Positions 1 to 64,000 of a stretch of 64,000 bases of DNA are shown piece by piece. The stretch comes from Geothrix sp. PMB-07 (lineage in GTDB: Bacteria; Acidobacteriota; Holophagae; Holophagales; Holophagaceae). Made by a program: the position numbers and the translations under genes. The stretch lies in the NCBI RefSeq assembly GCF_030758935.1, contig NZ_CP132333.1, positions 2,604,992 through 2,668,991 on the forward strand, given 5' to 3'. Positions within the stretch are counted from its first letter, which is position 1; each line of letters opens with the position of its first letter. The notes beneath the pieces were generated by a model. That model was not told the DNA's origin. It made no database searches and saw nothing but the letters and a program-made list of their open reading frames with translations.

Positions 1-740
1 TGCACAACCTGAGCCCCAGGGGCGACGTCGAGATCAGCGGCAACACCGCTGGCCGGGTCGCCAACAAGGGCATGGAGGGCCTGGCCATCACCCCGGACGG
101 ACGGACCCTGGTCGGCGCCATGCAGAGCCCCCTGCTTCAGGATGGCGGCACCAACGCCCCCTTCATCCGCCTCGTGGCGGTGAACCTCCGCACCGGCGCC
201 ACCCGGGAGTACGCCTACGAGCTCACCAACATCGGCACTGCCGCCAAACCCAAATACCCCACCGTGAGCGAACTGCTCGCCATCAACGAGCACGAATTCC
301 TGGTTGATGAACGGGATGGCAAGGGACTCGGCGACGGCTCCGCCGCAGGCTACAAGCGCATCTACCGCATCGACCTGAACGGAGCCCAGGACGTGAGCGG
401 CCTGATCGGCGCCGCCAACCTCGCGGGCAAGGCTGTGACCAAGAGCCTGTTCCTGGATGTGGTGGCCGCCTTGGGCGCCCAGGGGTACTCCCCCGAGCAG
501 ATCCCCGCCAAACTGGAGGGCCTCGCCTTCGGCCCGGATGTGCAGGTGGATGGCACCTCAAAGCACACCCTCTTCCTGGCCAACGACAACGATTTCAGCG
601 CCGTGATCACGGACAGCCTGCATCCCACGGGCGCTGCGAATCCCAATCAGTTCTTCGTGTTCGCCTTCAGCGACAACGAGCTGCCGGGCTTCGCACCCCA
701 AAGGTTCTGCGGCGAGGAAGCAGACCGCGACGAGGACTGA
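1..740 (+). CDS. Esterase-like activity of phytase family protein, 3' part
   Basis: The reading frame is open from the left edge of the window (codons from base 3), so the true start lies outside; about 245 residues are visible. The visible part has a run typical of the phytase-like esterase domain (PF13449): KGMEGLAITPDG near the start, a later LEGLAFGPD and a FLANDNDF segment, all consistent with a beta-propeller fold. Such proteins are usually exported and are thought to act on phosphoesters, but activity for this member is inference. The C terminus ends in an acidic EEADRDED tail. The next gene is on the other strand, and the space between holds an inverted repeat. Confidence 0.75.
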   Translation, partial: HNLSPRGDVEISGNTAGRVANKGMEGLAITPDGRTLVGAMQSPLLQDGGTNAPFIRLVAVNLRTGATREYAYELTNIGTAAKPKYPTVSELLAINEHEFLVDERDGKGLGDGSAAGYKRIYRIDLNGAQDVSGLIGAANLAGKAVTKSLFLDVVAALGAQGYSPEQIPAKLEGLAFGPDVQVDGTSKHTLFLANDNDFSAVITDSLHPTGAANPNQFFVFAFSDNELPGFAPQRFCGEEADRDED

Positions 741-772
741 AGCCGTTTGCCTTCAAGCGCATCAACAGCAGG

Positions 773-882
773 AACCGCGAATGGCATGAATGGGCGCGAA
801 TGAAAGGATCCTTGGCCGCATTGAACTGACCTTGGCTTCTTCATTCGCGCGCCCGCCTGGCGATTCGCGCCATTCGTGGTTT
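773..882. repeat. Inverted repeat with unequal arms, no gene inside
   Basis: The left arm at 773-804 and the right arm at 840-882 are imperfect reverse complements: TTCATTCGCGC and CCATTCG(T)GGTT of the right arm match the complement of the left. The right arm carries about ten extra bases in its middle. The motif is degenerate and periodic, similar in style to the pairs at 17528-17641 and 35009-35470. The rest of the 741-908 gap shows nothing else recognisable. Confidence 0.6.
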
Positions 883-908
883 CATCTTTTCGCGGGCGGG
901 TGAGCGCT

Positions 909-1388
909 CTACTTCGCCTCATCCCACCGCTTGCGGTCGAGCCACACCTGCTCGTCCTTGCCCCGCGCATCCTTGCCGCGCCAGTGCAGCTTCAACGGGC
1001 CCTGGGCATCCTTCTTCTGCACGGAGAGACCAGCGCCTTCCCCGGTGCGAAGCAGCCGCAACAGGCCTTCCACGCTCTGCACCTGGGGCAGGAAGGGCAG
1101 CGGCAGTTGAGCCAGAGAGGCGGCGCGTTGATCCACCTTCTGCCGCGGCACCTGCAGGCGGTAGCCCGAGGCCTTGTCGCCTTCCAGCAGCATGAGCCGC
1201 TCTCCGGGTGCGTGCAGTTCCAGCACCAGGCGACCGGTGGCAGCCTCCAGCAGCAGGCTGAGGGTGCCTACGCCCTCGCCATCGGGGCCTGCGTAGCCCC
1301 AGCCGTACTGGGCCCGAACAGGAACGGCGGCCTGCGCCGGGGTGATGATGCTGGGCGGAGTGGTGGCGGGTGGGGCTTGCAGGGGCAT
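909..1388 (-). CDS. Uncharacterised protein, possibly LolB/DUF4292-like
   Basis: 159 residues. It is the last gene of the minus-strand operon; its ATG shares one base with the stop of the TPR gene (TGATG), so translation is probably coupled. A GTG directly before the ATG would be an alternative start. The protein is rich in short hydrophobic/polar alternation (for example GTLSLLLEAATGRLVLEL) and has a basic, acidic-mixed tail ending RKRWDEAK. This alternation and the length recall outer-membrane lipoprotein localisation factors (LolB or DUF4292), but I see no lipobox or signal peptide in this start, so that is only a suggestion. I do not recognise it with certainty. Confidence 0.6.
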   Translation of the reverse strand: MPLQAPPATTPPSIITPAQAAVPVRAQYGWGYAGPDGEGVGTLSLLLEAATGRLVLELHAPGERLMLLEGDKASGYRLQVPRQKVDQRAASLAQLPLPFLPQVQSVEGLLRLLRTGEGAGLSVQKKDAQGPLKLHWRGKDARGKDEQVWLDRKRWDEAK

Positions 1389-3253
1389 CACTGGTCGTCC
1401 TCGTCATCCTCGTCAGGTTTGGCGGCAGGCGCCACGGGCGGGGCAACGGGAGCGTCCAGCTTGGCCGCCTGCTCCTTGGCGATGCGAATCCGGAGATCGC
1501 CCAGGCGCTTCTCGAGGGCAGCCCGCTCGGGAAAGACAAAGGCGAGGGCGCGGTCCCATTGTTCGGCGGCCTCGGTCAGCTTGCCCTGCTTCACCAGCAC
1601 CTCGCCCAGGTGCTTGCGCACCTCGGGACTGAAGGGGTTCAGCTCGGCGGCGCGGCGCAGCGTGGTTTCCGCTTCATCGACGCGCCCCAGCTTGAACTGG
1701 GCCCAGCCCAGGCTGTCCACCACATTGCCGTTATCCGGCGTGGCCTTGGCGCTGGTCTGGATCAGCGAGGCCGCCTCCTCGAGGTTCTGCTCCTGTTCCA
1801 GCAGCAGGTAGCCGAGGTTGTTCTGCACCAGCGGATTGTCGGGTTCCAGGGCCTGAGCCTCCCGCATGGCCGCCAGGGACTCCGCGTGTCGGCCCAGCTG
1901 GTCGTAGGCCTGGCTTTCCATGATGAGCATGTCCACATGTCGCACGGGCGACACCTTGCCTGCGCGCTCCAGGGCCTCCAGGCATTTGTCCCAGCGCTGA
2001 AACTCCTGCCACAGGGCGGCCATGCCCTCGAGGTGCATCTGTTCCAGGGCCGCGCGGGTCTCCTTGCGCGAGAAAAAGGAATACTCGAGGTACTTCGGCG
2101 GCAGCAGGCTGGCCTGTTTGAAGAAGGCGATTTTCGGATAGCGCGCGATGCCTTCCTTCAGCACTTCCAGGCCGCTCTTCCAGTCATTGAGGCTGATGAG
2201 GGCCTGAGTCTTGAAGACCAGGGCCTCGCCGTCGGTATTGGGATTCGAGGGACGGTCCTTGAGGAAGGCCAGCAGGGCTCTGCCCTTGCCCTGCAGCAGC
2301 AACGCCTCTGCATAGAGCATCGGCCCGCCGTCTTTGACACGCTGCGAATCCGTGGGCTGAGGGAGGATCTCCTTAAGCCGCTTTTCCGCCTCCTCGAAGC
2401 GACCCAGGTTCATGAGGGCCTGCGCCGTGTAGAAACCCAGGGCCGGGGTCGGCTTCAGGGCCTCGGCCTTGGCCAGGGTTTCCAGGGCCTCGGCGTAGCG
2501 GGCGGTCTGCATCCGAACCAGGGACACGTTCTCCCACAACCCAGCTTCCTGGGGCAGGTGGCGCGCCAGCAGGAGGAAGCTCTCTTCGGCGTGGGCCAGG
2601 TACCCAGCTTTGATCTGCTCGCGGGCCAGCTCCTCCAGCAGGCGCAGGTGGCGATCCTCGGGATTGCGGGCATTGAGCGCCAGCAGGGCCTCGCGCTTGC
2701 CTTCGTAGTTCTGCGTGGCGCGGGCATGGATGAACGCGCGCTCCCAGGCCGGGGTGAAGCTGGGACGCATGCGCCCGAGACGCAGCCAGGCCTGCAGCGC
2801 ACCCTCGCCATCCTTCATCTGCTCGGAGACCTCGCCCAGCCTCGCCCAAAGCTCGGGATCCTGCGGCAACCGCAGGGTCGCAGCCCGGAGTTCCTTCGCG
2901 GCCTCGGGTGCCAGAGTGGCATCAACCTGCGCCCGCTGGTACTGCAACAAGGCCAGATGGGCCTGAGCCTCGGCGTTTTGCGGAGCCAGTTCCACCGCCC
3001 GTCGGGCCGGAGCCACAGCGCCGTTGGCATCCTGGGTCTCCTGCAGGGCCTCGGACAGCCGAAGGTTCGCCTCGGCACTCTCGGGCACCTGGGCCAGCAC
3101 GCGCCGGTAGATGGCCACGGCCGCGGCAGGATCAGCGCCCCCGCCCCGCAGTTGCAGGGAGCGGGCCTGAAGCATCAGCGCGCGGACATCTTCGGCGAAG
3201 GCTGGGGCCGATGCCAGCAGAACCGCAAGAACGGGAATACGAATGTCACGCAC
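1388..3253 (-). CDS. Secreted tetratricopeptide repeat protein
   Basis: 621 residues. The start is chosen at the GTG at 3253 because AGGAGG sits six bases ahead and the product then begins with a signal peptide (hydrophobic stretch VLAVLLASAPAFA with an AFA-E cleavage site). After the signal the whole chain is helical repeats of TPR type, for example AEANLRLSEALQ, LWARLGEVSEQ and PEVRKHLGEVLVKQG, about a dozen units, ending with a proline/alanine/acidic tail. TPR arrays are protein-binding scaffolds; the partner is unknown. The gene begins eight bases inside the end of aroB and overlaps the next gene by one base, so all are likely on one mRNA. Location is expected to be periplasm or outer membrane face. 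Confidence 0.82.
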   Translation of the reverse strand: MRDIRIPVLAVLLASAPAFAEDVRALMLQARSLQLRGGGADPAAAVAIYRRVLAQVPESAEANLRLSEALQETQDANGAVAPARRAVELAPQNAEAQAHLALLQYQRAQVDATLAPEAAKELRAATLRLPQDPELWARLGEVSEQMKDGEGALQAWLRLGRMRPSFTPAWERAFIHARATQNYEGKREALLALNARNPEDRHLRLLEELAREQIKAGYLAHAEESFLLLARHLPQEAGLWENVSLVRMQTARYAEALETLAKAEALKPTPALGFYTAQALMNLGRFEEAEKRLKEILPQPTDSQRVKDGGPMLYAEALLLQGKGRALLAFLKDRPSNPNTDGEALVFKTQALISLNDWKSGLEVLKEGIARYPKIAFFKQASLLPPKYLEYSFFSRKETRAALEQMHLEGMAALWQEFQRWDKCLEALERAGKVSPVRHVDMLIMESQAYDQLGRHAESLAAMREAQALEPDNPLVQNNLGYLLLEQEQNLEEAASLIQTSAKATPDNGNVVDSLGWAQFKLGRVDEAETTLRRAAELNPFSPEVRKHLGEVLVKQGKLTEAAEQWDRALAFVFPERAALEKRLGDLRIRIAKEQAAKLDAPVAPPVAPAAKPDEDDEDDQ

Positions 3254-4316
3254 GGACACCCTCCTGGTGAAGCAGAGACAGGAGCCGGGCATGGGAGGAT
3301 TCCCAGGCCTGCGGAGGCAATACCCGCTGTACGGCGGGCTCGCCCGGTCGCGGAAGGATGCAGTGGATCTGGATGGCTGCTTCGGCCTGACCAACGCTTG
3401 GGCCGGGGCCGCGCTCGGCCTTCTTGTCCCGGGCCAGCAGAGGCAGGCAGGCCTCCCAGGGAGCGGCCAGCGGAGCCAAGGGCGCCAAGCGGCGAGCCAG
3501 GGCCCCCAGCACCTCCGCAGGGAAGGGCTTCAGGCCCTGCTCTTCCGCCAGGAAGCAGGCTGCGAACAGGCCCATTCCCACGGCCTCTCCGTGCAGCAGG
3601 TGGTAGCCCGAAGCCGCTTCCAGGGCGTGGCCCAGGGTGTGGCCCAGGTTCAACAAGCGGCGCTCTCCCGATTCGCGGGGATCGCGATGCACCACACCGG
3701 CCTTGAAGGCCAGGGCCCGCTCCACCCAGGGCAGCTTCACAGGGCCGTCCTGCAGCATGTCCAGGGCCCAATCCATCTCACCCTGGATGAGGGCCGTCTT
3801 GATGAGTTCCCACCGGCCGTTGTCCAACTGGCGCTCAGGCAGACTCGCCAGCAGGTTCGTGCAGGCCACCAGGCGGCGCGGCGCATGGAAGGCCCCCACC
3901 AGATTCTTGCCCGCATCGAGATCGGCGCCCGTCTTGCCGCCCAGAGAGGCATCGGCCATGGCCAGCAGCGTGGTGGGCCACACCTGCCAAGCCACGCCCC
4001 TCAGGTAGAGGGCCGCCGCCAGCCCCGTCATGTCGCTGAGCACGCCGCCGCCCAGAGCGACGACGGTGGCATCCCGGTGGAGGGGCACCCGGGCCCAGTG
4101 CTCTAGCCATGGAATCAGGGTGCCGAGACGCTTTTCCTCCTCGGGCACGGATACCCAGAGGGCGTGCCTTGGTTCCGGCATGCCGGCTTGGGCCCAGGCT
4201 GCGCGCAGGCGTTGGTCGCCCACCAGGGTCCAGGGGCCCTCGGGCAGCAGGGCCGCATCGGGCCCTTCCAGCAGGAAGACCTCCGTGGCGAAACCCGCAG
4301 GCGTGGCCAGCCTCAT
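3246..4316 (-). CDS. aroB: 3-dehydroquinate synthase
   Basis: 356 residues, the usual family length. It converts DAHP to 3-dehydroquinate, second step of the shikimate pathway, in the cytoplasm with NAD and a divalent metal. Diagnostic motifs are GGGVLSDMTG, the YLRG stretch, PTTLLAMADASLGGKTG, and the metal-ligand region LGHTLGHALE followed by LLHGEAVGMG. The usual EVIK is ELIK here. The start at 4316 is preferred over an upstream ATG because it forms an ATGA overlap with the stop of the M28 peptidase gene and gives a normal N terminus. The setting between a peptidase and a TPR gene is unusual, while another shikimate enzyme (shikimate kinase) sits 7 kb away fused to ThiE. Confidence 0.95.
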   Translation of the reverse strand: MRLATPAGFATEVFLLEGPDAALLPEGPWTLVGDQRLRAAWAQAGMPEPRHALWVSVPEEEKRLGTLIPWLEHWARVPLHRDATVVALGGGVLSDMTGLAAALYLRGVAWQVWPTTLLAMADASLGGKTGADLDAGKNLVGAFHAPRRLVACTNLLASLPERQLDNGRWELIKTALIQGEMDWALDMLQDGPVKLPWVERALAFKAGVVHRDPRESGERRLLNLGHTLGHALEAASGYHLLHGEAVGMGLFAACFLAEEQGLKPFPAEVLGALARRLAPLAPLAAPWEACLPLLARDKKAERGPGPSVGQAEAAIQIHCILPRPGEPAVQRVLPPQAWESSHARLLSLLHQEGVRA

Positions 4317-6076
4317 GAACGGCCCTTCAGGGTGGCTTCGGCCTTCATCAACTGATCGCCGCGGAGCCACTGGATGAGCACCTTGTCGCCGGGCTTGTAG
4401 GCGCCCAGGGCGCCCATGAAGTCATAGACGTTCTTCAGCACCTTGTCGCCGAACTGGATGAGGATGTCGCCGGCCTGGAGGCCGATGGTTTCCGCGGTGC
4501 CATCCTTGGACACGCCGTTGATGCGGAAGCCCTTGGGATTGTCCGCGTAATCGGGGATGGTGCCGAAGGCAATGCGCATGGGGCCGCCATCGCCGCGCGA
4601 AGGCAGCTTTGCCGTTTCGGGATCGAAGGCCGGCAGGGTGTCCGCGTTGGCCAGATCCAGCGTCACAGCCTTGCCAAAGGCCGCCAGCTTCACCATGCCC
4701 GGGTAGTTGATGCGGTCCGCCGTATCCGTGGGGCGGTGGTACTCGCCGTGGATGCCCGTGAAAAAGAAGAAGGTGGGGATCTTGGCCTGGGAGAAGCTCA
4801 TGTGATCGGAGCCGCCCACGCTGGCGCCCACATCGGCGCTCACGGCGAAATCCTTGGGCACGAACTTCTGGGCCGCCTCCACCGCGGATTTCGGCGCACC
4901 CAAGCCGCCCATCATGAGCTTGGGGGCCTTCGGATCGAGGCGGCCCACCATGTCGAAGTTGAGCATGAACTTCACGGCTTCCAGGGGGTGCGTGGGATGC
5001 TGCACCCAGTACTGTGAGCCCAGCAGGCCTTCTTCTTCGCCCGCAAAGTTGAGCAGCAGGATCGAGCGCCGGGGTTTCGCATCCTTCAGCTCCCGCGCCA
5101 GTTCCACGACCAGGGCTGTGCCCGAGGCGTTGTCATCGGCGCCGGGATGGATCTGGCCCCGGGCTTCGGCCCCACCCATGCTGTGGCGCTCGCCCAGGCC
5201 CAGGTGGTCCATGTGGGCGCCGAGCACGATGTATTCCTTGCTCAGCTTGGCATCCTGGCCCGGAATCACCGTCACCACATTGGGGATCTGCGCCTCGTCC
5301 CGGCGCAGCTTGAGCTCCAGCGAGAACGTGGCCGCCGGAGCGTCAGTGGTACCAGGCCTTCCAGTCTCCTTGATGGCCTTCAAGCGTGCGGCCACATCGC
5401 CGCAGGCGCCGCCCAGGCCCTCCACCGTCATGCCCACCACCGGCAGGTCCACCTTCACGGGGCCTTCCTCGCGCTGCAAGGGGCGAAGGGCGTCTTCCAG
5501 CACGATCACGCCCGCGGCCTTGGCGGTCTCCAGCTTCTTCAGCCGGGCCAGCAGACCCCGCTCACCGCGAGGAAGATGGGCGAAGGCATCCAGATCGGGC
5601 ACGGTGCGGGCGATGACCACCACGCGATCCTTCAGGTCGAGGCCCGCGAAATCGTCGTAGCCACCGGGGATCTGCACGCCGTAGCCCGCGAAGGCCAAAG
5701 GCTTGCCCTTGAAGTCCGCGTCGCCGCTCAGCCCCAGGGCCTCGATGTCCTTGCCCCAGACCAGGGAATGGGCGCTGCCCGCCAGCGTCACCGCCGCCGC
5801 CTGCCTTTCCCGGGCCACGCGGGCGATGAAGGGAAAGCGCTGGATCTGGGGTTGGAGGCCCAGGGCCTTCAATTCGTCCTGGATGCGCTTGGCGACCACG
5901 TCCAGCTCGGGATAGCCGTTGCCTCGGCCCTTCAGTTCTGGCGCCGCGAGAAAGGTCACATCCTTGCGCAGGCGCTGTTCTGCGGCCTGGTCAGCCTTGC
6001 TGGCGGGAGCCTGGGCCAGAGCCTGGACCGGGGCCACGAGGGTGGCGGCGAAAAGGAGGGGCATCCAGGAACGCAT
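4313..6076 (-). CDS. M28 family zinc peptidase with PA and PDZ domains
   Basis: 587 residues, first gene of the minus-strand operon, with GGAG five bases before the ATG. The N terminus is a signal peptide ending near ALAQA. A protease-associated region (VVVIARTVPD and GVIVLED) is inserted before the catalytic core. Zinc-ligand motifs of the M28 aminopeptidase family are present: GAHMDHLG, GADDNASGTA, GEEEGLLGS, NFDMVGR and GGSDHMSF. The last 90 residues form a PDZ domain (ETIGLQAGDILIQFGDK). It is therefore likely an exported aminopeptidase whose PDZ domain binds protein C termini. The substrate is not known. Confidence 0.9.
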   Translation of the reverse strand: MRSWMPLLFAATLVAPVQALAQAPASKADQAAEQRLRKDVTFLAAPELKGRGNGYPELDVVAKRIQDELKALGLQPQIQRFPFIARVARERQAAAVTLAGSAHSLVWGKDIEALGLSGDADFKGKPLAFAGYGVQIPGGYDDFAGLDLKDRVVVIARTVPDLDAFAHLPRGERGLLARLKKLETAKAAGVIVLEDALRPLQREEGPVKVDLPVVGMTVEGLGGACGDVAARLKAIKETGRPGTTDAPAATFSLELKLRRDEAQIPNVVTVIPGQDAKLSKEYIVLGAHMDHLGLGERHSMGGAEARGQIHPGADDNASGTALVVELARELKDAKPRRSILLLNFAGEEEGLLGSQYWVQHPTHPLEAVKFMLNFDMVGRLDPKAPKLMMGGLGAPKSAVEAAQKFVPKDFAVSADVGASVGGSDHMSFSQAKIPTFFFFTGIHGEYHRPTDTADRINYPGMVKLAAFGKAVTLDLANADTLPAFDPETAKLPSRGDGGPMRIAFGTIPDYADNPKGFRINGVSKDGTAETIGLQAGDILIQFGDKVLKNVYDFMGALGAYKPGDKVLIQWLRGDQLMKAEATLKGRS

Positions 6077-6156
6077 CTTGTCTCCAGGGGAAGCTCCAGT
6101 TTACATGAGGCCAGCGGACAACTCCGTGGGGACTCCGCCTGTGGGACAATGACCCC

Positions 6157-7944
6157 ATGTCCGAACAGGGAGCCTTTTTCCAATCCGACCGCACCGATGA
6201 GCGGCCCATGCGCCATGCGCTGCTCTGGCGCCTGGCCAGCTACCTGCGCCCCCAATGGGCGGCGTTGTTGCTGCTGCTAGGCCTGATGGGCCTGGGTGCC
6301 TTCCTGGAGGTGCTGCCCTCGGAGATGACCCTGCGGCTCATCAACCGCTTCATGGGCCAGGGCAGCCTGAAGGGGGCCGCTCCCCTGGTGGCGGGCTTCT
6401 TCGGCGTGCTCATCGCAGGCTTTGTGGTGAGTTTCGCCCGCTATTTCATGCTGGCCAAGGTGGGCCAGAAGGCGATGCTCGACCTGCGGGTGCAGCTCTT
6501 CCAGCACCTCATGGGCCGCAGCACCGATTTCTTCCACCGCAATCCCGTGGGCCGCCTCATGACCCGCGTGACCAGCGATGTGCAGAACCTGAACGAAATG
6601 TTCGCCTCGGGCTTCGTGGCCATCGTGGGCGATGCCCTCTCCCTGCTGGCCATCGTGGGCTGGATGTTCTGGACCCATGCAGGCATGGCCACCGTGGCCC
6701 TGGTGATCCTGCCCTTCCTGCTGGTGGCCACGGAATTCTTCCGCCGCCGCGCCGGTGAAGCCTTCCGGGAAACCCAACGGCGCTACGCCGCCATCAACGC
6801 CTTCCTGCAGGAGCAGATCTCCGGCATGGGGCTGGTCCAGATCAACAGCCAGGAACAACACAGCGACGCGCAGTTCAAGGTGCTCAACGAGGACTACTTC
6901 CAGGCCTTCCTGCGCACCATCTTCGCCTACGCCGTGTTCTTCCCGGTGGTGGAGTTCATCACCTCCAGCACCCTGGCCGCACTCATCTTCTATGCGGGCA
7001 TCAAGCTCAAGGCCGGCGCCATCACCTGGGGCTTGCTGCTGGCTTTCATCCAGCAGTCCAGCCGCTTCTTCCGGCCCATCCGGGAACTCGCCGAGCGCTA
7101 CAACGTCATGCAGACCGCCCTGGCCTCCAGTGAGCGCATTTTCCGCCTGCTGGACAACCAGGAGCAGATCCCCGAGGCGCCCGACGCCAAGGTGGCCTCC
7201 CTCAGTGGGGAGATCCGCTTCGAGAACGTCACCTTCGCCTACGAGGAAGGCGGCCGCCAGGTGGTGCGCGAGCTCAGCGGCGTGATTCCCAAGGGGCACC
7301 GCGTGGCCGTGGTGGGCCATACCGGCGCAGGCAAAAGCACGCTCATCAACCTGCTCATGCGTTTCTACGACGTAAGCGAGGGCCGCATCACCATCGATGG
7401 CGCCGATGTGCGCAGCCTGCAGCTCCGCAGCCTGCGCAGCCTCTTCGGGCTGGTGCTGCAGGATGTCTTCGTGTTTTCCGGAACGCTGCGCGACAACATC
7501 GTGCTGGACCGACCCCTGGATGAGGCCCGGCTGGCCTCTGTGCTTGAACAGAGCCAGCTGAAGGATCTGGTGGGACGCCTGCCGGAAGGCCTGGAAACGC
7601 AGGTGGGCGAGCGGGGCCAGAAGCTCAGCGCCGGCGAAAAGCAGTTGCTGGCCTTCGCCCGCATGCTCTACCTGGAACCCGCTGTGCTGCTGCTGGACGA
7701 AGCCACCGCCAACATCGACTCCGAAACGGAATCGAAGATCCAGACCGTCATCGAGCGCGTGAGCCATCGCCTCACCACCTTCACCATCGCCCATCGCCTT
7801 TCAACCATTCGCGAGGCCGACGAAATCTGGGTCATGGACCAGGGCCAGCTCGTCGAGCGCGGCACCCACGATGGCCTCATTGCTCAGGATGGCGTCTACG
7901 CCAAATTGGTGCGGCTGCAGTTTGCGGATAGCGAAGCGGCCTGA
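6157..7944 (+). CDS. ABC transporter, fused membrane and ATPase domains (MsbA/MdlB type)
   Basis: 595 residues. About 330 residues form a six-helix exporter membrane domain (RLASYLRPQWAALLLLLGLM begins the first helix), followed by an ATPase with Walker A GHTGAGKST (near residue 387), Q-loop LVLQDVFVFSG, signature LSAGEKQ, Walker B VLLLDEATANID and H-loop IAHRLS. The signature has SAGEKQ instead of the commoner SGGQ. It should pump lipids or hydrophobic compounds outward as a dimer; no second subunit is next to it. No strong ribosome binding site is visible. It is divergent from the peptidase operon with 80 bases between, which must hold both promoters. Confidence 0.92.
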   Translation: MSEQGAFFQSDRTDERPMRHALLWRLASYLRPQWAALLLLLGLMGLGAFLEVLPSEMTLRLINRFMGQGSLKGAAPLVAGFFGVLIAGFVVSFARYFMLAKVGQKAMLDLRVQLFQHLMGRSTDFFHRNPVGRLMTRVTSDVQNLNEMFASGFVAIVGDALSLLAIVGWMFWTHAGMATVALVILPFLLVATEFFRRRAGEAFRETQRRYAAINAFLQEQISGMGLVQINSQEQHSDAQFKVLNEDYFQAFLRTIFAYAVFFPVVEFITSSTLAALIFYAGIKLKAGAITWGLLLAFIQQSSRFFRPIRELAERYNVMQTALASSERIFRLLDNQEQIPEAPDAKVASLSGEIRFENVTFAYEEGGRQVVRELSGVIPKGHRVAVVGHTGAGKSTLINLLMRFYDVSEGRITIDGADVRSLQLRSLRSLFGLVLQDVFVFSGTLRDNIVLDRPLDEARLASVLEQSQLKDLVGRLPEGLETQVGERGQKLSAGEKQLLAFARMLYLEPAVLLLDEATANIDSETESKIQTVIERVSHRLTTFTIAHRLSTIREADEIWVMDQGQLVERGTHDGLIAQDGVYAKLVRLQFADSEAA

Positions 7945-8187
7945 TTGCCGCGAGGGGAGACGCCTCACTGGTTGTGAGATCGCTGGGCTTCCGCCCGCGG
8001 CTCATCCCATGGGATGCGCCGTGGCTACGCCATTTGTTCTATCAAGCGGACCAGCCCAAATTCCGCTGAAGTGGACCTGTTCCTTCCCTGGTTCTGCGTC
8101 CAACTTAGGAGGTTTCGCGCACACCCACTCGCACCTCCCTGAGCGCAACGTCTCTCATCTGCGCTCCTATGCCCACGGAGCCCGTCC

Positions 8188-10104
8188 ATGAGCAGAAGGT
8201 TCTTGATCCACACCATCAGCCTGATGGGGGTTCTCCTTGCGTTGGCCTGCGGCGGCGGTAGCAGCAAGACCGCCTCAGCTCCCGCGCCCGTCCCCACTCC
8301 AGTGACGGTCACAGGAGTGGCGCTCAATCAGGCGATGCTCAGCCTCGCCGTTGGCGGCACCGGCAATCTGGCTGCCACCGTGGCGCCTGCCGAGGCCACG
8401 GACAAATCGGTGGCTTGGCGCACCTCTGACGGCACCGTGGCCACCGTCGACAGCAGCGGCCTGGTTGGTGGCGTGAAGGCCGGAACAGCCACCATCACCG
8501 TCACCACCCATGACGGTGCCAAAACGTCCACCTGCCTCGTGACCGTCACGGGATCTGTCGCGAATACGGTGGGGACGCCCACCTTCTCCCTGCCTTCCGG
8601 CGGCTACGCCAGCGCCCAGTCGGTCGTCATCAGCACCGCGACTGCCGGAGCCACCATCCACTACACCACCAATGGCCAGGCCCCCACGGCCAATGCCGCG
8701 GTCTATGCTGGCGCCATCGCCATCACCCAGACCACCCTCCTGCAAGCCATCGCCGTGAAGGCCGGGTGGACCGACAGCCCCGTCGCCTCGGCCACCTACA
8801 CCATCGGTGGCAATGCCGGGTGGACCAGCGTCCAGCCTTCGGCGGACTCCCGGATGATCTACGTCAGCGCCTCCGGAGGGAGCGACGGCAACGATGGCCT
8901 GCACGAAAACACGCCCTTGAAATCCCTCGTCGCGGCGAAAGCCAAGCTACGGGATGGCTACCCCGATTGGTTGCTTCTGAAAAAGGGCGACACTTGGAAT
9001 GAGGGGATCGGGCAATGGCTCTGGTCGGGCCGCTCGGCCGCTGAGCCCATGGTCGTTTCCAGCTATGGCAGCGGCGCCCGGCCCGTGATGATCACGAACG
9101 GCGGCCAGGATGGCATCTACGCCTTCGGCGGCGGCCCCAGCCACAACCAAGTCATGTCCCATGTCTGCTTCATCGGGCTGGATCTGTACCGCAGCGAACG
9201 GGATCCCGATTCGCTGGCCTTTAACGCGAGCCCCGGCGACACGCAGGCTGTGAACTGGCTGGAAGGATCGGTGAACCTGCTCTTCGAGGATTGCCGCTTC
9301 CGGTTCGCCCAGGTCACCTTCCAGCGGGACGCTGCCGCAGCCTACCCCTTGAAAAATGTTCGGCTACGCCGCTGCCACTTCTTGGACACCTATGGCGACC
9401 ACGCCCAGGGCACCTACATCCAGGGCGTGGACGATCTGCTGATCGAAGGCTGCATCACCGACCACACGGGCTGGAACACCAGCCCCAAGGTGCATGACGG
9501 GCAACCTTCCATGTTCAATCAGTCCCTCTACATCCAGGAAACACGGGCCACGGGGGCCATCGTGCGCGACAACATCGTCCTGCGCCCGGCCTGCGGTGGC
9601 ATCCAATTGCGCCCCGGCGGCGTGGTGGAGGACAACCTGGTGGTGCGGGCCCCCATCGCCATCCTCTGCGCGTTCGGGGGAACGGTGCTCAACAACGTGG
9701 TGCTGCAGGGCACCGATCTGTCGCCCGATTCCGAGGGCCATCGGGGCTGGGGCATCGATGTGAATTTCGACGATCCCACCAGCACCTCTGTCCTTTGCAG
9801 CCGGAACGTGGTCGCCCATCTCGATGGCTCGAACGACAACAGCCACTCCATCATGAGCCTGTCGGCCCGGGTCACCTACGATCACAACATCGTCTACCAG
9901 TGGGGCGTCCAACCCGCCTTCGAGACGCCAGGCCCCTTTCTGGACGGGAATCGCTCCGTGGCTTCCTACAACCAGCTGCAGGGCGGGCCTGGCACCCTGG
10001 ATGCCTTCATCTCCGAAGTGCGCGCCCAATCCAAGGATCACTGGCAGGATGCCTACACGGCCCATGCGGTGAACACCTACATCCGCGCCGGGTTCGGAAT
10101 GTAG
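8188..10104 (+). CDS. Lipoprotein with BIG2, chitobiase-type and right-handed beta-helix domains
   Basis: 638 residues. The signal peptide ends in a lipobox (LALAC-GGG), so it should be lipid-anchored. Order of domains: bacterial Ig-like BIG2 (about 35-125; SVAWRTSDGTVATVDSSG is typical), a chitobiase/hexosaminidase C-terminal type domain (about 130-205; TIHYTTNGQAP), then a right-handed parallel beta-helix from about 215 to the end with an N-terminal ASGGSDGNDGLHENTPLKS region as in polysaccharide-degrading or pectate-lyase-like enzymes. GGAG precedes the ATG by seven bases. The 243-base gap upstream shows no recognisable signal. Likely a surface protein acting on polysaccharide; substrate unknown. 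Confidence 0.85.
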   Translation: MSRRFLIHTISLMGVLLALACGGGSSKTASAPAPVPTPVTVTGVALNQAMLSLAVGGTGNLAATVAPAEATDKSVAWRTSDGTVATVDSSGLVGGVKAGTATITVTTHDGAKTSTCLVTVTGSVANTVGTPTFSLPSGGYASAQSVVISTATAGATIHYTTNGQAPTANAAVYAGAIAITQTTLLQAIAVKAGWTDSPVASATYTIGGNAGWTSVQPSADSRMIYVSASGGSDGNDGLHENTPLKSLVAAKAKLRDGYPDWLLLKKGDTWNEGIGQWLWSGRSAAEPMVVSSYGSGARPVMITNGGQDGIYAFGGGPSHNQVMSHVCFIGLDLYRSERDPDSLAFNASPGDTQAVNWLEGSVNLLFEDCRFRFAQVTFQRDAAAAYPLKNVRLRRCHFLDTYGDHAQGTYIQGVDDLLIEGCITDHTGWNTSPKVHDGQPSMFNQSLYIQETRATGAIVRDNIVLRPACGGIQLRPGGVVEDNLVVRAPIAILCAFGGTVLNNVVLQGTDLSPDSEGHRGWGIDVNFDDPTSTSVLCSRNVVAHLDGSNDNSHSIMSLSARVTYDHNIVYQWGVQPAFETPGPFLDGNRSVASYNQLQGGPGTLDAFISEVRAQSKDHWQDAYTAHAVNTYIRAGFGM

Positions 10105-10156
10105 CCCCGGCACGACTCCAGGTTCCGGCGTCGCCCTCCCGCTAGACTGGAGGGCC

Positions 10157-11302
10157 ATGCTGCACCTGCCTCCCCTCTATCCCATCACCGACGCCACGCT
10201 CGCGGAACCGCTATCCGATCAGATTCGCCGCCTGGGCGAGGCGGGATTTCCCCTGGTGCAGTTCCGGGGCAAGCCCCTCGACACCCAGGCGCAGTGGGTG
10301 GAGTTGCGGAAGGCTCTCACGGCGTCCGCCGACCAGGGCGGCTGGCCCCTCATCTGCGTGAACGACCGCGCTGACTTGGCGCTCTTGGCAGCCCGGGAGG
10401 GCCTGACGCCCTGGGGCCTGCATCTGGGACAGGGGGACCTTCCGCCCGCCGAGGCGCGCCGCCTGCCCGGTCTCGAGCCCGTCCATCTGGGCACCTCCAC
10501 GCATCAGGCTGACGAGTGGAGCGGCGTCGATCCAGCCTGCGATCACGCGGGCGTGGGGCCCTTCCGCGGCACGGCCACCAAGGCGGACCACGCGACCCCG
10601 GTGGGCCTGGAGGGCCTCCGCTCCGGGTGTGAGGCCCTCCGGCGCCAAGGCCTCGCACCCATCGCCATCGGCGGACTCACCCTGGCCGATGCCGCCGCCT
10701 GCTTCGAGGCCGGGGCGGAGTCCCTGGCCATGGTGGGCGAAGTGCATCGCAGCGCCGATCCCTCCGCCCTAGGCTGGGAGGCCCAGCGCCTGCGGTGGCG
10801 GGCCCGTCCGCCCTTCACCCGCGGTCAGGGTGTGGTCCTCATCGGCGGCAGCGGCGCGGGGAAAACCACCTTCGGGCGGCAGCTGGCCTGGGCCCTCCAC
10901 CTGCCCTTCCACGATCTGGATGCGACCATCGAGGACCACGCTGGAAAGCCTGTGGCCGACATCTTCGCTGCGTCCGGAGAGGCTGCCTTCAGGCGCCTCG
11001 AAACCGACCTGCTGCCCAGCCTGCTGACCCGACCCGCCGTGGTGGCCCTGGGCGGCGGCGCCTGGGAAGCGCCCGCCAACCGGGCGGCAGTGGCCGAAGC
11101 CGGTTTTGCCCCGCTCTGGCTGGCCATTCCTCCGCAGCAGGCCTGGGAAAGGGCCAGCCGCGATGCCAACCGGCCCCTGGCCCGGGACCGGGCGGCCTTC
11201 ATGGCCCGCTGGGCCGCCCGCACCCCGGCCTGGTCGCTGGCGCCCATGATCCTCAGTTTTGGTCACAGTTCCCGGGACTTAGTCTCCGCTTTGTTAGACT
11301 AG
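10157..11302 (+). CDS. Thiamine phosphate synthase fused to shikimate kinase
   Basis: 381 residues, one continuous frame. Residues 1-212 are a ThiE domain: VQFRGK, VNDRADLAL, GLHLGQGDLP, LGTSTH, a GVGPFRGTATK phosphate-binding loop and PIAIGG, joining the HMP and THZ phosphates into thiamine phosphate. Residues 222-381 are shikimate kinase: P-loop GGSGAGKT (230-237), DLDATIE (substrate Asp region), a GEAAFRRLE stretch, ALGGGAW and RPLA for lid/nucleotide binding. The kinase phosphorylates shikimate with ATP. The linker is about ten residues. Start has GGAGG just ahead. No stop or frameshift occurs between the two domains, so it reads as a true fusion. Both domains look complete. Confidence 0.9.
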   Translation: MLHLPPLYPITDATLAEPLSDQIRRLGEAGFPLVQFRGKPLDTQAQWVELRKALTASADQGGWPLICVNDRADLALLAAREGLTPWGLHLGQGDLPPAEARRLPGLEPVHLGTSTHQADEWSGVDPACDHAGVGPFRGTATKADHATPVGLEGLRSGCEALRRQGLAPIAIGGLTLADAAACFEAGAESLAMVGEVHRSADPSALGWEAQRLRWRARPPFTRGQGVVLIGGSGAGKTTFGRQLAWALHLPFHDLDATIEDHAGKPVADIFAASGEAAFRRLETDLLPSLLTRPAVVALGGGAWEAPANRAAVAEAGFAPLWLAIPPQQAWERASRDANRPLARDRAAFMARWAARTPAWSLAPMILSFGHSSRDLVSALLD

Positions 11303-11323
11303 GACCTCTCCCCCGGACATCCA

Positions 11324-12064
11324 TTGGACCTGATCCTCTCCGATCTGCACTCGAACCTGCACGCCCTTCGGGCCGTGCTGCGCTTCGCGCGGCGACGGGC
11401 CATCCACCGCTTCGTGTTCCTGGGCGACCTCGTGGGCTACGGGGCCAACCCCAACCAGTTGCTGGACAAGGTGCGGGAACTGCGGCCCCGCTTCATGGTG
11501 CGGGGCAACCACGACAAGGTCTGCGCCGGGCTGGAACCGGATGCCTCTTTCAGCCTGCCTGCCCGCCAGGCGGCGGACTGGACGCGGGAGCGGCTGCGCC
11601 AGGACAACTGGCGCTTCCTCGCGGAACTGCCTGTGGGGCCGATCTGGGTGGGCGAAGACTACATGATCGCCCACGGCTCGCCCATGGACGAGGACGCCTA
11701 CCTGCTCCACATGCGGGAGATCAGCCAGGCCTTTGACGCCTTCCAGGGCCAGCTCTGCTTCTTCGGCCACACCCATCTGCCCGGCTGCTTCGAGCTGGAT
11801 GAGATCCGGGGACAGCTGAACTGGATCAGCCTGGCCCCTGGCGAGTGGTTCCACCTCCAGCCCCACTGCCGCTACCTCGTCAACCCGGGCTCCGTGGGAC
11901 AACCCCGGGATCGGAATCCCCAATTGTCCTTCATCACCTTCGATCCCAAGAGCCGCCGCCTGCGCCTGCACCGCCTCGACTACGACGTGAAGGGCGCAGC
12001 CAAAGCCATTCTCGCCGCGGGATTGCACCACAACCTGGCTGACCGCCTCAGCCAGGGCATCTGA
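11324..12064 (+). CDS. Metallophosphoesterase (YfcE/ApaH-like)
   Basis: 246 residues with a TTG start, chosen because no ATG or GTG lies upstream in frame and the calcineurin-fold first motif DLHSN begins only six residues in. Further motifs are GDLVGYG, GNHDK, AHGSP and the GHTHLP segment, the five metal-binding blocks of the phosphodiesterase family; family members act on phosphomonoesters or nucleotide phosphodiesters. It starts 21 bases after the ThiE-AroK fusion and is followed 14 bases later by the PilZ gene, so the three are probably cotranscribed. The substrate cannot be told from sequence. Confidence 0.85.
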   Translation: MDLILSDLHSNLHALRAVLRFARRRAIHRFVFLGDLVGYGANPNQLLDKVRELRPRFMVRGNHDKVCAGLEPDASFSLPARQAADWTRERLRQDNWRFLAELPVGPIWVGEDYMIAHGSPMDEDAYLLHMREISQAFDAFQGQLCFFGHTHLPGCFELDEIRGQLNWISLAPGEWFHLQPHCRYLVNPGSVGQPRDRNPQLSFITFDPKSRRLRLHRLDYDVKGAAKAILAAGLHHNLADRLSQGI

Positions 12065-12078
12065 AAGGCAGATCCACC

Positions 12079-12780
12079 ATGGGCCACGCCTCTCTCCTGT
12101 CCCCACCCGTCCTGGAGCAGTTCCTCATCCAGGCCCGCCTCACCAAGGCCGTGGTGAGCCTCAGGCTGCAGGGCACCCCGTCACGCCTGCTGGGCGACCT
12201 GCGCATCCATGCCTTTCGCGTGGGCTCGGCTCTGGATCTTTCCGGCCTTCACGCCCGCGACCTGGTGCCTGCCGCAGGCACGCCCGTCACCCTGACCATC
12301 CTCCTGGGCGACGAGGTGCTCACCCTTCAGTCGGCCCTGCTTCCTGCGGCGGGAACCGATGAATCCGGCGCCGCGCTGCTGCGCCTCGACTGGCCCCAGG
12401 AACCCGCACGCCTCCACCACCGACGGGATGTGCGGGTGGCCGCTCCGGACCAATCACCCCTCAAGGTGAAAGTGAAGGTGGAGGGCCGCCAGCTCGAAGC
12501 CCTGCTGGTGAACCTCACGGAGACTGGCGTGGGGCTGGCGCTGGAAGCAACCCTGATGGTGGAACTTCACGCCATGGTGGACATCGACGCTGAGCTGCCG
12601 GATGGCTCCCTCCTGCGCTGCCCAGCCGAGGTGCGGCACCTCACCTACATCGAGGGGCAGACCTTCCCCACGCGGCTCGGACTGGTGCTGCGGCCAGGCG
12701 ATACCACCGACATGGCGCCCATCCACCGCTTCATCCAGACCCGCCGGACGGATCGCTCCCACAGCTTCCGGCAGAACTGA
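12079..12780 (+). CDS. PilZ domain protein (c-di-GMP binding)
   Basis: 233 residues. The C-terminal half carries the PilZ signature: HHRRDVRV (RxxxR type) near 115 and NLTETGVGLAL near 145 (the [D/N]xSxxG type), with an N-terminal part of about 105 residues of no clear family, similar in layout to flagellar-brake (YcgR) proteins. It should bind cyclic-di-GMP and pass the signal on to motility or surface functions. The partner is not visible here. It is convergent with the transporter gene, with two bases between the stops and no terminator. Confidence 0.85.
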   Translation: MGHASLLSPPVLEQFLIQARLTKAVVSLRLQGTPSRLLGDLRIHAFRVGSALDLSGLHARDLVPAAGTPVTLTILLGDEVLTLQSALLPAAGTDESGAALLRLDWPQEPARLHHRRDVRVAAPDQSPLKVKVKVEGRQLEALLVNLTETGVGLALEATLMVELHAMVDIDAELPDGSLLRCPAEVRHLTYIEGQTFPTRLGLVLRPGDTTDMAPIHRFIQTRRTDRSHSFRQN

Positions 12781-12782
12781 AT

Positions 12783-14258
12783 TCAGCGCTTCGCCAGGCT
12801 CACCACCATGCCGCCCGCGCCCAGCAGCAGCATGATCACCGCCTGCACCATGGTCTTGTACGAGATCTCGGCGCCACCCCAGAGCGAGGACCGCAGGAAG
12901 AGCAGGCCCACCACCAGCAGCAGCGCGTAGATGCCCATCATCACCTTGCGGGCCTTGGCATTGGTTTCCGGCGTGTCCTGAGCGAACACCCGGTCATACA
13001 CCACCAAGCCGATGGCCGCACAGATGTTCAGCGCCACGAAGATCAGCCAGAACTTCCGCGCCACCAGGGCCGCTCCGGGCTGGCCAATCACGGGCTTCAG
13101 CATGGAGCCATAGAGCGCACCGCCCAGGCTGGAGCCGATGAGGCTGCCGATGACGCCGTAGAGGAAGGCATAGCCCATGTAGACAGCCTTCTTGTCCGCG
13201 GGCGCGACAAGGCCGACGTAGCTGTAGTACTTCGGGTGGGCGGTCATCTCACCGATGGAAAACACCGACAGGCCCAGGATGAACACCCACACGTTGGTGG
13301 AGATGGCCAGGCACAGGAAGCCCAGGGTGCCAATGACGATGCCCGACACCATGGTGGGCAGGGGCCGGATGTTCTTCACTACGCGGCTCACCAGCACCTG
13401 CAGCAGGATGATGGTGCCGCCGTTCACCACGGTCACATGCTCCGTGTCGAACTTCAGAGGCACGCCGAAGGACGCGAAGAAGGCGTTCACGGGTTGGGTG
13501 TTCACGAAATCGCGCAGGTACCAGAGCACCGAACCGAAGCTCTGGAAATAGAGGATCCAGAACCCGGAATACACCACGATCATCAGCATGAACCGGGCGT
13601 CGCCCAGCACCATGGCGGCGCCGTGGGCCACTTCCCGCAGGCTCTTGGTGTTCTCGGGTTTCGGCGGATCCTTGAACAGGAACACCGTGGGCAGCAGCAT
13701 CGCGGCGCAGTAAAGGGCCGAGGCGATGAAGACATAGCGCCAGGAGAAGCCCTTCAGCACGGTCACGAGAAGTGGTGCCAGGAAGGCGCCGATGTTGATC
13801 ATCCAGTAGTAGATGCCGAAGCCGAAGCCGGAGTTCTCCTCCGTGGTGGTGCGCGCCAGGGTGCCTGAGATGATGGGTTTGAAGAGGCCCGCGCCCGTGG
13901 CCATGAACAGCAGCGAAGCGAAGACCGCGCCATACATCGTCACGTTGCCCGCAATGAAGTAGCCCGCCGACAGGATGGAGAAGGCGAAGAGCAGCATGCG
14001 GCGGTAGCCGTAGCGATCCGCCAAGGCGCCGCCCGCGATGGGGATCACGTAGGTGAAGGCGTAGATGAGGCTCTGGAGGAAGCCCACGGACTGCTCCGTG
14101 AAGCCCAGGCCGCCTTCGGAGATCTTGTTGGTGAGATAGACCGCCAAAACCGAGTTGAGGCCGTAGTAGGCGGCCCGCTCGAAGAGCTCCATGACATTCG
14201 CCAGCCAGAAAACGGGCGGGAAGGAGCGGAGGATTCCGGAAGGGCGCGGTGTCGACAT
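12783..14258 (-). CDS. POT/PTR-type MFS oligopeptide transporter
   Basis: 491 residues with about 12-14 membrane helices. The first helix carries the proton-coupled oligopeptide transporter signature ELFERAAYYG (E-x-x-E-R pattern), and ALADRYGYRRM is the A-loop after helix 2. Members import di- and tripeptides or other small substrates with protons. The start at 14258 sits six bases after a perfect TATAAT, so the mRNA probably begins at or near the A of ATG without a leader. Confidence 0.85.
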   Translation of the reverse strand: MSTPRPSGILRSFPPVFWLANVMELFERAAYYGLNSVLAVYLTNKISEGGLGFTEQSVGFLQSLIYAFTYVIPIAGGALADRYGYRRMLLFAFSILSAGYFIAGNVTMYGAVFASLLFMATGAGLFKPIISGTLARTTTEENSGFGFGIYYWMINIGAFLAPLLVTVLKGFSWRYVFIASALYCAAMLLPTVFLFKDPPKPENTKSLREVAHGAAMVLGDARFMLMIVVYSGFWILYFQSFGSVLWYLRDFVNTQPVNAFFASFGVPLKFDTEHVTVVNGGTIILLQVLVSRVVKNIRPLPTMVSGIVIGTLGFLCLAISTNVWVFILGLSVFSIGEMTAHPKYYSYVGLVAPADKKAVYMGYAFLYGVIGSLIGSSLGGALYGSMLKPVIGQPGAALVARKFWLIFVALNICAAIGLVVYDRVFAQDTPETNAKARKVMMGIYALLLVVGLLFLRSSLWGGAEISYKTMVQAVIMLLLGAGGMVVSLAKR

Positions 14259-14263
14259 CCGGC

Positions 14264-14270
14264 GATTATA
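14264..14270 (-). promoter_or_regulatory. -10 TATAAT giving a leaderless transporter mRNA
   Basis: On the minus strand a perfect TATAAT hexamer (14270 to 14265) lies six bases before the ATG of the POT transporter gene. Transcription starting about seven bases downstream of the hexamer would begin at the start codon itself. A -35 match is poor. Confidence 0.5.
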
Positions 14271-14352
14271 CGTGACGGTCGGGTCGCGAAAACCTCAAAG
14301 AGAAGGGCCAGCGATCCCCTCGAAAGATGGAACCGCTGGCGCAGCTCAGGCC

Positions 14353-16509
14353 TCAGAACCCCGACACTTGGAAATCGTCGAAATTGACCCGCCGCGTGGA
14401 ACCATCTGTTTTGCGGATCTCGAAACGGATGGCGCCGGGAACGCTGAGGGAGAAGGTGGCCGTCTGGAGGGTGGGTGAGGCCGTGGTGATGGTGCCGCCC
14501 ACCTGGGTCCAGGTGCTGCCGCTGTTGGTGGAGTACCACAGGGTCCAGGTGGTGCTGGCGTCGGAACCATAACTGCCATGCTTCACGGACACGCTTTGCG
14601 CACCGTTGGCCCAGCTGGTTTTCATGGTCAGCTTGCCGCTATTGCGCATCCGCACGCTCTGGGCGCCGATCTTGGGATCGGCGCTGGTGTTGCCCAGCAG
14701 GGCATCGTTCAGGGTCCAGGTCCCGGAGGCGAAGGTCACATCTCCTGTGGTGTAGGCCGCCTTGGTGCCGGTGTCGAAGGTTTCCGTGAAGGAGGTTCCG
14801 CCACTGGTGGCGAAGGCCGCTGCGATGCTGTGGTTGGCGACGACGTTGGAGAAGGTGTAGGTCCCCAGGGCACCCTGGTTCACGCCATCTACCGTCACGC
14901 TGCTCACCTGGTAGCCCGCGTTGGGCGTCATGGTGAAGGAGCGGCTGGCGCCCGCGCTCACGGAGACGGCGCCCGAAGGGCTGATGGTTCCGTTGGCCCC
15001 GGCGGAAGCCGTGATGGTGTAGGTGGTGCCACCGGGCGCCACGGTGATCAGGCGCGTGGCGCTGGCGCTGGCGCCCGAGGCATCCGAGGCGGTGAAGGTC
15101 ACGGTGTAGGTGATGGGGCTTGCGGTGGCGTTGCTGAAGGTGTGGGTGGCGCTGGCGCCCGTGGCCGTGCCGCCATCCCCGAAGGTCCAGGCGTAGGTGA
15201 TGGTGGCGGTGCTGCTGCTGTCCGTGGCGCTGCCCGCGAAGGAAACCGCTACCCCCGCATTCACACTGAGGTTGCCGCTGGGCGTGGTGATGACGGCCGT
15301 GAGGACGTTGGGCAGCACGGTGCCCGCGTTGTACGAGCCCGCCTTGAAGGTGGTGGGGTCGTACCACTTGTAGCCAGCGGCTGGCACAGCCCAGGGCTCG
15401 GCCTGGGGCTCGGTGGAACTGGCGGGATCCTCCATGGCCAGCAGCGCGGTGGGAGTGTCCAGCTGGAGGCCCGCAACCTGGCTCAGCGCCGAATAGGATT
15501 CACGGGTGGCCAGCCAATCGATGAGGTTGGGCATGAGCGTGGCATCGTTCTGCTCCTGCCAGCCGGCGTAGGTGGTCTTGGCGCCGCCGGTTTCCTCCTT
15601 GAGGTATTTCGGGGTGGCATCCTCGATGGGGGAGGAATCACCGATGAAGGCGGCCTTCCCCAGGCCCACCTTGGCGATGGCCACCATGGGACCCTCAGGG
15701 CGTCCGCCGCCGTTGTACACGCCCTGATCCACGGCGCTGGCCCACTTCACCGTGGTGGTGGGAAGGTAGACGATGCCTTTGGCTTTGGTGGGATCCAGGA
15801 TGGCCAGGGTGGCCCCGGCGTGCATGGCCACGGTGGCCACACCGGTGGTGATGTTGAAGGCCTGGCTGGGGGCCACGATGTCATTGGCCACCAGATCGCC
15901 CAAGGCGTTGTAGCGAAAGCGCACGCCGAAATTCGTGGCGAGCCAATCTGAGCTGACCACACCCTGCATGGGGTACGAGGCCGCTTCGGCGGCGCTCATG
16001 CCCTTGGCTGGATTGGTCCAGGCGCCGCGGCGGTAGCCATTGAAGACCTCCGAGCCGTCCCAGCGGTTCTTGTTGCGGTCGGCGTTGTAGTGATCGGCAA
16101 TGAGGAAGAGGGCGCCGCCATTCTGAACGTACTGCAGCAGGGCCGCCTGCTCCGAGGCTTTGAAGGGGATGTTGCACTCGGCCATGACCACCACATCCCA
16201 GCCACTGAGATCGCTCAGGGTGATGGGCGTGACCTTGCGGAGCTCCTTCACGTAGTAGCCCTTGTCCGCCAGGGCGTTGGCGAAGTCGGAGAAGGCGCCG
16301 TCGATCACCCAGTCCGCCGCACCGGCGGTGGAGCCATGGGTGTTGTCGAACAGCACCTTCTTGCCATTGACGGTGCCCCGGGCCTGGATAAAGGGCGCCG
16401 GATCATTGGCGCCTTCGGCCAGAAGTGAGGTGGAGCCCGCCACCCAAAGCAGGGCGGCGAGCAGGGGATGAAAGACACGGCGCACGCGATCCGCCAGGGG
16501 GGAGGCCAT
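14353..16509 (-). CDS. Secreted protein with DUF4350/GATase-like, PKD and bacterial-repeat domains
   Basis: 718 residues. The ATG at 16509 is chosen over one 13 codons earlier because AAGGA precedes it and a signal peptide (PLLAALLWVAGSTSLLA) follows directly. About residues 40-310 form a glutamine-amidotransferase-like, DUF4350-type domain (KVLFDNTHGST, GGALFLIADHYNADRN). A PKD domain follows (TYAWTFGDGGTATGASATHTF), then an InlB-type bacterial repeat (GYQVSSVTVDG), and last a C-terminal domain of the kind often appended to secreted nucleases or esterases (TWTLWYSTNSGSTWTQ, RRVNFDDFQVSGF). The N-terminal Cys that amidotransferases use is not obvious, so enzymatic activity is uncertain. It probably acts at the surface. 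Confidence 0.75.
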   Translation of the reverse strand: MASPLADRVRRVFHPLLAALLWVAGSTSLLAEGANDPAPFIQARGTVNGKKVLFDNTHGSTAGAADWVIDGAFSDFANALADKGYYVKELRKVTPITLSDLSGWDVVVMAECNIPFKASEQAALLQYVQNGGALFLIADHYNADRNKNRWDGSEVFNGYRRGAWTNPAKGMSAAEAASYPMQGVVSSDWLATNFGVRFRYNALGDLVANDIVAPSQAFNITTGVATVAMHAGATLAILDPTKAKGIVYLPTTTVKWASAVDQGVYNGGGRPEGPMVAIAKVGLGKAAFIGDSSPIEDATPKYLKEETGGAKTTYAGWQEQNDATLMPNLIDWLATRESYSALSQVAGLQLDTPTALLAMEDPASSTEPQAEPWAVPAAGYKWYDPTTFKAGSYNAGTVLPNVLTAVITTPSGNLSVNAGVAVSFAGSATDSSSTATITYAWTFGDGGTATGASATHTFSNATASPITYTVTFTASDASGASASATRLITVAPGGTTYTITASAGANGTISPSGAVSVSAGASRSFTMTPNAGYQVSSVTVDGVNQGALGTYTFSNVVANHSIAAAFATSGGTSFTETFDTGTKAAYTTGDVTFASGTWTLNDALLGNTSADPKIGAQSVRMRNSGKLTMKTSWANGAQSVSVKHGSYGSDASTTWTLWYSTNSGSTWTQVGGTITTASPTLQTATFSLSVPGAIRFEIRKTDGSTRRVNFDDFQVSGF

Positions 16510-16618
16510 AATGATCCTTTCAGGATGTGAGGCGCCAAGCTTACCCACGGCTGGGGCGCCTTTCCGCCAACACCCCTGTTAATTGATGTGAATTTTTCAA
16601 TCAATGGAGAAACACTCG

Positions 16619-17512
16619 GTGAAGACCATCTCCCTCCGCGTCGATGTGGACACCCTGGAAGGCTCCCTGACGGGCATTCCCACCCTGCTGCGCCTCCTGG
16701 ACAAGCACCAGATGCAGGCCAGCTTTTACTTCTGCTTCGGCCCCGACAACAGCGGCAAGGCCATCCGCCGCGTGTTCCGTAAGGGTTTTCTCGAGAAGAT
16801 GCGGCGCACCTCCGGCCCCGGCAAGCTCTACAGCCTGAAGACCATGATGTACGGCACCCTGCTGCCCGCGCCCATCATCTGGAAGCGCGCCGCCGCCGAG
16901 ATGCGGGCCGCCCGCGAGGCCGGTCACGAGGTGGCCATCCATGGCTGGGACCACGTGCAGTACCACGACCTCATTGACCGCAAGTCCCGTCAGTGGCTGT
17001 CCGACTGGTATGCCCAGGCCCACGAAGCCTTCGAGGCGGTCTTCGGCGTGAAGGCCAAGGGCGCCGTGAGCCCCGCCTGGCGCTGCAACGACACCACGCT
17101 CGACCTGCAGGAAGCCTACGGCCTCGACTACGCGGGTGACTGCCGGGGTGAGGCCCCCTTCTATCCCATCGTGAAGGGGCGCACCCTCCAAACGCTCCAG
17201 ATCCCCACCACCCTGCCCACCCTGGACGAGTGGCTGGGCCTCGATGGCCGCACACCGGAGCAGGTGAACCGCGACATCTGGGACCTGGTCCGCGAAGACG
17301 CTCTCAACGTCTACGCGCTGCACACGGAAGTCGAAGGTGGTGCCCTGCGGGAAACCTTCGACGCCTTCCTCGCGGGCCTCAACGACCGCGGCGTGCGGGC
17401 CCGCACCCACGCCGACTGGCTGCCCGAGCTGCTCGCCGCGAACCCACCGGCCAAGGAAATCACCCGGCGGGAGATCCCGGGTCGAGCGGGTTGGGTGAGC
17501 TGGGCGGGCTAA
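16619..17512 (+). CDS. ArnD-like polysaccharide deacetylase family protein
   Basis: 297 residues. Similar over the full length to ArnD, which removes formyl from L-Ara4FN-undecaprenyl phosphate in lipid A modification: LRVDVDT (metal Asp pair), SFYFCFGPDNSGKAIRRVF, HEVAIHGWDH (two metal His), a DCRGEAPFYP block and QIPTTLPTLDEW, LHTEVEGG. The family is a carbohydrate esterase type 4 NodB fold. The GTG at 16619 is chosen over an ATG 15 bases earlier because GGAGA lies eight bases upstream, while the ATG has no binding site. No other arn gene is in the window, so the actual substrate may differ. Confidence 0.85.
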   Translation: MKTISLRVDVDTLEGSLTGIPTLLRLLDKHQMQASFYFCFGPDNSGKAIRRVFRKGFLEKMRRTSGPGKLYSLKTMMYGTLLPAPIIWKRAAAEMRAAREAGHEVAIHGWDHVQYHDLIDRKSRQWLSDWYAQAHEAFEAVFGVKAKGAVSPAWRCNDTTLDLQEAYGLDYAGDCRGEAPFYPIVKGRTLQTLQIPTTLPTLDEWLGLDGRTPEQVNRDIWDLVREDALNVYALHTEVEGGALRETFDAFLAGLNDRGVRARTHADWLPELLAANPPAKEITRREIPGRAGWVSWAG

Positions 17513-17527
17513 AGCAAAGGCCATTCA

Positions 17528-17641
17528 GCCGCAGATAAACACGGATGAACACAGATGAAAGCGATTAAGGGCACGGAGCCACCGAAGCGAGTAGGCCTTA
17601 GCCTTGTCCTTTATCTGCGTTCATCGGTGTTTATCTGTGGC
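17528..17641. repeat. Inverted repeat, ATCTG/TCATC-rich arms, no gene inside
   Basis: The left arm 17528-17562 and right arm 17609-17641 are reverse complements at about 29 of 34 aligned positions. Both carry the sequence family GCAGATAAACAC(G/C)GATGAACAC. The 46 bases between contain no ORF. The arms resemble those bracketing the GxxExxY gene at 35 kb. Confidence 0.7.
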
Positions 17642-17740
17642 TTCAAATGCCTTGCCCCTTGAAGTGGGTTGATCGCTCATCTGGCCCAACCCAGCAAAGG
17701 CATGCCTACCGCTAAGGTTTCCACCCAAGGCTCCAAATAA

Positions 17741-17764
17741 GAAGCGGCCCAATTGGGCCGCTTC
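17741..17764 (-). terminator. Rho-independent terminator of secDF
   Basis: Palindrome GAAGCGGCCC-AATT-GGGCCGCTTC. On the minus strand it is followed by TTATTTGG, a short T-rich run, just past the end of the secDF gene. Confidence 0.75.
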
Positions 17765-17788
17765 CACTCGAAATCAAAACAAGAAACC

Positions 17789-20635
17789 TTACGCGTGCTG
17801 CTTCAGCTTGTCCTTGCCACCGAACCACTGATCCCAGTACACCACCACCGGGGCGGCGATGTAGATGGACGAGTAGGTGCCGGTGATGACGCCGATGACC
17901 AGCGGGAAGGCCAGATCATGCAGGGCCGGGCCACCGAAGAGCCAGAGGCAGACGGACACGAACAGCACAGAAAGCGAGGTGAGGATCGTCCGGCCCAGAG
18001 TCTGGTTGATCGAGTCGTTCACCAGCTTGGTGACGGAGGCGCGGCGATACTCAGGGCGGTGACTGTTTTCACGAATTCGGTCGAAGACCACGATGGTGTC
18101 GGCCATGGAGTAGCCCATGAGGGTGAGGAAGCTCGCCACCACAGGGACATTGAACTCGTAGCCGAAGGCCGCGAAGAGGCCCAGGGCCATGAGCAGATCG
18201 TGGATCAAGGCCACGATGCCACCCACGGCGAAGCTCGCGGTGAACCGGAACACCACGTAGACCAGGATGGCCAGCATGGCGAGTCCCACGGCCGTGAGCG
18301 TCTTGCTCGTCCATTCGCCGGAGATGCTCGGGGAGAAGCTTTCGTTCTTGCGGATGGCCACCGCACCCAGGCGGTACGTGGTCTGGACCGTGTCCTTCAC
18401 CGCCACGGGCAGATCCTGGGGCAGTTCACTGAAGGCGTGGTAGAGACCGGAGGTCAGGCGGTCGCGGCTGGCAATGATTTTTTCCGCCAGGGGCGTGTAG
18501 GTGGTGGTGAGGATCGTTTCATCGTTGGCCGCATGCAGCGGATTGGCCTTGGCAAGGGTGTCGGCCAGGGTCTTGGAGCCTTCCAGGTTCAGGGCGGGCA
18601 GCGGGCTACCAGCCGCTTCGGGATCCAGCTGCTTGAAGATGGCCCGCAGGGCGTTGGCCTGGATGGTGCTGTCCTTCTGGTCGCTGTCTTTGGAGGCCTT
18701 CACCTTCACGGCGAAATCACGCACCGACTTGTCAGGGTTCTCGTAGGGCACCACGGTGGCATCGGTGAAGCCCTGCTTGGCCAGCGCGGCGCGGATGGTT
18801 TCCGCTTCGATGTTGCCGCGGAAGCGCACCGTCATGTCGTTGCCGCCCACGAACTGCATGCCCAGCTGGATGCGGTTGTTGTGGGTGAGGTTCCAGGGCC
18901 GCACGAACAGGAGGCAGAGCACGATGATGCCCCAGCTGATGGCCAGAGCCATGCCCTTGTACTTCATGAAGTCGAAGGAGGCGCCCTTGAAGAAGGTATG
19001 GACGCCCACGGAAAGGGTCTTGGTGCCCGGATGCTGCTCCAGCACCCAGTCGTAGATGAAACGGCTGATGTAGATGCTGGTGAACAGCGAGGCCACCACG
19101 CCCACGGTGAGGGTCACGGCGAAGCCCTTCACGGGGCCGGTGCCGAAGATGAACAACAGCAGGGCCGCGAAGAGCTGAGTCACGTGGCTGTCCACAATGG
19201 TCCAGAACACGCGGTCAAAGCCTGCATCGATGGCGCCGGGCACACTCTTGCCGAGAGCCAGTTCTTCCTTGATGCGCTCGAAGATGAGGATGTTGGCGTC
19301 CACGGCCATGCCCAGGGTGAGCACGAAGCCCGCAATGCCAGGCAGGGTCAGGGTGGCGCGGAAGGAGCCAAGCAGGCCCATCATCACGATGACGTTCACA
19401 ACGAGAGCCGTGATGGCGTTGGCGCCGGACCAGCGGTAGAAGTAGACCATGAAGCCGATGATGACCAGGAAGCCCACCAGGGCCGAGGTCACGCCGGCAT
19501 GGATGGAGTCGCGGCCCAGGCCGGGGCCGACCACGCCTTCCTCCAGGAACTTCATGGGCGCGCGCAGGGCGCCGCTGCGCAGCTGGCTGGCGAGATCGTC
19601 GGCCTCCTGGGCGGAGAAGCTGCCGCTGATGCGCACGGCACCGCCGATGATCTTCTCCTTGGAGCTCATCGAGGTGACCACCTTGTGGTCGAGCACGACG
19701 GCGATCAGGCGATTCTCTTCGGAAGCAATGCCCGTCAGCCGCGCGAAGTCATCGTCGCCCTTCTTGTTGAGGGTGAAATTCACCTCGTTGGCTTCGGTTT
19801 GAGAGTTGGAGGCCCGGTGCGAATCGATGATGTCGGCCCCGTCGAGGCCCACCCTGCTTTCCAGCAGCACCCAGCGGCTGATTTTCTCCTCGCCGGGTTT
19901 GGCCTTGACCACCGGCTGGCCAGCACGCTTCGCCTGGCGCTCGCTTTCGATCTCAGGCAGAAGCTCGAATTCCGGGGGAATGGTCCCTTTGTAGAAGGCC
20001 AGCGCCTCCTCTTTGGTCGCGAAGTAGACCTGCGGAGCCTTGGCATGGAGGCGCTGCTCCAATCGACCGGGCGTGGCCAGGAGCTTCTTGATGCGCTCAC
20101 GGTCACCTTCCTCGATGCCCGGGATCTCCACCACGATGCGGTTGCCCTCAGCGCCGCTAGCAGTGATCTCAGGCTCCAGCACGTTGGCGGGATCGATGTC
20201 GCGGATGCGCTTCTCGATGACTTCCAGAGCGCGCTTGTTGGCATCGTCCCTCAGCTGCTTCTGGTAGGAGTCCTTCTGGGTCAGGCGGAAGCCATCACCA
20301 TCCGCCGCCACCACGAAGCCGGGAAAGTAGTCCTTGGCGACCTTCTCAACCGTGGCTTTCTGCTCCACGCCAACGCCATCCACCCGCAGAGCCGCGCCAT
20401 CCACGCGCACGGCGGCGCCGGGAAGGCCCTTCTCCTTCAGGCGGGAGGCCAGGCGGTCCTTGCCATCGCGCAGATCGGCGGCCAGGGCCTCCTGGCCCTG
20501 GACCTCCAGTTCGAAATGGACACCGCCCCGAAGGTCGAGGCCGAGCTTCACCTTGGACAGCGGCAGGAAGAAGTATCCACAGCCGAACAGCACGGCCAGG
20601 ACGACGGCGAGGCGCCAGAGGCTCCGTTTGGTCAC
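17789..20635 (-). CDS. secDF: SecD-SecF fusion protein translocase subunit
   Basis: 948 residues. The N-terminal half is SecD: a first membrane helix, LGLDLRGGVHFE, a large periplasmic P1 region, then five membrane helices around SALVGFLVIIGFMVYF and the TLPGIAGFVLTLGMAVDANILIF block. The second half is SecF: LGMQFVGGNDMTVRF, another periplasmic region and the second helix set near FLTLMGYSMADTIVVFDRIRE. SecDF uses the proton motive force to pull exported proteins through SecYEG. In many bacteria the halves are separate genes; here they are one chain. GTG start with AGGAG six bases ahead. Third gene after tgt and yajC, with a terminator downstream. Confidence 0.97.
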   Translation of the reverse strand: MTKRSLWRLAVVLAVLFGCGYFFLPLSKVKLGLDLRGGVHFELEVQGQEALAADLRDGKDRLASRLKEKGLPGAAVRVDGAALRVDGVGVEQKATVEKVAKDYFPGFVVAADGDGFRLTQKDSYQKQLRDDANKRALEVIEKRIRDIDPANVLEPEITASGAEGNRIVVEIPGIEEGDRERIKKLLATPGRLEQRLHAKAPQVYFATKEEALAFYKGTIPPEFELLPEIESERQAKRAGQPVVKAKPGEEKISRWVLLESRVGLDGADIIDSHRASNSQTEANEVNFTLNKKGDDDFARLTGIASEENRLIAVVLDHKVVTSMSSKEKIIGGAVRISGSFSAQEADDLASQLRSGALRAPMKFLEEGVVGPGLGRDSIHAGVTSALVGFLVIIGFMVYFYRWSGANAITALVVNVIVMMGLLGSFRATLTLPGIAGFVLTLGMAVDANILIFERIKEELALGKSVPGAIDAGFDRVFWTIVDSHVTQLFAALLLFIFGTGPVKGFAVTLTVGVVASLFTSIYISRFIYDWVLEQHPGTKTLSVGVHTFFKGASFDFMKYKGMALAISWGIIVLCLLFVRPWNLTHNNRIQLGMQFVGGNDMTVRFRGNIEAETIRAALAKQGFTDATVVPYENPDKSVRDFAVKVKASKDSDQKDSTIQANALRAIFKQLDPEAAGSPLPALNLEGSKTLADTLAKANPLHAANDETILTTTYTPLAEKIIASRDRLTSGLYHAFSELPQDLPVAVKDTVQTTYRLGAVAIRKNESFSPSISGEWTSKTLTAVGLAMLAILVYVVFRFTASFAVGGIVALIHDLLMALGLFAAFGYEFNVPVVASFLTLMGYSMADTIVVFDRIRENSHRPEYRRASVTKLVNDSINQTLGRTILTSLSVLFVSVCLWLFGGPALHDLAFPLVIGVITGTYSSIYIAAPVVVYWDQWFGGKDKLKQHA

Positions 20636-20706
20636 GGGGCGCTCCTTACAGGAAGCGGACCGACGTCAGTTCGAGATGGGCGCCGGTCCGGAAGGTCATG
20701 GAGAGA

Positions 20707-21021
20707 TCAGTTCTGCTTGGTTTCGGGTTCGGTGGCCAGCGAGGCCACCGCGGTGCGGCGGGCCTTCACCACGGAGCTGCCCAGCTTCACCCAGATGTGC
20801 TTGTCCTCGACGCGGTCGATGGTGGCGTAGAGGCCTGAGCTGAGCACCACTTCGTCGCCAGCCTTCAGCTTCGAGAGGCGGGCTTCCATCTCCTTGCGGG
20901 CCTTGCTCTGCGGCCGGATGAGGAGGAAGTAGAACATCAGGCCCATGCCGCCGATGAAGACGAACTGGGTCCAGCCGGGGGGGCCTGCTGCGGGGGTCTG
21001 CTGAAACAGGGCGAAGGTCAT
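20707..21021 (-). CDS. yajC: Preprotein translocase subunit YajC
   Basis: 104 residues. One membrane helix (TQFVFIGGMGLMFYFLLIRP), the RPQ(S/Q)K turn and a basic AGDEVVLSSG beta domain give the YajC family. It associates with SecDF in the inner membrane. The ATG follows the tgt stop with no base between, and GAGGAG six bases upstream lies in the end of tgt. Order tgt-yajC-secDF is the standard bacterial arrangement. Confidence 0.95.
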   Translation of the reverse strand: MTFALFQQTPAAGPPGWTQFVFIGGMGLMFYFLLIRPQSKARKEMEARLSKLKAGDEVVLSSGLYATIDRVEDKHIWVKLGSSVVKARRTAVASLATEPETKQN

Positions 21022-22170
21022 TCAGGGCTCCTCGGTCATCCATCCGGCGCGTGTGGTCTGGGCGAAGGCCGGAAACCGGTTCTCCAGCAGGGCCTGCCTC
21101 GCGGCGCGGGTGAGTCCCACAGTGTAGCTCAGGTTGTGGATCGTGTTCAGCGTGAAGCCCAGCAACTCCCCGCAGCGCAACAGGTGATGCAGGTAGGCCC
21201 GGGAGAAGGTGCGGCAGGTGTAGCAGGCGCAATCAGGATCCAGGGGGAGGTCCGCCTCCCGGTGCCTGGCGTTCTTGAGGTTGAGGCGGCCCCTCCCCGT
21301 GAGGATGCGCCCATGACGGGCCTCCCGGCTGGGCAGCACACAATCGAAGAGATCCACCCCATGCTCGATGCCGAAGAGCAGATCCTCAGGTGTGCCGACA
21401 CCCATGAGGTAGCGGGGGCGGTCCTGGGGGAGCTCCTTCACGAACTCGGCCAACACGGCGTTCATCTCGACCTTGGGCTCGCCCACACTGAGTCCGCCCA
21501 CCGCAAAGCCTTGGAATGGGACCTTCGCATCCAGTTCGAGCGCCTCGGCCAAGTGACGGCGGCGCAAATCCAGGTGGGTGCCGCCTTGGTTGATGGCGAA
21601 CAAACCCTGGTGCGGCTGCAGCGGCACCGCGCGGCTCCGCGCCAGCCAGCGGGTGGTGCGGGCCATGCTGATTTCGAGTTTCGAGCGCTCCAGCTGGCCC
21701 GGCGGGCACTCGTCCAGGGCCATGACGATGTCGGAGCCCAGGTTGCGTTGGATCTCCATGCTGCGCTCGGGCGACAGGAATTGCGGGCTGCCGTCGATGT
21801 GGCTCTGGAAGGTGACACCTTCCTCATTCATCTTCCGCAAATCCGCGAGGGAGAAAACCTGGAAGCCGCCTGAATCCGTGAGGATGGGCCCGCTCCAACC
21901 CATGAAACGGTGCAGGCCGCCCAGCCTGGCGATGAGCGCGTCACCAGGACGCAGACCCAGGTGGTAGGTGTTGCCGAGGATGACCTGGGGCGCGATCTCA
22001 CGAAGCTGGACGGGCGTGATTCCCTTCACGGTGCCCTGTGTGCCAACCGGCATGAATGCTGGCGTCAGCACTTCTCCATGAGCCGTGCGGAAGCGTCCAG
22101 CGCGCGCGGGCTCCGCTTCACCCCTGCTTTCGCCCCTGAAGGTAAAATCTGAAGTTGTGATCTGAGACAT
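21022..22170 (-). CDS. tgt: Queuine tRNA-ribosyltransferase
   Basis: 382 residues, the typical size. It exchanges guanine-34 of tRNAs with GUN anticodons for a queuosine precursor. Motifs: TPAFMPVGTQGTVKG, LTDSGGFQVFSL (catalytic region), GVDLFDCVLPSREARHG (nucleophile Asp region), and the zinc site CACYTCRTFSRAYLHHLLRC followed by a later His. No queuosine biosynthesis gene is nearby. First gene of the tgt-yajC-secDF operon, divergent from the tonB operon with 262 bases between; its promoter must lie there. Confidence 0.97.
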   Translation of the reverse strand: MSQITTSDFTFRGESRGEAEPARAGRFRTAHGEVLTPAFMPVGTQGTVKGITPVQLREIAPQVILGNTYHLGLRPGDALIARLGGLHRFMGWSGPILTDSGGFQVFSLADLRKMNEEGVTFQSHIDGSPQFLSPERSMEIQRNLGSDIVMALDECPPGQLERSKLEISMARTTRWLARSRAVPLQPHQGLFAINQGGTHLDLRRRHLAEALELDAKVPFQGFAVGGLSVGEPKVEMNAVLAEFVKELPQDRPRYLMGVGTPEDLLFGIEHGVDLFDCVLPSREARHGRILTGRGRLNLKNARHREADLPLDPDCACYTCRTFSRAYLHHLLRCGELLGFTLNTIHNLSYTVGLTRAARQALLENRFPAFAQTTRAGWMTEEP

Positions 22171-22299
22171 GATGGCGACCTGGCTTTCTTAACAATATTT
22201 AACAATTCCATCCTTTTCGCGGCTCAAAGGATGTCGTGGTGATCATGAAAAAACAGAGGAATGCCGCATCCACGGGGGCTTGCAAGCAGTTTCTAAGGC

Positions 22300-22328
22300 T
22301 TGACCAACCGCCGCCCCTTTGCCATCTT
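22300..22328 (+). promoter_or_regulatory. Possible promoter of the tonB operon
   Basis: TTGACC (22300-22305), a 17-base spacer and CATCTT (22323-22328) lie 105 bases before the tonB start. The -10 is a weak match, so this is a candidate only. Confidence 0.25.
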
Positions 22329-22432
22329 AGCCGCTGGGCTCGCCCCAGTTCTTTACCCTAAACCTTGTGGCCGAACCGGTGTTCCCGCTGGCTCGGCTTG
22401 TTTTTTCTTCCTGGATCTTTCAAGGGAGTCGC

Positions 22433-23233
22433 ATGAGCAAAGATCCCCAGAAACCCGTTCCCGCCAAGTCGGCTGCCCCCGCAGAGACGTTGGAGGATTC
22501 CGTCTATCGGTCCTCCCTCTCCGCAGGGAACGACGCCATCAAGCGGGGCAATCCCATGGTGACCATCCCGACGACGGTGGCCATGTACGCGCTCTTCGGC
22601 TTCGTCGCCCTCCAGCTGGCCAAACAATCGTCAGTGGTCAAGGAGAAGCTGAAGACTGTGGGCATCGACATCAGCGAGAAAGCTGAAGACGCTCCGCCGC
22701 CTCCCCCCCCTCCTCCGCCGCCACCCCCACCGCCGCCGCCGCCGCCGATGGCCGCTGTCAGCTCCAAGGCCGACACGACCCCCATCGACCCCCGGCAGGA
22801 AGTGGTGCCTGAGCAGGCCCCGAAGGAACTGCCCAAGCAGGATCACTCCCTGGGCGGCGTCCCGGGCGGTGTCCCGGGCGGCGTTCCCGGTGGCGTCATC
22901 GGTGGCGTGGTCGGCGGTGTGGTCGGCGGCGTGGTCGGCGGTCAGGGCAAGGTCGTGGATTTCGACTTCAGCCAGATCAAGATCAAATATCAGCCCCCCC
23001 CGCCTCCCTACCCCCCCCTCGCCAAGATCGCGAAGATCCAGGGAACCGTGGTGGTGGAGATCACCGTGGGACCGGACGGCATCCCCACCTCCGCGGTGGC
23101 CAAGGATGGCCCGCCCCAGCTGCGTCCCTCGGCCGAAGCCTACGCCATGCAGTGGAAGTTTGAACCCGCTTTGCTGAACGGGCAGCCGCAGTACGCCCGC
23201 TTCAAGCTGACGATGCCCTTCCGACTCAAGTAG
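22433..23233 (+). CDS. TonB-like energy transducer with proline and GVPGG repeats
   Basis: 266 residues. ATG at 22433 with AAGGGAG four or five bases ahead is taken over an upstream ATG. One inner-membrane anchor near residue 45 (VAMYALFGFVALQL), then an uninterrupted run of 18 prolines at 87-104, later a GGVPGG/GGVVGG 12-base repeat tract near 142-171, and a C-terminal TonB domain (PPPPYPPLAKIAKIQGTVVV, FEPALLNGQPQ). It passes proton motive force from ExbB/ExbD to outer-membrane receptors; none of those receptors is in this window. It heads an operon with exbB and two exbD genes. Confidence 0.9.
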   Translation: MSKDPQKPVPAKSAAPAETLEDSVYRSSLSAGNDAIKRGNPMVTIPTTVAMYALFGFVALQLAKQSSVVKEKLKTVGIDISEKAEDAPPPPPPPPPPPPPPPPPPMAAVSSKADTTPIDPRQEVVPEQAPKELPKQDHSLGGVPGGVPGGVPGGVIGGVVGGVVGGVVGGQGKVVDFDFSQIKIKYQPPPPPYPPLAKIAKIQGTVVVEITVGPDGIPTSAVAKDGPPQLRPSAEAYAMQWKFEPALLNGQPQYARFKLTMPFRLK

Positions 23234-23283
23234 CCCACCCCAACCCTGTCATCCACCTTTCTCCTTCCTCATAAGGAAATCTC

Positions 23284-24012
23284 ATGAACCTGCTTTCCTC
23301 CCCCCTCATGCTCGCCCTCGCTGAAGGCGGCCACGACAGCTTCTCCCCCAAAGAGCTCTTCATGGCGGCCTCGCCTGCGAACAAGGGGATCATCATCATC
23401 CTCTTCATCCTGCTGGCGTACCAGATCTACGTGACGGTCGAGCGCTTCGTGACCTACGCCCAGAGCAACGCGGCCTCCGACAAGTTCCTGAAGCTCTTCA
23501 TGGATACCCTCCGCCGCGGTGACTTCGAAGCCGCCAAGCGCGCCGCCACCACCCACAACAAGAGCCACGTGGCCCTGGTGCTCAAGCACGGCCTGGACAT
23601 CTTCCAGTACGAGAAGCAGCTCAAGACCATGAACCCCAACCACGACGCCATCCAGCCCGTGGAGCGCGCCATTGCCCGCGGCACCGCCGAAGTCCTCGAG
23701 CTCCTCAAGAAGGGCATGAGCGGCCTGGCCACCATCGGCGCCCTGGCCCCCTTCATCGGCCTCCTCGGCACCGTCATCGGCATCATCAAGGTCTTCTCTG
23801 ACCTGAAGACCAAGGGCGCTGGCGACATCAACGCGCTGGCCGGCTCCATCGGTGAGGCTCTGGCCACCACCGCGCTCGGCCTCATCGTCGCCATCCCCGC
23901 GGTGTGGATCTACAACCTGCTGACCAACAAGCAGGACGTGGTCGTCACCAACATCAACAACGCCGCCTCCCAGATGATCGACGAGTTCATCCGTCGCGAA
24001 AGCCAGAACTAA
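23284..24012 (+). CDS. exbB: ExbB/TolQ-type proton channel subunit
   Basis: 242 residues, MotA/TolQ/ExbB family. Three membrane spans: one near residue 34 (GIIIILFILLAYQIYV), a pair around 150-205 (TIGALAPFIGLLGTVIGII and ATTALGLIVAIPAVWIYNLL). The GLLGTVIGI block is the family signature. AAGGA six bases before ATG. It is the second gene of the tonB-exbB-exbD-exbD set. Confidence 0.93.
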   Translation: MNLLSSPLMLALAEGGHDSFSPKELFMAASPANKGIIIILFILLAYQIYVTVERFVTYAQSNAASDKFLKLFMDTLRRGDFEAAKRAATTHNKSHVALVLKHGLDIFQYEKQLKTMNPNHDAIQPVERAIARGTAEVLELLKKGMSGLATIGALAPFIGLLGTVIGIIKVFSDLKTKGAGDINALAGSIGEALATTALGLIVAIPAVWIYNLLTNKQDVVVTNINNAASQMIDEFIRRESQN

Positions 24013-24030
24013 GCGGATATTCCACCCCGT

Positions 24031-24050
24031 CCGGGGGCGCGAGCCCCCGG
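24031..24050. promoter_or_regulatory. Intercistronic hairpin between exbB and exbD
   Basis: CCGGGGGCGCGAGCCCCCGG is a near-perfect hairpin with a CGCGAG-type loop, 20 bases before the first exbD start. It has no T-run, so it may stabilise the 3' end of the exbB message or attenuate exbD translation rather than terminate. Confidence 0.45.
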
Positions 24051-24070
24051 GCCATTCAGAGGAGTACACC

Positions 24071-24568
24071 ATGGATGCAGGTGGTGGTAAGAAGGGTGGC
24101 GTGAAGTCCGACATCAACGTCACGCCCCTCGTGGACATCGTGCTGGTGCTGCTGATCATCTTCATCGTGATCACGCCCGCGGTGAACAGCAGCGTGAAGC
24201 TGCCGCTCGCCAAGCACAGTCCCAAGGCCGAGAAGAACAAGGATGAGAAGTACCTCACCCTGCTCTTCCAGTCCAAGCGCAACGACAAGTACGAAGTCAT
24301 TGGCCCCGGGCCCGTCCTCATCGACGACAAGGACGCCAAGGACGAAGTCTTCTTCGTGAACAATGAAGCCCAGCAGCAGAAGCTGATCGACTACATCAAC
24401 CGCAACGTCTCGGCGCTCAGCCAGAAGGTTGTGTTCGTGAAGGCCGACGCGGATCTGCCCTTCAAATACGTCAACGAACTGTTCCAAGTCTGCCGGAAGG
24501 GTGGCGCTGACGAGGCGTCCATCGTCACCAGCGAAGACAAGGCCGAAGAGAAGAAAGGGGGCAACTGA
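24071..24568 (+). CDS. exbD: ExbD/TolR-type biopolymer transport protein (first copy)
   Basis: 165 residues. The single membrane helix near residue 21 (VDIVLVLLIIFIVITP) is preceded by the SDINVTPLVDI motif, whose Asp in the helix is the proton carrier of the family. AGGAG six bases before the ATG. The downstream copy has the same start motif but a different middle (see second copy), so the two probably form a heteromeric complex with ExbB and TonB. Confidence 0.93.
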   Translation: MDAGGGKKGGVKSDINVTPLVDIVLVLLIIFIVITPAVNSSVKLPLAKHSPKAEKNKDEKYLTLLFQSKRNDKYEVIGPGPVLIDDKDAKDEVFFVNNEAQQQKLIDYINRNVSALSQKVVFVKADADLPFKYVNELFQVCRKGGADEASIVTSEDKAEEKKGGN

Positions 24569-25065
24569 TGGATGCCGGCGGCCCCAAGGGCAAACAGAAA
24601 TCCGATATTAACGTCACCCCCCTGATCGACATCGTGCTGGTGCTCCTCATCGTCTTCATCGTGATGGTGCCCGGCCTCGACAAGGCCACCAAGGTGGTGG
24701 TACCGCAGGTGGTGGTGCAGAGCAAGCCCACGCCTCCTGATCCCAACAACATCCTGATCCAGCTCGATCAGGATGGGAACATGACCCTCCAGCAGGACAA
24801 GGTCGATGCCCAGGGCCTGAAGGACAAGCTTCCCGATGCCGTCATGCTCCAGCCCCTCGGCTATCGGAAGGTCTTCCTGAAGGTGGATGAGGATGTGAAG
24901 TTCCAGGCCATGGTGGACGTGCTCGACGCCATTCGCGTCGCGGGCGACATCGCCAAGAAGAAGTCCCTCGAACAGGTCGACAAGTTCCAGGGCCAGGACG
25001 GCGGTGACACCAAGGTTGCTGTCTCCCTCCGGAAGCGCGCCGCGGCTACCGCCCCGGTCAGCTAG
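24568..25065 (+). CDS. ExbD/TolR-type biopolymer transport protein (second copy)
   Basis: 165 residues, overlapping the first copy by one base (TGATG). SDINVTPLIDIVLVLLIVF shows the same helix with its Asp. The periplasmic part (IQLDQDGNMTLQQDKVDAQG) is unlike the first copy, so it is not a fresh duplication. A bidirectional terminator follows at 25080-25114. Confidence 0.93.
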   Translation: MDAGGPKGKQKSDINVTPLIDIVLVLLIVFIVMVPGLDKATKVVVPQVVVQSKPTPPDPNNILIQLDQDGNMTLQQDKVDAQGLKDKLPDAVMLQPLGYRKVFLKVDEDVKFQAMVDVLDAIRVAGDIAKKKSLEQVDKFQGQDGGDTKVAVSLRKRAAATAPVS

Positions 25066-25079
25066 TTCCTGAAGCTGTC

Positions 25080-25114
25080 AAAAGAAAAGGGCCCGTTTCG
25101 GGCCCTTTTCTTTT
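25080..25114. terminator. Bidirectional rho-independent terminator
   Basis: Stem AAAAGAAAAGGGCCC / GGGCCCTTTTCTTTT with a five-base loop; it has T-tracts in both directions and lies between the convergent ends of the second exbD and the polysaccharide lyase gene. Confidence 0.92.
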
Positions 25115-25130
25115 GTTCTTTTCCTTTGAA

Positions 25131-26312
25131 TCAGTGGCTGATGGGGCCCGTGGAAACAACGAAATCATCGTTGAATGCCGCTTCTTCTTTCTTCGTGGCG
25201 TACGTGGCATCGGACCCGCCGAAGAAGGTGCTGAACTGGAAAGCGTCGATGCCGAAGGCGGGCGTGTCCCGGAACCGGAAATCACGCCGGTCGAAGGCGA
25301 GCTTCCCGTCGATCCACCCTTGCACGATCCCATCATGCTGCCCCGGTGCGTTCATCTTCACCCGGTGCTCGATCCAGTACCAGGTGCCCGGCGTGAACAC
25401 CACCGGCGCGCCGTTCACCATCCAAGCCAGCTCATCACCGTAGACCCCCGCCTGATCAGGGTGGTAGACGTACTCCTTGAGCTGCCCACCGGCCTTCCAG
25501 ATGAGGCGGACGGAGAAGCCATCTGAATCATTGGGCTTGTGGCCGCCATCGTTCCGGGCCCCACCCGCCAGGCCACGCATCTTGCCCTCTTTGACGAAAT
25601 CGAAGCCGCTTTGGAACTTGACCCGGTAGGCCACGTACAGTTCCTCAAAGGACTGGAGGGCGCCGCCAGCCCCGAACTGCGTGTTCCAAACGCCGCCGCC
25701 CCCTGCCCCCCCAGGCCCCGCCGTGCCGAACTGCCCCGCAGGGTACCAAATCTTCAGGGACCTTCCGCCCTCATAACTTTCCGCCCCTTCCACCACGCTG
25801 AGAAACCCCTGGTCAGGGCCATCGGCCCAGGGCGGCCGGTTCCAATCCGTTGAGACGATGGAGGGGCCGTATAAGCCCACGGGATCCTGGGAGAAGTTCA
25901 AAGAGAACACCTGAAGGACCGGCTGGGACACCGAGAGCGTCACCGTGGTGGTCGTGGCCCCGGCTCCGTTCTTGGCCGTCACCGTGTACACCGTCGGCGG
26001 CGCAGGCGCGGCCGGTGTGCCCGCAATGACGCCGGTGCTGGTGTTCAAATGAAGGTCCCGAGGCAGATCTGGCGCGATCGAGTAGGAAACCACCTGACCC
26101 TGCACGACAGGAACATCTGCCGCCAGCGGCGTTCCAACCACGGCCGTGATGGAAGCCTGCGGATAACTCAGCCCCGTTGGCGGCTCCAGGGCCGGAGAGG
26201 AGGTGGCACCCGAGGAACGGCCGCTTCCGCAACCTTGCATCCCCGCAAAAACGGCCGTACTTCCTGCCGCGAAGGCAGCCCATCTCCGAGCCATTAATTG
26301 ACCTGAAGGCAT
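25131..26312 (-). CDS. PL14-like polysaccharide lyase lipoprotein with Ig-like domain
   Basis: 393 residues. Start at 26312 has GGAG six bases ahead; the N terminus is then a signal peptide ending near MQGC, a plausible but imperfect lipobox. About residues 35-130 form a putative Ig domain (LHLNTSTGVIAGTPAAPA). The rest has the features of polysaccharide lyase family 14 (alginate lyase-like): VGLYGPSIVS, ELYVAYRVKF, KMRGLAGG, WYWIEHRVKMNAPGQHDG, the QGWIDGKLAF stretch and FSTFFGGSD. The true polysaccharide is unknown. Divergent from nothing; the EamA gene ends upstream. Confidence 0.75.
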   Translation of the reverse strand: MPSGQLMARRWAAFAAGSTAVFAGMQGCGSGRSSGATSSPALEPPTGLSYPQASITAVVGTPLAADVPVVQGQVVSYSIAPDLPRDLHLNTSTGVIAGTPAAPAPPTVYTVTAKNGAGATTTTVTLSVSQPVLQVFSLNFSQDPVGLYGPSIVSTDWNRPPWADGPDQGFLSVVEGAESYEGGRSLKIWYPAGQFGTAGPGGAGGGGVWNTQFGAGGALQSFEELYVAYRVKFQSGFDFVKEGKMRGLAGGARNDGGHKPNDSDGFSVRLIWKAGGQLKEYVYHPDQAGVYGDELAWMVNGAPVVFTPGTWYWIEHRVKMNAPGQHDGIVQGWIDGKLAFDRRDFRFRDTPAFGIDAFQFSTFFGGSDATYATKKEEAAFNDDFVVSTGPISH

Positions 26313-26370
26313 ATGAAACTCCGCGGGGGATGTTAAAGCATAGCCAACCATCCGGGGCCCGGCCTCCTGG

Positions 26371-27279
26371 TTATGCCTGGGGACCTCCGTCCATTCTCCG
26401 CCGGGCCCCGAATGCCGTCCCGTAGGCCACCCCAGCCACGGTGATGAGCACACCGGCCAATCCCCAAGAGCTCACCCGTTCCCCGAGCAAAGGCACCGCC
26501 AGCAGGAACTGGAAGATGGGAAGGAGCTGGAGCCAGACGGAGGCTTCCGAAACCGACAGCGTGCCATAGGCATCGGACATGAGCATCTGGCCCGCGTAGG
26601 CCAGCAGGCTCATGAGACCCGCCAGACCCCAGGGCATCCAGCCCCCAGGCAGTGGTGTGAGGGCAAAGGGCAGCACCACCGGCAACCCGGCGAGGCAGAA
26701 ATAGAAATAGATCGTGGCGGCGTTGTCGGAATGCCGCACGGCGCGGATGGCATTGGCGCTGGTGGCGGCGAACACCGCAGCGCCCAGGGCCGCCAGCTCG
26801 CCCGCGCCCAGGCGGATGCCTGCGCCCAGGTGGCCCTGCCCCAGCACCAGCATCACCCCCAGCGAGGCCGTCAGAAGGGCCAGCCAGAGGTGGACCGAGG
26901 GCCGCTCCCGGAGCAGCACCAGCGAGAGGGCCGTGGCGATGACCGGGTAGATGTTGTAGAGGATGCCCGCCTCGCCCGCCGGGATATGGGCCAAAGCATA
27001 GAAATAGAGCGCCACCACGGCGCCTCCGGACAGGCCTCGGGCCACCAGCAGCCGGTGGTTGCTCGGGCGGTAGAGCCCGGGCACCAGGCCGAAGACCGCC
27101 AGGCTGACCAGGGCCCCCACCACAAAGCGCAGCACCGCCAAGTGACCTGCGCTGAACCCCATGTCCGGCAGGGTGAGTCGGCGCGTGAGAATGGCCATGA
27201 GCCCGAAACAGAGCGCCGCCCCGGCCAGTTCCATGCGCGCCAGCAGGCGGCGGGACTGGGAAGCAGTGTGGGCGATCAT
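26371..27279 (-). CDS. EamA family (DMT superfamily) transporter
   Basis: 302 residues with ten helices predicted by eye; two EamA repeats (ELAGAALCFGLMAILTRR at the start and ALGAAVFAATSANAIRAV at mid-length). Family members export or import small metabolites such as amino acids. The ATG at 27279 has AGG ahead; an earlier Met 27 codons up is less likely. A second EamA gene occurs at 50437-51318. Confidence 0.85.
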   Translation of the reverse strand: MIAHTASQSRRLLARMELAGAALCFGLMAILTRRLTLPDMGFSAGHLAVLRFVVGALVSLAVFGLVPGLYRPSNHRLLVARGLSGGAVVALYFYALAHIPAGEAGILYNIYPVIATALSLVLLRERPSVHLWLALLTASLGVMLVLGQGHLGAGIRLGAGELAALGAAVFAATSANAIRAVRHSDNAATIYFYFCLAGLPVVLPFALTPLPGGWMPWGLAGLMSLLAYAGQMLMSDAYGTLSVSEASVWLQLLPIFQFLLAVPLLGERVSSWGLAGVLITVAGVAYGTAFGARRRMDGGPQA

Positions 27280-27343
27280 CCTCGAATCATCCCTGATCGG
27301 GCGGGAAAGGCATGGATGAAACCGGGCTCTCAAGGCCGGTCTC

Positions 27344-28873
27344 TCAAGGGTTGTAGGCACCCTGAGGCAGGTTCAGGCCCGCCGCATGGAACGCGGATTG
27401 GAGCGCGCCGCCACGGAAGGCGCCGCGATCCGCGGCTTCCAGGTGATCGAGCAGGTGGGAGAGGTTGGCACCGCTGGGCACGGTGGGTACACCCAGGTCC
27501 GCGGCCAACTGCGGCAGCGTGACGTCATCCAGGAAGGTGCCTTCCTCCCGCACCACCGCCCCGCGCAAGGTGTACTGATCCGTGGGTCCCGTGGTGGTGC
27601 GCAGGCTGGCAGAGGGCACCACCACCGCATCCACCCAATCAACCCGGCCGCTCCGGTCTTTTCGCTTGGCTTGGGCATCCCGGTCCGCGTGGGCGGCGTA
27701 TTTCAGATCCTCGCCGCAGAGAAGGCCTGCCACGGTGACGGTCTCGCCGAAACTGAAATTCTTCGCTGCCACGACGCGGAGCTGGCTGCCCACGGCGCGG
27801 TTCAATTCGGTCGCCACCCGGCTGAGGGTGGGCGCGAAGCTCGATCCCGTGAGCAACAGCACGCGCCGCCCGGCGAACCCCCGAGCCCGCGGGCTCTTGA
27901 TGAAGCGGCGGCTATGCTCCAGGAAGCGCCGCACCAGGCCCACACCGTTTTCCAGCTGGGCCCAGGAGCGAGAGTAGAAGGTCCGCCCAGGCACCTCGAT
28001 GCCCGCGCGGGTGAACCACTCGTCCGCCAGCAGCAGCCAGGGCTCGCCATCGTTGGCCTTGGCGTAACGGCGTACCTCCGGGGTCCAGCGAGCCACCCAG
28101 TCCCGCGCGAACTCCGGCCCCACATCGTTCACATCCGGCAGGTTCTCCCGGTGGGCGGTGAGGCCCACGGGCACACAGGAAAGGCTCAACACACTGCCCC
28201 GCCCTTCCTTGCGCCGAGCCCAGAGATCATCAAGGGTGCGCTGCCAGATGGCGCCATCGTTGAGTTCCGGAGCCACCACGGCCTGGGTATGCACATCGAT
28301 GCCACCGGCCAGCAGCCGGTCGATCTTGCGGAGGATGTCGCCCTCTCGCGGATTTCCAACCACCTTCACCCGGGCCACCGGATCTGTGGCGTGGACAGAG
28401 ACGTGGATGGGGCTCAGGCGCTCGCGGACGATGCGATCCAGCTCCGCATCATCGCTGCTCGACAACGTCGTGAAGTGGCCATAAAGGAAGGACAGCCGGA
28501 TGTCCTCGTCCTTGAGGTAGAGGGATTTCCGAAACCCCTTGGGCATCTGGTGCACAAAACAGAACACGCAGTTCTGCTTACAGACCTTCACCTCATCCTG
28601 GGCCAGGTCCACGCCGATGCCTTCCCCGCCGTTCTCCACAAAGGCCTCGAAGCGGCTGCCGTCGGGCCGCTGAACCACCAGCTCAGCCTCATCCTCACGG
28701 GTGATGAGGAACTGGTAGTTCAGCTGATCCAGCACAGCCTCGCCGTGGATCTCCAGCAGGGTGTCCCCCGGGCGGATCCCCGCCTCCTCGGCCAGGCTAC
28801 CAGGTTCCACACTGATGATCTGAACGCCCTTCTGTGCCAAGCGAGTCTCCCTGCCTGCGAATTGAAGATTCAA
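27344..28873 (-). CDS. DUF512-family radical SAM protein with PDZ-like N terminus
   Basis: 509 residues. The first 80 residues are PDZ-like (EEAGIRPGDTLLEIHGE). A radical SAM iron-sulfur cluster motif CKQNCVFC follows at 98-105 (C98, C102, C105). DUF512 region is about 290-500 (for example GVGLVRRFLEHSRRF and GANLSHLLDHLE). Function is unknown; relatives are often called radical SAM DUF512 proteins. Only a TTG is available in frame for this N terminus, without a clear ribosome binding site, so the start is uncertain and may be downstream. No partner gene is apparent. Confidence 0.8.
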   Translation of the reverse strand: MNLQFAGRETRLAQKGVQIISVEPGSLAEEAGIRPGDTLLEIHGEAVLDQLNYQFLITREDEAELVVQRPDGSRFEAFVENGGEGIGVDLAQDEVKVCKQNCVFCFVHQMPKGFRKSLYLKDEDIRLSFLYGHFTTLSSSDDAELDRIVRERLSPIHVSVHATDPVARVKVVGNPREGDILRKIDRLLAGGIDVHTQAVVAPELNDGAIWQRTLDDLWARRKEGRGSVLSLSCVPVGLTAHRENLPDVNDVGPEFARDWVARWTPEVRRYAKANDGEPWLLLADEWFTRAGIEVPGRTFYSRSWAQLENGVGLVRRFLEHSRRFIKSPRARGFAGRRVLLLTGSSFAPTLSRVATELNRAVGSQLRVVAAKNFSFGETVTVAGLLCGEDLKYAAHADRDAQAKRKDRSGRVDWVDAVVVPSASLRTTTGPTDQYTLRGAVVREEGTFLDDVTLPQLAADLGVPTVPSGANLSHLLDHLEAADRGAFRGGALQSAFHAAGLNLPQGAYNP

Positions 28874-28998
28874 TTCTGCCAGGGTGGTCCACTGAAACCG
28901 TCACCGCGGGATGGAGAGGTTCGTTTTTTGCCCAGTCCGCTGCTACCCTCGTCTCGAAACAAGCCTGCACGACCCATGGCCCACCTCCCGGGGTTCCC

Positions 28999-30204
28999 TT
29001 GAGCATTGAGCATCCCCTAGCCCTCTCTGCTGGCCTTGCCCTCCTCGGCCTCCTAGGGGCTTGTGGTGGCGGCAAGTCGAAGACGGACGTCCCGACGCCG
29101 ACCTCGCCGCCCTCAGCCCAATGCGCGCCCGCCCCCTCCCCGAACGCGACCGCCAATGTGCGGGATGCGGCCTACGGCGCCAAAGGCGATGGGGTCACCG
29201 ATGATACCGCCGCCATTCAAAAGGCGGTGGATGCCATGGCGGGCACCGATGGCACGGTGTTCCTTCCCGCCGGCACCTACATGGTGAATCCCGCGGTGTC
29301 AGGCAACCGCGGCATCCTGCTCAAAAGCCACATGACCTTTTCCATGGCCAGCGGGGCGGTGGTGAAGGCCATTCCGACCAGCGCTTCGAACTACGCGATC
29401 CTCTACGTGGCCGGGGCCAACCACGTGAACATCGTGGGCGGCGCCATCGAGGGCGAACGCTCGGCCCACCGCGGCAGCACCGGGGAGTGGGGCCATGGGC
29501 TTTCCCTCAGCGGCGCCCAGGCCGTGGTGGTCGAAGGGGTAACCTCCCGCGAGTGCTGGGGGGACGGCTTCTACGTGGCAGCCTCGACCAACGTCACCTT
29601 CTGCAGCGTGGTGGCCGACCACAACCGCCGCCAGGGCCTGTCCATCACCAGCGTGGACGGGATGGTGGTGCGCAACTCCACCTTCAAGAATACCGCCGGG
29701 ACCCTGCCCGAGGACGGCCTCGACATCGAGCCCAATGCCGGGGACACCGTCAACAACCTCCTGGTGACGGGCTGCACCTTCACGAACAACGCAGGCTTCG
29801 GTCTTGAAACCGGGGTGCCCATCGCCCACACGGGAGCGGCCTTCACGACCAACATCACCCTGGATGGCAACACCTTTTCCGGCAACGGGGTAGGCACGTT
29901 GAGCACCTCCCCCCGGGGCGGAATCGCGGCCTCCAACTGCAGCGGCCTGCGCATCCTCAACAACACGAGCCTCAACAACCTCGGCTCTGGCCTGCTGCTG
30001 CGGGAACATGCCGACACATTCACCGCGAGCGGCAACACCCTGAAGGGCAACCAGGGGGATGGCCTGCTGGTCTATCTTTGCGATGGCGGCAGCATCACCG
30101 GCAACACCGTCACTGGCAACACCGGGCACGGCATCTACCCCGTCAATTCCACCAACCTGACCATCACAGGCAACACCGTGTCCGGAAACGGATCAACGCC
30201 CTGA
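28999..30204 (+). CDS. Lipoprotein with right-handed beta-helix (pectate-lyase superfamily)
   Basis: 401 residues. A TTG at 28999 is preferred as it starts a signal peptide with a lipobox (LLGLLGAC-GGG); no in-frame ATG with a ribosome binding site exists. After a linker comes the pectate-lyase superfamily entry motif NVRDAAYGAKGDG and TDDTAAIQKAV, then repeated beta-helix turns with NTVTGN-type asparagine ladders to the end. The C-terminal beta-helix of the 44904-48866 protein is a close paralog. Probably binds or cleaves surface polysaccharide. Confidence 0.85.
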   Translation: MSIEHPLALSAGLALLGLLGACGGGKSKTDVPTPTSPPSAQCAPAPSPNATANVRDAAYGAKGDGVTDDTAAIQKAVDAMAGTDGTVFLPAGTYMVNPAVSGNRGILLKSHMTFSMASGAVVKAIPTSASNYAILYVAGANHVNIVGGAIEGERSAHRGSTGEWGHGLSLSGAQAVVVEGVTSRECWGDGFYVAASTNVTFCSVVADHNRRQGLSITSVDGMVVRNSTFKNTAGTLPEDGLDIEPNAGDTVNNLLVTGCTFTNNAGFGLETGVPIAHTGAAFTTNITLDGNTFSGNGVGTLSTSPRGGIAASNCSGLRILNNTSLNNLGSGLLLREHADTFTASGNTLKGNQGDGLLVYLCDGGSITGNTVTGNTGHGIYPVNSTNLTITGNTVSGNGSTP

Positions 30205-30274
30205 CGGTACCAGGTGCAGAAACCGGAATGCCGAGAACGCAGTGACTCGGCTTTGCCAGATCATTGCATGGGGG

Positions 30275-30315
30275 CCAGGGGTGTGCGCGCAGCGCAACGG
30301 AGCGTGGAACCCTGG
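30275..30315. repeat. GTGTGCGCGCAGCGC hairpin repeat, copy 1
   Basis: CCAGGGG...CCCTGG arms enclose an 18-base unit GGGGTGTGCGCGCAGCGC at 30278-30295 that recurs exactly at 30373-30390. Located downstream of the beta-helix gene. Confidence 0.6.
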
Positions 30316-30332
30316 CTGGGGCTAGGCTGAAA

Positions 30333-30361
30333 GAAGAAGCCCGGCTGAGCCGGGCTTCTTC
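30333..30361 (-). terminator. Terminator of the EF-G-like gene
   Basis: GAAGAAGCCCGGC / GCCGGGCTTCTTC hairpin. Reading the minus strand, CTTCTTCTTTC follows, just past the EF-G-like stop. Confidence 0.65.
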
Positions 30362-30369
30362 GCGGGGAC

Positions 30370-30401
30370 CCGGGGGTGTGCGCGCAGCGCGGAACCCCCG
30401 G
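30370..30401. repeat. GTGTGCGCGCAGCGC hairpin repeat, copy 2
   Basis: CCGGGGG...CCCCCGG arms enclose the exact 18-base unit of copy 1, 95 bases away. The two copies flank the terminator hairpin. Confidence 0.6.
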
Positions 30402-30407
30402 ACAGCA

Positions 30408-32447
30408 TCAGGCCGGGGCCTTGGTCTGCTTGCGGGCCTCAACCACCTTGTCCGCATCCCGGCCGACGAGTTCCTGCAGGTGGTGGAAAGCCCAGGTGAA
30501 GGAACCGACACCCATGGTGAGGCTGCGCAACTCCACCACCACATCGCCCATCTCAGCCTGGGGGATGTAGGCGGACACCACGTCCCAGCCATTCCAGCCG
30601 GGCCGGGCATCGAAGCCCAGCACTTGGCCGCCGCGGCGGCCCGTGACAAGGCGCTGGGCCTTGGGCGTGAACTCGCTGGGCACGGCGATGTGCACTTCGC
30701 AGATGGGTTCCAGCAACACGGGGTGGCAGACAGCGCCGGCCTCGTTCATGCCGATGCGGGCGGCGGTCTTGAAGGCCATGTCGGAACTGTCGACGGTGTG
30801 ATAGCTGCCGTCCACCAGGGCCACGTAGATGTCCACGACCGGGAAGCCCAGGGGCCCGCGCTTCATCCAATCCACAATGCCGTGCTCCACCGCACCGAAG
30901 AAGTTCTTGGGCACCACGCCGCCCACGATCTTTTCCTCGAACTCGAAGCCTTCACCTCGGCCGCGGGGCTTCACCTCCAGCCACACATCGCCGAACTGGC
31001 CATGCCCGCCGGTCTGATGCTTGTGTCGGCCATGCACCTTCGCAGGTTTGGTGAAGGTTTCCCGGTAGGGCACCATGGGCGGGTGGTGTTCCACGTCGAG
31101 CCCGAAGCGGCTCTTGAGGCGGTCCAGTGCGCACTTGAGGTGCACTTCGCCCTGGCCCCAGAGGATGCGCTCCTGGGTTTCGGCATTCTGCTCCACCTTG
31201 AGGGAGGCGTCCTCTTCGCAGAGGCGCTGCAGCGCCAGGGACAGCTTTACATCGTCGCCGCTCTTGGTGGTGTGCAGGCTCAGCGCCAGCATGGGCTGCA
31301 GCGGCTCAGGCCAGGCCAGCTCCACCTTGGCGGTGGGGGTCAGCCCTTCGCTGGTGTGCACTTCCTCCATGCGACCCAGGGCCACCACCTCGCCCAGCGT
31401 GGCCTTCTGCTGCTTGATCTGCTGCGAGCCGAACAGCTTGTTGATGCCGCTGACACGGTTGCCCGCCAGGGAGCTTCCGTCCGCCACCTCGCCGCGCCAC
31501 ACGCGGGAGATGCTCAGCTTGCCCACGTGCTGGGCGTGGACGGTCTTGAACACCTGCACCAGGGTGTCCTTGCCTTCGGGAATGCCCAGACGCGCGGCCG
31601 TGACATCCACAAACGGCGCTTCGTCGCAAAGGGCCTGGAAGAGGCGGCGGACGCCCGCGTCCTTGTCGGCCGAGCCGAAGAAGACCGGCACCAGCAGGTC
31701 ATCCTGCACATCCTTGGCGAGATCCTCCGCGACCTCCTCCAGGGGCGGCACCAAGTCGCTGAGCAGCTCCTCCATCAGGTGATCGTCGAAATCCGCCAGC
31801 TTCTCCAGCATGAGCTGCCGCGCCTCGTGCTCCTCCGGCAGCACGGATTCGGGCAGCTGCATCAGATCCGCATCCTTGCCCGCTTCATACTTGTAGGCGT
31901 GTTCGCTGATGAGATCGACGTAGCCCGTGATCTGATCGCCATCCCGGATGGGAATCTCCACCAGCACCAGGGGACGCTCGGAGACCACCTGCAGGGCGTT
32001 CAGCACATCCTTGATTTTCCCGGCGCTGCCCGCGGCTTCCATCTTGTTGATGAACATGACGTGGGGGACTTTGTGGTCGTCCAGGAACTTCAGCGTGGGC
32101 GCCACCATGAGGGCGCGGCCTGGATCCGGGTCCACCACCACCACGGCGATGTCCGCGGCCATGAGGGCGTGGGCGGTTTCCTGGCTGAATTCGACAGATC
32201 CCGGACAGTCAATGAGGGTCCAGGCCTGGTTCTGATAGGTGCAGGCCGCCAGGCTGGATTCCACGCTCATCTGGCGGGCCTTGGCCTCCATGGAGGCATC
32301 GCCGACGGTGTTCCCCTCCTTGACGGAGCCCTTGCGCGGCAGGGCGCCTGCCACGAAGAGAAGGCTCTCCATCAAGGAGGTCTTTCCAGAGAGGTAGGGC
32401 CCGACGATGGCCGCTACGCGTGGAGTTGACTGAGAATTTCCGCTCAC
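30408..32447 (-). CDS. Elongation factor G-like translational GTPase, with unusual G3 motif
   Basis: 679 residues. GTG at 32447 is chosen because AGGGGG lies four bases ahead and the G domain then begins at its normal place. P-loop GPYLSGKT at 16-23; G3 is DCPGSVEF, where standard EF-G has DTPGHVDF, so the catalytic His is Ser; G4 is NKME rather than NKxD. Domains II-V follow (TPKAQRLVTGRRG near the end of domain V is typical). It belongs to the EF-G-like group rather than canonical FusA. A canonical fusA is not in the window. Role in translation is inference. Confidence 0.85.
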   Translation of the reverse strand: MSGNSQSTPRVAAIVGPYLSGKTSLMESLLFVAGALPRKGSVKEGNTVGDASMEAKARQMSVESSLAACTYQNQAWTLIDCPGSVEFSQETAHALMAADIAVVVVDPDPGRALMVAPTLKFLDDHKVPHVMFINKMEAAGSAGKIKDVLNALQVVSERPLVLVEIPIRDGDQITGYVDLISEHAYKYEAGKDADLMQLPESVLPEEHEARQLMLEKLADFDDHLMEELLSDLVPPLEEVAEDLAKDVQDDLLVPVFFGSADKDAGVRRLFQALCDEAPFVDVTAARLGIPEGKDTLVQVFKTVHAQHVGKLSISRVWRGEVADGSSLAGNRVSGINKLFGSQQIKQQKATLGEVVALGRMEEVHTSEGLTPTAKVELAWPEPLQPMLALSLHTTKSGDDVKLSLALQRLCEEDASLKVEQNAETQERILWGQGEVHLKCALDRLKSRFGLDVEHHPPMVPYRETFTKPAKVHGRHKHQTGGHGQFGDVWLEVKPRGRGEGFEFEEKIVGGVVPKNFFGAVEHGIVDWMKRGPLGFPVVDIYVALVDGSYHTVDSSDMAFKTAARIGMNEAGAVCHPVLLEPICEVHIAVPSEFTPKAQRLVTGRRGGQVLGFDARPGWNGWDVVSAYIPQAEMGDVVVELRSLTMGVGSFTWAFHHLQELVGRDADKVVEARKQTKAPA

Positions 32448-32526
32448 AGTGCCCCCTGATTGTCTGGTTCCGATGTGGACCGACCCAAGTGTTCCGACCT
32501 TGTTACAAGCTGGCAACACCGAAAAA

Positions 32527-32550
32527 AAGCCGCCCGGGAAAAGGCGGCTT
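32527..32550 (-). terminator. Terminator of fadN
   Basis: AAGCCGCC / GGCGGCTT stem with an eight-base loop; on the minus strand it is followed by a run of Ts, after the fadN stop. A second hairpin at 32589-32616 (CCGGCTTGGAACC / GGTTCCAAGCCGG) lacks a T-run. Confidence 0.8.
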
Positions 32551-32628
32551 AAGTCACAAAATGGTGGGGTTTCCAACGGCCTCCAGGACCGGCTTGGAAC
32601 CAATGGTTCCAAGCCGGCAGAAGCCTTT

Positions 32629-34992
32629 CTAGTTGCGGAGGGGTCTCCCCGTCTTCAGGATCGCGTCCATGCGAGCCTGCGTTTTCTCATAACTGCAAAG
32701 CCGGGCGAAGGCCTGCCGTTCCAGTTCGAGAATGCGCTCCTCGCTGACCTCCTGCACCGGGCTCACGTCGCCGCCGCAGAGGATGTGAGCCAGTTCGCCC
32801 ATGATGATGGCGTCGTGTTCACTGGCCAGGCCCTGCAACTGGAAATCGCGCACGGCCATCTTGAGTGCCTCGCTGCCCCCCCGGCCTGGCAGGCGCAGGG
32901 TGCGCTCCTTCAGGGGCTGGAAGTCTGCGGCCATCTTCAGCACTTCCTGCTTGGCCTCGTTCAGCAGGAAGGCCTTGTTCATGACGCGGCGATCGCTGCG
33001 CCGCAGGTAGCCGTTGCGCTGGGCCTCATCGAAGCTGGTGTGTACCGCGGCTGTTCCGATGCCCTGGAAGCTAGCCTTCACCTTGGGCATGGGCCCCAGT
33101 TCGCCCCTGGCGGCCATGGCATCCTCCATGCGCAGAAGCATCTGCAGGCAACCGCCGCCCGCGGGGATGACACCCACACCCACTTCCACCAGGCCGATGT
33201 AGAGCTCGGCATGGCCCACCACGCGCTGGCAGGCCATGGACATCTCGCAGCCGCCGCCCAGGGCCAGGTTGAAGGGTGCAGCGACGGTGGGGAACGGGGC
33301 GTAGGTGAGCATGCGGCCCGCGTACTGCAGGCGCCTCGCCACTTCCTCGATCAGATCGTACTGCTTGTCCTTGGCGGCGTTCAGCACCATCACCAGGTTC
33401 GCCCCGGCACTGAAGTGCTGGCCCTGGTTGCCCAACACCAGGCCCTTGAAGCGCCCGGGCACGTGCTTCTGCACCGAGTCTTCCATCAGGCCGATGATGC
33501 CGTCATCCAGCGCATTCATCTTGCTGCGGAAAGCCAGGCAGGCCACATCATCACCAATGTCGAGCAACTGGCAGCTGCCGTTCTCTGCCACCACCTTGCC
33601 CTTGCCCTCTTCGCGCTTGAGGATGATCACGCGCTTGTCTTCGAGGATGGCGTCGTAGGCCAGGGTCTTCGGATTCAGCTGCGCCACCGGTACGCCATGC
33701 TCCCAGCGGTAGAAGCTGGTGAGGCCCTTGGCCAGCATCTGCTCCACGAGCGGGGCGATGGGACGCTCCTCGAAGCGCATGCGTGCCACCACCCGTTCGA
33801 CACCGAGCGTGTCCCACAGCTCGAATGGGCCCAGCTCAAAGGCGAAGCCGTTGCGGATGGCACGATCCACGTTCAGGGGCCCGTCCGTTACCTCGCCCAG
33901 GCGGTTCACCGCGTAGGTGAGGTTCGGCGCAATGCAGCGCCAGGCCAGTCGCCCGGCCTCGGTGTCGCTGGTGAGCAGCGTCTTCACCTTTTCCGCGGGA
34001 TCATCGATGCCCTTCAATTCCTTGAGCAGGGGCCAGTCCTTCTTCACCTGCGGGATGTACTCGCGGGTAGTGGGATCGATGGCCAGGAAGGTCTTCTTGC
34101 CCTTGGCGTCCTTGGGCCCCTTCTTGAAGAAGCCCTGCTTGACCTTGTTCCCGAGCAGTTTGTTGTCGAGCATCCACTGCAGGAATTCCGGGAACGTGAA
34201 GACCTCGCGCACTTCATCATCGGGGCACAGGTCGTAGACGTTCTTCGCCGTGGCCGCGAGGATGTCCACACCCGCCAGATCCGCGGTGCGAAAGGCCGCG
34301 CTCTTGGCCCGCGCGGCTGCATCGCCCAGCACCAGGTCCAGCACCTCGAAGGGCACCTTCTCTTCCAGAGCAAGGTGCAGCGTGGCCATGATGCCGTGGA
34401 TGCCGATGCGGTTGCCGATGAAGGTGGGCGAATCGAAGGCGGGCACCACCTCCTTGCCCAGGGCCTCTTCCAGCCAGGTGCGGAAGGCCGTGGCCTCCAC
34501 CTCATCCACCTCGGGGCCCTTTACGAATTCCAGCAACCGGAGGTAGCGCACCGGATTGAAGAAATGGGTGATGACGAAGTGCTTGCGGAAGGCGTCGCCG
34601 CGGCCTTCCACCAGCAGCTTCAGGGGAATGCCCGACGTGTTCGAGCTCACCCAGGCGCCGGGCTTCAGGTGGGCCTCCAGGCGGCCGTACAACTCCCGCT
34701 TGATGGCCAGATCCTCCTTCACCACCTCCACCACCCAGTCGCAGTCCGCCAGGCGGTCCAAGTGGTCGCGCAGGTTACCGGGCCGGATCTTCTTCAGGTA
34801 GGCGGCGTGCATGACCAGGGCCGGTTTGGATTTGGCCAGGGCCGCCAGGGCGCCCTCCGCCAACTTGTTGGGTGCCGCCTCGTCAATGACGATGTCCAAC
34901 AGTTCCACCTGGCAGCCCGCCGAAGCCACGTGCGCCGCAATGCCCGAACCCATCACACCTGAACCGAGCACGCCGATCTTCTTGATGGTCAT
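32629..34992 (-). CDS. fadN: 3-hydroxyacyl-CoA dehydrogenase / enoyl-CoA hydratase (FadN type)
   Basis: 787 residues, similar in length and domain order to Bacillus FadN. An NAD-binding Rossmann motif (IGVLGSGVMGSGIAAHVA) begins the dehydrogenase; ITHFFNPVRYLRLLE is the hydroxyacyl-CoA dehydrogenase signature; the C-terminal domain is crotonase-like (LGGGCEMSMACQRVVGH). It performs steps 2 and 3 of beta-oxidation in the cytoplasm. AGGAG five bases ahead. Lies 12 bases after the GxxExxY gene and should be cotranscribed with fadA. No acyl-CoA dehydrogenase is seen nearby. Confidence 0.95.
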   Translation of the reverse strand: MTIKKIGVLGSGVMGSGIAAHVASAGCQVELLDIVIDEAAPNKLAEGALAALAKSKPALVMHAAYLKKIRPGNLRDHLDRLADCDWVVEVVKEDLAIKRELYGRLEAHLKPGAWVSSNTSGIPLKLLVEGRGDAFRKHFVITHFFNPVRYLRLLEFVKGPEVDEVEATAFRTWLEEALGKEVVPAFDSPTFIGNRIGIHGIMATLHLALEEKVPFEVLDLVLGDAAARAKSAAFRTADLAGVDILAATAKNVYDLCPDDEVREVFTFPEFLQWMLDNKLLGNKVKQGFFKKGPKDAKGKKTFLAIDPTTREYIPQVKKDWPLLKELKGIDDPAEKVKTLLTSDTEAGRLAWRCIAPNLTYAVNRLGEVTDGPLNVDRAIRNGFAFELGPFELWDTLGVERVVARMRFEERPIAPLVEQMLAKGLTSFYRWEHGVPVAQLNPKTLAYDAILEDKRVIILKREEGKGKVVAENGSCQLLDIGDDVACLAFRSKMNALDDGIIGLMEDSVQKHVPGRFKGLVLGNQGQHFSAGANLVMVLNAAKDKQYDLIEEVARRLQYAGRMLTYAPFPTVAAPFNLALGGGCEMSMACQRVVGHAELYIGLVEVGVGVIPAGGGCLQMLLRMEDAMAARGELGPMPKVKASFQGIGTAAVHTSFDEAQRNGYLRRSDRRVMNKAFLLNEAKQEVLKMAADFQPLKERTLRLPGRGGSEALKMAVRDFQLQGLASEHDAIIMGELAHILCGGDVSPVQEVSEERILELERQAFARLCSYEKTQARMDAILKTGRPLRN

Positions 34993-35004
34993 GGAAAACT
35001 CCTT

Positions 35005-35427
35005 TTAGTCCACAGATTCCACGGATTTCACAGATTCTGATTGAGTCTGGGTATTGGAAGCTCCGACCATCCGTTTGGTTTCGAGGGATCTGGTCCCGAA
35101 ATTCAACAGAAGCCCAACCGGCCTTCCACTCACCTTTAGGTAGTTCAGGAGTTGCGCATCCTCGATGGGGCCCAGCCGAACGAGGGCTTTCAATTCGACG
35201 ATGACGCGGTTGAAACAAATGAAATCAGCTCGGTAGGCCGTGTTGAGTTTTTCGCCTTTGTATTCGATGGGAAGCAAAGCCTCCCGCTCGAACGGAATGC
35301 CTCGCAGCCGAAATTCATGGGCCAAAGCTTCCTGATAGGCCGACTCAGCGAATCCACAGCCAAGCACCCGGTGAACCTCCGTGGCCGCACCGATAATGGC
35401 GAAAGTCTCTGGATCCTTGGCTTCCAC
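35005..35427 (-). CDS. GxxExxY family protein, bracketed by inverted repeats
   Basis: 140 residues with a GTG start at 35427; the frame is open much further upstream into the fadA end, but that part is only the repeat arm read as protein. The core shows the family signature GAATEVHRVLG and GFAESAYQEAL, the pattern GxxExxY, an ADFICFNRVIVELKAL segment that looks like a PD-(D/E)xK nuclease-type motif, and QLLNYLKVSG. The family is widespread, of unknown function, and commonly found between such repeats. The last codons lie in the left arm, so the protein tail SVKSVESVD is encoded by the repeat. It sits between fadA and fadN in the same direction and splits an otherwise contiguous pair. Confidence 0.85.
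   Translation of the reverse strand: MEAKDPETFAIIGAATEVHRVLGCGFAESAYQEALAHEFRLRGIPFEREALLPIEYKGEKLNTAYRADFICFNRVIVELKALVRLGPIEDAQLLNYLKVSGRPVGLLLNFGTRSLETKRMVGASNTQTQSESVKSVESVD
35009..35040. repeat. Left arm of the GxxExxY inverted repeat
   Basis: CCACAGATTCCACGGATTTCACAGATT-like arm; its reverse complement closely matches the right arm at 35437-35470. It carries the last codons of the GxxExxY gene and ends three bases before the fadN ribosome binding site. Confidence 0.8.
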
Positions 35428-35436
35428 GATTGCCCC

Positions 35437-35470
35437 AGATGAATCTGTGTGAATTCGTGAAATCTGTGGA
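35437..35470. repeat. Right arm of the GxxExxY inverted repeat
   Basis: GAATCTGTG...AATCTGTGGA arm located just beyond the GTG start of the GxxExxY gene. It abuts the end of fadA exactly (fadA stop is at 35471), so the element looks inserted between two genes without damage. Confidence 0.8.
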
Positions 35471-36619
35471 TCAAATTGTTTCGATGACCGACGCGATGCC
35501 CTGGCCGCCGCCGATGCACATGGTGGCGATGCCGTAGCGGCCGCCATCGGTTTCGAGGCGGCTCAGCAGGGTGGTGAGGATGCGCGCGCCGCTGGCGCCC
35601 AGGGGATGCCCCACGGCGATGGCGCCGCCCCAGGCATTCACCTTGGCGGGATCATAGCCACCCTCGCGGATGACGGCCAGGCTCTGCGCAGCAAAGGCTT
35701 CGTTGAGTTCCATGGCGTCGATCTGATCGAGTTTCAGGCCGCAGCGGTCCAGCACCTTCTTCACGGCCGGCACGGGGCCGATGCCCATCCGGTCCGGTTC
35801 CACGCCCGCCACGGCGCCGCCGAGGATGCGCGCGCGGGGCTTGAGGCCCAGGGACTTGGCCAGCCCTTCCTCCATCACCAGCAGGAACGCGGCGCCATCG
35901 GTGACGGGCGAGCTGTTGCCGGCGGTGACATTCCCATCGGCCAGGAAGGCAGGCTTCAACTCCCCCAGCTTCTCCAGGCTGGTATCGGCGCGCACGCATT
36001 CATCCTGCTGCAGGGTGACCGCCTTGCCGTCGAGGCCCTTGGTCTCGAAGCGAACGACCTCCTTCTCGAACTTGCCCGCCTTCCAGGCCGCCGCGGCCTT
36101 CTGATGGCTGCCGTAGGCGAATTCATCCTGTTCGCGCCGGCTGATCTTGTATTCCTTGGCCAGGTTCTCGGCGGTGATGCCCATGGAACAGTAGGCCGCG
36201 GGGTAGGTCTCGCTGATGAAGGGATCGATGCTGGGATTGAAGCCCATCATGGGCACCTTGGACATGCTCTCCACGCCGCCCGCCAGGAAGAGGTCCCCCT
36301 GGTTGGCCAGGATGGCGCGCGCAGCCATGAGCATGGTTTCCTGACTGCTGCCGCAAAAGCGGTTGATGGTGGCCGCGCCCGCGGTGATGGGCAGGCCCGA
36401 GCGGAAGCTGATGAGGCGCGCCATGTTCATGCCCTGTTCGCCTTCGGGCATGGCACAGCCCACCAGCACATCTTCCAAGGCCGACCAGTCCTTCAGCAGG
36501 GGCTTGATGGCTTCGATCACCACCGCGCCCAGCGCCTCGGGGCGGGTGGCGGCGTAGGCTCCCTTGACGCCCCGGCCGATGGGGGTGCGCTTGGCTTCAA
36601 CGATGACTGCGGATCGCAT
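35471..36619 (-). CDS. fadA: Acetyl-CoA acyltransferase (thiolase)
   Basis: 382 residues; ATG at 36619 has GGAGG five bases ahead. Thiolase motifs: FCGSSQETMLMA (acyl Cys), NAWGGAIAVGHPLGASGARI, and CIGGGQGIA (second Cys). It performs the last step of beta-oxidation. It is the first gene of the unit and is followed by the GxxExxY element and fadN. Divergent from the MoxR gene; 161 bases between hold promoters. Confidence 0.96.
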   Translation of the reverse strand: MRSAVIVEAKRTPIGRGVKGAYAATRPEALGAVVIEAIKPLLKDWSALEDVLVGCAMPEGEQGMNMARLISFRSGLPITAGAATINRFCGSSQETMLMAARAILANQGDLFLAGGVESMSKVPMMGFNPSIDPFISETYPAAYCSMGITAENLAKEYKISRREQDEFAYGSHQKAAAAWKAGKFEKEVVRFETKGLDGKAVTLQQDECVRADTSLEKLGELKPAFLADGNVTAGNSSPVTDGAAFLLVMEEGLAKSLGLKPRARILGGAVAGVEPDRMGIGPVPAVKKVLDRCGLKLDQIDAMELNEAFAAQSLAVIREGGYDPAKVNAWGGAIAVGHPLGASGARILTTLLSRLETDGGRYGIATMCIGGGQGIASVIETI

Positions 36620-36780
36620 GGGTCCTCCGGGGAATCGGCTGTCTGGGTTTCCGAGGAGCCTAGCATCCGCTGAGTGCGCCCGGAGCACTTACCGTGGGTC
36701 ATGGTGGGCTTACCGGAAGTCAACGCAGCGTTTCGGCCCACGGCCTTTCCGGGCAAGATGGAAGCATCCTAGGACACCCC

Positions 36781-37731
36781 ATGGCCCAGACCGCGCACTC
36801 CCTGGAACCGCTCCTCGCCGAATGCCGCAAGGTGATCGTGGGCCAGCCCCAGCTGCTGAACCGCCTGCTGGTGGCCCTGCTCTGCCGCGGCCACGTGCTG
36901 CTGGAGGGCCTGCCGGGCCTGGCGAAGACGCGCACCATCAAGACGCTGGCCTCCGCCAGCCACACCAGTTTCCGCCGCATCCAGTTCACGCCGGATCTGC
37001 TGCCCAGCGACGTGGTGGGCACCCTCATCTTCGACCCCAAGCAGCTCACCTTCACACCCAAGCGCGGCCCCATCTTTGCCAACCTCGTGCTGGCCGATGA
37101 AATCAACCGCGCCCCCTCCAAGGTGCAGGCGGCCCTGCTGGAGGCCATGGAAGAGCGACAGGTCACCCTGGGCGAAGAAAGCTTCGCCCTGCCCAACCCC
37201 TTCCTGGTGCTGGCCACCCAGAACCCCTTGGAACAGGAGGGCACCTTCCCCCTGCCTGAGGCCCAGATGGACCGCTTCCTCTTCAAGCTGCGGGTGGACT
37301 ACCCCAAGCAGGAGGAAGAAGTGGAAGTGCTGCGTCGCGCTCACCTCAACGGCGACGAGGTGCGCCCCGTGGTGGATGGCGCCAGCCTGCTGGCGGCGGG
37401 CAAGCAGGCCGAACAGGTGCGCCTGGATGACGCCATCCGCGCCTACATCGTGCGGCTCGTTCAGGCCACGCGCCCCGGCCACGGCAAACCCTGGAAGGGC
37501 AAGGAGCAGCTCCGCTGTGGCGCCAGCCCTCGGGCCTCGCTGGCCCTGCAATCCTCTTCGCGCGCCCTGGCCTACCTGCAGGGCCGCGACCACGTGCTGC
37601 CCCAGGACGTGGTGGACCTCGCGCCAGACGTGCTGCGCCACCGCATGCTGCTTACCTTCGAGAGCGAGGCCGATGGCGCCACCACCGACCAGGCCATCGC
37701 CCAGCTGCTCCAGGCTGTGCCACGCCCCTGA
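36781..37731 (+). CDS. MoxR-type AAA+ ATPase
   Basis: 316 residues. Walker A GLPGLAKT near 38-45, GTLIFDPKQL, Walker B VLADEINRAPSKVQAALLEA and sensor ATQNPLEQEGTFPLPEAQ are the MoxR pattern. Family members act as chaperones with von Willebrand factor A partners, which are not present here. AGGA is six bases before ATG. Confidence 0.92.
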   Translation: MAQTAHSLEPLLAECRKVIVGQPQLLNRLLVALLCRGHVLLEGLPGLAKTRTIKTLASASHTSFRRIQFTPDLLPSDVVGTLIFDPKQLTFTPKRGPIFANLVLADEINRAPSKVQAALLEAMEERQVTLGEESFALPNPFLVLATQNPLEQEGTFPLPEAQMDRFLFKLRVDYPKQEEEVEVLRRAHLNGDEVRPVVDGASLLAAGKQAEQVRLDDAIRAYIVRLVQATRPGHGKPWKGKEQLRCGASPRASLALQSSSRALAYLQGRDHVLPQDVVDLAPDVLRHRMLLTFESEADGATTDQAIAQLLQAVPRP

Positions 37732-37818
37732 AGGCACGCCGAAAACTGCCGCTTGACTTCAGGTAGTCGATTCACCAACCTGATCGCAATCCCCCCCCAA
37801 TCCCTCATCGGAGGCCCC

Positions 37819-38214
37819 ATGGCACGACCGAAGTTGCTGAAAATCCGCCTGATCTACAGCGTGGAAGGATCCACAGTCCCGCTGGAACTCGACCTTGATC
37901 CGGCGCGAACGACCTCGCTTTTCTTTGATGAACACGCCGCCGTGGAAATCCTGGGCGGCTTCTACGAAGGCCAGAAAAAGGAAATCACCCGTGATCAGGC
38001 CATCGCCCGCTTCGGCACCCGTGCCGAGGCCTGGTTCCCCAAGGGGAAGGACTGTCTGCCGCTGAACAAGGCGTTTATGAAGAAAGTGTGGGGGCTGAGT
38101 AATAAAAAGACCAGGCGCTCCTCCGATGTTTTAGTTGCCCCAAGGGCCGACCCGGACTCTTTGCCCATGGTAATCAGCAAGGACCCTGGCTGCTGGCCAA
38201 CTGGAGAACCATGA
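37819..38214 (+). CDS. Hypothetical protein
   Basis: 131 residues, ATG with GGAGG four bases ahead. The first 100 residues are mixed beta and charged (LYSVEGSTVPLELDLDPART, GFYEGQKKEITRDQAIARFG); I do not recognise a family. The last 40 codons use A/T third positions noticeably more than the rest, as does the region beyond it. Confidence 0.55.
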   Translation: MARPKLLKIRLIYSVEGSTVPLELDLDPARTTSLFFDEHAAVEILGGFYEGQKKEITRDQAIARFGTRAEAWFPKGKDCLPLNKAFMKKVWGLSNKKTRRSSDVLVAPRADPDSLPMVISKDPGCWPTGEP

Positions 38215-38308
38215 TCCTGATACATTGACTAAGCCTAGTGGCTAGTTCTTATTTTGGATATTTCGACTGAATTGCTCTTACATTTGGTCGCATACAAAGT
38301 TTAGATAC

Positions 38309-41300
38309 CTACCCTCGAGGCGCTGCCAAAAGAGTGTTACGAATTTCTGGATTGTGCGAATCCAATGCAAAGGCTCGCTGAATTCGAGCCTTTGCTGTTT
38401 TCTGCTGTCCATTTGCCTCTGCGAGTTGTGCGCCCCGGAGCCACAACACAGCATTTGAGGGGAAACGCTTAATGCCTTCTTGAAACAACACCTCTCCTTC
38501 CATCAGAGCCCTCTCGCTCTCCCCAGCATCCCGTCCGTACGCTCTGCTTTTCCAAAGGGCGATTTCCACGAGAACCGCTGAAACCATCGCCTGGTAAGGT
38601 GCGACCTGCCTTGCTTGCCGATACATGTGTTCTGCTTGCTCTAGAGAGACAAGGGCCCCAGGTAGATGATGTGCCGTCTCCCATTGGCCCTGCATGAGGG
38701 CCACATTCCCTCTACCGTACAGTGGAAGGAAATCCCGACCCTGCTTTAGGACCATCTCGAAACATATCGCAGATTCATGAAGCGATTGACGAGGATCGAG
38801 ACCGTGGGTGCGCTCATATTCCGCCCTCTCCCCCCACAGGTAGCCTAGCGCCTCTCTGAGAGATTTCGCATCAGGCTCACGGTCTAATTCCCGCAGGATT
38901 AGTTGCAGAGTGGTTTCAAACACTTCCCATGGTGCTTCGCCTCGCAACGTTCCTTCGGATATACGCCACACCGATACTTTGGCCAACTCCCTTGCCAGAT
39001 CTGAATGTCCTTGCCGCAATTCAAGAGCTCGTCGCCCGTGGGCAAGGGCAAGGTCCAACCAAGTGACAGGATCACCCATCTCAGGAAACTTCGCGGCATA
39101 ACGCTCTGCCCGCATTGCTCCTTCCAAAGCATCGAAGGATGGATGTGTGGAGTCTAAAAGAGGTGCCAGCAAAGAAATGGCCTTCTTTAGCGGTTCCGCC
39201 CCAGAGCGCCCTATCACCAGCGCATTCACGGCTTCTGCAGTCAGCAGGCCGGCTTCCATGATTACGGCATCTCTCCCGTCAATCTCCAGGACTCGAAGAG
39301 CCGACACGATCCCCTCAACGGATGACCGAAGTTCCTTTCGTCTGCTCGGGTCGGCGACGAACGCACTGTAGCGCATGACCCCAATGCGCCCTACTAGCTC
39401 CAAGGCTTGAATATCGCACGGGGCCGACCTGACCGCAGCCTGGGCCCGCTCGTGCGCCGCCTCCAACATCGCTGTTCGTTCGGTCCCACTCTTCGGCAAT
39501 CCCCAAGACAGCAGCGCACGGGCCTCCAACAACCGCGCCTCATAGAACCACGGCGCCTGGGCCTGAGCTTCTTTGGCCTTGGCGACGGCCTCTTCCCAGC
39601 GGCCGGACACCCAGGCGGCCTGGCCTTCGAGGTAGGCGAGGGGGATGAGGGAGGCGGGGGCGCCGGATTTCAGCAGGGGTTCGATGCGGGTGGCGGCGCG
39701 GGCCTGGAGGCGGGCCACGGCCTCCTTGCGCGCGTCGCCCTGGCCGATGCGCCAGGCCTCGTCCAGGGCGTGCTGGTGCAGCTCCAGGAGGGCCCGGCCC
39801 AGGGCTGAGCGCAGTTCCGGCGTGTCGAAGCCCAGGGCGCGGGCACGCTCCAGATGCGCCTGGGCCTGCTCGGGCTGGCCCAATGCCAGGCGGGCGCGGC
39901 CGATGGCATATTCGCCCGGGGCTTCGGCGATGGCGCTTTCGGCCTTCACCTCTTCCGCCAGACGGGCCACCCGGGCCTCCAGATCGCGGCGTTCGGGGCC
40001 GAGGTCATGAGGCGGCGAGAGTTTCAGGTAGCGGGCCAGGGCCTCGATGCGTTCCGCCGCCTGGGCGAAGCGCTGGGCATAGGTCGCCCGGGCCTGGGCG
40101 CGCAGGCGCTCCCGCAGGGCCATGCCGCCGAAGACGCCCATGGAGAGCAGCACGGCCGCCGAGGCGATGACCAGGGCTTTGCGCTTGCGCACCCAGTGGG
40201 CCAGTTTCTCCAGCGTCGTGGCAGGCCGGGCCTGGATGGGTTCGCCGTCGAGCAGGCGCTGCAGATCCTCGCCCAGGGCCCGCGCCGTGGCGTAGCGTCG
40301 GCGGGGATCCTTCTGCAGACAGGTGAGCAGCACCGTCTCCAGATCCGCCGGGGCCGTGGGCACCATCCGGCGCAGCGGGGGCGGTTCGTCCTTCACGATG
40401 TGTTCCATGCACACCAGGCCCTCGCCGCCGAAGGGCGGCGCGCCCACCAGGAGGGTGTGGAGTGTGGCCCCCAGAGCGTAGACATCGCTGCGGCGATCCA
40501 GCCGCGCCGTTTCCCCCCGCACCTGTTCCGGCGCCATGTAGCTCACGGTGCCCATGACCCGACCGGTCTCCGTGAGGCCGTGGCTTTCGGCGCCCCGGGC
40601 CAGGCCGAAGTCCAGCACACAGGCCCGGGGCGCCTCGCCCTCGGGATGGTCGATCATGAGGTTGGGCGGCTTCAGGTCGCGGTGCACCAGCCCCACGCGG
40701 TGCGCGGCATGGACCCCCTCGCAGACCTCGATCATGTGCCGCAGCAGCGCCTCCAGGGGCAGTTTCGGCGCGGCTTTCTGCAGCGTCTCGCCCCGGAGGA
40801 ACTGCATGACGATGTAGGGCTGTCCGCGCCATTCGCCCACTTCGTAGACCCGGCACACATTCGGATGATCCACTCGGGCCTGCAGCTGGGCCTCCTGCAG
40901 GAAGCGCTGGATGAGTTCGGGGTCCTCCCGGCGCAGCAGTTTCAGGGCGACCTCCCGACGCAGCCTGGGATCGGTGGCCCGGAAGATGCGCCCCATGCCG
41001 CCTTCGCCCAGCAGCACGAGATCCTCAAAGCGGCCCCAGCGCTCCAGCGTCTGCGCCCGGAAGACGCCGCCCTGACGGAACCCCCGCATGGGCCCGGAGG
41101 GCGGATCCGAAGAGGGCGGCGTGGGCTCAAGCTGCGTGGGTTCGGCCTGGGGCCCCAGCAGGGTTTGGGCCGTGACCTCCATGGACCAGTGGTCCCCTTC
41201 CGTGGCATCCAAGTCCGCCAAGTCCTGCCTCAGCAGGATGCAGTCGCTTTCCGTCAGGCGCCCGCCGGCCACCAGACCCTCCAGGGTGACCCCCTGGGCC

Positions 41301-41365
41301 TCGTCAGGTTCAAGCAGACCGCGAGCCACGGCCAGGGCCAGTGCCCGTTCCTCAGCTGTGGCCAT
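38309..41365 (-). CDS. Ser/Thr protein kinase with transmembrane helix and long TPR-like tail
   Basis: 1018 residues. N-terminal 100 residues variable; kinase domain 111-380: Gly-loop GEGGMG (120-125), Lys142, HRDLKPPN (228-235), DFG (252-254), APE (278-280), a complete active kinase by motif. One membrane helix near 396-416, then about 600 residues of helical repeats (probably TPR-like). From about residue 605 to the end (38309-39550) codons end in A/T far more often, unlike the rest and unlike neighbours. The kinase should face the cytoplasm and the tail the periplasm. Target unknown. Confidence 0.9.
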   Translation of the reverse strand: MATAEERALALAVARGLLEPDEAQGVTLEGLVAGGRLTESDCILLRQDLADLDATEGDHWSMEVTAQTLLGPQAEPTQLEPTPPSSDPPSGPMRGFRQGGVFRAQTLERWGRFEDLVLLGEGGMGRIFRATDPRLRREVALKLLRREDPELIQRFLQEAQLQARVDHPNVCRVYEVGEWRGQPYIVMQFLRGETLQKAAPKLPLEALLRHMIEVCEGVHAAHRVGLVHRDLKPPNLMIDHPEGEAPRACVLDFGLARGAESHGLTETGRVMGTVSYMAPEQVRGETARLDRRSDVYALGATLHTLLVGAPPFGGEGLVCMEHIVKDEPPPLRRMVPTAPADLETVLLTCLQKDPRRRYATARALGEDLQRLLDGEPIQARPATTLEKLAHWVRKRKALVIASAAVLLSMGVFGGMALRERLRAQARATYAQRFAQAAERIEALARYLKLSPPHDLGPERRDLEARVARLAEEVKAESAIAEAPGEYAIGRARLALGQPEQAQAHLERARALGFDTPELRSALGRALLELHQHALDEAWRIGQGDARKEAVARLQARAATRIEPLLKSGAPASLIPLAYLEGQAAWVSGRWEEAVAKAKEAQAQAPWFYEARLLEARALLSWGLPKSGTERTAMLEAAHERAQAAVRSAPCDIQALELVGRIGVMRYSAFVADPSRRKELRSSVEGIVSALRVLEIDGRDAVIMEAGLLTAEAVNALVIGRSGAEPLKKAISLLAPLLDSTHPSFDALEGAMRAERYAAKFPEMGDPVTWLDLALAHGRRALELRQGHSDLARELAKVSVWRISEGTLRGEAPWEVFETTLQLILRELDREPDAKSLREALGYLWGERAEYERTHGLDPRQSLHESAICFEMVLKQGRDFLPLYGRGNVALMQGQWETAHHLPGALVSLEQAEHMYRQARQVAPYQAMVSAVLVEIALWKSRAYGRDAGESERALMEGEVLFQEGIKRFPSNAVLWLRGAQLAEANGQQKTAKARIQRAFALDSHNPEIRNTLLAAPRG

Positions 41366-41527
41366 GGCCGCCTTTACCCACGGTTGTGACTCCTCTGTGA
41401 ATTATCCACGGCTGGGCCGATGGGGCCTTCCTTTGAAGTTAACCTGGGTTGGCCGGGCTTGGGTTGACCGGGATGATGCCGAAGGTCAGACTGGCTTTGG
41501 CCCTGTGCGGGGCAGAAAGGAGGTTCC
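41366..41527. other. Intergenic region before the ABC importer
   Basis: Part of the 313-base gap between the divergent kinase and importer genes. A tandem near-repeat (GGGTTGGCCGGG then GGGTTGACCGGG, around 41448-41472) is visible; the rest shows no ORF or clear promoter. The next part contains the candidate leader. Confidence 0.4.
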
Positions 41528-41581
41528 ATGGGACAGCAAGCCGACCTTTCCGAACCTCCGTCGAGTCGCGCCGCCCGCTGA
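41516..41581 (+). CDS. Candidate 17-residue leader peptide with strong ribosome binding site
   Basis: AAAGGAGG (41516-41523) four bases before ATG 41528 and a stop at 41579-41581 give a 17-residue peptide (MGQQADLSEPPSSRAAR). GGAGGTTC (41519-41526) and GAACCTCC (41552-41559) are perfect 8-base complements, so the message can fold to hide the binding site and the start codon. It lies about 100 bases ahead of the ABC permease. Could be a regulatory leader; could also be chance. CDS starts at 41528. Confidence 0.4.
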   Translation, partial: KGGSMGQQADLSEPPSSRAAR

Positions 41582-41678
41582 GGCGGTTGCCCGACGCTCT
41601 TTCCGCTCCCCCGAATCCGCACCCTGAACGGGATGGCCGCACGCATTTGCGCGCTGCATCCTCTGCACCGGACCGGCC

Positions 41679-43433
41679 ATGATGCACCGATTTCTCGACA
41701 CCATGTGGGGACAGGCAAATGCCCTCTTCTCGCCCTTCCGGCGGCGCCGCCGCTGGGTGGATCTGCTTCTCATCGCCGCCGCTTTCGGAATGCTCTATGG
41801 GCTGATTCTCGTGGGGCGGGAATGGACGGCCATCCAACGCCCACAGCTGGAGATCAACCTCTCCCTGCTGGCGCTGCCCAAATACACCTTCTTCTCCATG
41901 ATGCGGGGCATCGCCGCCTACGTGTTGTCCATCGCCTTCACCCTGGTGTATGCCTTCTGGGCGGCCAAGGACGACCGGGCCGAGAAGCTGCTGATCCCCC
42001 TGCTGGACATCCTGCAGAGCATCCCGGTGCTCACCTTCCTCATGCCGCTGCTGCTGGTCATGGTGGCCCTGTTCCCCCGCAGCAACACGGGCCTGGAGAT
42101 CACCGCCATCCTGACCATCTTCACGGGCCAGGTGTGGAACATGACCTTCAGCCTCTACCACAGCCTGAAGAGCGTGCCTTCCGAGCTGCAGGAAGCTGGC
42201 ACCGTCTACCGCTTCACCTGGTGGCAGCGCTTCAAGTGGGTGGAACTGCCCTTCGCCACCACCGGCCTGGCCTGGAACAGCATGATGAGCATGGCGGGCG
42301 GCTGGTTCTTCCTCATGATCAACGAATCGCTCAAGGTGGGCGACAAGGACTTCCGCCTGCCGGGCCTGGGTTCGTACATGCGGGTGGCCGCAGAACAGGG
42401 CAACGTCAAGGCAGAGGTCATGGCGGTGCTGGCCATGATCCTCATGATCGTGCTGCTGGACCAGGTGCTCTGGCGGCCCGTGGTGGTCTGGGCCCAGCGC
42501 TTCCGCATCGAAGACACGGTACAGAACGTGGATTCGCAGAGCTGGTTTCTCAACCTCATCCGCGGCTCCCGCCTCATCCGCCGGTGGGACCGCTGGCGGA
42601 CCAAGCAGCGCCGGAACCGCCAGCACCGCCGCTCCACCCAGAAGCAGGTCTCCGTGGATGCAGGTCTGGACAGGGCCACCCATGCAGCCCCATGGCTATC
42701 CCTGGTGGCCCTGTTTATCCTTTCGGCCTTCCTCATCCTGGGCGGATACGGCGTCTTCCGTCTGCTCCAGCAGCTCCATTCAGCCTCCTGGTGGATCCTC
42801 CTGAAGGCCGCTGGCCTCACCCTGGCGCGGGTGATGGCCTCCATCGCCATCGGGCTCTGCTGGACCCTCCCCGCAGGTTTGGCCATCGGGCTCTCCCAGC
42901 GCCTGTCGAAGATCTTCCAGCCCATCGTCCAGGTGGCGGCCTCCTTCCCCGCGCCCATGCTGTTCCCAGCGGTCATCGCCCTGCTGGCGGCCTTCAAGAT
43001 CGGGCTGGGCTGGGGCAGCATCGTTCTCATGCTGCTGGGCACCCAGTGGTACATCCTCTTCAACGTCATCGCCGGGGCCAGCGCCATTCCCAGCGACCTG
43101 CGTGAGGTGGGCACCGCCTTCGGCTTCAGCCGCTGGCAGCGCTTCCGCAACCTCTACCTGCCCGCCATTTTCCCGTACCTCGTCACGGGGTGCCTCACCG
43201 CCGCAGGCGGTGCGTGGAACGCCAGCATCGTGGCGGAGTACTACAACATCAGTGGCCCCACCCTCCAGACCTTCGGCCTGGGCGCCATCGTGAGCCAGGC
43301 CACGGATGAGAAGAACTTCGTGCTGTTGGCCGCGTCCACGCTGGTCCTCGCTGGCACGGTGGTGCTCTTCAACCGCCTGGTCTGGAAACCCCTCTACAAG
43401 ATCGCCGAGACCCGCTATTCCCTGTCGAAGTGA
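41679..43433 (+). CDS. ABC importer permease with two fused membrane domains
   Basis: 584 residues. Two NitT/TauT-type permease halves in one chain: the first EAA loop around ELQEAGTVYRFTWWQRFKW and the second around LREVGTAFGFSRWQRFRN. This two-domain layout with no periplasmic binding protein gene nearby is known for a group of nitrate/sulfonate-like permeases. Expected in the inner membrane; substrate unknown. It is followed eight bases later by its ATPase. Start is the first of two successive ATGs; no strong ribosome binding site. Confidence 0.88.
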   Translation: MMHRFLDTMWGQANALFSPFRRRRRWVDLLLIAAAFGMLYGLILVGREWTAIQRPQLEINLSLLALPKYTFFSMMRGIAAYVLSIAFTLVYAFWAAKDDRAEKLLIPLLDILQSIPVLTFLMPLLLVMVALFPRSNTGLEITAILTIFTGQVWNMTFSLYHSLKSVPSELQEAGTVYRFTWWQRFKWVELPFATTGLAWNSMMSMAGGWFFLMINESLKVGDKDFRLPGLGSYMRVAAEQGNVKAEVMAVLAMILMIVLLDQVLWRPVVVWAQRFRIEDTVQNVDSQSWFLNLIRGSRLIRRWDRWRTKQRRNRQHRRSTQKQVSVDAGLDRATHAAPWLSLVALFILSAFLILGGYGVFRLLQQLHSASWWILLKAAGLTLARVMASIAIGLCWTLPAGLAIGLSQRLSKIFQPIVQVAASFPAPMLFPAVIALLAAFKIGLGWGSIVLMLLGTQWYILFNVIAGASAIPSDLREVGTAFGFSRWQRFRNLYLPAIFPYLVTGCLTAAGGAWNASIVAEYYNISGPTLQTFGLGAIVSQATDEKNFVLLAASTLVLAGTVVLFNRLVWKPLYKIAETRYSLSK

Positions 43434-43440
43434 GGCAGCC

Positions 43441-44742
43441 ATGATCCACGCCAGTACCGCCAGCCACGAAGTCATCTGCGAGCTCAAGGGCATCCAGAAA
43501 TCTTTCGACCGGGAGACCGGGCACGCCCTGCGCGTGCTGGAGGATATCAATCTGGATATCCGCGCCAACGAAGTGGTGTGCCTCATCGGGCCCTCGGGCT
43601 GCGGAAAATCCACCATCCTGCGCATTTTCGCGGGCCTCATCAAGCCGACCAAGGGCAAGACCTTCTACCACGGCGAGAAGATGGAAGGCCTGAACCCCGG
43701 TGTGGCCATCGTCTTCCAGAACTTCGCGCTCTATCCCTGGATGACCGTGGAAGCCAACGTGAAAACGGTACTCCAGGCCCAGGGGCTCGACGACGAGACC
43801 ATCAAGGCCAAGGCCCACCGCGCCATCCGACTGGTGGGCCTTGAGGGCTTCGAGGAAGCCTATCCGCGCGAGCTCTCCGGCGGCATGAAACAGCGCGTCG
43901 GCATGGCCCGGGCCCTCAGCGTCGATCCCGAAATCCTCTTCATGGACGAGCCCTTCAGCCACGTGGACGCCCTCACGGCGGAAGGCCTCCGCGCAGAGAT
44001 CCTCGACATCTGGGACGATGCCGAGCGCAATCCCTCCTCCATTCTCATGGTGAGCCACGACATCAAGGAAGTGGCCTACATGGCCGACCGCATCGTGGTG
44101 CTGTCCGCCAACCCGGGCCGGGTGCGCACCATCGTGGAGAACCCCCTGCCCCGCCCCCGCGACATGCGCAGCCCCGAGTTCCTGCGCCTGGTCGATCAGC
44201 TGCACGACATCATCACCAGCACCGAACTGCCCGACATCGAAGTGAGCGCCCCCGAGCCCAGCCTCCTGCCCGACCTCGTGGAGCCCCTGCCGCCCGCGCC
44301 CTCCTCCGACATCCTGGGCCTGCTGGAATACCTGGAGACCCAGGGCGGCGCCGCGGACCTCTTCCAGGTGGCCGCCGCCACCCACGTCACCTTCGAGAAG
44401 ATCCTGGCCTCCGTGAAGGGCGCCGAGATGCTCGACTTCGTGGACACGCCCAAGCGCCAGGTGCTCCTCACGGCCCTGGGCCAGCGTTTCGTGCGCGCGG
44501 ACATGGACGAGCGCAAGGACATCTGGAAGGCCCAGCTTCTGGAACTGCGCCTGTTCCGCCTGGTGCAGGAGCTCATCGAGCTGCACAAGGGCGAACTGCA
44601 GGAGGACGAATTGCTGGCAGAGCTGCAGCAGCGGCTGCCCCTGGAGAACTCCGAGCAGACCTTCGAGACACTGGTCACCTGGGGCCGTTTCGGCGAACTC
44701 TTCGCCTTCCGCGAGGATCGCGGCGTACTCACGCCGGAGTAG
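43441..44742 (+). CDS. ABC importer ATPase with C-terminal AAA-associated domain
   Basis: 433 residues. Walker A GPSGCGKST, Q-loop FQNFALYPW, signature LSGGMKQRVGMARAL, Walker B ILFMDEPFSHVD, H-loop SHDIKEV. About residues 280-430 are an extra domain of the AAA_assoc_C type found in nitrate/sulfonate transporter ATPases. GAGG lies five bases before ATG. Partner of the permease gene ahead. Confidence 0.93.
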   Translation: MIHASTASHEVICELKGIQKSFDRETGHALRVLEDINLDIRANEVVCLIGPSGCGKSTILRIFAGLIKPTKGKTFYHGEKMEGLNPGVAIVFQNFALYPWMTVEANVKTVLQAQGLDDETIKAKAHRAIRLVGLEGFEEAYPRELSGGMKQRVGMARALSVDPEILFMDEPFSHVDALTAEGLRAEILDIWDDAERNPSSILMVSHDIKEVAYMADRIVVLSANPGRVRTIVENPLPRPRDMRSPEFLRLVDQLHDIITSTELPDIEVSAPEPSLLPDLVEPLPPAPSSDILGLLEYLETQGGAADLFQVAAATHVTFEKILASVKGAEMLDFVDTPKRQVLLTALGQRFVRADMDERKDIWKAQLLELRLFRLVQELIELHKGELQEDELLAELQQRLPLENSEQTFETLVTWGRFGELFAFREDRGVLTPE

Positions 44743-44781
44743 GCGACCCGGATCGTTTCTCTTCGACTCGGATGAATACCA

Positions 44782-44825
44782 AAGCAGGCATTCAGGTCCC
44801 CGCAAGGGTCTCTGAATGCCTGCTT
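44782..44825. terminator. Stem-loop after the importer operon
   Basis: AAGCAGGCATTCA / TGAATGCCTGCTT, a 13-base stem with an 18-base loop. A second stem CCCCAGGTC / GACCTGGGG follows at 44834-44860, with T-poor flank. The two lie between convergent genes and probably end transcripts from both sides. Confidence 0.55.
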
Positions 44826-44903
44826 CCCATCATCCCCAGGTCTTCCTTCCTGACCTGGGGCCCCTCCCTTTGCTTGCCCGGCAGAAGACGCTTCCGTTCT
44901 GAA

Positions 44904-47900
44904 TCACTGCCCGTTGCTGTTCACGGTGTTGGGGGCATAGGTCCCCGACGAGGCATCGTGGTAGATGCCCGTTCCCGCGTTACCGGTCACCGTGTTGTCC
45001 GTGACCACCGCCCCACTGCACCCCGTCAACAGCATCCCATCGCCCTTGTTGTTCATCACCCGGTTCCCGGTGATGGTCAGCTTCGTGGCCTGGCCATAGG
45101 TCTTGATCCCATTGTCCAGGTTGTCGTGGATGTAGTTGTTCCGGATGATGTTCGAATCGCAGCAGGAGAAGGCGATGCCGCCATCCTTGTAACTGGAGCC
45201 TCCGTTGCCGAAGACCTCGTTGTTCTCGATGATCGTGTTCGTCGCGAAGGTGTAGCTCATGTCGGCCTCTGAGGCGCCCTGCTGAATGCCGCCGCCCGCG
45301 TTGCCCGAGAAGATGCACTCGCTGATGTGGATGTTGTTGCAGGTCTGCCCGCCGTTCGGCTCCACGTCGATGCCGCACTCAGGGGCCGTGCCCTGGGTGT
45401 TCTTGAAGACCGAATTCTTCACCACCAGCCCATTGACGCTGGTGACGGACAATCCCTGGCGGCGGTTGTGGTCCGCGGTCACGTTGCAGAGGGTCACATT
45501 CGTGCAGAGGTCGGTGATGTAGAAGCCATCTCCCCAGCACTCTTTCGCGGTCACGCCCTGGATCACCACCTGATCCGAATTGTTGATGGAGAGGCCCATG
45601 CCCCATTCGCCACTGGTGCCCGAGTGGGCGCTGCGATCCCCCAGGAGGGTTCCCCCCACGACGTTGACCTTGCTGGCAAAACTGATGGCCACGATGGCGT
45701 AGGTTCCCGCCGAGTTCGGAATGGCTTTGAGGACCGCGCCTGCGGAAAGGCTCAGGGTCATGTTGCTCCCCAGGCGGATGCCCGAACTGTTCTGCTTCAC
45801 CGCATCGATCATGTAGGTGCCATCGGGAATCAGCACCGTGCCGCCTGTTCCGCTCACCGCATTCACCGCCTTCTGGATGGCGGCCGTGTCATCGGTCGTG
45901 CCATCACCCTTGGCGCCATAGGCCGAATCCCGGACATTCACCACCGTGGAAGCGGTGGGCGCAGGAGCGCAGCCACTTTGGATCAGGATGGCGGACGTTG
46001 CCGATTTGCTGGTGTCGCCCACACTCATGGCCGTCACTGTGTCGCTGCCGCTGGCGGGTGCCGTGTAGAGGCCGCTGCTGTCGATGCTGCCGTGCTGGGC
46101 GGACCAGACCACGCTGCTGCTGAAGGCGCCGGTCCCCGTCACCGTGGCGGTGAACTGCTTCTGGGTTCCGCCGCTCATCGACCAGGAAGCGGGGCTGATG
46201 GCCACGGCCGTGACCGTGGGCACCACAGGATCGGAACCGATCACCGTGACAGTGGCCGTGGCGGACTTGGTGGGATCCTGCACACTCTTGACCGTCACCA
46301 CATCGGTGCCGCTGGTGGCAGGAGCGCTGTAGAGGCCCGTTGCCGTGATCGTTCCCCGCTGGGCCGACCAGGTGGCTGCGGAGTTGTAGGAGCCAGTGCC
46401 GGACACAGCCGCGTTGAACTGGTTCTGGGTGCCCACATTGAGTGCCAGCGTCGGAGGATTCAGCGAAACAGAGCTGATGGTCGCGGCGGGGCCCTGTGGC
46501 GTGATGGTCACGCTGGAATCCGCGAAGACGCCCAATGGGCTCGTCACCCGCAGCCAGTAGGTCTGGGTGGAAGTGCAGCCGCTGCCTGCAGAAGCTGCAT
46601 TGACCGTGCCAGCCACGGGCTGGTCGCACCACACCGAGAGGATTAAATCATTTGCATTTGTGGTGGTCACCCCCGAGTTCGCATGGCTGGTGGCATCGGC
46701 GGAATCGCCCACCAGGGAGCGGCCATCCAGGACGGTGGCCAGAGTGCCTGAGGGACCCGAAATCACGTGGACCATGCACCCATCGTCGTAACTGTCACCC
46801 AGCAAGGAAGTGGTGATCGTCAGGGTGCCGCTGCTCTTGGCAATGGCGTAGTGCTGGAACATGGCGTTGTAGTGCACAGGTTCGAAGAGACCGCTGCCCA
46901 CCTGACTGTAGGTGTTCGACCCGCCATTGGCATTGTCGGTGACGGTCACGGTGGTGAGACCGCCCCCCCGAGCCGAAGTGACCACGATGAGATCCCCCGC
47001 CGACACGGAGATGCCCGTGGCTTGGGCGGTGTCAAAGGAGGCGACGCTGCGAACCGAGGCGGTCGACGCCACCCGGAACGCACTCATGAAAGAAAGCAGG
47101 GTGGTCGAACCCGGCGTGGTCACGGTCTGGGAATAGAGCCCCTGATTGGCCGCCTGCTGGGTGAAGGCATGGAAGATCAGGTTCGAGCCGGCCGGAACAA
47201 AACCGCCCTTGGCCACGGGAATGGGCACGCCAGACACGGGGCTCGCGCTGATGTCGCTGCCACCTAGGCTGGTGCCTACGATGGCCGTTCCCCCGGTGAA
47301 GGAGGGCGTGATGGTCACGTTCGTGGCACCAAACACAGGCGTGGTGCTGCTCGCCGAGAGGTTGGCCGTGGGGGCCGGGGCCACGGTGATGGTGCAGGCC
47401 GTGGCGGCCTGGATGCCCGCCGCGCTGGTCACAGTCAGGGTGTAGGTCTTGGTCGCGGACAGGATGCCCGTGCTGACCGGAATGCCTGAAACAACGGCGG
47501 TGCTGAGGTCCGAAGAGCCGGGTCCGGCGCTGCCAAGGGTGGCTGTTCCACCAGAAAAGGTGGGCGTGAGGGTGGTGCTGCTTCCGGAAGCCACCGTGCT
47601 GCTCGCGGCCACCAGGCTTCTGGCGATGGGAGCGACCACCACGGTCAGGGCGGCGCTGGCGGTTTTCGTCGGGTCCGCCACGCTGGTGGCGCTCAGGGTG
47701 TGGCTGCCCGCCGCCGCAGGAGCGGTGTAGGAGATGGTGCTCCCCGAACCCGCGATGGTTCCCACGGTGGCGTTGCCATTGGCGATGCCATCCACCTTCC
47801 AGGTGACGGCGGTATTGGGGGTGCCGGTGACCGCGGCCGTGAAGGAGGCGGACTGGCCTCCAAGCACCTGGGCCGCACTCGGCGTCAGGGCCACGCTGAC

Positions 47901-48866
47901 CGAAGCTCCCTGCTGTGGCGTGATGGTCACGCTCGAATCCACGAAGGCGCCTGAGAGATCCGTCACCCGCAACCAGTACGTCTGGGTGGCGACGAAGGCG
48001 CCACCGGTGGGGGCTGAAGCCGAAGTGATCTTGCTGGCGTTGGGCTGATCGCACCACACGGAGAGGATGAAGTCGTTGGCGTTGGCCGTGGTGGGGCCGG
48101 GGTTGGCGTGGCTGGTGGTATCGCCGGCATCGGCCACCACCGAGCGGGCATCCAGGACCGTTGCCAGAGTGCCAGTGGTCCCGGAAATCACATGCACCAT
48201 GCAGCCATCGTCATATTTGTCCCCCAGGAGCGAGGTGGTGATGGTCAATGTCCCCGTGCTTTTGGCGATGGCACAGTGCTGGAACAAGGCGTTGTAGTGC
48301 TTCGCCTCGAAGACGCTGCCCACCTGGCTGTAGGCATTCGATCCACCACTGGCGTTGTCTGAAAGGGTCACGGTGGTCAACCCGCCACCGCGGGCCGAAG
48401 TCACCACAATGAGATCGCCCGCCACCACGGAGATGCCCGTGGCCTTGGAAACCGTGAAGCAGGCGCTGCTGCGAAGCGAGGCCGCCGTTCCCACCTTGAA
48501 GGCGCTGATGAAGGAAAGCAGGGTGGTCGAAGCCTTGGATTTGACCGATTGGGAGTAGGTTCCAGTGCCGGTCACAGATTGACTGAAGGCTTGAAAGACC
48601 AGGTTCGAACCCGCGGGCCTGAACCCGGTCACAGGTACCGGGATGGCCACACCCGACGCAGCGCCGGCGCTGACATCTGAACCGCCCTGGCTCGTTCCCA
48701 CCAAGGCCGTCCCACCCGAGAACGTCGGCGTGATCGTCACATTGGTCGCCCCATAAGGTGGGGCCGTGGTGCTGGCCTTGATGCTGCCCGTGGGCGCGGC
48801 GGTCAGAACCACCATGCCTGAAAGCGCCATTCCCTGAAGCGAGGCTAGACATCGTCCGATTCGCAT
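44904..48866 (-). CDS. Large secreted Ig-repeat protein with C-terminal beta-helix domain
   Basis: 1320 residues; ATG at 48866 has GGAGGG ahead and a signal peptide with hydrophobic stretch follows. The chain is mostly bacterial Ig-like units plus two copies of a distinct domain (roughly 60-330 and 530-800), each with ISVVAGDLIVVTSARGGGL or ISVSAGDLIVVTSARGGGL and YDDGCMVHVISG. Two BIG2-like units follow, and the last 350 residues are a right-handed beta-helix (SAYGAKGDGTTDDTAAIQKA) close to the protein at 28999-30204. Surface protein; polysaccharide-related role is inferred. Confidence 0.85.
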   Translation of the reverse strand: MRIGRCLASLQGMALSGMVVLTAAPTGSIKASTTAPPYGATNVTITPTFSGGTALVGTSQGGSDVSAGAASGVAIPVPVTGFRPAGSNLVFQAFSQSVTGTGTYSQSVKSKASTTLLSFISAFKVGTAASLRSSACFTVSKATGISVVAGDLIVVTSARGGGLTTVTLSDNASGGSNAYSQVGSVFEAKHYNALFQHCAIAKSTGTLTITTSLLGDKYDDGCMVHVISGTTGTLATVLDARSVVADAGDTTSHANPGPTTANANDFILSVWCDQPNASKITSASAPTGGAFVATQTYWLRVTDLSGAFVDSSVTITPQQGASVSVALTPSAAQVLGGQSASFTAAVTGTPNTAVTWKVDGIANGNATVGTIAGSGSTISYTAPAAAGSHTLSATSVADPTKTASAALTVVVAPIARSLVAASSTVASGSSTTLTPTFSGGTATLGSAGPGSSDLSTAVVSGIPVSTGILSATKTYTLTVTSAAGIQAATACTITVAPAPTANLSASSTTPVFGATNVTITPSFTGGTAIVGTSLGGSDISASPVSGVPIPVAKGGFVPAGSNLIFHAFTQQAANQGLYSQTVTTPGSTTLLSFMSAFRVASTASVRSVASFDTAQATGISVSAGDLIVVTSARGGGLTTVTVTDNANGGSNTYSQVGSGLFEPVHYNAMFQHYAIAKSSGTLTITTSLLGDSYDDGCMVHVISGPSGTLATVLDGRSLVGDSADATSHANSGVTTTNANDLILSVWCDQPVAGTVNAASAGSGCTSTQTYWLRVTSPLGVFADSSVTITPQGPAATISSVSLNPPTLALNVGTQNQFNAAVSGTGSYNSAATWSAQRGTITATGLYSAPATSGTDVVTVKSVQDPTKSATATVTVIGSDPVVPTVTAVAISPASWSMSGGTQKQFTATVTGTGAFSSSVVWSAQHGSIDSSGLYTAPASGSDTVTAMSVGDTSKSATSAILIQSGCAPAPTASTVVNVRDSAYGAKGDGTTDDTAAIQKAVNAVSGTGGTVLIPDGTYMIDAVKQNSSGIRLGSNMTLSLSAGAVLKAIPNSAGTYAIVAISFASKVNVVGGTLLGDRSAHSGTSGEWGMGLSINNSDQVVIQGVTAKECWGDGFYITDLCTNVTLCNVTADHNRRQGLSVTSVNGLVVKNSVFKNTQGTAPECGIDVEPNGGQTCNNIHISECIFSGNAGGGIQQGASEADMSYTFATNTIIENNEVFGNGGSSYKDGGIAFSCCDSNIIRNNYIHDNLDNGIKTYGQATKLTITGNRVMNNKGDGMLLTGCSGAVVTDNTVTGNAGTGIYHDASSGTYAPNTVNSNGQ

Positions 48867-49061
48867 AAATCCCTCCGCAGTCGGATAAGGCAACGGAGGT
48901 GCCGAGAAAAAATCGGCCGGTGCGACTTGTGTTAGCCATTCAGTGACAAGGTTTGGGTCAACGAGTAACCCACATCGCTTGCACGCGAATCTGGACTTTG
49001 GATCTGTATTCCAGGATCCGGATTGATCGCGAAGCTAAGTCGTGATTCTGGATTGGGGCAT

Positions 49062-50366
49062 TCAGAACTGGGCGTGCAACCGCAGGGCGTAGAGGGCTGC
49101 GGGGCCGCGATCGCTGTTGTAGCCTGGGTTTGCGATGCGCTGCGCATCCAGCGTGGCCGTGAGGTACCGCCCCAGGGCCAGGGCGTAGTAGGCCTCGACA
49201 ATGCGCTCGGGCGCATAGCTCAGTCGGCCATCGCCCAGCAGGAAACCCTGGCCTCCAGCGCCGAGGTAGGCCTCGTGGTCGGGGCTCAGGCCATTCTGCA
49301 CATAGGCGGTCCCCACTCGATCCTGTGCACGCTGCCAGGCGGTTCCCTTCAGGGTGAAGCCCACCGAGGCAGAGCGATCTGCTTCTGTGAAGGCCCATGA
49401 TTCCGTGCGCCCATCGCTCCAGCTCCAGCGGGCGAAGGCGCCCAGATCCGCCGTGAGGGCCTGTTCCAGATTGAGCCCCCAGCCGCGCTTGGCCCGCCCG
49501 TAGGCACGCGTCGAAACCACATCCGGATCCTGCGGCCGCTCGGCCAGGCTCTGCCGGTAGTCTCCCATGCGCGTGGTGTTGCGGAAGGCCATGAGGCGCA
49601 CCGCCCCGGCCTGGCCGCCGAGGGCATGATCGTGCTCCAGCTCCACCACGTCCCCATGGGCGCGCGCGAAGCCGTGGTCCATCTCCAGCTGGTTGGCCTC
49701 CAGGGGTTCGGCGAAGCGACCGTGCCGCAGCACCCAGTCGTCCCAGTACAGCTCAGCGGCATAGCCCCAGGTGTAGCCCCGCGTGTCGGCCGGGTAATCC
49801 CAGGCGCCATGGCCCATCAGCGTCCAGTTGAGGAACTGGGAACGGGGGTCGTGGGCCAGGGCATTGGCATCGAAGACATCCATCACGCTGAACTTGCCCA
49901 CATGAACCACCAACCGCCGCGCGGCCTTGGAACCGGCCAGCTGGTGGGCATCGGCCTCCACTTTCTGGGACTCGCCGCCCAGGTCGAAGGTCTGCTTGAT
50001 CCACACACGGGCCACCGTGGCCCGAAAGTCCGTGCTCCCCACGCGGTACGTCTCACCGTTGGGCGCCCCCGCCAGACCGAGGACGCTGCTCACCCCCTTG
50101 CCCGCGGCGCCTTCGGCATCCACATACACCTCGGCGCCCGACCAGGGCCGCCAGCCCGCCATGAGCGTGGTGGTGAACGAGGTGGCCCGCTCGGGGCCCG
50201 GGCGCAGGCTGTGTTCACCCAGGTAGGGCGAGGCGAAGCTGCCCAGGGATTGGGTGACCACGGTGGCCTGGCCGTGCAGGCTCCAGTCCTCGGTCCCCTG
50301 AGCCATTAATAAGGAAGAACCCGTCAGGAGGAGGAAGGGAAGAAGAACTCGGCGGCAACGGAACAT
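49062..50366 (-). CDS. Carbohydrate porin, OprB-like
   Basis: 434 residues. Signal peptide (LLPFLLLTGSSLLMAQG). The mature part begins DWSLHGQATVVTQ and continues with GEHSLRPGPERATSFTTTLM, GLAGAPNGETYR and ends in the aromatic C-terminal LRLHAQF, as outer-membrane beta-barrels do. OprB-type porins take up sugars. The 70-base gap to the EamA gene holds nothing evident. Confidence 0.75.
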   Translation of the reverse strand: MFRCRRVLLPFLLLTGSSLLMAQGTEDWSLHGQATVVTQSLGSFASPYLGEHSLRPGPERATSFTTTLMAGWRPWSGAEVYVDAEGAAGKGVSSVLGLAGAPNGETYRVGSTDFRATVARVWIKQTFDLGGESQKVEADAHQLAGSKAARRLVVHVGKFSVMDVFDANALAHDPRSQFLNWTLMGHGAWDYPADTRGYTWGYAAELYWDDWVLRHGRFAEPLEANQLEMDHGFARAHGDVVELEHDHALGGQAGAVRLMAFRNTTRMGDYRQSLAERPQDPDVVSTRAYGRAKRGWGLNLEQALTADLGAFARWSWSDGRTESWAFTEADRSASVGFTLKGTAWQRAQDRVGTAYVQNGLSPDHEAYLGAGGQGFLLGDGRLSYAPERIVEAYYALALGRYLTATLDAQRIANPGYNSDRGPAALYALRLHAQF

Positions 50367-50436
50367 GGAAACACCATGGCAGAGGAGAGAATCAGAACGG
50401 GGACGGGCGTGTGACGGCGGTGTTGCCGCAACCTGC

Positions 50437-51318
50437 TTAGTGTCTTTCAGGCACCGGCGGCGCGAAAGCGCAGAGGGTCACGCCCGCCAGTACCAGCAGG
50501 GTGCCCACGGCCTGGAGGGGACGCAGGGGTTCGGAGAGCAGCAGCCAGCCGAACACCACCGTCGCCACAGGCTGGGTCATGAGGCCCATGGCGCCCATGT
50601 TGGTGGAGACATGGCCCATGCCCCATGTGATGAACCACCAGGCCACCACCTGGATGGCCACCCCCAGGGCCAGGAGGGCCCACCAGGAACGGGCCGGATA
50701 GCCCCGGAAGGCCTCGCCCTGCAGCAGGCCCAGGGCGCCGAAGAGGACCGTGCAGCTGAGCACCACCCAGAAGAGGGCCTCAGGGGCGCTGAGTTCCCGC
50801 CGGGCCCGGCCCAGGGCCAGGGTGAAGGCGCCGTAGGCCAATGAGGCCAGGGCGCCCAGCAGCTCACCCAGGCCCGAGCCCCAACGGGCTCCCTTGGCGA
50901 GGCCCAGCACCAGGGCCCCGGCCAGGGCCAGCAACATGCCCATCCAGAAGCGGCGGCGAAGCCGGGCCCCCAGCCACAGCACGGACACCACCGCCACCCA
51001 GATGGGCGCCAGGGTCACCAGCAGCGTGGCATTGGCGGCGCTGGTGTGGTGCAGGGCCGTATGCCACATCCACAGGTCCAGCACGAAGCAGGCGCCGGCC
51101 ACCAGGGCCCAGAGGCGGGCGCGGCCTGTATCAGGGCGGGCCGTGCCCCGGGCCATCAGCGCCACGAAGGGCAGCGCGAAGGCCATGCGGTAGAAGCCCA
51201 CCGCCAGAGGCCCGGCCGGGGCGGCCCAGCGCACCAGCATGGCGGCGAAGCCCAGGAGTGATGCGCCGAAAAGAAGGGAAGCCAGTCCTCGGGGATCCGG
51301 CGTCTTGTGAATGACCAT
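50437..51318 (-). CDS. EamA family transporter
   Basis: 293 residues, ten helices; PAGPLAVGFYRMAFALPFVA and NMGAMGLMTQPVATVVFGWL mark the two EamA repeats. Not close to the transporter at 26371-27279 beyond the family level. Substrate unknown. Confidence 0.85.
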   Translation of the reverse strand: MVIHKTPDPRGLASLLFGASLLGFAAMLVRWAAPAGPLAVGFYRMAFALPFVALMARGTARPDTGRARLWALVAGACFVLDLWMWHTALHHTSAANATLLVTLAPIWVAVVSVLWLGARLRRRFWMGMLLALAGALVLGLAKGARWGSGLGELLGALASLAYGAFTLALGRARRELSAPEALFWVVLSCTVLFGALGLLQGEAFRGYPARSWWALLALGVAIQVVAWWFITWGMGHVSTNMGAMGLMTQPVATVVFGWLLLSEPLRPLQAVGTLLVLAGVTLCAFAPPVPERH

Positions 51319-51342
51319 GCCACCAGCCTTGCAGGAAGCCCC

Positions 51343-51714
51343 TCAGGCCTCAATGGCCTCGGCCACCTTGGCGACCAGGGTCGCCGCATCCACGGGCTTG
51401 AGCAGGAACCCGGAAATGCCCAGCTGCTGCATGGTCTGGAGCAGGGCGTCATCCCGATGGGCAGAGACCACCAGGATGGGCAGGTCCCTCAGTGCCGCAT
51501 CCTCGCGCACGGCGCGCACCAGGCTCTCCCCGGGGCATTCGGGCATGAGGAAATCCACCAGCAGCAGATCCACTGGCGATTCCCGCAGCACCTGGAGCAC
51601 CTCGAAGAGGGAGGTGGGTTCCACTTCCACCGTCTCGTGGCCCTTGGCCCGCAGGGCTCCCGCGGCGAAGGCCCGGACCAGGCGGCTGTCATCCACGATG
51701 GCGATTCGGGACAT
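51343..51714 (-). CDS. Single-domain response regulator (CheY-like)
   Basis: 123 residues, receiver domain only: acidic pair DD near 8-9, phosphoacceptor Asp in LLLVDFLMP, conserved Ser in VVSAH, Lys in LLKPVD. AGGAG five bases before ATG. It must act by protein contact; the cognate kinase is not evident but two histidine kinases are 6 kb away. Confidence 0.9.
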   Translation of the reverse strand: MSRIAIVDDSRLVRAFAAGALRAKGHETVEVEPTSLFEVLQVLRESPVDLLLVDFLMPECPGESLVRAVREDAALRDLPILVVSAHRDDALLQTMQQLGISGFLLKPVDAATLVAKVAEAIEA

Positions 51715-51774
51715 GGATTCTCCTCAGCCCCTCATCGTCACGCCGATTCCAGAGATCAACAATGGACCGTTTTT

Positions 51775-52911
51775 TTAATTGGCCCACCGGGAGACCTGCT
51801 CCCAGATGTCCTCGTCCTGGCTGGGGCCGTTGAGCAGGATGGCGAAAACCCGCACCCGCCCGTCCAGCGTCTGCAGGTAGCCGCAGAGGCTCGTGACCTG
51901 GTCGAGGTGGCCGGATTTCACCCGCACCCGCCGGGTGAGGTTGGGGTCCTTCATGCGGAGCTTCCAGGGTTCCCCCCCGATGACCTTCAGGGACGCCACG
52001 AACTCCGGGCCCACGTCGAAGTCGTGGTAGGCCCCCCGGAGAATGATGGCCAGGGTCCTGGCCGAAAGGCGGTTGTCCTTGCTCAGGCCCGAGCCGTCGG
52101 TGATGCGCACAGCCTCAGGCCCCAGGTCGAAGCCGGTCCGGTAGAAGTCCTGGATGCGCTTGACGCCCCGGGGCCAGGAGCCACCGCCGAAGCTGCGCAC
52201 CAGCATCTCCACCATGAAATTGTTGGACCATTTGTTGATGTCCATGACCAGGGCCCGCAGGGGCGGCGAGGGCCAACTCAGTAGCTTGCGCGGCGTTCCC
52301 GCCGGGACCGCCCGGCCCTCGATGGCGATGCCCGTCTCCTGGAGAATCTGCTGGAGGGTGTCCCGGGACTGGCGCTCGGGGTCCGCCGCCTGGCGCCCAG
52401 CTTCGTTCCGATTGAAGTTCACGGAAAGGGGCAGCACGGAAGGCAGGGTGTCCGCCGTGGTGTTCTCCCAGCCCTGGGGCTGCCGCTGGCCGTCGAAGGC
52501 GCTCTGATCCAGCACGATGCTTCCGGTCACCCGCTGCAGGCCCTGCTTCTTGAGGGCCTGGGCCAGCAGCCAGATCCGCTCGCTCACCAGCAGGGGATCA
52601 CCGCCCCCCTTGAAGATGAGGTTCCCCTGGATGACGCCATCCTTCAGATCACCCCAAATTTCCGTTTCGAGGGCGCTATCAGGCTTCAGCGTCTTGAGCA
52701 GGGCATAGGTGCTGACCACCTTGGTGGTGCTGGCGGGCACCAGGGCCGTGTCCTCATGGAACCGTTCGAGGGCCTTGCCGGTCTGCACATCCCACAGCCC
52801 CGCGGATACGCTGATGCCGCGCGCCTCCAGTCTGCGGGCCCAGGCCTCCAGGCCTTGGGCGGAGAGGCTCAGGCAGCCCAGCAGAAGGGCCGCCGTGACT
52901 TTCCAGGACAT
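51775..52911 (-). CDS. dacB: D-alanyl-D-alanine carboxypeptidase/endopeptidase (PBP4 type)
   Basis: 378 residues, family S13. ATG at 52911, AAGGAG upstream in the end of the previous gene, signal peptide LLLGCLSLSAQG. Active site: PASTTK (SxxK), SNN in NKWSNNFMVEML, KSG in VRVKSGHLDQVTSLCGYL. It trims peptidoglycan side chains in the periplasm. Shorter than E. coli PBP4, probably lacking part of the insert domain. Confidence 0.9.
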   Translation of the reverse strand: MSWKVTAALLLGCLSLSAQGLEAWARRLEARGISVSAGLWDVQTGKALERFHEDTALVPASTTKVVSTYALLKTLKPDSALETEIWGDLKDGVIQGNLIFKGGGDPLLVSERIWLLAQALKKQGLQRVTGSIVLDQSAFDGQRQPQGWENTTADTLPSVLPLSVNFNRNEAGRQAADPERQSRDTLQQILQETGIAIEGRAVPAGTPRKLLSWPSPPLRALVMDINKWSNNFMVEMLVRSFGGGSWPRGVKRIQDFYRTGFDLGPEAVRITDGSGLSKDNRLSARTLAIILRGAYHDFDVGPEFVASLKVIGGEPWKLRMKDPNLTRRVRVKSGHLDQVTSLCGYLQTLDGRVRVFAILLNGPSQDEDIWEQVSRWAN

Positions 52912-52913
52912 CC

Positions 52914-53468
52914 TCACTCCTTTGAAGCGGGCTTGTCGGCGGGCTTGTCCGCCGGTTTGTCGGAGGCGCCCCCAGGCTTCAGTGCGGCGCCGCCCGAGTT
53001 CAGCGGGTTCGACAAGCCCAGCAGGTTCTGCTCCGCCGTGAACTGCCAGCCGTGGTACAGCGTGGTGTTCTGGTAGAGCCGGAAGGCGTTGCCGCCATTC
53101 GCATTGGTGAGGGTGCGCACACCGATGATGGGCAGCCCCTTGGTGTTGCCGGAAGCCCCGGGCTGCACCTGGGTGATGTACTCCCACTCGCCGTCGGGGG
53201 TCATGGGGTCTTTGTACTTCTGGCGCAGGATGCGGGGACGGATCTTCATCACCTCGTCCAGATCCGTGGGGTATTTCCCGGTCTTGGCGAAGTACACCCG
53301 CAGGGCGTTGGCGATGGCTTCGCCTCGGAAGATCAGCTCGGCCTCGTTCTCCCGCTGCACTTCCCGGATGACGCTGGGGCCCGCCTTCATCAGCAGGATA
53401 CCCATCGCCACGGCCAGGGCCAGCGCCAGGGCCATGGTGAATCCGCGCTGGGTTCGGTGGACGGACAT
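52914..53468 (-). CDS. Prepilin-like pseudopilin with repeat tail
   Basis: 184 residues; start ATG 53468 with GGAG five bases ahead. The N terminus has the GFT prepilin peptidase site (RGFTMALALALAVAMGILL) but the residue five after Phe, usually Glu, is Ala, so it may be an atypical pseudopilin. The body has the AELIFRGEAIANALRVYFAK and LDEVMKIRP parts seen in type II secretion pseudopilins. The tail is ADKPADKPADKPASKE. Located two bases before dacB and 22 after the HD-GYP gene; the set is likely cotranscribed. Confidence 0.7.
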   Translation of the reverse strand: MSVHRTQRGFTMALALALAVAMGILLMKAGPSVIREVQRENEAELIFRGEAIANALRVYFAKTGKYPTDLDEVMKIRPRILRQKYKDPMTPDGEWEYITQVQPGASGNTKGLPIIGVRTLTNANGGNAFRLYQNTTLYHGWQFTAEQNLLGLSNPLNSGGAALKPGGASDKPADKPADKPASKE

Positions 53469-53490
53469 GCTTGCTCCAGCCACCAGGGTA

Positions 53491-55323
53491 CTACCCCTGC
53501 CCGCCCTTGCGCGCCATGAGTTCGCAGAAGGCCTGCACCACCTTCGGATCGAACTGGGCGCCGGCCTCGTTGGCCAGTTCGGACAGCACCTGCCGGAACC
53601 CCTTGGGCCGACGGTAGCCCTTGCCGCTGGTCATGACTTCGTAGGCCTCGATGAGGCCGATGATGCGGCTACCGATGGGAATGCCGGTCTCCCGCAACCC
53701 ATCCGGGTAGCCTTGGCCATCCCAGCGCTCGTGGTGGTGCCGGATCATCTTCACCACATCAAAGGGGAACCGCAGATCCTTCAGGAACACCGCCGCCAAT
53801 TCGGGGTGGCTGCGGACCTTCATGAGTTCTTCCCCGTTCAGCTCTGGCTTGCTGAGCATCTGTGGATCGAGCATCAGCAGGCCCACGTCGTGAAGGATGG
53901 CCGCGATGCTGACCGCCTCCACCTCTTCGGTGGTGAGTTCCAGCTTCAGGGCCAGGTCGCGGGCCAGCCGGGCCGTGGCCAGGCTGTGCGGGCGGAGTGT
54001 GGGCATCCGGCCCTCGCTGGACTGGAGGATGCGGTGACTCACGGACAGGAAGGCGTGGTGGTAGCGCTCATGCAGCCGGGCCTCCTGCATGTGCAGGCCC
54101 AGAATGCGTCCCAGCTGCTGGATGGCCTCGATCTCCGAGATGGAAAACGACTGGTCTTCCTGGCGGAACACCAGCATCAGGTCATGGCCGTGCAAAGTCT
54201 CGTTCAACAGCAGCGGCATGTAGGTGGCGAAGGCGCCGCTGAGACTGGGCGATTCCGCCATCTCCACCCGCGTGATGAGGCGCAGGTCCTGCTGCCGAAC
54301 CGTGGGCAGGTGGAAAGTGGCATGGGCCAGGATCTGCTGCTGCAGATCGGGGGAAAGCGGCAGGGTGCTGTAGGCCAGGATGGGCCGGATTTCCTCCGGG
54401 TCATCAATCCAGAGCGCCACCGCGGCAGTGGAGAGGATCTGGCTTAGAAGCCCGGCGATCTCCCAGAAGAAGGCCCGCTGTTCTGGCGGGACCATCCCCC
54501 GCTTGCGTTCGGGACTGACCGGCGCCGGCGCCACCCAGGCGCTCAGGGTGCGATCTGGTTCCCAGGGCAGGGCCGCATAGCCATCCTGGCCCACGGGAAA
54601 ACCGTACATGCGCTCCTGCGCCGAGGGCCCGCCGGTGGGCACCGGGATTTCCGGCGTACGCATGGGGGGGGTCGTCACGGGAGCAGGCGGCAGCAACCGT
54701 TCCGCCACCGGGGCGACTTCGTCGATGATGGCCGAGGCTGTGGGAAGGCCCAAGGGCACAGAGCCAGGGCCTGTCGGTACGGGACTAGAAGGCATGGCCA
54801 CGGGCCCGGCTGCAGGAATGGGCAGCACCGGTGGCGGTGCCTCTGGGCGCGGGCTAGCTCCATAGAGGCGGAATTCCCGAAGGGCCTCCACCAGATCGCC
54901 GCAGATGGCCAAGGTGGGCGGCTCATCCCGCTCCACATCGAAGGTGCCGCCCTTGATGCGGTCCCGCTGGATGAGAAGGCCCACCCACTCACCGGTGAGG
55001 TACACCGGTGTGATGAGGTAGCGGGGCCATTCGCCGCCCTGCCCAAAGGCTGCCAATTCCGGTGAGTCGGAAGCGTCGCTGACAACGAAGGCCCGGCGCT
55101 CCCGCTGGGTGTGCACCAGGAGCGGATGGCCTTCCGGAATGGACACCGGCGGCCGGGTGCCGCGAGGCCATCCATAGAAGCTCACCACCTCGAAGGCCCC
55201 CTGGTTCGGGGTGCGCAGATACAAGGCGCCTTTCGTGCTGCCCACCTCTTCCAGACAGCGGTAAAGCACCTGTGAACAGCGGTTGGCGAGTGCCTCACCA
55301 AGGATCAATGCAGGGGGTGGCAT
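53491..55323 (-). CDS. GAF-HD-GYP domain protein (c-di-GMP phosphodiesterase family)
   Basis: 610 residues. N-terminal GAF-type sensor about 5-165 (YLITPVYLTGEWVGLLIQRD), proline-rich linker about 175-275, a second GAF-like stretch, and a C-terminal HD-GYP domain: AAILHDVGL, RSHPEL, MIRHHHERWDGQGYPDGL. The Lys that often follows HDxG is Leu here, so activity may be altered. It would break down cyclic-di-GMP. A candidate structured RNA lies in the 130 bases ahead. Confidence 0.85.
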   Translation of the reverse strand: MPPPALILGEALANRCSQVLYRCLEEVGSTKGALYLRTPNQGAFEVVSFYGWPRGTRPPVSIPEGHPLLVHTQRERRAFVVSDASDSPELAAFGQGGEWPRYLITPVYLTGEWVGLLIQRDRIKGGTFDVERDEPPTLAICGDLVEALREFRLYGASPRPEAPPPVLPIPAAGPVAMPSSPVPTGPGSVPLGLPTASAIIDEVAPVAERLLPPAPVTTPPMRTPEIPVPTGGPSAQERMYGFPVGQDGYAALPWEPDRTLSAWVAPAPVSPERKRGMVPPEQRAFFWEIAGLLSQILSTAAVALWIDDPEEIRPILAYSTLPLSPDLQQQILAHATFHLPTVRQQDLRLITRVEMAESPSLSGAFATYMPLLLNETLHGHDLMLVFRQEDQSFSISEIEAIQQLGRILGLHMQEARLHERYHHAFLSVSHRILQSSEGRMPTLRPHSLATARLARDLALKLELTTEEVEAVSIAAILHDVGLLMLDPQMLSKPELNGEELMKVRSHPELAAVFLKDLRFPFDVVKMIRHHHERWDGQGYPDGLRETGIPIGSRIIGLIEAYEVMTSGKGYRRPKGFRQVLSELANEAGAQFDPKVVQAFCELMARKGGQG

Positions 55324-55334
55324 GGTTTCAGGGG

Positions 55335-55454
55335 ATCCTGAGCAGGGTTATGAGGAACTCCAATCATGGCAGAGCTCAGCCGGGACGAAGCACGGAATCG
55401 GCAGCCCAGGTCACCGGCTTTTTACCGTTGCGTCGTCAAAACCCATCGGGTGTT
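55335..55454 (-). ncRNA. Candidate structured 5' RNA element, perhaps GEMM-like
   Basis: On the minus strand between the malonyltransferase stop and the HD-GYP start, bases read ACCC-GAT-GGGT stem, then GACGCAA, an A-rich stretch, CCGGTGACC and GGGCTGCCGA. GACGCAA and GGGCTGCCGA resemble the conserved parts of cyclic-di-GMP-I (GEMM) riboswitches, but the GGGCAAACC segment is missing, so this is a suggestion only. Confidence 0.3.
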
Positions 55455-56359
55455 TACGTTTTCGGCTGAGGCTGTGCCTGGAGGCTCGTGACCTGGAGGC
55501 TGCGATCAGCCCACCGCGTCAGGCCTGAAAGCTGACTGCCGGACCCGCATTCCGCCAAGGGGGCCCCGAGGGCCTGCAGGGCCGCCACCACCGCCAGCCA
55601 ATCCACAGGCAGTGTCACGGAGGCCAGGCCATCATCCCAAGCCGCGGCGCCGGTCCGCAGCAGACGCCCGTCGAAGTGGGAGATCAACGGGAAGGCGGGT
55701 TCAGCGGGCCGGTACGCAGCCATCCGCCGAGCCACCGCAGGCAGCAGCGCCGCCATGTGGGGGCCGTGCAGGGGATGTTTCACGGGCAGCATTCCCACCT
55801 TGAAAGCGGAGGAACGAAGGGCTGCCACCAGGGCCTCCAGTTCCTCCACAGCGCCAGACACCGTGAACTGGGCCTGGCCGTTGCGGTTGGACAGCGCCAG
55901 ACCTGGGAGGCCCTGAAGCGCCTGCCGCACCTCCAGTTCCGGCACGCCGATGACATAGGCCATGCCCATGGGACGCCCTGCGAAGGCCGCTTCGCTGAGA
56001 TCCTCCACCGCCGAAAGCAGATCCAGAGCGGCTTCCAGCGGCACCACTCCGGCCGCCACCAAGGCGGAGTAGAAGCCCATGCTGTGCCCCGTCGCGGCCA
56101 CGGGCAGCGGCATTCCAGCTTCCCGCCAGGCCCGGAACACGCCCACGGAATGGGCCAGCACCGCGCAGGGCGCGTGGCGCTGGAAACGCAGGTCCTCCAG
56201 GGGCCCCTGCCCCATGAGCCGCCGCAGGGCGTAACCTGTGTGCGCTTCCGCCGCTTCCAACGTGTGCGCCCAGGCGCCGTGTGCCTCCCAGCCCACCGAC
56301 ATGCCCACGGCTTCGGTGCCCTGGCCGGGAAAGAGGAGGACAGCGGGAGCGCTCAGCAT
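55454..56359 (-). CDS. Malonyl-CoA:ACP transacylase-like protein
   Basis: 301 residues; ATG at 56359 gives the family start VLLFPGQGTEAVGM. GHSMG (serine nucleophile) and KHPLHGPHM (His) fit FabD. The Arg usually found near the malonyl carboxylate is not visible at the expected place (GRPMGMAYVIG lacks it beyond this), so substrate may differ. No fab genes are next to it. Confidence 0.75.
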   Translation of the reverse strand: MLSAPAVLLFPGQGTEAVGMSVGWEAHGAWAHTLEAAEAHTGYALRRLMGQGPLEDLRFQRHAPCAVLAHSVGVFRAWREAGMPLPVAATGHSMGFYSALVAAGVVPLEAALDLLSAVEDLSEAAFAGRPMGMAYVIGVPELEVRQALQGLPGLALSNRNGQAQFTVSGAVEELEALVAALRSSAFKVGMLPVKHPLHGPHMAALLPAVARRMAAYRPAEPAFPLISHFDGRLLRTGAAAWDDGLASVTLPVDWLAVVAALQALGAPLAECGSGSQLSGLTRWADRSLQVTSLQAQPQPKT

Positions 56360-56390
56360 GGCTTCAGCATAATTCGAGTACTGTGTCCCC

Positions 56391-57449
56391 ATGAGCCCTC
56401 AAACGCCCTGGCAGCAGGTGGCCTGGCACGAACGCCGCTCCTACTGGGAGCTGGAAGAGGAGGAGCGCAGCAGCCTGCGCGAGGCGCTGTCCATCGAAGC
56501 CGCAGCCCTCGCCCGGCACGCGGACCGCGCCCTGGAGGACTACGCCAACACCCCAGGCACCCTCGACGGCCAGCTGGTGAATGGCGACCTGCTGGCCACC
56601 CTGCTGCCCAGCCTGCGCCGCAATCCCACCCAGGGCTACGAAGCCCTGGAGGATCCCGCCGGGCGCGCCGCCGTGCACCTGAACTTCCTCGGCAAGCGCC
56701 TGCGGGACCGGGCCCTGGCCTGGGCCCGGGGCGAGCGGGTGATCATTTTCATGGGCGGGCAGGCCAGCGGGAAGACCACCAGCGCCCTGGCGCTGGGCGC
56801 CGCGTTCGCCGCAGCCTTCGACGCGCCCCATACCGATCCCGATGGCGTGGCCTTCCTGCTGGGCCGCATCCATCGGGCCGGCTGCCGGGAAGTGCATCTG
56901 GCCTACACCGACCGCGCCCCGGAAGGTTCTCTGAAGGCCATGCTGGCGCGGTCCGAGCGGGAGGGCCGCTACGTGCCCCTCGACCGCATGGCCCGGGCCC
57001 ATGCCTGGGCTCCGCACACCTTCCTTGGCCTGGCATCGCGCGTGGGCCGATCTCTGCAGGTCTATCACGTGCAGGTAGACGAAACAGGATCGGCCCACAT
57101 GACCGAAGGACTCAACGCCCTGGGCAGCGTCGAAAGACGGGACAAGCCGAATGAATCCGTGGTTGCCTACCGCCTGCAGACCGCTTACCTTTCTCTTCTG
57201 AGGAATCCAACCCATGATCCCCAAGCCTGGTACCCGCGAGATGTGCTCGCAGGACTCAACCGATCCCTCGACGCATGGCGCCGAGGTGAAGCCGACCATC
57301 TCCTTCGCCGATTTTTCAAAACTATGGCGGAGCGAGGTGCCCAAGCTGGTTCAGGCCCACGAGGAGCATCGGCTGGAAGTGCGCCGGACCCTGGGCCTGG
57401 TCTAGATTTCAAACCCCTCCGGCACCTGCGCCCTCCTGGCGAAGGCTGA
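56391..57449 (+). CDS. Zeta-toxin-like P-loop kinase
   Basis: 352 residues. P-loop GGQASGKTT near 125-133, DPDG and a TDRAPEGSLKAMLARSEREG followed by VPLDRMARAH fit zeta toxins (UDP-N-acetylglucosamine kinases). About 120 residues precede the P-loop. From about 57210 on, codon use in this frame becomes A/T-ended, and a different frame takes over (see next feature), so the last 80 residues may be an extension with little function. Its ATG overlaps an unused start of the malonyltransferase gene (CATG). Confidence 0.65.
   Translation: MSPQTPWQQVAWHERRSYWELEEEERSSLREALSIEAAALARHADRALEDYANTPGTLDGQLVNGDLLATLLPSLRRNPTQGYEALEDPAGRAAVHLNFLGKRLRDRALAWARGERVIIFMGGQASGKTTSALALGAAFAAAFDAPHTDPDGVAFLLGRIHRAGCREVHLAYTDRAPEGSLKAMLARSEREGRYVPLDRMARAHAWAPHTFLGLASRVGRSLQVYHVQVDETGSAHMTEGLNALGSVERRDKPNESVVAYRLQTAYLSLLRNPTHDPQAWYPRDVLAGLNRSLDAWRRGEADHLLRRFFKTMAERGAQAGSGPRGASAGSAPDPGPGLDFKPLRHLRPPGEG
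57214..57405 (+). CDS. Small protein in a frame overlapping the zeta-like gene
   Basis: 63 residues (starts MIPKPGTREMCS, ends LEVRRTLGLV). GAGGA sits seven bases before the ATG and a stop in the same frame at 57199-57201 sets it as an independent start. Third-codon positions are G/C-rich here, as in normal genes of this window, whereas those of the zeta frame are not. I do not recognise the product; FADFSKLWRSEVPKLVQAHEE is likely helical. It could be a partner for the toxin-like protein. Confidence 0.5.
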   Translation: MIPKPGTREMCSQDSTDPSTHGAEVKPTISFADFSKLWRSEVPKLVQAHEEHRLEVRRTLGLV

Positions 57450-57494
57450 ATGACGTCTCGGCCTGAGGCGGATCGTGGCGTTATTCACTACACG

Positions 57495-57523
57495 TTGGAC
57501 ATTTTTGATGAATGCCATTTTAT
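57495..57523 (+). promoter_or_regulatory. Candidate promoter of the histidine kinase gene
   Basis: TTGGAC (57495-57500), 17 bases, TTTTAT (57518-57523) in an AT-rich 110-base gap; an overlapping TATAGT is at 57521-57526. The kinase start is 38 bases downstream. Confidence 0.35.
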
Positions 57524-57560
57524 AGTTTACTGATTTTGTTTTAGTCCGATTCTTTTAGGC

Positions 57561-59279
57561 ATGCTCCCCCGCATTCGAAAGGCAACGCCTGTCTGGCTGC
57601 TTTGCGGCCTCGGCTTGGCCGGTGGTTGGGTTACCGCAGCCTGCGGAGATCCCTGGCGGCGGGGTTTGTACCTCGGCATCGGCATGATCGGCAGTTTCGC
57701 CTTGGCAGCTCTGGGGGCCTATGGGCGAGCCAGGGAAGAGGCCGAGATGGCCAAGGGCTGGCGCACCCTCGGTGCCTCCTTCGCCCTCATGGGCCTGTTC
57801 GGAGCGCTCTCCCTCGCCCGGCTCCTCGCCCTCGGGGCGGAAACCCCGCCGCCCCCGCCCCTGGAAATGCTCTCCCTGGCCTCCCTGATCCTCGTGGCCT
57901 GGTCCTGGTACCGCTTTCAGCCGGGGCTATCCCGCAGCCCCCAATGGTCCGAATTCTTGCTGGACGGGGGCAATTTCGTGGCCTCCCTCCTCCTCGGCTA
58001 CTGGCTGCTTTTCCTCCACGGTCTCTTCGCGGTCGATCACCTGCCTTTGCTTGATCGCATCGCCACCCTCTGCTTCGTGGTGGGTGTGGGCAGCATGGCG
58101 GGGCTGTTCGGTCACGCGGCCCGCCAACACGAAAAGGGACTCAAGGGCCCCATGGGCTTCATGTCTCTGGCCCTGTTCTGCCTGGCTTTCAACCTGCCCT
58201 TTCTCCAGGCGCTCGTGGAGCGGAAATCCTGGCTGGGCCACCCCAGCCAGGTGGGGCTGATCCCCTGCTGGCTGCTCTTCATCGCAACCACCCGCAGGCC
58301 CTTCCCCGGCGTTCAGATTCCTCTCAAGCTTTGGGGGCGCCCCGTCCAGGACCTGCTGCCCTACGCGCCCCTGGTCGTGGCCCTGCCCGTGTTGATCTAC
58401 TCAAGTTCAGTGCGACGGGTGGCCCTGGATCCCCTGGCCATGGGCATCCTCGTGGTGCTCCTGGTGTGCCTCGGGGCCCGGCACCTGATGACGCTGGGCC
58501 AAGTGCGCCGGTTGAACCAGACCCTGGAGGATCGGGTGGAGGAGCGCACCCGTGAATTGGCCGAGGCCCAGGCCCTCCTGGTGCGGACGGAACGGATGAA
58601 CGTCCTCGCCACTCTGGGGGCTGGCGCAGTGCATGACATCAACAACCTGCTCGCGGCGGCCATGTCTTCCTCCCAGCTGATGCTGGAGGAAGATCCAGGA
58701 TTGCCGCCGCACATCCGGCAGAGGCTCGAATCCCTCCACAAAACCACGGAAACCGCCGGACGCCTGACGAAGCGGCTCATGGTTTTCGGCAACGGTGAAG
58801 AACCCACGGGCCCCCTCGCCTTCGACGCCCAGGCGCGCCTGCAGCACCTGGTGCCGCTCCTCCGGACCCTCGTCCCCCGCCACATCGATCTGGAGATTCA
58901 ACAGGACGACCGCGCCTTCATCCTGGTGGGCGAGCCCCAGGCCTTCGATCAGGTAATCGTCAACCTCGTGAGCAATGCCCGCGATGCCATCTCCGGCAGG
59001 GGACGCATCTGCATCCGGTCCCTCCAGGCCATTGGCGACGAGACACGCTACCGGTTGGAAGTGGAGGATACCGGCGAAGGCATTCCCCACCACATCCAAC
59101 ACAAGATCTTCGACTCCTTCTTCACCACCAAGCCTCCAGGCATCGGCACCGGCCTGGGGCTGAGCTCGATCAGGGTGATCATCGAGGCCTTCGGCGGCAG
59201 CATCGAGGTGGACAGCTCACCAGGCGCGGGCGCCACCTTCCGCGTGCTCTTCCCCTTGCTGGCCGCGCAGGCCGAGTGA
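57561..59279 (+). CDS. Membrane sensor histidine kinase
   Basis: 572 residues. About seven to eight membrane helices in the first 310 residues, including WLLCGLGLAGGWVTAACG and MGILVVLLVCLGARHL, with no large periplasmic domain, then a coiled segment and histidine kinase core: H-box GAVHDINNLLA, N-box NLVSNARDAI, DTGEGIP (G1) and GTGLGLSS (G2). The stimulus is not evident; no response regulator is adjacent. Converges with the CoA-binding gene after three bases. Confidence 0.9.
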   Translation: MLPRIRKATPVWLLCGLGLAGGWVTAACGDPWRRGLYLGIGMIGSFALAALGAYGRAREEAEMAKGWRTLGASFALMGLFGALSLARLLALGAETPPPPPLEMLSLASLILVAWSWYRFQPGLSRSPQWSEFLLDGGNFVASLLLGYWLLFLHGLFAVDHLPLLDRIATLCFVVGVGSMAGLFGHAARQHEKGLKGPMGFMSLALFCLAFNLPFLQALVERKSWLGHPSQVGLIPCWLLFIATTRRPFPGVQIPLKLWGRPVQDLLPYAPLVVALPVLIYSSSVRRVALDPLAMGILVVLLVCLGARHLMTLGQVRRLNQTLEDRVEERTRELAEAQALLVRTERMNVLATLGAGAVHDINNLLAAAMSSSQLMLEEDPGLPPHIRQRLESLHKTTETAGRLTKRLMVFGNGEEPTGPLAFDAQARLQHLVPLLRTLVPRHIDLEIQQDDRAFILVGEPQAFDQVIVNLVSNARDAISGRGRICIRSLQAIGDETRYRLEVEDTGEGIPHHIQHKIFDSFFTTKPPGIGTGLGLSSIRVIIEAFGGSIEVDSSPGAGATFRVLFPLLAAQAE

Positions 59280-59282
59280 CCC

Positions 59283-59690
59283 CTATTCGTGGTAGCCCAG
59301 CACCACCAGCAGGCACGCTCCACCCGCGATGACGGACATGCCCGCGGCTTCGGCGGCCCGGATGGCGGCCTCGCTCTCAGCCCCGGGCTGCATCCAGATG
59401 TGCTTCACGCCCGCGGCAGCGGCCTCGCGCACCACCTGCTCCGTGGCCGCCGGTGGGGTGATGACCGACACGGCCGGAACCTCCACCGGAAGCGCTCCGA
59501 GGGAGGGGTAGGCCCGGAGGCCCTCCACTTCCGGCGACTTGGGGTTGATGGGGTAGACCTCTTTTCCGTGCTGCTGGTAGCAGCGCAACACCTTGTTGCC
59601 ATACTTCGAGCGGTCAGTGCTGGCTCCCACCACGGCGAAAGGGCCCCGTTCGAGGAAGGCGCTGATCTTTTGTTGGATGGTCTCGGCCAT
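59283..59690 (-). CDS. CoA-binding domain protein (YccU-like)
   Basis: 135 residues, ATG at 59690 with AGGAG six bases ahead. FAVVGASTDRSKYGNKVLR and VYPINPKSPEVEGL are the CoA-binding motif, VKHIWMQPGAES the second half. Family function is unknown beyond CoA binding. Confidence 0.9.
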   Translation of the reverse strand: MAETIQQKISAFLERGPFAVVGASTDRSKYGNKVLRCYQQHGKEVYPINPKSPEVEGLRAYPSLGALPVEVPAVSVITPPAATEQVVREAAAAGVKHIWMQPGAESEAAIRAAEAAGMSVIAGGACLLVVLGYHE

Positions 59691-59740
59691 GATCACTCCT
59701 GCCCTTCGGATGCCCGGGGAAACCCGCTCGTGACGGCCCC

Positions 59741-62700
59741 TCAGGCGCCACTGGGCGGGAAGTGGATGCGCAGGCCCAACCCTTTCCCATCGCCACCGTA
59801 GAGGTGCAGCCCCGCCCGGTGGGCGCGGAGAATGCCCACGGCCGCCGCCAGCCCCAGGCCGCGACCCAGCTCCTTCGTGGTGTAGAAGGGATCGCAGATC
59901 AAAGGCAGCGCCTCCCGCGGCACGCCGGGTCCGTCATCCACGATTTCCAGGCAGACCGTCGCCGGACCTTCCGGCCGACCCAGGGGCCAGAAGCCCGAGG
60001 AGTCGGCGCCAGGTCGGTCCTGGCCGAAATCGGTCCGCAGCCGCAGCCGAACCCGGCCACGGCGACCTTCCGCGGCCTCCCGGGCGTTGTCGACGACCGC
60101 GCGCACCACCTGCTCCAACTTGGCCGGGTCTCCCTGAATAAGCGGCACCGGATCACAGGCCAGATCCAACTGGAATGGGGAGGGCGATTCCAGTTGGAGT
60201 GTGGCGAGAAGGGCCGGGAGCCAGGATTCCAGGTCCACCCGCCGGAGATCCAGCAGCCCGCGCCCAGAGAAATCGAGCATCTTCCAAGACAGCCCAATGG
60301 CCTTGTGCAGGGCCTCCTCCGCACCGTCGAGCGCGGGCCTGAGCGCGGGGTTTCCAGCGGATCTGGCCTGGGCCACCTCCAGGTATCCCAGCACCCCCTG
60401 GAAGAGGTTGTTGAAGTCGTGGGCAATGCTCCCGGCCATCAGCACCAGGCTTTCAGCCTTGCGGGTGCGCACTTCGCTTTCGTGGAGCTGCTCCCGCTCG
60501 CTGAGGTCGCGCACCACGGCCAGGATCTGCCTCGGCGGCTCGGCCCTCAGAAGGCCCAGGCGGATCTCCACCGGGAAGAAGGACCCATCCTTTCGCCGGT
60601 GGGTCGCCATGAGCGATACCTGCTGGCCCACTTCCAGGGCCTTTCGAGCCAGCACATTCCGCTCTTCCATGAAGGTGGCATCCAAGTCGCTCACCCGCAT
60701 GCGCAGCAGGGCCTCCATGGGGTAGCCGGTGCTTCGGCAGGCCTCCCGGTTGCAGAGCAGGATGGCCCCCTCCCCATCGTGGAGGTAGATGGCGTCACCG
60801 GCGTTCTCGACCACGCTGCGGAACTGGCGCTCACTCTCTTCCACGAGCAGCTGGCCCAGCTTCTGATCCGTGATGTCGGTGGAGATGCCCTCCCAGATCA
60901 GGGTTCCATCCGCCTGGCGGCGCGGCGCGGAGCGCACCCTCAGCCAGCGCCAGGCCCCGTCGGGCCGCAGGATGCGGAATTCCATCACGAACGGGGTGAG
61001 GTCGCGGGCGCTGATGGCCTCCGCCTCGAGGTAGGCCTGACGCATGGCCGGATCGATCTGGGAGAACAGCAGCGCCGGGTCCGCCAGGGCCTCGGCCTGC
61101 TTCAGGCCCGTGATCTGCTCCAGACCTCCGCTGAGGTAGGCGAAGGCTGGCGTGCCATCGGGCAGGGCCGCCAGCTGGAAGAGGAAGCTGTCCGGCAGGT
61201 GGTCCACCAGGATGCGCAGGCGCGACTCGCTCTGCTGAAGGGCTGATTCCGCCTCCTTCCGCGCCGTGATGTCGGTGTGGGTGCCGATCATGCGCGAGGC
61301 CCGCCCCCGCGCGTCCCGGGCCACGGCCGTGCCCCGGGCCAGCACCCACGTCCACTGGCCGTCCTTGCGGCGGATCCGGTATTCCATCTGATAGACCTGC
61401 AGGGTCCCTTCCAGGTAGGCCTCCACCGAGGCCAGAACGGCCTCCCGGTCCTCCGGATGGATCCGTTCCACCCAGGCAGAGAAGGAATCCCCGATGTCTT
61501 CAGCTTCGCCGTAACCCAGCATGGTTTTGTAGCCGGGGCTGAGGAACATGGCGTTGGCGTCTCCGTTCCAGTCCCAGACCCCGTCTCCGGCCCCATCCAG
61601 GGCGAACTGCCAGCGGGCCTCGCTTTCCAGCAGGCGCTGTTCGGCGTGCCTGCGCTCGGAAATGTCGCGGTAGACGATCACCAGACCCATGCCCTGGGCC
61701 TGGGCGGCGATGGGATCGGCCGTCACCAGAATCCAGGCCACGCTCCCATCAGGGCGGCGCACGCCCATCTCCACATCCTCGATGCGCCGCTGCTCCGCCA
61801 GGGCCCGTACGCTGGCGTACTCTTCGGGCGGCATGGCCGTGCCGTCCGGACGGATGACCTCCCAATAGGGCCCCTTGAAATCCCTGCGCACCATGTCGTC
61901 GGAGGGAATGCCCAGCAGGGCCTCGCTCACTGGATTGGTGGCGAGGATGTGGCCGTGGCTGTCGGTCACCGTCACCCCCACGGGCAGCAGATCGAAAAGG
62001 GCCCGGAATCGGGCCTCGCTCGCCCGCAGCGCCTCCTGGGACGCCGCCCATTCGGTGATGTCCTCGACGATGGAAAGGTGGCGGGCCGGCCTTCCCGGGA
62101 GGCCCGGCAGCCTCACCATGCTGAGCTGGCCCCAGACCACCTGGCCATCGCGGCGGAGGTAGCGCTTCTCCCGGTGGATCTCGTCGGTCTCACCGCCCAG
62201 GAGCTGCTCGACGGAGGCCCTGTCCTCGGCCTGGTGATCGGGGTGGGTGACCTGCATGAAGGTGCGCGTCAGCAGTTCCTCCGGCTCGTAACCCAGGATG
62301 CGGCCCATGCGCGGGTTGACCGAGAGGAACCGCCCGGACCCGCTCTCCACGATGGCCATGCCGAAGGGCGCGTGCTCGAAGAGTGCCGTGAAGCGCGCCT
62401 CCGTCGCCAGCAGCTCCGCCTCCCGCTCGTCCGCGAGGCGGCGGGCACGCAGCTCGGCCCCCTGGATGGTGACCATCAGGGTGAAGATGAGCAGGCTCCC
62501 CGCCAGCCCGCCGACGAGGATCTCCCAGTGGTGGTGCCTGCCAGCCTCGGCATAGAACGCGGCATTGGCCTGCACCGTCGCCGTCCAGGCCCGGCCGGAC
62601 GCGGGGAAGGACCGGATGAGGACAGGCCCGAGGAAGGACCTGGCGCGGCCGGGATCGGAATCGAACAGCAGGCCGGCCGGAAGGTTGGCCGGTCCATCCG

Positions 62701-63490
62701 ACAGGATCAGGTGCGCCGTGCGGAGATCCCTCGCCAGCGCCGCGCTGACGAAATCACCCATCCGCAGGGGGAAGGACACCCACCCCCGCAGGGCCCTGCG
62801 CCGCTCCACCACGGTTTCGGGGCGGAGCCCCTGGCGGTAGACCGGAGCGAAGAGCACCGCCCCCACCTGGGGATCGGCGCCCGTTTCCTGGTACAGCGTG
62901 ACCGGCCCCGACAGCGTCACCAGGCCCTGATCCCGGGCCCGGAGCATGGCTTCCCGGCGCACCGCCTCCCGCAGCATGTCCCTGCCGAAGGCCCGCTGGT
63001 TCAGGGCATCCATGGGTTCGATGTAGAGGATCGCGCTGCACCCCTCCGGATCCATGGCCAAGGGGCCCCCGGGAAGCAGCTCGTAGTCCGGGAACCCCTC
63101 CTGGCGCACGCGCGCCCGATGGGAGGGCAGCTCCGATGTCGGAATCCATTCCACGAAACTCAGGCCCTGAGCCCCCGGGTAGGTGTCAGGCAGGGCCAGG
63201 CTCGCCACGAAATCGCGCCACTCGGTCCGGCTGGGCAAGGGGCCCCGCCCCAGGAAGCCCGCCGCACTCCGAAGCACCTGCCCCAGCCCGGCCATGCGCT
63301 TTTCCAGGTGCATGGCCATCTCGTTGGCTTGGGTGGTGCGCAGATCCTTGAGGCGGGCATGCTCCGCCCGGAGCACGGTGCGCCAGACCACGAGCGTGAA
63401 CAGCAGCCCGACCGCCAGGCCAAGCCAGGGCCAAGGGGACCACAGGGGTCTCGAAGGCCATGCGGGCCTGGCTCCAGCGAGGGCCACCAT
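59741..63490 (-). CDS. CHASE/multi-PAS hybrid-type sensor histidine kinase
   Basis: 1249 residues. Two membrane helices (about 18-38 and 325-345) flank a CHASE domain (LSFVEWIPTSELPSHRARV; FAPVYRQG) in the periplasm. Five PAS domains follow: about 365-480, 490-610, 620-740, 750-880 and 885-1005. HisKA with IAHDFNNLF near 1030 and a HATPase ending GRGLGLAAAVGILRAH complete it. It autophosphorylates in response to an extracellular ligand; cognate regulator unknown. The shortest path to its start is a GTCAGGTGA run. Confidence 0.92.
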   Translation of the reverse strand: MVALAGARPAWPSRPLWSPWPWLGLAVGLLFTLVVWRTVLRAEHARLKDLRTTQANEMAMHLEKRMAGLGQVLRSAAGFLGRGPLPSRTEWRDFVASLALPDTYPGAQGLSFVEWIPTSELPSHRARVRQEGFPDYELLPGGPLAMDPEGCSAILYIEPMDALNQRAFGRDMLREAVRREAMLRARDQGLVTLSGPVTLYQETGADPQVGAVLFAPVYRQGLRPETVVERRRALRGWVSFPLRMGDFVSAALARDLRTAHLILSDGPANLPAGLLFDSDPGRARSFLGPVLIRSFPASGRAWTATVQANAAFYAEAGRHHHWEILVGGLAGSLLIFTLMVTIQGAELRARRLADEREAELLATEARFTALFEHAPFGMAIVESGSGRFLSVNPRMGRILGYEPEELLTRTFMQVTHPDHQAEDRASVEQLLGGETDEIHREKRYLRRDGQVVWGQLSMVRLPGLPGRPARHLSIVEDITEWAASQEALRASEARFRALFDLLPVGVTVTDSHGHILATNPVSEALLGIPSDDMVRRDFKGPYWEVIRPDGTAMPPEEYASVRALAEQRRIEDVEMGVRRPDGSVAWILVTADPIAAQAQGMGLVIVYRDISERRHAEQRLLESEARWQFALDGAGDGVWDWNGDANAMFLSPGYKTMLGYGEAEDIGDSFSAWVERIHPEDREAVLASVEAYLEGTLQVYQMEYRIRRKDGQWTWVLARGTAVARDARGRASRMIGTHTDITARKEAESALQQSESRLRILVDHLPDSFLFQLAALPDGTPAFAYLSGGLEQITGLKQAEALADPALLFSQIDPAMRQAYLEAEAISARDLTPFVMEFRILRPDGAWRWLRVRSAPRRQADGTLIWEGISTDITDQKLGQLLVEESERQFRSVVENAGDAIYLHDGEGAILLCNREACRSTGYPMEALLRMRVSDLDATFMEERNVLARKALEVGQQVSLMATHRRKDGSFFPVEIRLGLLRAEPPRQILAVVRDLSEREQLHESEVRTRKAESLVLMAGSIAHDFNNLFQGVLGYLEVAQARSAGNPALRPALDGAEEALHKAIGLSWKMLDFSGRGLLDLRRVDLESWLPALLATLQLESPSPFQLDLACDPVPLIQGDPAKLEQVVRAVVDNAREAAEGRRGRVRLRLRTDFGQDRPGADSSGFWPLGRPEGPATVCLEIVDDGPGVPREALPLICDPFYTTKELGRGLGLAAAVGILRAHRAGLHLYGGDGKGLGLRIHFPPSGA

Positions 63491-63579
63491 TCACCTGACC
63501 GGGGCGACGGGCCCCTCCCGATTCTTTACGACGGACGGATGGCGTTCAATAAGTTAAATTCGCGGCCAACCCGAATGAA

Positions 63580-64000
63580 TCAAGCCGGTCCCAGGGACTG
63601 AATGGCCCGCACGGTCATGTCGCCCCGCAGCGTCTCCACCGCTTCGCAGGCGGCCAGGGCCGCGCTGAGGTTGGTGAGGCAGGGGATTTTGAGACGCAGT
63701 GCTTCCCGGCGGATGGCGCTCTCGTCGAAGAAGGCGTCGCGGCCCAGGGGGGTGTTGATGACCCACTGCACCTCGCCGTTCTTGAGCAGATCCACCGCGT
63801 TGGGGCGGCCCTCGTTCACCTTGAAGATCTTGCGGACCTTCAGGCCCACGGCCTCCAGCGCCTTGGCCGTGCCCTCGGTGGCGCAGAGGCCAAAGCCCAG
63901 GGCCACCAGCTTGTGAGCCAGCTCTGGCAGGCGCAATTTGTCTGCGTCGTTCACCGTGAGGAACACCGTGCCCGACAGCGGCAGCGGAATGCCGGCCGCC
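63580..64000 (-). CDS. carB: Carbamoyl-phosphate synthase large subunit, C-terminal part
   Basis: Partial: the frame is open to the window end, upstream codons reading AGIPLPLSGTVFLTVND. The visible 140 residues are the MGS-like allosteric domain (FLTVNDADK, GLCATEGTAKAL, VQWVINTPLG). The enzyme makes carbamoyl phosphate from glutamine, bicarbonate and ATP for arginine and pyrimidine synthesis. Confidence 0.93.
   Translation of the reverse strand, partial: AAGIPLPLSGTVFLTVNDADKLRLPELAHKLVALGFGLCATEGTAKALEAVGLKVRKIFKVNEGRPNAVDLLKNGEVQWVINTPLGRDAFFDESAIRREALRLKIPCLTNLSAALAACEAVETLRGDMTVRAIQSLGPA

Follow-up and report, generated by a model that had tools for sequence, protein, structure and literature searches.

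Homing endonuclease genes are small nuclease genes that sit at one site, are patchy among relatives and leave their neighbours whole. The intervening sequences (IVS) of 23S rRNA have a flanking stem. Those that carry an S23 open reading frame (ORF) are described as selfish stretches about 430 nt in length that include a small ORF, found in a transcribed place and inherited vertically after their acquisition (PMC4990558). REPIN-RAYT systems are made of inverted doublets of short extragenic repeats that occur in many dispersed copies and are tied to specific members of one gene family (PMC3116915), and intergenic heptamer repeats, e.g., the TAACTGA arrays of Beggiatoaceae, are described as short tandem units that often lie just before start codons (PMC4679880).

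We analyzed a 64-kb stretch of DNA (the window) from Geothrix sp. PMB-07, whose genome is a single contig of 4.24 Mb, in which a GxxExxY gene and its inverted arms lie between fadA and fadN. Like homing endonuclease genes, such GxxExxY units appear resident, are patchy and spare their neighbours, but inverted arms and dispersed gene-less copies belong to them. The unit is similar in size and build to a 23S rRNA IVS, but it is located between protein genes (fadA/fadN) in operons instead of in a 23S rRNA helix and it encodes a predicted nuclease. Dispersed inverted doublets exist here as in REPIN-RAYT systems (15 of 16 own-genome sites inspected, judged extragenic from the neighbouring sequence), but the gene encodes a predicted PD-(D/E)xK nuclease matching only the PDDEXK_3 and GxxExxY profiles instead of a Y1 (HUH) tyrosine transposase, and the arms are tandem arrays of 9-10-nt units that bracket the gene itself, at sites that are reused by different arm families. 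On our best reading, the GxxExxY unit would thus work like a REPIN-RAYT system in outline and would not be a member, since the defining enzyme is absent in the gene. Unlike the GxxExxY arms, the heptamers of Beggiatoaceae form mostly direct arrays, and the available part of their description shows no bracketing of a gene (PMC4679880). A search of the open-access literature, with subscription papers and preprints outside its scope, found nothing on GxxExxY with matched inverted arrays and no mention of PDDEXK_3 or of six arm motifs.

Results

A GxxExxY gene between inverted arms at the fadA-fadN junction

The earlier note on this DNA had described a GxxExxY gene between inverted arms, placed exactly between fadA and fadN, and its presence there, between the fadA stop codon and the fadN leader, was confirmed by the arms themselves, by profile matches and by the open frames of both neighbours (Table 1).

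Table 1. Positions in the window of the GxxExxY unit, its neighbours and a gene-less inverted pair
Feature	Position	Strand	Description
fadA (thiolase)	35471..36688	-	operon neighbour upstream of the GxxExxY gene; open frame
alpha arm	35441..35470	-	upstream of the GxxExxY gene; minus-strand reading TCCACAGATTTCACGAATTCACACAGATTC; ends at the fadA stop codon
GxxExxY gene	35005..35427	-	140 aa, GTG to TAA; predicted minimal PD-(D/E)xK nuclease, motif G.G..E..Y then D...ExK
beta arm	35009..35037	+	plus-strand reading TCCACAGATTCCACGGATTTCACAGATTC; within the 3' end of the GxxExxY coding sequence
unit end and fadN leader	34993..35008	-	AAAAGGAGTTTTCC, followed by ATG; shares bases with the GxxExxY stop codon; unlike the leader of empty relatives
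fadN (3-hydroxyacyl-CoA dehydrogenase and enoyl-CoA hydratase)	32629..34992	-	downstream neighbour; open frame
gene-less inverted pair	17517..17653		137 bp; related arm family, CACAGATGAA-type units

The two arms are inverted copies (TCCACAGATTCCACGGATTTCACAGATTC at 35009-35037 versus GAATCTGTGTGAATTCGTGAAATCTGTGGA at 35441-35470), and both are arrays of units of about 9 nt, of the type CACAGATTT. The alpha arm directly abuts the fadA stop codon (35473-35471), while the beta arm codes for SVKSVESVD, the C-terminal tail of the GxxExxY protein, shortly before the TAA stop (35007-35005); the GTG start at 35427 is our own choice, the program-made ORF list giving only a longer frame. Both fadA and fadN are intact and point in the same direction as the GxxExxY gene. 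A repeat search returned 35004-35027/35452-35475 as the sole inverted pair in 34800-35700 (24 nt, 83% complementary). Over the whole window, four inverted pairs reached an arm score of at least 18, versus a mean of 0.67 in three shuffles, and two of these four were array-like (the fadA-fadN unit and the gene-less pair of Table 1), the other two seeming to be diffuse GC-rich matches. These observations support a discrete unit at fadA-fadN whose neighbours stay whole. No promoter was predicted in 34900-35600, where one terminator-like site was found versus 0.7 expected, and an Rfam scan of 19 loci (61,765 bases, including part of the window) gave three matches to miRNA models with E of 0.075-0.59, far below gathering, which we took as chance.

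The encoded protein is a predicted PD-(D/E)xK nuclease

The 140-aa protein reached 142.3 bits with the TIGR04256 GxxExxY profile (cut-off 35) and 134.2 bits with the PF13366 PDDEXK_3 profile (cut-off 22). The nuclease motif keeps its catalytic D, E and K without exception in 43 of 43 rows (from 53 first given) and in 12 of 12 in another set; the invariance of G..E..Y is partly built in, because the loci from many phyla were found using the peptides GFLEKVYE and NA[LM][VA]HE[LC]RK. The structure was predicted with a pLDDT of 89.7 and a pTM of 0.81, the SVKSVESVD tail being of low confidence. Its closest solved fold is SSO0001 (4ic1), which we take to be Cas4-like (Foldseek E 1.4e-4; VIA Z 10.1, 104 aligned, 4.7 A rmsd), followed by LHK-Exo (alkaline exonuclease), lambda exonuclease, MGME1 and RecE at Foldseek E of 1e-3 to 1e-2, and lower down by the Hjc resolvase at Z 7.0, a range that possibly means just a common arrangement. 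The nearest solved folds are those of the RecB/lambda-exonuclease/Cas4 branch, from which the GxxExxY protein differs by having only 140 aa. Further VIA rows, from Z 7.7 downwards, belong to a mixture of nucleases, which makes the assignment to this branch uncertain. In the PDB, no sequence relative was found at E under 0.17, and a single match at E 0.17 was not accepted. With its conserved D and E-x-K, a modeled mixed sheet between helices and these fold matches, the protein qualifies as a predicted nuclease of the PD-(D/E)xK superfamily.

The gene showed a dN/dS of 0.04-0.16, indicative of purifying selection, a value that is only rough because dS was saturated in most pairs. We also considered that GxxExxY may be an anti-phage defence gene, and rejected this identity since no defence or phage family of PADLOC-DB or PHROGs matched the protein at E <= 0.1. 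The 140-aa protein, used as the only query, matched 8 of 72,556 plasmid records and 0 of 50,697 phage records. The viral contigs of IMG/VR contain three relatives of it (L131-L133), which are possibly host sequence.

Gene and matched arms recur across phyla

Matched inverted arms with a score of at least 18 were detected in the two 200-nt flanks of the gene at 64 of 80 GxxExxY loci from many phyla, versus 1 of 273 displaced windows of the same loci, and a score of at least 20 was reached by 58 of the 80 versus 0 of 273. The remaining 16 loci, a few of them with short flanks, had no clear arms. When flanks from different loci were paired at random, a score of 18 was still reached in 93 of 300 cases because motifs are common to many loci, the median being 14 versus 23.5 within loci. 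The own phylum gave a score of at least 18 in 60 of 64 distinct loci (68 before duplicate proteins were removed). Among eight named plasmid loci, arms were clear in three (a Bacteroides radA neighbour, Bernardetia and Sphingomonas fabD-fabG), while five had no clear arms. Even with no requirement for a match, the composition of left and right arms co-varied (Spearman 0.59-0.95) in the 96 of 144 loci that have two or more units in each arm. Units of the same locus also resembled each other more than shuffled units did (0.93 versus 0.67). Altogether, these results show that a gene with matched arms is a general architecture across phyla.

Protein identity also predicted arm similarity (Mantel rho 0.52, p 0.001) over 120 of the 144 loci, those with an arm score under 18, duplicates or stops being left out; rho was 0.18 (p 0.001) for pairs below 55% identity and 0.11 (p 0.011) between two collections. 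The junctions that host units include fadA-fadN, ftsA-ftsZ, rpoB-rpoC, argS-pyrG, cdsA-like-dxr and fabD-fabG. Taking the longest open frames as neighbours, and counting 99 of 109 loci (10 were without a neighbour), the GxxExxY gene had the same orientation as its upstream neighbour in 72 loci (p 7e-6), as the downstream one in 66 (p 0.001) and as both in 52.

At L068, L080, L190 and L206, each flank is itself palindromic, so that a pair of complete short elements encloses the gene, in a composite-like arrangement. Genes of the TIGR02436 four-helix-bundle (S23) type (L283-L312) have inverted arrays too, mostly of 7-nt units such as GCTATCA, GTCTTCA or AGTTGAA, with an arm score of at least 18 in 17 of the 24 loci given out of 30, a count with no displaced control. 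At L252, a single landing site appears able to hold either the GxxExxY-type or the S23-type repeat class.

Genome G065 (L101-L130) holds a multicopy IS-like repeat with the ends TAGGCTGTGTTCGGAATCTA and CGAACACACCCTA, in which a GxxExxY unit and its arms are nested, mostly in truncated form; this one genome gave 50 family matches. We rejected the idea that its multicopy fragments are MITEs derived from the GxxExxY unit: conserved sequence continues upstream of the unit to an IS-like end in 27 anchored copies, over about 60 bp in all 27 and still at 880 bp in about 12 of them, and the unit is therefore nested in another element.

Arms are dispersed in the source genome as gene-less pairs

The earlier note had proposed looking for the arms elsewhere in the genome, and they are indeed repeated there: matches with E<=1e-3 were found at 31 places, the fadA-fadN unit included, the scoring covering 40 of the 45 candidates of a first look. 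With up to three mismatches allowed, a 27-base arm pattern gave 16 matches, of which one is the fadA-fadN unit and two overlap each other, versus 0 for the reversed control. We inspected 16 further arm sites, a part of all places found, judging their extragenic position from neighbouring sequence instead of annotation; 15 of them are gene-less inverted pairs, in each of which an arm on the plus strand and another on the minus strand enclose a loop of 9-80 nt that has no room for a GxxExxY gene. As in the gene unit, one arm is nearer to alpha and the other nearer to beta in 10 of these 15 pairs. Their loops are less alike than their arms (53% versus 83%), so that copying of the whole unit finds no support in the gene-less pairs. 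The genome encodes five GxxExxY genes, each with an arm family of its own (CACAGATTT, CACGGAGA, CACAGATGAA/CACGGATGAA, CACCAAGA and GCGGAGG).

The fadA-fadN lineage appears resident while its arms change

A close fadA is present in 42 of the 47 genomes of the genus, own included, and we assigned the state of their fadA-fadN junctions by reading the sequences. Twenty junctions are empty and just 35-38 bp long, ten contain the gene, one, a mosaic, has a stub of the gene together with a nested CACAAAG palindrome, and eleven contain gene-less palindromes belonging to about three other arm families. The gene comes with CACAGATT arms in six genomes (type B) and with CGCAGATGA arms in four (type C). 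On a tree of fadA and part of fadN, these states are patchy and imply at least 17 changes, and L093 (empty) and L094 (palindrome), which are 96% identical over the same genes, have wholly different intergenic alleles. Most empty junctions (L036-L040 and others) keep an inverted repeat, TCCAACC ... GGTTGGA, just before fadN, which might be a remnant. At L034, L243 and L246, palindromes are nested in the loops of palindromes of a different family, as if loops were landing places.

Among the matches listed, all genus proteins that are 88-63% identical to the 140-aa protein are encoded at fadA-fadN, and at 60-62% identity two more are found there (G026, G031) and three elsewhere (two in G020, one in G008). 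In a protein tree built from few columns and with some weak forks, the fadA-fadN copies group in a single clade (11 rows, support 98/96), to which L085 from another genus of the family belongs. Since the arms take three forms inside this single resident clade, they appear to have changed while the gene stayed. In a sample of best matches covering 64 of 69 loci of the genus, pairs from different genomes that are at least 80% identical occupy the same site in 44 of 48 cases, versus 0 of 1345 for pairs below 50% identity. The four exceptions come from one lineage with members 74-90% identical, found at ftsA-ftsZ in four genomes and at rpoB-rpoC in two (L061, L064); the neighbours of L009 and L061 were named by profile and those of the other members by flank similarity. 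A second candidate for a two-site lineage (sites 4 and 7) is less clear. Judging from these comparisons, we conclude that the GxxExxY gene lineage does not appear to hop freely and is probably kept by purifying selection at its site while its arms change in place.

Empty sites at high identity and reuse of palindrome sites

A close filled/empty pair was found between a cdsA-like gene, a label based on a profile match below the curated cut-off, and dxr: a 494-bp unit in G008 corresponds to 14 bp in G018, the flanks being 95.4% and 95.7% identical. In G018, a TAA stop apparently lies directly before the GTG start of dxr, while in G008 the upstream gene stops with TGA and the ATG start of dxr follows a GGAGG located where the arm ends. 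We saw no target-site duplication in this pair, the sole close one, in which the unit stands in place of the 14 bp.

We also looked up 15 own-genome sites in five congeners and retrieved 70 of the 75 site-genome pairs, counting as an element any arm score of at least 16 and as own family any similarity of at least 17 to the own arms; a raw match of G026 at site L017, in a region of 1.7 kb, was counted by hand as no element. By our tally, 8 of the 70 pairs hold the own family, 34 hold another family and 28 hold none or no assignable one. In 12 of the 34 palindromes of another family the motif is a nearer one, mostly of CGCAGAT type (similarity 12-16), and the other 22 differ clearly. All 15 sites were retrieved from G016, with the same family at 6, a different one at 5 and none or no assignable one at 4. 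Site L015 has a palindrome in all five relatives and never of the own family, and at two sites (L229, L233) a whole GxxExxY unit with arms of a different family is present in a relative. Random segments reached a score of 16 in 0 of 600 cases at 120 nt, 16 of 600 at 300 nt and 65 of 600 at 500 nt, most reuse sites being shorter than 150 nt. In 163 kb beside fadA-fadN in those genomes, 8 inverted pairs reached a score of 18, two of them array-like, with a scanner that recovers only 15 of 22 junction elements read by eye. The reuse of palindrome sites is thus far above background, and fresh insertion, conversion or allele exchange could each produce it.

These results partly support the proposal of the earlier note that the unit is a mobile or domesticated element that spares the operons it lands in. 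Its discreteness, the empty sites, the repeated arms and the whole neighbours fit that proposal, while free hopping of the gene is not supported for a lineage that stays at fadA-fadN. The unit does look domesticated, considering its dN/dS and its residence at one site across two genera. Mobility had been regarded as unlikely should relatives have no empty sites and the arms not be repeated elsewhere; both exist, matched empty sites being found in 20 of 42 genomes at fadA-fadN and in the one pair at dxr.

Gene type and genome-wide arm counts

Counting matches per genome, the unit's own arms included, we found 16, 5, 8, 11, 10 and 19 CACAGATT arms in the six type-B genomes, while the other 41 genomes had a median of 0 (p 9e-5). 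For CGCAGATGA arms, the counts were 15, 42, 4 and 29 in the four type-C genomes, and the median of the other 43 was 1 (p 0.007). The crossed tests, of each arm type against the other gene type, gave p 0.26 and 0.22. Phylogenetic pairing left 4 independent pairs for type B and 2 for type C, with the trait going the right way in 2.3-2.6 versus 0-0.1 (B) and 0.9-1.0 versus 0-0.3 (C); with so few pairs, significance is out of reach and the link is confounded by descent. Individual genomes also depart from it: G031 has 18 CACAGATT matches with the other gene type, the type-B genomes G017, G035 and G042 have 13-16 CGCAGATGA matches each, and G005, G015, G037 and G044 have 13-22 CGCAGATGA matches and no type-C gene at fadA-fadN. 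A link between gene type and genome-wide arm number is thus suggestive only.

Discussion

We propose, giving it about an even chance, that the GxxExxY unit is a compact, selfish and semi-resident unit of about 470 bp, located at a stop-start junction inside an operon, with a RecB/Cas4-like nuclease predicted to act on its own arms. That the nuclease acts on its own arms is plausible considering the correlation between protein and arms. It would recognize these arms, either as duplex units or as their hairpin, and cut or trim there; repair from another arm-bearing locus would then copy the arms and only rarely the gene. Such a biased, homing-like conversion could spread gene-less pairs, make the arms of one genome resemble each other and favour sites where a palindrome is already present, while selection would retain the gene itself at a few sites. 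A position at a stop-start junction would be tolerated since each neighbour retains a stop, a start and a ribosome site.

An unlikely alternative is that the element acts at the RNA level, its arms pairing in the polycistronic mRNA and being processed, for instance by RNase III as in 23S rRNA IVS, so that it insulates or tunes the operon and is either kept for the benefit of the host or neutral. The arms do close a long stem round the gene in RNA (fold z -4.8 over 100 shuffles), as expected for any long inverted repeat, the gene is frequently co-directional with its neighbours (72 of 99 upstream, 66 of 99 downstream, 52 both), and a 428-nt Coxiella IVS with an ORF is excised by RNase III (PMC4990558). 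However, pairing in the mRNA leaves unexplained why arms track the protein lineage, why the same arms form gene-less pairs at unrelated sites and why half of the genus is without a unit at fadA-fadN.

We find it still less probable that the arms belong to a MITE or REP-like family moved by another transposase, with GxxExxY as a captured passenger. Most inspected arm sites are indeed without a gene, and passenger status does occur, as for the unit in the tail of the multicopy IS-like repeat of G065, but the arms vary with the protein lineage and the gene is found with matched arms in many phyla. Equally improbable in our view is that nothing moves actively, patchiness resulting from homologous recombination in the flanking genes together with loss, and arm homogeneity from slippage and template switching in quasi-palindromes. 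This would suit the residence of the gene at its site and the wholly different intergenic alleles of species as close as those of L093 and L094 (96%), but it leaves unexplained how one arm family came to occupy 15 unrelated sites of a single genome and how one lineage came to be at both ftsA-ftsZ and rpoB-rpoC.

Returning to a nuclease that acts on its own arms, a bolder version, which we put forward tentatively and consider rather doubtful, is that a minimal PD-(D/E)xK nuclease rewrites palindromes genome-wide to its own motif by cut-and-repair. The set of intergenic palindromes of a genome would then change family together, and junctions, including those in essential operons, would be recycled by successive families. 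On this view GxxExxY units would be selfish elements of a new kind, and S23-type genes and their 7-nt inverted arrays would form a second branch in parallel.

GxxExxY proteins, whose name states only a motif, are found in many phyla, and seeing the gene and its arms as one unit turns an orphan family into a testable system. GxxExxY units could also account for one class of intergenic repeats and provide REPIN-RAYT systems with a nuclease-based counterpart.
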